24,854 bases of DNA from a virus. The stretch covers positions 1 through 24,854 of the IMG/VR virus record IMGVR_UViG_3300032163_001981; one strand, written 5' to 3'. The notes below the pieces were generated by a model that saw nothing but the letters and a program-made list of their open reading frames with translations, was not told where the DNA came from and searched no databases. The position numbers and the translations under genes are program-made. This document shows, in pieces, positions 1-24,854 of this stretch (its first letter is position 1; every line of letters begins with the position of its first letter).

Positions 1-1068
1 TTACAGAATTTCAGTACCAAAAAGATCAGCCAAATCAGCTATGTGAAGGATGGCTAAAGAACCGTCGTACTCCACTCTTTGGACCCTGAGCACCTGCGAT
101 GATAAAAGTGAGGATATCCCGCTCGAGACATTCACCACCTTCACCGTATCGCCCGGCAGAATCGTCTCAATGGCGTAGTTCGCGTTCACTGTCAGCACCG
201 TCTTCGTTCGTGGATCTTTCAGCCGTGCGATCTCGCCATTGCCTTTCGCATCGGCCGACCCGCCGTTCTGAATCCCTGAATCCGTAAGCGCTTCGTCTCG
301 ATGGCCGAAGGCGGCTTGGCTCGTCCCATCAGAATAGACGGCATACGTCGGGCCGCTCCCCCATCCGAGGCGTGCAAGATTCTTTAAGTTCAGAATGGAC
401 TTACCCGCCTGGATCGAGTCGACGTGCTTTCCAAGCGCAAGCGAATGCGTCGCGGTAACGTCGGCGTATTGCTGAAGATCAATTTGACCATTCGCTCGCA
501 CGCGCCAGTACCACGTTGAGCTCAGGAACTCAAAAGCGGACTGCAGCGCTTCAAGATGCGTCTTCTGGACGAAATTCACAGTGACCGACAACGCTGGATT
601 CCCGAGGCTCTTAGTGAAGAACGAACCGTGAACCGCGTTTGCATCGTCGATTCCATCAGAAAACATCGTATCCACGTCTGCGCCGGCATACGCCACGGTA
701 TATGCGGTGCCAACCCAAAAGGCATTCCCCAGTAAAGCATCGATTGGGAAGATACGGAGCGATACTCCGTTGTCCGTAGCGTCGAAGTGCGTCTCAATCT
801 CGGTGATGTGTCCTTGGTAGACCAATAGACCATCAGGGTTGGCGTCGTTCACCGCGTAGACCTTCACCAGATCGAACAGGTTGATTGTAGACCCGTACCC
901 GAAACCATCCCACGGCAAAGCAACGTCCAGAGTAATCTCCCCTGCTGGCTTGTTTACTTCACGAACGATTCGCGGAACCGACAGCAGGATTCCGCTATCC
1001 AAGACGCGCCGAAAAGACCCGCCGGAGCTGGAGTATATTTTAGCGAGAAAACGCGCGGCCTTTGGCAT
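1..1068 (-). CDS. Probable baseplate/tail-tip protein
   Basis: This 355-residue protein is the last gene of the tail module in the window; its TAA stop is the first three bases. It is rich in beta-strand-like sequence and aromatic residues. An N-terminal part (about 1-110) speaks of a beta domain, and a middle segment with WYWRVRANGQIDLQQY (about 186-201) resembles baseplate hub-like or Gp37-like tail proteins that follow distal tail proteins. No catalytic motif or membrane segment is visible. The ATG lies 6 nt after the TAG of the collar-domain gene, with no Shine-Dalgarno sequence. The tail role is inferred mainly from position; the exact family is not established. Confidence 0.6.
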   Translation of the reverse strand: MPKAARFLAKIYSSSGGSFRRVLDSGILLSVPRIVREVNKPAGEITLDVALPWDGFGYGSTINLFDLVKVYAVNDANPDGLLVYQGHITEIETHFDATDNGVSLRIFPIDALLGNAFWVGTAYTVAYAGADVDTMFSDGIDDANAVHGSFFTKSLGNPALSVTVNFVQKTHLEALQSAFEFLSSTWYWRVRANGQIDLQQYADVTATHSLALGKHVDSIQAGKSILNLKNLARLGWGSGPTYAVYSDGTSQAAFGHRDEALTDSGIQNGGSADAKGNGEIARLKDPRTKTVLTVNANYAIETILPGDTVKVVNVSSGISSLLSSQVLRVQRVEYDGSLAILHIADLADLFGTEIL

Positions 1069-1074
1069 ACGGGA

Positions 1075-2595
1075 CTACGTCTTGATGATGAAGTTGAAGG
1101 TGTTGTACGGCTGCAAGTTGTTGTGGGCTCCGCCACTTCCCGCAGAGCCGGATGACCAGCCGCCTGCGTTCTGCGCGGTCGCTGGTGGGTATCCGCCGGA
1201 CGTTCCTGACGCGCCTGGAATGTTGTGAGTGTGAGCCGGCATTTCCCCGGTCGAAAGGGTGTGCGTTTTCGCGCCTCCGGTCTTGCCCAAGGCGTTGAAT
1301 TCCGTTTGCCCGGAATCGTAACCGGCAGGGACGTTTCCTTTCATGTTCGGCAGGTTGAAGGTCGTGGATCCGTCACCAACCCCGTATGCGGTGCTGAGAA
1401 TGGCAAAAAGAGCCGCGTAGGTGGTGCGTGATACGGCGGCTCCATCACAAAGCAGCCAACCCGAGGGAGCTGACGAACCTCCGTAGGGAGCCATGATGCC
1501 TGGAGGGAGCGAAGCAGCGGCCGTAGGCGAAGCTTGGAAGCCTTGGGTCACTTTGGTCAGATCCCACTTCGTGTCGCTGCTGTGATAGCGGAATTCAAGA
1601 TAGTCCACGGTCGAGACGGCGGACGTGACCACATAGGAGGGGATGTCATTCGAAAATCGCGTCCCTCCCGCCGTATTCAGAGCGACGGTCTTGGCTGCGG
1701 AAGCGTGCTGACGGAAGCGAATGAAATAGCTCTCCCCGTCCGTACCGTTTTGCCATGTGACTTGGGTGATATTTTCCGTGAGCGTGCATTCGAAGAAGTT
1801 CGCGGTCGAACAGTCGCACGTCAGAACGCCGCCTGAAGATGACACTGAGGCGGTGACATCATTCAGATAGCGCACGTTGCCCGAACTGTCGCGCGTATAC
1901 CATCCGCCGTTCTTTGCCCAAAGGAAAAGATAACCGGCCGGAGGGTTGGATGCCGGAGCGGTCGTGACTTGCTTGATGAGGCCGATGTCGATTGCCTTGT
2001 TGACCGACTGGTTAAATTCGAACCCCGCGTTCGTCACCGTTCCCGATCCGGGCAAGCCATCGCCCATGAGCGTGATGGTCGTGGTCGGGTTGGAATACGA
2101 GACGGCCGTAATGATAGCGCGATACCAAGTCCCGGCGATTTTGAACAGATAGATGCGTCCGACCGTGAAGATGGCGGTCTTGTCTCCGCTGATGGTGTGG
2201 CTCGTGGCCGATACGACCGTCGTCACCGCGTTTTGGACGATGAAACCTCCCTCATCAAAACCGGCGAGGAAGTCTTGGAGCTGGTCGTGGTTGCCCTTGG
2301 TGAAATGGATCTCGCACGTCGCGCCGGAGGCGTGAGTCGCGGCCGTCGTGCTGTCATACCCGCGCGTATCGATGGTGCAGGTGACGACTCCACCCGAAAT
2401 CGACATGGCGGAAAGCAAAATCTGCTCGTTCTCGATGGTGAGCACGGCTTTGTAGCCAGCTGGCATGTTCCACGATTGCGTGCCCAGCGCGGAAGCTGAT
2501 GATCCGGTGAAGGTTCCGGAGGTCTGCGACGAAAGGAGTTGGGCATCCAACAGAAAGGATGCACGGTCCAGGACGAAAAGTTTTTGGTACGACAT
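1075..2595 (-). CDS. Tail fibre/tip protein with phage tail collar domain
   Basis: This 506-residue structural protein probably sits at the tail tip and contacts the host surface. Residues 1-350 are Ser/Thr/Gly-rich and beta-like. Residues 365-430 form a recognisable phage tail collar domain (PPGIMAPYGG, SGWLLCDGAAVSR, FNLPNMKGNVPAG). The end has the pattern of collar/microcystin-dependent-protein relatives: a His-rich EMPAHTHNI (451-459), a Gly/Ser-rich loop and the terminal NLQPYNTFNFIIKT. Its ATG follows the TGA of the distal tail gene in the compact junction TGATATG. The collar domain is seen directly; the receptor-binding role is inferred from the family and from position. Confidence 0.85.
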   Translation of the reverse strand: MSYQKLFVLDRASFLLDAQLLSSQTSGTFTGSSASALGTQSWNMPAGYKAVLTIENEQILLSAMSISGGVVTCTIDTRGYDSTTAATHASGATCEIHFTKGNHDQLQDFLAGFDEGGFIVQNAVTTVVSATSHTISGDKTAIFTVGRIYLFKIAGTWYRAIITAVSYSNPTTTITLMGDGLPGSGTVTNAGFEFNQSVNKAIDIGLIKQVTTAPASNPPAGYLFLWAKNGGWYTRDSSGNVRYLNDVTASVSSSGGVLTCDCSTANFFECTLTENITQVTWQNGTDGESYFIRFRQHASAAKTVALNTAGGTRFSNDIPSYVVTSAVSTVDYLEFRYHSSDTKWDLTKVTQGFQASPTAAASLPPGIMAPYGGSSAPSGWLLCDGAAVSRTTYAALFAILSTAYGVGDGSTTFNLPNMKGNVPAGYDSGQTEFNALGKTGGAKTHTLSTGEMPAHTHNIPGASGTSGGYPPATAQNAGGWSSGSAGSGGAHNNLQPYNTFNFIIKT

Positions 2596-2596
2596 A

Positions 2597-3445
2597 TCAG
2601 TAGAAGCGTGAGTAATGAAGTTCGGTTACAGAGATCGAGAAGCCAGATCCCGTGAGAGTTATTTTGAATGCGTTCGAACCTGACACGATTTTCGGCAGTA
2701 CGCCGGTGTAGTCGATCTCGACGCCGTTTTTGGTGACACGTCGGTTCTCGCCATCGATCACGATTTGATCTCCGTTCGAAAAACTGGAAGGGATGGTCAC
2801 CTTGTCGCCGTTCGTCGTGTTCTCCCAGACGATCTGCGAAAGCGTTCCTGCCGTGACTACGGTGAGATACGCGAGCGAGTCGGCTTCGGCCGTTCCGGCG
2901 TTCACGAATTCCATAGTGGTCGGCGAAACGGCGATAGGCGTCGGGACATCGGTGACCGTCCGTCCCCCGCTTCGGCCGAACGGCTGCAGGGCGACGAGTT
3001 CGACCTCATACGGGCACATCGTCATGTGATAGTGGTCGCGCTCCTGAAAAATACGGTCGAGGCCGATGGCGTAACATTCGTAGTAGCGAGAGACTCCGGC
3101 CCACGGGATCTTGAGGATACCGCCGAAGACAGCGAGATTTTTTCGAAGCGTATCCATGCGCGACTCCATGTCCGTTCGGCTTGAACCTTTGATAGTTCCC
3201 CGCAGGATGAGATGCGTTTCCCGCCAGTAAGCAGTTTCCGCATATGCGCCTTGCGCGCGCGGGTAAGCACGTTTCTGTAGGTCGAGAATGGGCGCGGAGA
3301 GCTTCACGAAACGAGTCAGAATGCTCGTATTCTGCAAACCGTAATTATTGAACGTGATCTCGTCGGTCGATGCAGGAGAGGTCGCCGAAGCTCCGTCCAA
3401 CGTGACGGTATCGAGTCTTGCGGAATCAAATTGGTAGACAGACAT
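2597..3445 (-). CDS. Distal tail (Dit-like) protein
   Basis: This 282-residue protein lies immediately downstream of the tape measure gene, the usual place for the siphovirus distal tail protein that forms a ring between the tail tube and the tip. The N-terminal half includes a segment typical of such proteins (RETHLILRGTIKG, then an alpha/beta part to about residue 150 with MCPYEVELVALQPF). The C-terminal half is beta-rich with a galectin-like feel (VWENTTNGDKVTIPSSFSNGDQ). It starts 3 nt after the TAG of the tape measure gene and has no Shine-Dalgarno sequence. The Dit assignment rests on gene order, length and general sequence character, not on a single signature motif. Confidence 0.75.
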   Translation of the reverse strand: MSVYQFDSARLDTVTLDGASATSPASTDEITFNNYGLQNTSILTRFVKLSAPILDLQKRAYPRAQGAYAETAYWRETHLILRGTIKGSSRTDMESRMDTLRKNLAVFGGILKIPWAGVSRYYECYAIGLDRIFQERDHYHMTMCPYEVELVALQPFGRSGGRTVTDVPTPIAVSPTTMEFVNAGTAEADSLAYLTVVTAGTLSQIVWENTTNGDKVTIPSSFSNGDQIVIDGENRRVTKNGVEIDYTGVLPKIVSGSNAFKITLTGSGFSISVTELHYSRFY

Positions 3446-3448
3446 AAG

Positions 3449-5767
3449 CTACATTTGGGCGGCTAGGCCGAAACGATTACCTTGGAGCACCTTGGCGAGT
3501 TCCTTGGCAACGGTACGCGCAAGCCTTGATTCGTCGGCCTCGTTTGAGATATTCAAAACCGCGCCTTCCATGATGGAGACGGAAATCGGCTGTCCGCCGA
3601 GGGCAGATCCCGAGCGATTCAATGGAATAACGGCCTCTGGTCCCCTTTCGCCGATGAGAGCGATGGTTGGGCGGGTCACGATGCCGCCCGCAGCAAGATG
3701 GGGAATCACGGCCGCACTCCCACTCGGAGATGACGTGATAGCGCTCCGAGCGGCTTGGATGGCCTTCAGGGTCGCCTCGGCCTGATCCTGAATGGCTTTG
3801 AGTTCCGATTGTTTGATCTTGGATTCAGCGATGAGTTTGTCGTACCCCGTTTTGTATTCCTTTAAGAGTTCATCAAAACGCCGGACGGTCTCTTCCTTGA
3901 GTCGTTCGGTTTGTTTTATATATTCGTCTTCCTCTTCTTGCATCCGCTCCTTGAGCGTGACCATCTTCTCGTCGAACGCCTGCTGGTCGGCGAGGATCTC
4001 GGCCCCGTGTTTCAGACGCAAGCGCTCGAGATCGGTCGTGGCACGATATTTTTCTGCATCCGCCTTAAGCGTTGCGTATTGGTCGACGATAGCCTGTTCC
4101 GCATCGAGCTGTTTCTTGGTTTCATTTACCCTTCCTTCGAGCTCGGCACGCCGATCCGGATCGTCTGCTGTCTGTAGATCTTTTTGCAGGCTCGCAAATT
4201 CCTTTTGGGCTTCCGTCAGCTTGTCCTGGTGCGCCATGAACAGATCGAGGCGCTGATCTTGGTATTGCTTCTCTCTGTCGGCTGTCGACTTCGCAAAATC
4301 CTCCTGGAGATGTGACATCTCGGCGTTGATCTCGGCAACCTTCTTTCGGTGGTCGTCCAATCGGTCGTTGGACTTCTGCGTGTAGTCACGGATGGCGTCG
4401 GTGAGTTTGGATTGGGTTTCTACGACCGCATCCTTGAACTTGCCGAGCGATTCCTTGGCCTTGTCAGCCGCTTTGGCTGTTCCGCCGCCCACGGCATCCA
4501 TAATCTGTCGTGCCACATTCGGTGCGGCGTTCTCGATGGGCTTGAAGCCTTGCTGTACCACACCCTCCTTCATCGCCTGGCCGGCTTGGATGAAAGCGTA
4601 GTCCATGTCGGTCGCAAAAGAGCCGAGAGTCTTGTTGACCTGCTTCACCGTCGCATTGAATCCGGAGAGATCAAAAGCAGAGACGGCTTTTGCCAGAGAA
4701 TCCTTCGCACCGGCAAAGTCCCCTGTCATCGCCTTGGCCAAGGCTGCAAAGACATTCTGTCCGATCTCCCCGATGCGTTTAAAAGATTTAGCGACATCGG
4801 ACGCGAAGGCGACCGCTTCAATCGCTCCCCCTACGAGCAACGTGCCGAGCGAAAGCACGGCATACGCTAAACCCTTCAGGACGTAGCCGGCTGCCTTCGC
4901 GCCAGAGGCGAGGCTATAGAAGCTGCGGGACCAGCCATCATTCTTGGTCGTAGCCTCCTGCGCTCCTTTGGCGGCACTCAAGGCATCATTCACGAAAAGA
5001 TTGAGCGCAGGCAGTACCGCCTTGCCGATATTCTCCTGCACTTCTCCGAGCGCATTATTGAGCTGCTTTATTTTTCCTTGATAGGTATTCGCGGCAGCTG
5101 CGGCAGAGCCTCCGAACTCGCGGTTCAATTCCTGCAGGATGATCTTCTGCGCTTCCATGGTCTTTCCAGTCTCGACCAAGGTTTCAATTTGCTTCTTCTG
5201 CTGGTCTGTAAAGGAAACGCCGACACGGGTGAGAGCGGTAAGACCATCAATCGGATTGTTCAGTGCTTTGCCGAGCTGGACCACGGAAGACTTCAGATCC
5301 TGCCCCATGACGGTGCTGACGTTCAAAGCCGCTTGGATCGCATCTGGAAAAACATCCTTCGTGACTTTGGTGAAAGTCAGCATCAGGTTCTCAGCCGAAA
5401 GCACCTCGTCGTCCGTGAAGGTCGAGAGGTTGGCCATCTTGCTTGCGAGATCGTTTGCCATCTCTCCCGTGACCCCGGCCGCCATTCCCGTGGATTGCAA
5501 TACGGCCGCAAGCTGGGCTTGGCCGGCTTCCGCACTGCCGGCAGCCTCAAGAGTGCCCTTCAGGAAATTCCCCATGGCGTTGAAAGCGGAACTCGCAGCG
5601 TTCGCGGCAAGGTTCCCCAATCCGATGGCTCCGACCAGTTTCCCGAAACCGACTCCCGACGTGTTGGTAGCGGAAGACACGCCGCGCAAATCGTTTTCGA
5701 GGGACTTCAATTCGCCGGCTGCCTTGTTGGAAGCCTCAATGGCAATTTGCAGCTTAGCGTTGGCCAT
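3449..5767 (-). CDS. Tail tape measure protein
   Basis: This 772-residue protein is the longest of the tail genes and should set tail length and act in DNA ejection. Residues 80-260 match the conserved tape-measure core (FTDDEVLSAENLMLTFTKV, LGKALNNPIDGLTALTRVGVSF, YQGKIKQLNNALGEVQENIGKAVLPAL). A hydrophobic stretch at about 296-325 may cross a membrane. Residues 430-675 are a long charged coiled coil rich in K, E, Q and D. A C-terminal GERGPEAVIPL motif (707-717) is common in these proteins. The ATG at 5767 lies inside the last codons of the frameshifted tail chaperone, a 14-nt overlap. At 2.3 kb it predicts a fairly short tail, if the usual scaling of tail length with gene length holds. Confidence 0.95.
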   Translation of the reverse strand: MANAKLQIAIEASNKAAGELKSLENDLRGVSSATNTSGVGFGKLVGAIGLGNLAANAASSAFNAMGNFLKGTLEAAGSAEAGQAQLAAVLQSTGMAAGVTGEMANDLASKMANLSTFTDDEVLSAENLMLTFTKVTKDVFPDAIQAALNVSTVMGQDLKSSVVQLGKALNNPIDGLTALTRVGVSFTDQQKKQIETLVETGKTMEAQKIILQELNREFGGSAAAAANTYQGKIKQLNNALGEVQENIGKAVLPALNLFVNDALSAAKGAQEATTKNDGWSRSFYSLASGAKAAGYVLKGLAYAVLSLGTLLVGGAIEAVAFASDVAKSFKRIGEIGQNVFAALAKAMTGDFAGAKDSLAKAVSAFDLSGFNATVKQVNKTLGSFATDMDYAFIQAGQAMKEGVVQQGFKPIENAAPNVARQIMDAVGGGTAKAADKAKESLGKFKDAVVETQSKLTDAIRDYTQKSNDRLDDHRKKVAEINAEMSHLQEDFAKSTADREKQYQDQRLDLFMAHQDKLTEAQKEFASLQKDLQTADDPDRRAELEGRVNETKKQLDAEQAIVDQYATLKADAEKYRATTDLERLRLKHGAEILADQQAFDEKMVTLKERMQEEEDEYIKQTERLKEETVRRFDELLKEYKTGYDKLIAESKIKQSELKAIQDQAEATLKAIQAARSAITSSPSGSAAVIPHLAAGGIVTRPTIALIGERGPEAVIPLNRSGSALGGQPISVSIMEGAVLNISNEADESRLARTVAKELAKVLQGNRFGLAAQM

Positions 5768-6250
5768 GGGTGAGAATGTAGAGAAAATCGTCGATCACGT
5801 CGGAGGGCGTTCGTTCCAGTTCCTCGTAACTCCAGCCGAATACGCGGCAGAGGGCGAAGGCATCAAGCCTCCAGTGCGCCGACGCCAGATCTTCGGGATC
5901 CAGTAAAAGCGAAGAACCCCGTCCTTCGACGAGGTTCTCTAACGCCCTTTTGGGCCGTCTTCTTTGGAACGGAAACCGACCGCCTGCAGGGCAAGGTCGA
6001 GAAGCTTCTCCCCTTCCTCGGCGGTGAGATTGGTTTCAAGCGACTCCTTCGTGACAGGATCACTGAAAGACCATGCCACGAGAAACTTAACGAGCAGGTC
6101 GGCTGACCAGTCGTTCAGGGCACGAGGATCTACCGATTCTCCATCCTTCGCGCGGGCAAACGGGCTAGCTTCTTGTGCCCGGCGGCGTTCGCCCCAGCTG
6201 AATGAATCTTTGACGTCGGCCCATTGGGCGTTTGAGAGGGTGATTTTCAT
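5754..6250 (-). CDS. Tail assembly chaperone, long form made by -1 frameshift (GT-type)
   Basis: Ribosomes that slip back one base at the heptamer C CCA AAA (5948-5954) after residue 101 bypass the TAG at 5939 and add 64 residues, giving a 165-residue product. The added part reads RALENLVEGR, then a helical segment with LCRVFGWSYEEL and SDVIDDFLYIL, and ends 14 nt inside the tape measure gene. In many siphoviruses (lambda G and GT are the model) the short form and the frameshifted form together chaperone the tape measure protein. The location, lengths and short C-terminal domain all fit. I reconstructed the -1 frame by hand from the sequence, and it stays open across the whole gap. Confidence 0.85.
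5913..5954 (-). promoter_or_regulatory. Programmed -1 ribosomal frameshift signal
   Basis: On the minus strand the slippery heptamer CCCAAAA (5948-5954) is in the correct phase (C CCA AAA). It is followed by a 9-nt spacer that contains the zero-frame TAG (5939-5941). Next comes a perfect hairpin (5913-5938): an 11-bp stem AGAACCTCGTC paired with GACGGGGTTCT (one G-T pair) and a GAAG loop. All three parts match the classical X XXY YYZ plus downstream stimulator arrangement. Confidence 0.88.
5939..6250 (-). CDS. Tail assembly chaperone, short form (G-type)
   Basis: The unshifted frame encodes 103 residues. It has no catalytic motif and is mostly helical and charged (NDWSADLLVKFLVAW, TAEEGEKLLDLALQAVGF). 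It sits directly upstream of the tape measure gene, the canonical position of lambda-G-like tail chaperones, and is the first minus-strand gene after the plus-strand zeta cassette. Its ATG is preceded by CCAT and no Shine-Dalgarno sequence. A terminator that should act on both strands lies upstream at 7240-7268, so this gene probably heads a new transcript; a recurring upstream motif is present at 6261-6300. The chaperone role is inferred from position and from the frameshift signal at its end. Confidence 0.85.
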   Translation of the reverse strand: MKITLSNAQWADVKDSFSWGERRRAQEASPFARAKDGESVDPRALNDWSADLLVKFLVAWSFSDPVTKESLETNLTAEEGEKLLDLALQAVGFRSKEDGPKGR

Positions 6251-6327
6251 ATGGGATCACGATAACGAAAACAATGAGCCGAAAGGCTCCCTTGTCCACA
6301 AGCAATCTTTGCGATAAGTTACTGGTC
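6251..6327. promoter_or_regulatory. Divergent intergenic region between zeta cassette and tail operon
   Basis: These 77 bp separate two genes that point away from each other, so promoters for both are expected here. The minus strand carries the recurring three-part motif: TGTGGA at 6295-6300, TTTCGG at 6279-6284 and TTATC at 6261-6265, ending about 10 nt before the tail chaperone ATG. The first element lies in an inverted repeat CTTGT-CC-ACAAG (6291-6302), a possible operator. On the plus strand a weak GATAAG (6313-6318) lies about 9 nt before the kinase ATG. A hairpin GAGCC-GAAA-GGCTC is at 6276-6289. Promoter function is inferred. Confidence 0.45.
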
Positions 6328-7071
6328 ATGGATGCAAGTAAAACAACCTCTTCTTTTCCTCCGGATTTACAAAAAGTCTCGGACGATGCTTGTGATTTTG
6401 TCAGGGCAAATAAGAAAGAGATCATCAAAAAGTTTGCCGGTGATAGCTTCCCGTCCGTCGAGCACCCGATTTCCATTTTTATGGCAGGATCGCCTGGCGC
6501 TGGAAAAACCGAATTTTCAAAATCTTTGATCCAGACATTGCAAAGCCAGATGAAAGCTGAACCCATCGTCAGGATTGATGGCGATGAAATTCGCGGTACG
6601 CTGCCAGGATACACGGGTGCGAATTCGTATCTGTTCCAGCGCGCAATCTCAATCGGCGTAAGTAAACTTCATGACTACGTTCTAGAAAAAAGAAAAAGCT
6701 TTATTCTGGATGGAACTTTTTCACATATCGATAAGGCTCGGGAAAATATTAGCCGATCATTAAAAGTCGGTCGCAAGGTTATCGTGGTCTACGTCTATCA
6801 GGATCCGCTCATCTCCTGGAAGTTCACGCAAAAACGAGAAGCGATAGAAGGTAGGAGCATCCCGAAAAATATCTTCATCGAACAATTTTTTGCAGCCAAA
6901 GAGGTGACCCAGGCGGTTAAAGATGAGTTTGGCGGCCAGATCGAAGTCTGGCTCATTGAGAGAAACCTCGAGGAAAATTACCTCAAACGGAACGTAAATA
7001 TCAGCAAAATTGACAATCACGTCACTGTGCAGTATTCTAAAAAGCAGTTAGAGGACACCCTACCATTATGA
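6328..7071 (+). CDS. Zeta-toxin-like P-loop kinase
   Basis: This 247-residue P-loop kinase resembles zeta toxins, which phosphorylate the cell-wall precursor UDP-N-acetylglucosamine (known for the family; the substrate here is unproven). Visible motifs are Walker A GSPGAGKT (residues 54-61), the substrate-side RIDGDEIRGTLPGY (82-95), LDGTF (127-131) and a basic helix KFTQKREAIEGRSI with likely catalytic Arg. It is on the plus strand, against all neighbours, and looks more AT-rich than they do. An in-frame ATG at 6274 would add 18 residues, but that segment looks non-conserved and overlaps the shared regulatory region, so 6328 is preferred. No epsilon-type antitoxin lies upstream. A small gene overlaps its stop codon. 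Confidence 0.85.
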   Translation: MDASKTTSSFPPDLQKVSDDACDFVRANKKEIIKKFAGDSFPSVEHPISIFMAGSPGAGKTEFSKSLIQTLQSQMKAEPIVRIDGDEIRGTLPGYTGANSYLFQRAISIGVSKLHDYVLEKRKSFILDGTFSHIDKARENISRSLKVGRKVIVVYVYQDPLISWKFTQKREAIEGRSIPKNIFIEQFFAAKEVTQAVKDEFGGQIEVWLIERNLEENYLKRNVNISKIDNHVTVQYSKKQLEDTLPL

Positions 7072-7256
7072 TCAAAAAACTACTCAAACGCCTCTCCCAG
7101 AAAGGAGAGCCGGCAAAGAAACCGGATGCGTTATATCAGTTCGTGACTCACGCTGGATCGAAAGAAAACGAAAAAATCTTTCAACAGGCAGGTAAGCTAG
7201 CGAACGAAGAACAGCGCAAAATCTATTACGGAAGCGCACAAAAAAGCGAGGCATAA
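7068..7256 (+). CDS. Small basic protein coupled to the zeta-like kinase (possible antitoxin)
   Basis: This 62-residue protein starts on the ATGA that contains the kinase stop codon, so the two are translationally coupled. The N-terminus is strongly basic (MIKKLLKRLSQKGEPAKK). The rest looks helical and charged (GSKENEKIFQQAGKLANEEQRKIYYG). I do not recognise a family. It is too short and too basic to resemble the classical epsilon antitoxin, which is encoded upstream of zeta. A regulatory, neutralising or accessory role for the kinase is inferred from coupling alone. Its TAA stop lies in the loop of the bidirectional terminator that closes the cassette. Confidence 0.7.
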   Translation: MIKKLLKRLSQKGEPAKKPDALYQFVTHAGSKENEKIFQQAGKLANEEQRKIYYGSAQKSEA

Positions 7257-7268
7257 GCCTCGTTTTTT
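7240..7268. terminator. Bidirectional rho-independent terminator
   Basis: A perfect 6-bp stem CGAGGC/GCCTCG (7247-7252 and 7257-7262) with an ATAA loop has six A on the left and six T on the right. It therefore has the U-tract needed to stop transcription in either direction. It ends the plus-strand zeta cassette and also faces minus-strand transcripts leaving the M23 peptidase gene. The TAA of the 62-residue gene lies within the loop. Confidence 0.85.
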
Positions 7269-7292
7269 GGTACACGCAATTTTGTCAAAACC

Positions 7293-7325
7293 TTGCGCGA
7301 TCTTTGCGCGATTCTTGCGCGATTC
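7293..7325. repeat. Three tandem 11-bp repeats
   Basis: Three head-to-tail copies of TTGCGCGATYY (7293-7303, 7304-7314, 7315-7325) differ only in the last two bases. They lie in the short gap between two convergent genes, 24 bp from the terminator and 3 bp from the end of the M23 peptidase gene. Each copy contains the palindrome GCGC. A period of 11 is close to one DNA helical turn, so a protein could bind all three on one face. The function is unknown. Confidence 0.75.
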
Positions 7326-7328
7326 GAA

Positions 7329-7775
7329 TCATACGATAAACGGCAATGGATCAACGTACCCCTTGAATCCGTTATCAAGTTCGTTCTGCCATCTTGGTGG
7401 CCGATATCCGAAGTGCAGATGTGGTCCGCTCGAAAAACCGGTGTTATCGGAAAGTCCGATACGCTGACCGACAGCGACCTGTGCGCCAATACCGACGTAA
7501 AATTTGGATAGATGGCCGTAGATGGTTTGCGATCCATCCGGATGTTCAAGACGGATGTATTTGCCGTATCCCCTCACGCCTTCGTCTCTCATTTCCGCAA
7601 TCCTTCCAGTTGCCGCCGCTATCACATATCGGTGTCCGAGCGGTGAGTCCAAAAAGCGGGTGCGGTAGTCGATCCCGTTATGCCCCTTCATGCCGAATTG
7701 GGCATAGACTGCGGGACGCTCCCCGAAGTGCTGTGTGATAACCACCGGATCCATTGGGTGTTTCAGGTTGGGCAT
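7329..7775 (-). CDS. M23 family (LytM-type) peptidoglycan peptidase, likely endolysin
   Basis: This 148-residue metallopeptidase consists essentially of one M23 domain and should cleave peptide cross-links in the cell wall. The zinc-site motifs are GHNGIDY (31-37; His32 and Asp36) and HLH (119-121). A conserved GHLS (87-90) supplies the catalytic His88. The N-terminal HPMDPVVITQHFGERP is typical of the family. There is no signal peptide, so release through a holin is expected; a holin-like protein is encoded about 340 bp upstream. A virion-associated role in wall penetration during infection is an alternative. A terminator-like hairpin lies just upstream of its start. Confidence 0.9.
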   Translation of the reverse strand: MPNLKHPMDPVVITQHFGERPAVYAQFGMKGHNGIDYRTRFLDSPLGHRYVIAAATGRIAEMRDEGVRGYGKYIRLEHPDGSQTIYGHLSKFYVGIGAQVAVGQRIGLSDNTGFSSGPHLHFGYRPPRWQNELDNGFKGYVDPLPFIV

Positions 7776-7791
7776 AGGACAAGTTTACACG

Positions 7792-7818
7792 AAAAGAGGC
7801 CGCTTATGCGGCGGCCTC
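7792..7818 (-). terminator. Terminator-like hairpin at the end of the 77-residue gene
   Basis: On the minus strand an 8-bp stem GAGGCCGC/GCGGCCTC with a 7-nt loop is followed by TTTT (7792-7795). The stop codon of the upstream gene lies in the loop, the same design as the terminator at 7240-7268. The T-run is short, so partial read-through into the M23 peptidase gene is plausible. Confidence 0.6.
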
Positions 7819-8037
7819 CCCTTTCTTTTCGAGTTTCCCTTCAAGCTCAACGATCTTCTCGTTGGCCGTTTCGAGCTGGCGGTTCACCGCCCCGATGACC
7901 TGCTGGTCATGCTCTTCGGCGCTCGCAAGTTCGAAGCCGTTATTCAGGTAGCCCTGAAGCTTGGATTCGAGGGCTTCCGCATCGATGTCTCCGATGCGTT
8001 CAACGTTTCCGTCCTTCTTGATGAAGCGATACAACAT
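7804..8037 (-). CDS. Small coiled-coil protein of unknown function
   Basis: This 77-residue protein has a globular N-terminal half (MLYRFIKKDG, then EALESKLQGYLNNGFELASAEEHDQQ) and a C-terminal heptad-like coiled coil (VNRQLETANEKIVELEGKLEKKGE). I do not recognise the family; short proteins of this kind are common near phage lysis genes. It lies between the holin-like gene and the M23 peptidase gene. It starts after a 75-bp gap holding one copy of the recurring TGTGGA motif, and its stop is in the loop of a terminator-like hairpin, so it may form its own short transcript. Confidence 0.7.
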   Translation of the reverse strand: MLYRFIKKDGNVERIGDIDAEALESKLQGYLNNGFELASAEEHDQQVIGAVNRQLETANEKIVELEGKLEKKGEAAA

Positions 8038-8066
8038 AGGTGTCAGTTAGTGGGTTATGCATTCAG

Positions 8067-8106
8067 GATAATGAATCGGCCTGGCGAAATGGCCCGGAAA
8101 TCCACA
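8067..8106 (-). promoter_or_regulatory. Recurring intergenic motif, copy C
   Basis: Read on the minus strand, TGTGGA (8101-8106), TTTCGC (8084-8089) and TTATC (8067-8071) occur with the same phasing as copies B and, with small shifts, D and E. The motif fills the 75-bp gap before the 77-residue gene. It may be a phage promoter or a protein-binding site. Confidence 0.4.
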
Positions 8107-8112
8107 GGCTGA

Positions 8113-8361
8113 TTAGCTCGTGGTCTTCTGCTGCAAGAGCATCGACATGCGTTCCGTGGCCTGGGTGTTGGCCTGCATGTTCTTGTCGATTTCTTTCAGA
8201 ACTTCCGTCTGCCCTTGGAGAGCGGCGGAAAAGCTCTCGATGGCCGCGCCATGCTTCTCGAAAATCTGCAGGAGTTTCCAGCAAATGATGCCGATGACGG
8301 CAACGGACCCGAGAGCCGGACCGAGGCTTCCAAGATCCTGCAGGAAGGATGTAGGTTCCAT
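8113..8361 (-). CDS. Holin-like small membrane protein
   Basis: This 82-residue protein has one clear membrane-spanning segment at about residues 13-32 (GPALGSVAVIGIICWKLLQI). A long amphipathic, heptad-like tail follows (FEKHGAAIESFSAALQGQ, EVLKEIDKNMQANTQATERM). One transmembrane helix with a charged or coiled tail is the architecture of several small phage holins and holin-like membrane proteins. The gene lies between a 26-residue membrane peptide gene and the M23 peptidase locus, which supports a lysis role. Its ATG follows the TAA of the upstream mini-gene directly (TAACATATG). Holin function is inferred; no family signature was identified. Confidence 0.65.
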   Translation of the reverse strand: MEPTSFLQDLGSLGPALGSVAVIGIICWKLLQIFEKHGAAIESFSAALQGQTEVLKEIDKNMQANTQATERMSMLLQQKTTS

Positions 8362-8364
8362 ATG

Positions 8365-8445
8365 TTAGGAGGCTATTTTTATTGCGTAAAAGGCAATCAC
8401 GATTGCGACGGCTCCCACTCCGATAGGAACGAGACAGCCGCGCAT
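8365..8445 (-). CDS. 26-residue membrane mini-protein
   Basis: This very short frame fits exactly between the tail tube stop codon and the holin-like start codon. It begins at the TGATATG junction and ends in TAACATATG, the same stop-start geometry as the neighbouring genes. The peptide is almost entirely one transmembrane helix: MRGCLVPIG, then VGAVAIVIAFYAIKIAS. It could be a second holin component, an antiholin or a pinholin-like peptide. It is supported by tight packing and strong hydrophobicity; its length makes chance a real possibility. Confidence 0.55.
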   Translation of the reverse strand: MRGCLVPIGVGAVAIVIAFYAIKIAS

Positions 8446-8446
8446 A

Positions 8447-9415
8447 TCAGTAGGAGGCGACCGTGTTCCGAACGGTGCCGGTAATCATGGCCGAATCCGA
8501 TTCCGAATAGAACGCTTTGAATTTGAGTGTCTGGAGCACTACGTCTCCTTTGCCCATGGAGCGCGTGACTTCCGAGAGCAATGCCTTGGCGAGCTCGTAG
8601 CGCACGCGCGGGCTAGAAGCCGCACCGATGGTGACGGAGGCGTTCGTGAGATCGATGCGTACCGCTTGAACGGTGTTGGCCAAGAGGTTCGTCACTTGCG
8701 ATTGGTCGTCGTAGACAAGAGTGATCTCGCCTTCGACCTGGAACAGACGGTTCAGGATGTCCTGCGGATTGGCATCGCCAAGCGCCCGATCTTCTTCCAC
8801 GTTCTTCGTGACTTTCAGGCTAACCGAACGCACCTTCACTGCCGACGCGCCTGCAAGGCCCGCTAGCGAACTCGCGAAGCGAATTTCGCCATGCGTCGGC
8901 AGGAAGATGTTCTCCGCGACATAGGTCGCGGAACGCGATTGCGTCGCTCCTGTCTTGGAGCGGAACCCGAACTTGCCCATGGCGTGTTTTTCAAGCTCAA
9001 CTGCGAATTCCATGTCGGTCAGCATGGCGAGGACATAATCCTTGCCCGCATTCGCTTCTTTCAGGTGGAGCGAAAGGGATTGGTGCTGATTGGATTGCTG
9101 GACCGAATAGACGTGGTCGTAAACGCCGGTCTCGACCGTTGAATCCGCGACGGAACCGAATAAGGCGAGCATGAGCAAGCCGAAAGACTTGTCACGGATG
9201 GGGAGGGTGAAATTTCCCTCGCCGTATTTGCCGACAAGCTGCGCGTCCACGGAATCCTCGATCAAGTTCCGGCTGGACTCGTCGACCGATTGCATGATGT
9301 GCTCGTCGACCGAAACTTCAGACGGGCGGAGCCAATAGCCGGGCGCAACGGCCGTACCTCGGGAGGTTTCTTTCCCGATCCCGAGATCAATGCGCGAACC
9401 GATGAATTTTGCCAT
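8447..9415 (-). CDS. Major tail tube protein
   Basis: This 322-residue protein is probably the subunit of the non-contractile tail tube. It begins MAKFIGSRIDLGIGKETSRGT and continues with PGYWLRPSEVSVDEHI; phage tail tube proteins often start with a similar 'K(E)xxxGTA' segment. The remainder is beta-rich without enzyme motifs and contains EGEITLVYDDQSQVTNLLA in the C-terminal third. It lies downstream of the connector and terminator genes and upstream of the tail chaperone and tape measure genes, the standard position. It starts 3 nt after the TAA of the 68-residue gene (TAACCTATG). The assignment is by position and general character. Confidence 0.8.
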   Translation of the reverse strand: MAKFIGSRIDLGIGKETSRGTAVAPGYWLRPSEVSVDEHIMQSVDESSRNLIEDSVDAQLVGKYGEGNFTLPIRDKSFGLLMLALFGSVADSTVETGVYDHVYSVQQSNQHQSLSLHLKEANAGKDYVLAMLTDMEFAVELEKHAMGKFGFRSKTGATQSRSATYVAENIFLPTHGEIRFASSLAGLAGASAVKVRSVSLKVTKNVEEDRALGDANPQDILNRLFQVEGEITLVYDDQSQVTNLLANTVQAVRIDLTNASVTIGAASSPRVRYELAKALLSEVTRSMGKGDVVLQTLKFKAFYSESDSAMITGTVRNTVASY

Positions 9416-9418
9416 AGG

Positions 9419-9625
9419 TTATGGGTTGGTTAATGCGTAGCGGCGGTTATATTCCGCAACCGCTTCGTCGAAAGATTTGGCACGAATGGTCGTGGGCGGA
9501 CGGTCTCCATCCGCACTGAAATACCACTCCTCCTGCCCCGCTTCCTTCTGGACTGCAAGGCGACGCTCTTCGCTTTTCGAACGTGGAGCTTGGGAGATGA
9601 CTTTATTTTCTGCTTTCTCAATCAT
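9419..9625 (-). CDS. Small charged protein of unknown function
   Basis: This 68-residue protein begins MIEKAENKVISQAPRSKSEERR and ends with a compact segment (EEWYFSADGDRPPTTIRAKSFDEAVAEYNRRYALTNP). The second half looks like a small folded unit with a 'SFDEAVAEY' helix of the kind seen in many short phage proteins. It lies between the tail terminator-like and tail tube genes. It starts after a 51-bp gap holding a copy of the recurring TGTGGA motif. The stop is 3 nt from the tail tube ATG. No function is proposed. Confidence 0.7.
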   Translation of the reverse strand: MIEKAENKVISQAPRSKSEERRLAVQKEAGQEEWYFSADGDRPPTTIRAKSFDEAVAEYNRRYALTNP

Positions 9626-9635
9626 ACGGATACAG

Positions 9636-9675
9636 CGTAACGGGATAGGTTTCCGGAATGCGCGACTAATCCACA
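9636..9675 (-). promoter_or_regulatory. Recurring intergenic motif, copy B
   Basis: On the minus strand TGTGGA (9670-9675), TTCCGG (9653-9658) and TTACG (9636-9640) occur in the 51-bp gap after the tail terminator-like gene. The last element ends about 10 nt before the next ATG, as in copy E. Confidence 0.4.
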
Positions 9676-9676
9676 G

Positions 9677-10114
9677 CTACCCGTTGTCCTGGATCTTCCG
9701 GCAGCGGAGCGTGAGGACAGAGACGTAGTGCGGTTTACCGCGCCATTCGATGACGCCTGAACGCGAAAGCGCAGGCCAGATCGCTCCGTCGCAAATGCCT
9801 CCGAGGTCACGGTCATGGGCGAATTCGTAGACAAGGTTGTCGAGCACGGCATCGAGTGATTTCTCGGCCGCTGACGCTCCTTGATTCCCCATCTCAGCGT
9901 AAAGCAGGATGTCGAATTGGTACTCGATTAAATCTTCGCGGCTCGTAAAAAAAGATCCTTCGCTTGTCGCGCGGCGGAGTTCGGCGACCGGATAGCTGGC
10001 GATATCCATCCCCTGCTGGTCCTGTTCGCCGTCGTAGACTTCGCCAAGTACGCCCGCAGTTTTGCGAGCATCGAGCTTGGCCTTGAGGCCGGCACGGATA
10101 GCGGTGAATGACAT
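9677..10114 (-). CDS. Tail terminator-like (minor tail) protein
   Basis: This 145-residue protein begins MSFTAIRAGLKAKLDA, a typical opening for tail terminator and minor tail proteins: a short helix followed by a mixed alpha/beta domain (ASYPVAELRR, DLIEYQFDILLYAEMG, LDAVLDNLVYEF, YVSVLTLRCRKI). It follows the gp10-like gene and precedes the tail tube gene, the position of lambda U-like terminators, which cap the tube and join it to the head. Its ATG lies in the exact junction TGATATG. A longer in-frame reading upstream would overlap the gp10-like gene and is rejected. Confidence 0.7.
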   Translation of the reverse strand: MSFTAIRAGLKAKLDARKTAGVLGEVYDGEQDQQGMDIASYPVAELRRATSEGSFFTSREDLIEYQFDILLYAEMGNQGASAAEKSLDAVLDNLVYEFAHDRDLGGICDGAIWPALSRSGVIEWRGKPHYVSVLTLRCRKIQDNG

Positions 10115-10115
10115 A

Positions 10116-10502
10116 TCAATCTGCGAATTCGGCAATCCGGTCAGGGATGCGTGAGAGGACTTCCTCGAATCGTTTATCGATAAAAGGCTTGGCGCGCTCC
10201 ACAAGCTTTTCCATGTAGAGCCGAGGCTTGATGTAGCGAGTACCGTAGTTCACATAGGCCGCGTACTCGACCGTCGGACCGATGGCACGAAATAAACGCG
10301 CTCGGATTTTTCCTAGCTCGAATGAGTTAGAGAGAAACCCATGGCGATACGGGACGATGCCGAAACGTTTGAGCGAGAGGTTAGAAATAATTCCAACCGC
10401 ATCGTCGAGTGCGGCTTCAAGCTCCCGTTCTGCATCCGCCGGGGAGCGTTCGACGGCTCGGATCAGGCGGTCAAGATTTTTAATTTCAATGCGGATAGCC
10501 AT
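10116..10502 (-). CDS. HK97 gp10-like head-tail/tail-completion protein
   Basis: This 128-residue protein matches the HK97 gp10-like family pattern. It has a helical N-terminus (NLDRLIRAVERSPADAERELEAALDDAVGII), then VPYRHGFLSNSF. The signature segment near residues 74-90 places a Tyr-rich strand 'VEYAAYVNYGTRYIKPRLYM', and a C-terminal helix follows. Such proteins act at the head-tail joint or in tail completion. The gene lies between the gp6-like connector and the tail terminator-like gene, as in HK97-type genomes. The start is the ATG in TGATATG at 10502; a 25-residue longer frame runs into the upstream gene and is not used. Confidence 0.85.
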   Translation of the reverse strand: MAIRIEIKNLDRLIRAVERSPADAERELEAALDDAVGIISNLSLKRFGIVPYRHGFLSNSFELGKIRARLFRAIGPTVEYAAYVNYGTRYIKPRLYMEKLVERAKPFIDKRFEEVLSRIPDRIAEFAD

Positions 10503-10503
10503 A

Positions 10504-11118
10504 TCAAGGCAGGAATACTCGACGATAGCGGTCGAGGGTTGCGATCTCTTCCGGCTCAAGGTTCTGCATCCAGACAACGCTCGCCTCTCCGGCGGATTCG
10601 GACTGCTTGCCGTCGGCTTCCCGCTTCTTGAATGCTTTGACGATTAGGCGTTCGCATAAGTCTGAGAGATCAAATGGAAGCGTGTGGGTCGCGGTGTATG
10701 GATTCGTAAAATCAATTTTGTAGCCAGCCGTATACGATGCGCGGATATTATTCGTGCCTTTCGGAACGCCAGAATAAATTCGGATGAGTCCCGAGGATCC
10801 ATCGCCGACAAGTTCGAATTCACTAGCCAAATACGCCGTCCAAGATGGGTTGTCAGGCGTGCCAAGGCGATATTGGAGACCCGAAAGTGCCGATACCGGG
10901 GATTGCTTCAGCATGAGTATCCGTCCCCCGTCGGATTCCATGAGGCAGAGTTCGTTGGAATAGGTATTTTCCTTGAACCGCCTGCCGCAATGCGACTCGA
11001 TAAAATCCGTGGACGCATCGATCAGGCGTTCTAGAAGCGCGTCAAAACCGGCCGACGTGAGTCCGAGCCGGTCTTTGACCCGTTGGAGAGTCGTGAGTGC
11101 GTGGGGAACGGTAGCCAT
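10504..11118 (-). CDS. Head-tail connector protein (gp6-like)
   Basis: This 204-residue protein has the all-helical N-terminal pattern of gp6-like connectors (TTLQRVKDRLGLTSAGFDALLERLIDASTDFIE, then SHCGRRF). A beta insertion follows (LMLKQSPVSALSGLQYR), as does the typical IRASYTAGY. A C-terminal helical part contains LPFDLSDLCERLIVKAFKKRE. Connectors of this family form a ring under the portal. It lies downstream of the capsid genes. The 51-bp gap upstream (11119-11169) has no TGTGGA motif but contains a small hairpin (CCGCA/TGCGG). The ATG has no Shine-Dalgarno sequence; CTTCT precedes it. Confidence 0.85.
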   Translation of the reverse strand: MATVPHALTTLQRVKDRLGLTSAGFDALLERLIDASTDFIESHCGRRFKENTYSNELCLMESDGGRILMLKQSPVSALSGLQYRLGTPDNPSWTAYLASEFELVGDGSSGLIRIYSGVPKGTNNIRASYTAGYKIDFTNPYTATHTLPFDLSDLCERLIVKAFKKREADGKQSESAGEASVVWMQNLEPEEIATLDRYRRVFLP

Positions 11119-11169
11119 AGAAGCCGGATGGAACCGCCCCGCATGAATGCGGAGCGGATGCCCTCTGGC

Positions 11170-11586
11170 CTAGACGGAAGCGTCTGGCGTATTTGCAGGG
11201 TTCGAATGCGCGCGTCCGAGATTGAACAGGACGGCACATGGGATGGACGGGGTCGTCCCGCCAACCGTGAGCACCGCACGCATGTAGCGCTTGCGGCTCC
11301 CGACGCCTAAACCGTTCACGCGAATGGTTTTGAGCTGGTTGTCGGCGGTGATGGCGACCGATGCGCCCGTAATGTCGGCTGCATCCGATCCGTTCGACGC
11401 GGCTCCTTCTTGGACTTTCACCACATAGGTTTCGTCCGTGTCCGCGAGATCGATGTCGCCGGCCGAAACCACGACTTCGAGGTTGTCGTAGCCCATGGTG
11501 TCGATGACGCCACCGTTCGCGTTCGCGGTGCGAACAGCCGGTACGAGCGATGCCAGGGGTTTGACGTTGTCTCCAATGTTCTTCAT
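11170..11586 (-). CDS. Capsid-associated beta-rich protein, possible decoration protein
   Basis: This 138-residue protein has alternating hydrophobic and polar residues typical of a beta-sandwich (YDNLEVVVSAGDIDLADT, ETYVVKVQEGAA, RKRYMRAVLTVGG) and no enzyme motif. It lies two genes downstream of the major capsid protein. Small beta-rich proteins there are often capsid decoration or head-completion proteins; that role is inferred, and no family was recognised. The start follows TAA plus CCCCTTGCT, a pyrimidine-rich leader like those of its neighbours. The C-terminal tail (AHSNPANTPDASV) is probably flexible. Confidence 0.65.
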   Translation of the reverse strand: MKNIGDNVKPLASLVPAVRTANANGGVIDTMGYDNLEVVVSAGDIDLADTDETYVVKVQEGAASNGSDAADITGASVAITADNQLKTIRVNGLGVGSRKRYMRAVLTVGGTTPSIPCAVLFNLGRAHSNPANTPDASV

Positions 11587-11595
11587 AGCAAGGGG

Positions 11596-11940
11596 TTATG
11601 CCGACGCGCCCTCGTCGGTCTTTGGTTTGTTATCGCCGTCCTCTTGGGCTTGAGGCAGGCTCTCCGTGAGCAAGTCACGCAATTCTCCGACCGAAGCGGA
11701 TTCGTCGAATGCGACGCCGAGTTTCTCGAGCACCGCAATGACATCCGGCTTCTTCAGCTTGGCGATCTCTTCCTTGGCAGGAAGTTCGCCGCCGGCATCT
11801 TCCGTATCGGACTTGGGCACGATGGGTTCCAGATAATCCGGTCCGTATGCGGAGGCTTCCGCTTCGGTCATTTCGATTACCTCTCCCCGTTCGCGCCTGC
11901 CCGACCAGCCGATGGGTTTCAGGACTTTGTAAGTACCCAT
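11596..11940 (-). CDS. Small protein with a HeH/SAP-like C-terminal segment
   Basis: This 114-residue protein has an N-terminal beta-like segment common in small phage proteins near capsid genes (YKVLKPIGWSGRRERGEVI). A probable helix-extended-loop-helix follows at about residues 56-92 (EEIAKLKKPDVIAVLEKLG, then SVGELRDLLTESL), similar to SAP/HeH or Rho-N folds, which often bind nucleic acid. The tail is acidic and flexible. It starts 5 nt after the capsid stop (TAATCCCTATG). A role in head completion or in contact with packaged DNA is possible; this is inferred from the motif and position. Confidence 0.65.
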   Translation of the reverse strand: MGTYKVLKPIGWSGRRERGEVIEMTEAEASAYGPDYLEPIVPKSDTEDAGGELPAKEEIAKLKKPDVIAVLEKLGVAFDESASVGELRDLLTESLPQAQEDGDNKPKTDEGASA

Positions 11941-11945
11941 AGGGA

Positions 11946-13130
11946 TTAGGACGCGGCCGTCTTGATGGTCGTAAGGGCGGCGGCCAGAGCGATCACGGCC
12001 GCGTGGCGGTTGCCCATGACCATTCCGACCTGGCGAGCCAAGGCGATTTCCTTGCCGCCGAACGTACCGGAGTTATAGCGTTCCATTTCCATCTCGCCTT
12101 TCATGCCGAGAGCGACAGCCTTGAGGTTGCCGAACACGCCGAACTTGGTACCTGCGGCGGAAGCGCTGTAGGCCGGAAGGTGGCGCACGGTGTAGACCGG
12201 AAAACCGAGAATCTCGCCTGCAGGTTTCGGACCACCGTTCCGAGGATTGGCAGACAACAGAGAACCGGCTTGCGGGAGCAAGTAGTTGCCCGCCGTGTCT
12301 TTCTGCGCGCGGAACTTCGCCCAGTTGGTGCGGCTGAAATAAAAGGCGGCTGAATTGAGCACCGACTCTTCCACGTTCGCAATCACATCCGACGAATCGT
12401 CGACGACTTTGTAGTTCCCGAATCCGGTCGCGCCGGAAGCGAGGCTGTAAGCCGCAACGTCCGCGCTCGACATGATGCCGACGAACGGATTGCCCGTACC
12501 GATGAAGACCTGCTTGTCGACCATGTTGGCCAAGGCTTCCGCTGCGAGAGCGATCAGCCATTCCCCGACGGCAGGCGTGGCATCGGCCAAGAGATCTTTG
12601 CCGACCACGAACGCGAGCTGCCAAGGCTTGGCCAAAAGACGCGCCATCTTGAAGGTGATGCCCGTGACGTTGCCTGCGGCATCGACGCCAAGATATTCAC
12701 CTTCAAGGAATGAACCGGCGTAGCTCGGAATATCGAGCTCGTCGGTTTTCATGTCCCAGCGCGCGCACTGACTCATGGCGACGCCGACGGTCGCGGCAAC
12801 GCGCAAAATGGCGTTGGCGACTTCGGTCGGCACAAGGTAACCACCGCGAGAATCCTGCTCGCCGATGATGGTCTCGTTGGCCTTCACGGCCGACGGGATA
12901 GCGATGGACTTCACGAACTTCGCAAACTCCGACTTCTGGGCGTCCGAAAGGCCGGTCTTGTCGTGACCCAGCATGAGTTTTTCGAGACGCAGCTGTTCGA
13001 CGGCTTCACGCACGATACCCGCGCGCTCGTCACCGATAAGCGTTTTCACTTTCTCTTGGAGGGCGGTATCGAGGTGACCCTTGATATCCTCCGCGAGTTC
13101 CGACTTGAACTGTTCCAATTCTTTCAACAT
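11946..13130 (-). CDS. Major capsid protein (HK97 fold)
   Basis: This 394-residue protein starts with a helical, charged delta-like region (1-85; LEQFKSELAEDIKGHLDTA). The mature core begins near residue 88, where IGEQDSRGGYLVPTEVANAIL is the standard opening of HK97-type capsid proteins. Later landmarks are SFLEGEYLGVDA, LAKPWQLAFVVGKDLLAD, AAEALANMVDKQVFIGTG, LGFPVYTVRHLP and a final GMVMGNRHAAVIAL. The prohead protease upstream should remove the N-terminal region during maturation. The ATG at 13130 follows TAATCCCT; a longer reading frame would overlap the protease gene. The cleavage point itself is inferred. Confidence 0.93.
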   Translation of the reverse strand: MLKELEQFKSELAEDIKGHLDTALQEKVKTLIGDERAGIVREAVEQLRLEKLMLGHDKTGLSDAQKSEFAKFVKSIAIPSAVKANETIIGEQDSRGGYLVPTEVANAILRVAATVGVAMSQCARWDMKTDELDIPSYAGSFLEGEYLGVDAAGNVTGITFKMARLLAKPWQLAFVVGKDLLADATPAVGEWLIALAAEALANMVDKQVFIGTGNPFVGIMSSADVAAYSLASGATGFGNYKVVDDSSDVIANVEESVLNSAAFYFSRTNWAKFRAQKDTAGNYLLPQAGSLLSANPRNGGPKPAGEILGFPVYTVRHLPAYSASAAGTKFGVFGNLKAVALGMKGEMEMERYNSGTFGGKEIALARQVGMVMGNRHAAVIALAAALTTIKTAAS

Positions 13131-13135
13131 AGGGA

Positions 13136-13984
13136 TTATTTTTGACGAATAAAGATTTTGCTCTTTGCGAGAGCGTCCGACGTTGCCGTGTTCACGGCGC
13201 GCAAGACCTGCTTCATGAGGAGCCATTGTTTGAAGACTTCCTCTTCGGATCCTGCGCCACTCGACCTTTGTTTCGGGGTTCCGCCATCGTCGGACGTTTT
13301 CCCCTCGGAACCCTGCGAACCCGCCGCATCGAGCAGCTGCCGCAAAGCTCCGTTAGCCTGTTCCAAGAGATTGATGGTTGATTCAATGGACTGCCGGCTC
13401 TTTTCCGAAAGCGTCCGCCCGTCCTTCTCCTCCGCATCCAGCTCCGCCTTCGTTTCCTCTTCCATGGGTGGAATCGGATCCGGAGCGGGAGGCGTTTCCA
13501 ATTCTTCCGTCTTTGAGACGAATGCCTCGACCGCTTTCTCCTCTTCCGGCCCGATGTCCTTCACGGACAAAGTGTGGGCGCTCGGATTGCAGGGAACGGC
13601 GACGAAACTGATCTCGAGAAGCTCGTTTGCGATCCGTCCGTCCACTTCTTTCCGCTGGAAGCCGACCGAAACGGTGTCGAGGAATCCCTGGACCACCATC
13701 TCGTCCGTTTCCCTGGCCGCTTGGGTGATGGCATGGAAAAGCGGTTCGAATAAAAGCTGGCGGTTCTCGGTACGGATGTTTTCGGCAAGTCCCACGATGG
13801 ACTTCACGGAATAATCGTGGTCGATGAGCAGGCGCGGAGATTTCCGGAAGTTCGTAAGATCCCATGTGTCGATGGGAATGGATTCGCCGGAGCGGTCGAC
13901 GGTTTCGTCAGACGCGACGACAGTCAGCCGTCCGTTCTCGGATTTGCGTACGAACGCTTTGAGTTGGAGTTTTTCTAGTTGCAT
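13136..13984 (-). CDS. Prohead protease (S78/HK97 family) with scaffold-like tail
   Basis: This 282-residue protein has an N-terminal protease domain (1-145). Likely catalytic residues are His56 in LLIDHDYSVKSIVGLAE and Ser106 in DTVSVGFQ. The conserved ELLEISFVAVPCNP lies at 121-134. Residues 150-282 are low-complexity and acidic/helical (PAPDPIPPMEEETKAELDAEE, STINLLEQANGALRQLLDAAG), consistent with a scaffolding extension on the protease. It lies directly upstream of the major capsid gene, its substrate in HK97-like systems. A 64-bp gap with a perfect DnaA-box-like sequence and the TGTGGA motif precedes it, so it may start a transcript. Confidence 0.9.
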   Translation of the reverse strand: MQLEKLQLKAFVRKSENGRLTVVASDETVDRSGESIPIDTWDLTNFRKSPRLLIDHDYSVKSIVGLAENIRTENRQLLFEPLFHAITQAARETDEMVVQGFLDTVSVGFQRKEVDGRIANELLEISFVAVPCNPSAHTLSVKDIGPEEEKAVEAFVSKTEELETPPAPDPIPPMEEETKAELDAEEKDGRTLSEKSRQSIESTINLLEQANGALRQLLDAAGSQGSEGKTSDDGGTPKQRSSGAGSEEEVFKQWLLMKQVLRAVNTATSDALAKSKIFIRQK

Positions 13985-14001
13985 AGCGCGTGCCGTATGG
14001 T

Positions 14002-14047
14002 GATAAGCGTAGAGGGACGCATGGGTTAAAAGACTGGATTATCCACA
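14002..14047 (-). promoter_or_regulatory. Recurring intergenic motif, copy A (with perfect DnaA-box match)
   Basis: The 64-bp gap before the protease gene contains TTATCCACA (14039-14047, plus strand), a perfect match to the bacterial DnaA box. Read on the minus strand it is the TGTGGATAA form of the recurring motif, within the dyad TGGAT-A-ATCCA. A TTATC element lies at 14002-14006, about 6 bp further away than in copies B, C and E. Confidence 0.4.
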
Positions 14048-14048
14048 A

Positions 14049-16148
14049 TCACTCCAAGCCTTCGATGTACTGGACGACTCGGCAGCGGCAGTTGGGGTGG
14101 AGCGCACCGCCTCTGATCTCCGAATAGTCGACATTCAAAACGCCGCCATCCCGTCCTTGGATAACGTCGCCCTTCTCGTAATAATTTTCTTCGATGCCAA
14201 CCACGCGGCCGTCTTCCGGTCCGCAGAATTCGCATACGCGCTCGTCTTTCGCCGTGTACCAGACGAGTTTCTTCACTCCGGCTTGGCGATATGCCTCGCG
14301 TCCTGCGTCATTGGCGACACGGAACGCTTCCGTGCGAGCGACTCGTGATGCGCGGACGTTCGACGAAAAATCTCCGATGTCTCGGATACGGGTTTTCAGC
14401 TTGTCGAATCCCTCCCCTGATTCCGTACTCGCGTTCAACGCTTCGCGTAGAAGCCTCACCGTTTCGTCGTGATAATTCTGTGCGAGTAGCGCCGGCATTC
14501 CATCCACGGCTTCCCTGATGCGTGCGAGAGTCACATCGAATGCCGAACCTATGTCGGAGGCGATAGCTTCGCCTTCGCTTCGATACAGTTCGCTCAACGT
14601 CGGAGTGGAAACTTGAATGAGTAGTCGCACGTCGTCCTTGCGGTTAAGAAGTTTCGCTAAGTCCACGTCCTTCGATGCTGATTCTAGATTCTCTTCGACA
14701 CGCTTAATCATTCCTGCCGCGTATTCGGCCATGCGCTTCTTAAGCAGGATCTCGTATGGAGAAACGCGCGACACGAAGTTACGCCATGATGCTTCTTTGC
14801 GATCTTCGCCGGTACTTTTCTTCGCTGTCTCGATTTTATCGGCAGCTTTGGAAACGGCGGCGTCCACGGCGCTGTGAATCGCTGAAGACACGGCTGAATC
14901 TTCTTTGGCTGCTTTAAGGGCCGGATAGGCTGTTTGTGGCGGCTTTCGCTTGGCTTTGACCTCCTTGGGCGAACCGATAGGTGTCTGAGAATACGGAGCC
15001 ATGACGGAATCCCCGCCGTCGACTGCAGGCAGACCCAATTCGTCGCGTACTTCGTTCAAGCTTTCATACGGCGCACCTCCGAGAGCTGCCACACGCTTAC
15101 GAACCTGCAAGTCTTCGTCTTCTGGTACGATATTATCGAAATCAATCACTAGATCCTTGCCGAAACGGATGACGAGGTATGTGTTAAAAAATGCGGCGAT
15201 GCGGCGAAGGCGTGGCATGACGGTGCGAAGCGCATAGATGTAGTTCGTCGCTTCGGCGGTCGCACGATTCAAATTCTCTCCAGCTCCAAGGCCGAGTACG
15301 ACATGGGGAGTACGAAGACCGGATAGAATATCGTCACGCGACCAGCGGAGCTGCTCGACGAAATCCATATCCTTCTGACTCCAGCCCATTTTTTCCGGCT
15401 CGACACCGCCGGGGAGGATGGCGATCTTGTGTGCGTTCTCTGCGCCCTGATATTTGTCTTCGAATTGAGCGCGAATGGGATCCATCTGCTCCCGCGTCTT
15501 GAACTTGGACTTGAGGATGAGGTCGGGTCGGGCGCTGTTACGGAAAAACGCGCGATTCCAAACGCGAGCGGCGTGATCGAGATCAACCGCGTCAGCCATA
15601 GCCTGAACAGCGCCGAGTCCGACAAGCGGGTCGTCGGGATTTGATTCCCGGATATGGAGGATCTGATGCGGTTGAAAAACGTACTCCCGCGCCTTGTGCC
15701 GGTACTTGTATGAAAGAATCGTGTCAGGGAATCCATCCGTGCGAACGATGGAAACGTGCTGAGGCTTGAGCGGATACAGCGCTTTCGGCTTTGAGGTCGG
15801 AGAATCCGCTCCTTCCAGAAAAAGAAAAGCGTTGCCGTAGAAGTCGAGCGACATGCTGACGGCCTCGAATAGTTCCGCATGCGTTGCGTTCGGATTTGGG
15901 CGATGCAACAGATCAAGAATCGGATTGGAATCAATCTCGGACCATGTGCCATCCGCTTTGACTTTATACAAACGAAAAGCAGCCGCCCCGACTTCTTCAG
16001 CGAGCAGCTTTGCAGCCTTGAATTGCCAGCCGGTCACAGTGGCGCTTCGTCCGTGGAACCATGAAGCCAGCGTTTTGCCGACTTCAGACAGAGACTTGCG
16101 GCCTCGCAGTACCGACCATGCGTCCTTAGCGCGTTCGACGATTCCCAT
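14049..16148 (-). CDS. Portal protein fused to a MuF-like head morphogenesis domain
   Basis: This 699-residue protein combines two parts that are often separate. Residues 1-400 are a HK97-type portal: LDLLHRPNPNATHAELFEAVSMSLDFYGNAFLFLE, YPLKPQHVSIV, FQPHQILHIRESNPDDPLVGLGAVQA, RTPHVVLGLGAGENLN. A linker of about 50 residues is Ala/Lys-rich. Residues 530-699 form a MuF/SPP1 gp7-like domain with SRVARTEAFRVANDAGREAY, CEFC (639-642) and the terminal HPNCRC (684-689). The portal is the dodecameric DNA gate; MuF-type proteins enter the head in small number. The ATG at 16148 was chosen because the upstream extension overlaps the terminase gene. No frameshift separates the two parts. Confidence 0.92.
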   Translation of the reverse strand: MGIVERAKDAWSVLRGRKSLSEVGKTLASWFHGRSATVTGWQFKAAKLLAEEVGAAAFRLYKVKADGTWSEIDSNPILDLLHRPNPNATHAELFEAVSMSLDFYGNAFLFLEGADSPTSKPKALYPLKPQHVSIVRTDGFPDTILSYKYRHKAREYVFQPHQILHIRESNPDDPLVGLGAVQAMADAVDLDHAARVWNRAFFRNSARPDLILKSKFKTREQMDPIRAQFEDKYQGAENAHKIAILPGGVEPEKMGWSQKDMDFVEQLRWSRDDILSGLRTPHVVLGLGAGENLNRATAEATNYIYALRTVMPRLRRIAAFFNTYLVIRFGKDLVIDFDNIVPEDEDLQVRKRVAALGGAPYESLNEVRDELGLPAVDGGDSVMAPYSQTPIGSPKEVKAKRKPPQTAYPALKAAKEDSAVSSAIHSAVDAAVSKAADKIETAKKSTGEDRKEASWRNFVSRVSPYEILLKKRMAEYAAGMIKRVEENLESASKDVDLAKLLNRKDDVRLLIQVSTPTLSELYRSEGEAIASDIGSAFDVTLARIREAVDGMPALLAQNYHDETVRLLREALNASTESGEGFDKLKTRIRDIGDFSSNVRASRVARTEAFRVANDAGREAYRQAGVKKLVWYTAKDERVCEFCGPEDGRVVGIEENYYEKGDVIQGRDGGVLNVDYSEIRGGALHPNCRCRVVQYIEGLE

Positions 16149-16155
16149 GCTATGA

Positions 16156-16196
16156 GTATCGCGGAACGAGTCTCCGAAACTGTCGCTATATCCACA
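16156..16196 (-). promoter_or_regulatory. Recurring intergenic motif, copy D
   Basis: On the minus strand TGTGGA (16191-16196) overlaps the last sense codons of the large terminase gene. TTTCGG (16174-16179) and GATAC (16156-16160) follow in the 37-bp gap before the portal ATG. Spacing agrees with copies B and C to within one base. Confidence 0.35.
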
Positions 16197-17556
16197 GCAT
16201 CTCTGGAATCCAGTTCGCTCGTTTGGCGTAATGGCAGATAGCGAGGGCATCGGCACGGTCCGGTGAACGCAGCCCTCGCTTCTTTGCGTCATCCTTCGAT
16301 TCGATCTTGATTTGGCCTTTAGAAGTGAGGCCGTACTTAATCGAAGCGAGCTGGTTCATGAGCACGGGGTCGTCTGGAATAGAGATATTTTTCTTCTCGA
16401 AGTCTTCGCGTAGATTCCAAAAAATTTCTGCCTTGAGATTAGCAAAACGCTCCGGATCTTCCGCTGCTGAGCCAAAGTTCACGGGTACGACGCTCATCCC
16501 CTGCTCGCGCAACATGTCGGTGACGCCGCCACCCACGCCCGTGTCATCAACGGCGACGAACTCCGCACCGCTTTCCTTGGATGCGAGTACAAGCCGGCCA
16601 GCAGTCTCATTCGTCGGCCGCTTGGTAACGGCTTCGACCAATTCGTATGTGTTGCCTTTGGATTTGAAAATAACGGTCTCGTCCTCGCCGAAACGTGCCA
16701 CATCGCATCCGACGGATAGGCGTTCGTCTCCTGCAATCTCGGCATTGACCGCACGTTCGACCCATGTGAGCGGAATGAGCGTGTCAGAGCCTTCCGTCGG
16801 GAACTGACCGAGAACTTTGGCTTGATAGAGAGGGCTTTTTTCGCCCCATTCTGTCTTGCGCTCCTCAACCCAATCCTTCGTGACCGCACCGGGAATGACC
16901 GTCTCTCCCGTCGTCACGTTCGGATGGTCTAGGCATGAAATCTCAAGCTTATGCCAGATAGGGCTTTTAAAAATATCGTAGAACGGACCGGATGGGCTCG
17001 CGGGGTTGCCGATAGCGACGATACGATTGTTCGCACCCGTGGCAAGCGAAGTTGCACCAGTCCAAGTCTCAGGTGGCACGCCCGCAGCTTCGTCCAGAAT
17101 CACAAGAAGATTCGGGGAGTGAAACCCTTGCAGTTTGGTCGAACCGAATTCGCGCTGGGCTACGCTTTCTCTGGTTGAGATGCCGAGTGCAAAACAATCG
17201 TCGGCAATTTTCCATTGAGTCGAGAGCAGTTCTCCGCCAAGCGGGATTCGTGATGAACGATACGCGGCAGCAATCTCTCCCCAGAGCACCTTCTCGACCT
17301 GTGTCCACGTGGGAGCGGTCGTGACGACTTTGGACGGCTTGAAGACGGTGAGAAACCAAATAGCAAGGCGTGCCATGAGCCATGACTTGCCGACACCATG
17401 GCCAGAACGAACGGTGACGCGCTTGTGACCGACGACGGATTCGGCTACTTCGATCTGTTTTTCCCAGAGCACGGCTTCCGGCCAACAGAGCTTCACGAAT
17501 GCGACGGGATCGCGTTGAAGCTTAAGTAGGATTCCTTCGGTGCGCCGACTTGCCAT
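16186..17556 (-). CDS. terL: Terminase large subunit
   Basis: This 456-residue packaging motor has an N-terminal ATPase and a C-terminal RNase-H-like nuclease. Visible ATPase motifs are Walker A GHGVGKS (52-58), Walker B LLVILDEA (150-157) with Asp155-Glu156, and a coupling-type AIGNPASPSG (181-190). Nuclease acidic residues are Asp285 (GCDVARFGEDETV), Asp337/338 (VAVDDTGVGGGV) and Asp433/436 (SPDRADALA). Family-typical length suggests it is intact. Its ATG lies 35 nt inside the end of the upstream gene, which favours translational coupling. The packaging strategy (cos or headful) cannot be read from the sequence. Confidence 0.95.
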   Translation of the reverse strand: MASRRTEGILLKLQRDPVAFVKLCWPEAVLWEKQIEVAESVVGHKRVTVRSGHGVGKSWLMARLAIWFLTVFKPSKVVTTAPTWTQVEKVLWGEIAAAYRSSRIPLGGELLSTQWKIADDCFALGISTRESVAQREFGSTKLQGFHSPNLLVILDEAAGVPPETWTGATSLATGANNRIVAIGNPASPSGPFYDIFKSPIWHKLEISCLDHPNVTTGETVIPGAVTKDWVEERKTEWGEKSPLYQAKVLGQFPTEGSDTLIPLTWVERAVNAEIAGDERLSVGCDVARFGEDETVIFKSKGNTYELVEAVTKRPTNETAGRLVLASKESGAEFVAVDDTGVGGGVTDMLREQGMSVVPVNFGSAAEDPERFANLKAEIFWNLREDFEKKNISIPDDPVLMNQLASIKYGLTSKGQIKIESKDDAKKRGLRSPDRADALAICHYAKRANWIPEMLWI

Positions 17557-17899
17557 AGAGGGAATAGATGAAGTCTTGAAGGTTCTCGACGCTCAGGCCG
17601 CCAGACATCTCGACGGATGTGAGCGCCTTGCCAGCCGACTGGTCGAGCAAGTATTTGACCATCTCGGGATTCGGCGGTTGTTCGTACACCTTGCCCGGCT
17701 TGCCGTCCTTGCCAGGGGCATAGATCACGATGCCTTTGGCCAAGTCCATGGCGGCATCCATGAGCGGAGTGAAATCCTTCTCGATCCGTTCAATCATGAG
17801 CTTCCGGATTTCCAAGCGCTTCAGGGTTTCTGGATTCAAAGTATCCTTGGGTCTTCCTCCCAAGAGTCCGTTTTCCTTGCTGGTCTTTGGCGCAGGCAT
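17522..17899 (-). CDS. Putative terminase small subunit
   Basis: This 125-residue protein is encoded immediately upstream of the large terminase gene and overlaps it by 35 nt. The N-terminus, PKTSKENGLLGGRPKDTLNPETLKRLEIRKLMIERIE, is a basic lead followed by a helix; the 'GGRPKD' start recalls small terminase and DUF5681-like phage proteins. A helical middle (DFTPLMDAAMDLAKGIVIY) and a proline-rich loop precede LLDQSAGKAL, which is frequent in such proteins. Small terminases recognise phage DNA for packaging. The call depends on position and this general pattern; no complete DNA-binding motif is obvious. Confidence 0.75.
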   Translation of the reverse strand: MPAPKTSKENGLLGGRPKDTLNPETLKRLEIRKLMIERIEKDFTPLMDAAMDLAKGIVIYAPGKDGKPGKVYEQPPNPEMVKYLLDQSAGKALTSVEMSGGLSVENLQDFIYSLYGKSAHRRNPT

Positions 17900-17904
17900 A
17901 CGAA

Positions 17905-17919
17905 AACCTAAGAACCTAA
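17905..17919 (-). repeat. Short direct repeat before the small terminase gene
   Basis: Two copies of AACCTAA (17905-17911 and 17913-17919; TTAGGTT on the coding strand) lie 8 bp apart in the 16-bp gap before the small terminase ATG, the second running into the end of the ParB-methyltransferase gene. It may be a chance repeat or part of a packaging or regulatory site. Confidence 0.3.
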
Positions 17920-19148
17920 AACTTGGCTAACTTTACAGCAGCCTTTTTCGTGAACTTCTCCCATCGGTCGACAATGACGTCGCAATAGGCGGGATCCATT
18001 TCGATCATGAAACACTTTCGTCCGACCTGTTCGGAGGCAATCAGAGTCGAGCCTGAACCGCCAAAGCAATCCAAGACAATTCCGCCGGTCGGACAGCTAT
18101 TCACGATGGCCTTGGCGCAGAGCCGGACCGGTTTCATGGTTGGGTGTTCCGGAGACTTTGTTGGCCTATCGAAAAACCACACATCACCTTGCTTCCTGCC
18201 GCCGTACCACGCATGACGCGTCCAGCCATACAGGATTGGGAGTGCTTCGGCGTCGAGTGCCTGATCCGTGAGCTTTGCCGCCTCATCTGTCGAAAGGCCG
18301 TGGAGAATTGGCTCCGATTGGTGCTGGTAGTCGGAACCTCCGAGCGTGAAGCGTTGCTTCGCCCAAACGATGTACCCCTGCCAATGGCCTCCGGCGTCCG
18401 TGAATGCTTGCCAGAGCGAATGCAGTTCGCCGTATGACATGCAGACGTAGAATGCACCGGTGACGTTGGCGACGAGGTTAGTCATAACTCGCTGTAAAAA
18501 AGCGATGAACTCATCACGGGGCATCTTGTCGTTGGCGATTTCTTTGCGACGTTTTCCAGAACCACCGATATAGCCGATGTTGTATGGAGGATCCGTGAAG
18601 CACATGTCAGCCTTGCTGCCTTCGAGCAATCTGTCGAACGCTTCGGGACTTGTAGAGTCGCCGCAGAGCAAGCGATGGTCACCGAGTTGGTACAGGTCTC
18701 CCGTCTGCGTCTTGGGATTCTCCGGTAAGACGGGGTCGTATTCGTCCTCGACCGGTTGCTTGAGTAAGCGATTCAAAGCTTCAGTGATTTCCCGTTCATC
18801 AAAGCCGGAAAGCTTCCGCGATTCTGCATCCAGCTGTTCGAGCAAGATGGCCAATCGATCCATATCCCATTCACCGGAGATGCGATTGAGTGCAAGATTC
18901 AATGCCTGCTCCCGATCCTTTGGAATATCAACCCGAACACATGGGATCTCCGCCATGCCGAGACGTTCGGCAGCCTTAATACGCTGATGCCCGCCGATGA
19001 CCGTCCCGTCCGTGTTCACAATGACAGGATCGACGAAACCGAACGTGCGGATGGATTCCGTGAGTTTGGAGAGCTCGCGTTCGCTGATCGAACGTGGATT
19101 GTACTCGGCGGGTTTGAGCGCGGAGATTTTTACAGATTCGTAATTCAT
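17916..19148 (-). CDS. ParB-like domain fused to a DNA N6-adenine/N4-cytosine methyltransferase
   Basis: This 410-residue protein joins a ParB/Srx-like N-terminal domain (1-125) to an amino-methyltransferase of the beta arrangement (145-410). The ParB part shows YNPRS (16-20), SIRTFGFVDPVIVN and the GGHQR box (52-56). The methyltransferase has the catalytic DPPY (186-189), HPTMKP (335-340) and the S-adenosylmethionine motif CFGGSGST (361-368). The order DPPY before FGGSGST is characteristic of the class. Phage proteins of this type are thought to modify DNA and resist restriction. Its ATG overlaps the stop of the cytosine methyltransferase (ATGA). The target base and site cannot be read from the sequence. 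Confidence 0.92.
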   Translation of the reverse strand: MNYESVKISALKPAEYNPRSISERELSKLTESIRTFGFVDPVIVNTDGTVIGGHQRIKAAERLGMAEIPCVRVDIPKDREQALNLALNRISGEWDMDRLAILLEQLDAESRKLSGFDEREITEALNRLLKQPVEDEYDPVLPENPKTQTGDLYQLGDHRLLCGDSTSPEAFDRLLEGSKADMCFTDPPYNIGYIGGSGKRRKEIANDKMPRDEFIAFLQRVMTNLVANVTGAFYVCMSYGELHSLWQAFTDAGGHWQGYIVWAKQRFTLGGSDYQHQSEPILHGLSTDEAAKLTDQALDAEALPILYGWTRHAWYGGRKQGDVWFFDRPTKSPEHPTMKPVRLCAKAIVNSCPTGGIVLDCFGGSGSTLIASEQVGRKCFMIEMDPAYCDVIVDRWEKFTKKAAVKLAKF

Positions 19149-20212
19149 AGATTTTTGAACATCGTTCTGACAAGCTCCTCGACCACACGACTCACCACTC
19201 CGTTGCCGCACATTTTATATCGCTGGGTATCGCTCATCTCGACCTCCCTGCCTAATTCATCTATTCCCCACCTCGTCCATTCGTCCGACCAGGACATGAG
19301 ACGTTCGCATTCGAGGGGAGTGAGGCGTCTGACACGGATGCCGTCGGTGACTCCGGATACCTCGGCCGTCCGATGGCTGTACCCTTTTGCGTATCGTGCT
19401 TGAATCGTTCGTGCGGCAGTCGTGAGCTTGGGATTCTTGGTACTGAGATCGATGAACGCGACGCCTCCGGTATTCGCCCCATCGATTGTGAAAGCGTAGT
19501 CACCATCAATCTTTTTCTGGTTGCGGTTCAGATACTTGAGCGGACACCGTATCGCGTAGCATCCCGTCTTCGCGCCTATCCCTCCTCCGTTCGCCTTAAG
19601 CGTCCGAGCGACGCCATGCTCGGAGTAGACGCGTTCAGCTTGAGCGACCCGAGACGTGATTTCGCTAAGATGCGTTTCAGTACCTTGTGGCTCAAAAAAT
19701 ATTTCTCTGGCACGTTCGCCTCGAGTACCGAAGATAAAGACGCGTTCACGGTTTTGAGGCACACTGAAGTCTCTTGCGTTGAGAATTTGCCACGAGAGAG
19801 CGTAGCCTTCTTCGGCCAGCGAATTGAGAATGACGGCGAAGTCTCGCCCGCCGTTCGATGACAGAGCGCCTTTAACGTTTTCCCAGATGAAATGGCGTGG
19901 CTTTTTTTCGTGCAGCGTACGGACGTACTCGGCGAACAGACCGGACCTTTCACCTTCAAGCCCGACGCGTTTTCCAGCGATGGACAGGTCTTGGCATGGA
20001 CTGCCTCCGACGAGAAGGTCAAAATCGGGAACTGCCGACCAATCGATTTTCGTGATGTCTCCATAGTTTTTGGTTTCAGGGAATCTGCGCTTGAGCACGG
20101 CGGATGCGTATTTATCGATCTCGCTCATACCGACGCACTTCGAGCGCGGTGATGCAGTACGAATGCCAAGCTCGAAACCGCCGACGCCTGTGAATAGCGA
20201 GAAATACCTCAT
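19145..20212 (-). CDS. DNA (cytosine-5) methyltransferase
   Basis: This 355-residue enzyme transfers a methyl group from S-adenosylmethionine to C5 of cytosine. Family motifs appear in order: I, SLFTGVGGFELGI (5-17); IV, GGSPCQDLS with catalytic Cys73; VI, ENVKG (111-115); VIII, QNRERVFIFG (153-162); IX, RRLTPLECERLM (295-306); X, CGNGVV (335-340). Residues 170-290 form the target-recognition region. The start is the ATG at 20212, which overlaps the VRR-NUC stop as ATGA; a longer reading would overlap that gene. It is followed by a second methyltransferase with the same overlap. Protection of phage DNA from restriction is the likely role. Confidence 0.95.
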   Translation of the reverse strand: MRYFSLFTGVGGFELGIRTASPRSKCVGMSEIDKYASAVLKRRFPETKNYGDITKIDWSAVPDFDLLVGGSPCQDLSIAGKRVGLEGERSGLFAEYVRTLHEKKPRHFIWENVKGALSSNGGRDFAVILNSLAEEGYALSWQILNARDFSVPQNRERVFIFGTRGERAREIFFEPQGTETHLSEITSRVAQAERVYSEHGVARTLKANGGGIGAKTGCYAIRCPLKYLNRNQKKIDGDYAFTIDGANTGGVAFIDLSTKNPKLTTAARTIQARYAKGYSHRTAEVSGVTDGIRVRRLTPLECERLMSWSDEWTRWGIDELGREVEMSDTQRYKMCGNGVVSRVVEELVRTMFKNL

Positions 20213-20541
20213 AGGGCGATTACTGCCGACACGTCTTCCCAGGAGCGCGCGAGAACATACGTGCCGCCTGCCTTTTCGATTCTTCGTTGCCACTCGACCT
20301 GCTCGGGTGATTGGCGTCCTATTTCGGACTTCACCTCGATCCCGATAAAACGCCCTTGGATGATGCAAACGATATCGGGAATACCGATGTTGAACGGATC
20401 CGCTTTGCGGAATCCGACAATACTTCTGCCATTGCGAATCGGTACCGGAGCCGGTTGGCAACGGAACGCGAGAATCCCGCGCCAACGTAAATTGTCGATG
20501 ATTGCACGCTGGATCTCCGTCTCCTTCATGCGGACAAGCAT
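20209..20541 (-). CDS. VRR-NUC domain nuclease
   Basis: This 110-residue protein is a minimal VRR-NUC domain, a PD-(D/E)XK nuclease associated with structure-specific DNA cleavage and repair. Catalytic features are GIPD (53-56, Asp56), the IEVKSE strand (68-73; Glu69 and Lys71), and the following RQSPEQVEWQRRIEKAGG helix with its conserved Gln. The start is uncertain: ATG at 20541 (TATG context), ATG at 20529 or GTG at 20577, which overlaps the upstream gene by 8 nt. I prefer 20541. Its TGA overlaps the methyltransferase start as ATGA. A Holliday-junction or recombination role fits the nearby replication module. Confidence 0.85.
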   Translation of the reverse strand: MLVRMKETEIQRAIIDNLRWRGILAFRCQPAPVPIRNGRSIVGFRKADPFNIGIPDIVCIIQGRFIGIEVKSEIGRQSPEQVEWQRRIEKAGGTYVLARSWEDVSAVIAL

Positions 20542-20569
20542 ATGCGCACGAGGGGCTGGGAAGGGGTGG

Positions 20570-20968
20570 TTATCCACGCTTCATTCGAAGTACGGGCGGT
20601 TGAGGTGGCGGTTTGTCGATGTACACCAGGACGGCTTTTGGGACTTCGTATCCCCGATCGACGATATCCGAGAGCCTGCCTGCGAGCGCATCGGCCGTGG
20701 TAAGCCACTGGTCGGCCGATAGCTCGAGCTCCTGCGATTTGCAGGCGAGATACCGTTCGTATGCCTCATTGAGAGACCGGACGAGGCTTTCGTTTCGTGT
20801 CGGAATATCTTCAATCCACCAGATTCGCTTTCCCGCCCATTTGGCGAGTTCCGCAAGAGAGACGTGAATGGAACCTCGCCTGCGACTGAGCAGGTAGGCG
20901 TGGCCATCTGAACCCATGACGAGGATCGAGAGAGCGTCGACTTTCTGAAGGTTGCGTTGGGCTATCAT
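20570..20968 (-). CDS. Protein of unknown function
   Basis: This 132-residue protein has an N-terminal part with beta-like segments (VDALSILVMGSDGHAYLLSRRR), a helical middle (ELAKWAGKRIWWIEDIP, SLVRSLNEAYERYLACKSQELE) and a Pro-rich basic end (KPPPQPPVLRMKRG). No motif was recognised. Its ATG follows the stop of the 58-residue gene with TGAACCATG. It lies at the boundary of the replication and DNA-modification genes. The TAA stop is part of GTGGATAACC, close to the TGTGGA motif seen elsewhere but not an exact match. Confidence 0.75.
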   Translation of the reverse strand: MIAQRNLQKVDALSILVMGSDGHAYLLSRRRGSIHVSLAELAKWAGKRIWWIEDIPTRNESLVRSLNEAYERYLACKSQELELSADQWLTTADALAGRLSDIVDRGYEVPKAVLVYIDKPPPQPPVLRMKRG

Positions 20969-20971
20969 GGT

Positions 20972-21148
20972 TCATGTTTTTGGAGGTTCGTATTTCGGAA
21001 TCTTCCGGACCGGAACGAGCCTGACCTCCCAGAGCTCGTTCTTCCATTCGACTGAGATGGATTCGAATGTCCGGCGGTTCGCCTGCTCGGCGAATTTGTC
21101 CGCGCTCTCCTTCTCGCGAAAGCGCGCGATGATTTCCTTTCTCTGCAT
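20972..21148 (-). CDS. Small charged protein of unknown function
   Basis: The ATG at 21148 gives a 58-residue protein (MQRKEIIARFREKESADKFAEQA, then SISVEWKNELWEVRLVPVRK). The alternation of a helix followed by beta strands resembles small phage proteins of unknown role. An in-frame TTG at 21175 would add 9 residues and overlap the upstream gene by 8 nt; ATG in a TTTATG context is preferred. The junction with the next gene is TGAACCATG. Confidence 0.65.
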   Translation of the reverse strand: MQRKEIIARFREKESADKFAEQANRRTFESISVEWKNELWEVRLVPVRKIPKYEPPKT

Positions 21149-21167
21149 AAATTGTGAAACCGCCGTT

Positions 21168-21359
21168 TTAATCAAGAAGCCGCTGGAGGCGGGCGATAAT
21201 TCTGTTCATGCGGTCGCTGTACCAATCCTCGAAAAGGACTTGCGACCCAGAGCGCTCCCAGAGGCGGTAGAGCGTTGAACGTAGACGCTGGCTTTGTGTT
21301 GGCGGATGGTAAGCGCGAGAGCGGGCTCGTTCCATCGTTTCTTTTGTGGCGGCTTGCAT
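21168..21359 (-). CDS. Small basic protein of unknown function
   Basis: This 63-residue protein starts at the ATG 2 nt after the stop of the winged-helix gene (TAACTATG). It is strongly basic and helical (MERARSRAYHPPTQSQRLRSTLYRLWERSGSQ, then MNRIIARLQRLLD), which would suit nucleic acid binding, though no motif is recognised. A longer reading that starts 51 nt upstream overlaps the winged-helix gene and is less likely. GGAAA before the stop is the closest thing to a ribosome-binding sequence here. Confidence 0.65.
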   Translation of the reverse strand: MQAATKETMERARSRAYHPPTQSQRLRSTLYRLWERSGSQVLFEDWYSDRMNRIIARLQRLLD

Positions 21360-21361
21360 AG

Positions 21362-24854: not shown

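Follow-up and report, generated by a model that had tools for sequence, protein, structure and literature searches.

Does the tail assembly chaperone gene of this phage end at its stop codon, or is it also read, after a backward slip of the ribosome, into a longer protein that reaches the tape measure gene? The window analysed here is a stretch of 24,854 nt from IMG/VR that belongs to a tailed phage; its minus strand encodes portal, capsid, tube, tape measure and Dit proteins. We find that programmed -1 ribosomal frameshifting of the lambda G/GT type very probably makes both a short and a long tail chaperone. This reading draws on the signal itself, the open -1 frame, the homology of the extension, its conservation in two relatives (L021 and L023 below) and the constraint on the RNA-bearing stretch. 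The mechanism is the known one, as in lambda and many long-tailed phages, rather than a new one, and the result changes annotation more than understanding.

Tail gene order and the chaperone gene

The features on which the argument turns are the following.

8447–9415, minus strand: tail tube protein (Phage_tube_2, 5.5e-17; phrog_290)
5939–6250, minus strand: zero-frame tail assembly chaperone (G-type, short form), 103 aa, assigned by position and weak, sub-threshold chaperone-family matches
5948–5954, minus strand: slippery heptamer CCCAAAA, read C CCA AAA, in phase with the zero frame and identical in L021 and L023
5939–5947, minus strand: 9-nt spacer that includes the zero-frame stop TAG (5941–5939), from reading the sequence
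5913–5938, minus strand: putative stimulatory hairpin, stem 5938–5928/5923–5913, loop GAAG 5927–5924 (RNAfold)
5754–5948, minus strand: -1-frame (T-type) extension, 64 aa plus TAA (5756–5754), with a PHROG 9001 match (1.9e-5) and Andromedavirus-like homologues
3449–5767, minus strand: tape measure protein, 772 aa (phrog_27166, 4.8e-34; Pfam TMP_2)

The chaperone gene (5939–6250, with its extension to 5754) lies directly upstream of the tape measure gene, which starts at 5767 and shares its first 14 nt with the end of the extension. A preliminary description of this DNA had the -1 frame open to 5754, with a 64-residue extension and a 165-residue fusion, and our recomputation returns the same values (101 + 64 = 165 aa). 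The tail tube protein is the partner expected for the T part of the fusion. A blastn search with positions 3000–7000 found no match in the phage collection; with the frameshift, the tail region of an uncultured lineage that has no DNA-level match there would gain a long chaperone form.

The identity of the zero-frame protein rests on gene order and on several weak matches that point to tail chaperones, namely Pfam Phage_TAC_19 for the window (0.13) and NCBIfam chaperone G (0.14) and PHROG 15027 (0.047) for L023. A tblastn search with this protein gave only noise (E of at least 0.5), its profile had no match among PDB sequences, and comparison with the profile of Andromedavirus-like zero-frame proteins was not convincing (probability 2.9%). 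The three-sequence AlphaFold model is all-helical (pLDDT 70), and Foldseek returned no match to it at E <= 0.001. In a second structure comparison the best row, within the noise of the tool, is 3klu (Z 4.0, rmsd 4.3, 73 aligned), B. subtilis YqbN, which we take to be an XkdN-type chaperone.

The region between the lysis gene and the chaperone gene is a variable slot. In the window (6274–7256, plus strand) it is occupied by a zeta-toxin-family gene (Pfam, 1.3e-40) together with a 62-aa ORF on the opposite strand, and in L021 (18844–19735) by a metallopeptidase-like gene (PADLOC capP, 1.6e-28) together with a 151-aa ORF; in L023 (2893–3000) the neighbours are only about 108 nt apart. The lysis gene itself also differs: an M23-type endopeptidase in the window (7329–7775), an endolysin of another family in L021 (18236–18805; phrog_435, 3.3e-23) and a 189-aa ORF resembling the L021 endolysin in L023 (2323–2892). 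A pattern scan marks a terminator-like hairpin just upstream of the chaperone start (6289–6276, minus strand), and a different one is seen by eye at the equivalent place in L021 (about 19745–19775). Given these upstream hairpins, the block of chaperone and tape measure genes may have its own transcription.

The slippery heptamer and the hairpin behind it

The chaperone gene ends in ...GGC CCA AAA GGG CGT TAG, so that two sense codons (GGG CGT) separate the heptamer from the stop. The in-phase CCCAAAA, the 9-nt spacer and the GAAG loop all lie where the preliminary description had placed them. Its "perfect" 11-bp stem is slightly overstated: eleven pairs are present, and one of them is U·G. RNAfold allows an optional twelfth pair, G·U at 5939/5912, which uses the G of the stop codon, and folds 38 nt into 12 pairs at -19.8 kcal/mol (z = -4.1 against dinucleotide shuffles). 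As only 21 of the 24,816 overlapping 38-nt minus-strand segments of this phage fold as well, the earlier wording "unusually perfect" is fair for this phage.

A working rule in PMC4066793 places a stimulatory hairpin 4–10 nt after the motif, with an unfolding energy of at least 7.6 kcal/mol. The window hairpin begins 8 nt after the heptamer (-19.1), and those of L021 and L023 begin 6 nt after it (-18.5). The same paper prefers a G-C first pair, which the stem in the window has only when its initial one or two weak pairs are omitted. Of the 64 heptamers compared there in E. coli, C_CC.A_AA.G scored highest (54% when combined with a strong pseudoknot), and motifs of the type Y_YY.A_AA.R count as shifty exceptions (PMC4066793); the heptamer here is C_CC.A_AA.A. 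We found no Shine-Dalgarno-like stimulator 6–17 nt upstream in the window, L021 or L023, and our literature search found no paper on CCCAAAA in phage tail frameshifting. A small competing hairpin over the heptamer (GCCC AAAA GGGC), noticed by eye in the window, was rejected, as it is not kept in L021 and L023.

According to this arrangement, most ribosomes would reach the TAG of the chaperone gene and release the 103-aa form. The hairpin would pause some of them with CCA and AAA in the P and A sites, and the paused ribosomes would move back by one base to CCC AAA and go on in the -1 frame, giving the 165-aa fusion. By analogy with lambda, the short form may coat the tape measure protein, the C-terminal domain of the rarer long form may recruit the tail tube subunit, and both forms would leave before the tail is completed. 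That slippage occurs, its rate and the roles of both forms are what we infer.

How often such an arrangement would be met by chance depends on the part considered. When the codons of the chaperone gene are shuffled, an in-phase XXXYYYZ heptamer appears anywhere in 29.5% of cases and in the last 10 codons in 3.0%. In a comparison of 34 minus-strand reading frames, with gene ends placed manually and two entries lacking a terminal stop, only the chaperone gene carries a heptamer within 10 codons of its stop. Taken by itself, the heptamer is modestly unlikely. In 14 of the 34 frames the -1 frame runs at least 61 codons past the stop; such runs are common in this genome because neighbouring genes overlap, and an open -1 frame alone is therefore weak evidence. 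The case thus rests on homology and conservation. A second in-phase CCCAAAA in the window, in the frame at 20570–20968 (minus strand), lies 23 codons before the stop, and the -1 frame there passes the stop by about 14 codons; among the 34 frames no other heptamer besides that of the chaperone gene has a -1 frame reaching beyond the stop, and it is probably a chance occurrence.

The -1-frame extension and its close relatives

Scanned alone, the extension matches PHROG 9001, "tail assembly chaperone" (1.9e-5), as do the extensions of L021 (1.8e-3) and L023 (5.5e-4). A tblastn search of phage records at a loose limit returned 27 records, 20 of which are Bacillus phages (best E 3e-3; several reach about 44% identity over 41 residues); the remaining seven, with E of at least 2, are noise. 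A profile comparison of the window group with nine Andromedavirus-like extensions gives a probability of 96.6 (E 5.6e-10, 38 columns). The FGW-containing tail, described earlier as in keeping with T-type extensions, is thus homologous to the Andromedavirus-like -1 extension and to PHROG 9001. Viral contigs were also scanned with single sequences as queries, and neither the extension nor the zero-frame protein nor the tube protein gave a match.

Two close relatives were found. L021 was recovered by a portal search (portal 64%, chaperone 78% and extension 59% identical), and L024, which is the same contig, is not counted again. L023 was recovered by the chaperone profile and is probably a prophage, since it lies in a 1.5-Mb MAG contig. 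The two are 87% identical to each other and therefore not fully independent. In both, CCCAAAA is in phase, TAG is the third codon past it, and the -1 frame is open for an extension of 65 residues (59–61% identical to that of the window). Neither has a stop codon in this frame, and both keep the heptamer unchanged and the hairpin with a bulge, in agreement with the frameshift proposed in the preliminary description.

The hairpin of L021 and L023 retains the eight loop-side pairs of the window, followed by a 3-nt bulge and 5–6 further pairs (-18.5 kcal/mol). Nine of the 11 stem pairs hold in all three phages, two of these nine through a one-sided change; the remaining two break in both relatives, where the outer stem is re-formed with the bulge. 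No two-sided compensatory change is seen in the stem among the three sequences, which are few for such a test.

Read in the -1 frame, the extensions of L021 and L023 differ by 2 nonsynonymous and 13 synonymous changes (pN/pS 0.05), compared with ratios of 0.97 and 2.22 for the same stretch in the other frames. The ratio is 0.49 between the window and L021 and 0.44 between the window and L023. Judged by these comparisons, the -1 frame is open and under protein-level selection.

A further constraint is seen on the stretch that carries the RNA element. Between L021 and L023, one of 25 third positions is changed from the end of the heptamer through the hairpin region, compared with 9 of 35 elsewhere in the extension and with 221 of 649 in the tape measure gene (1/25 versus 221/649, Fisher P 8e-4). 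An identical run of 72 nt starts 3 nt past the heptamer and spans the spacer and hairpin. No identical run in the 2,447 aligned nt is longer, and a run of at least 72 nt arises anywhere in 0.5% of simulations with codon-position rates. A second run of equal length lies at the start of the tape measure gene, so that low divergence is not unique to the signal. When synonymous codons were redrawn, a hairpin as stable as the real one was obtained in none of 2,000 cases for the window, in 3.2% for L021 and in 1.5% for L023.

Other loci, alternative readings and lambda

The Andromedavirus-like loci comprise 8 of the 20 Bacillus phages found by tblastn and a ninth Bacillus phage found via its tape measure protein. 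At each of these loci, the extension segment is flanked by the preceding gene and the tape measure gene and lies in the -1 frame of the preceding gene, and an in-phase A AAA AAA or A AAA AAG lies 3–4 codons before the end of the first gene. As in the window, their gp23/gp24-type pair (PHROG 9046 and PHROG 9001) includes a homologous -1 extension with a (Y/F)xLC(K/R)xFGW-type motif, and the genes are ordered tube, chaperone, extension, tape measure; the match in gene order extends to Andromeda because its tube protein and that of the window both belong to PHROG 290. These phages differ from the window in their heptamer (AAAAAAA or AAAAAAG rather than CCCAAAA), in a longer extension with a basic tail (82–85 aa versus 64 aa) and in their variable downstream hairpins, and the records that we opened annotate two separate genes. 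The frameshift would thus survive a change of heptamer, with the extension still recognisable. This suggests that the separately annotated gp23/gp24-type genes of Andromedavirus (L006–L013, L017) are one frameshifted gene. A literature search found no paper on a frameshift in Bacillus pumilus phage Andromeda.

In a wider set of 20 loci, the window included, where the gene before the tape measure gene was taken as the preceding gene, 17 have an in-phase heptamer that starts within six codons of the gene end (stop counted). The exceptions are L002, with a heptamer 18 codons upstream, and L018 (annotated as a joined product) and L005, which have none. Rhodobacter phage RcCronus resembles the window in that a frameshifted chaperone, whose annotation is a joined product, immediately precedes a related tape measure gene; unlike the window, it has the heptamer GGGAAAC and an extension of just 46 aa that is not visibly similar. 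Among 13 further loci (L025–L037), 10 have a heptamer within five codons of the stop, and L031 has TTTTTTA 42 codons before it; these counts are not independent, since several of the 13 are copies of phages already included (Andromeda, Curly, Eoghan, Blastoid, Finn). L036 and L037 (2672–3147) have an FGW extension in the -1 frame and no canonical XXXYYYZ heptamer; the overlap reads CCTAAAAAAGGGGGC.

These comparisons bear on other ways to account for the locus. The hairpin might be an intrinsic transcription terminator rather than a frameshift stimulator, and the pattern scan does flag 5939–5912, with the tail CGCTTTTACT, as terminator-like. However, the hairpin falls within the -1 reading frame, and the tape measure gene follows 145 nt later on the same strand. 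The T tract is weak and displaced, and it is absent in L021 and L023 (GCTCTGCTCATA), though the hairpin persists there. Given a T tract that is not conserved and a position ahead of the tape measure gene, we reject this reading as very unlikely. A sequencing or assembly error, by which one base at the CCCAAAA run would have broken a single gene of 165 codons, could be suspected of an IMG/VR record that was probably assembled from mixed DNA. The frame nevertheless changes at the identical place in two further records, one of them an IMG/VR contig and the other a MAG contig, and isolated Bacillus phages share the arrangement with a different heptamer, which leaves an error with a negligible probability.

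It is also highly improbable that the extension is an independent gene, translated from a start of its own or through reinitiation after the TAG, as the opened Andromedavirus-like records would have it by giving the second part its own start. In the window, the -1 frame has no ATG, GTG or TTG from its opening stop codon through the FGW motif; the sole GTG past the heptamer sits behind this motif, and the nearest start-like codons are CTG, 17 and 22 codons past the heptamer. The extensions of L021 and L023 have no ATG, GTG or TTG anywhere. With no such codon ahead of the conserved motif, the extension is best reached by a shift. That shift could in principle be made by RNA polymerase instead of the ribosome, but the run CCCAAAA holds four A at most, and longer homopolymers are usually required for transcriptional slippage. 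The hairpin downstream and the constraint on third positions also fit the ribosome better. Polymerase slippage, a known alternative for frame transitions (PMC5009743), is extremely unlikely to give the long form here.

Ribosomal frameshifting is thus the preferred reading, and lambda is its model. Frameshifts in tail genes were reportedly dealt with in a 2004 survey. The lambda heptamer is GGGAAAG; the window differs from lambda in its CCCAAAA, in the strong hairpin right after the stop and in a tail tube gene set apart by lysis genes and the zeta-toxin gene. It resembles lambda gpG/gpGT, as described in PMC5009743, in the position upstream of the tape measure gene, the in-phase heptamer near the stop and the -1 extension, and a short and a long form are likewise implied. 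The lambda ratio of gpG to gpGT is about 30:1, with the G part binding the tape measure protein and the tube subunit bound through the T part (PMC5009743). One could speculate that CCCAAAA and the very stable hairpin set the long-form fraction far above the roughly 1 in 30 of lambda, with the unusually conserved 72 nt past the heptamer as a tuned RNA element; we consider this unlikely, and if it held, tail assembly would run on a different chaperone stoichiometry.
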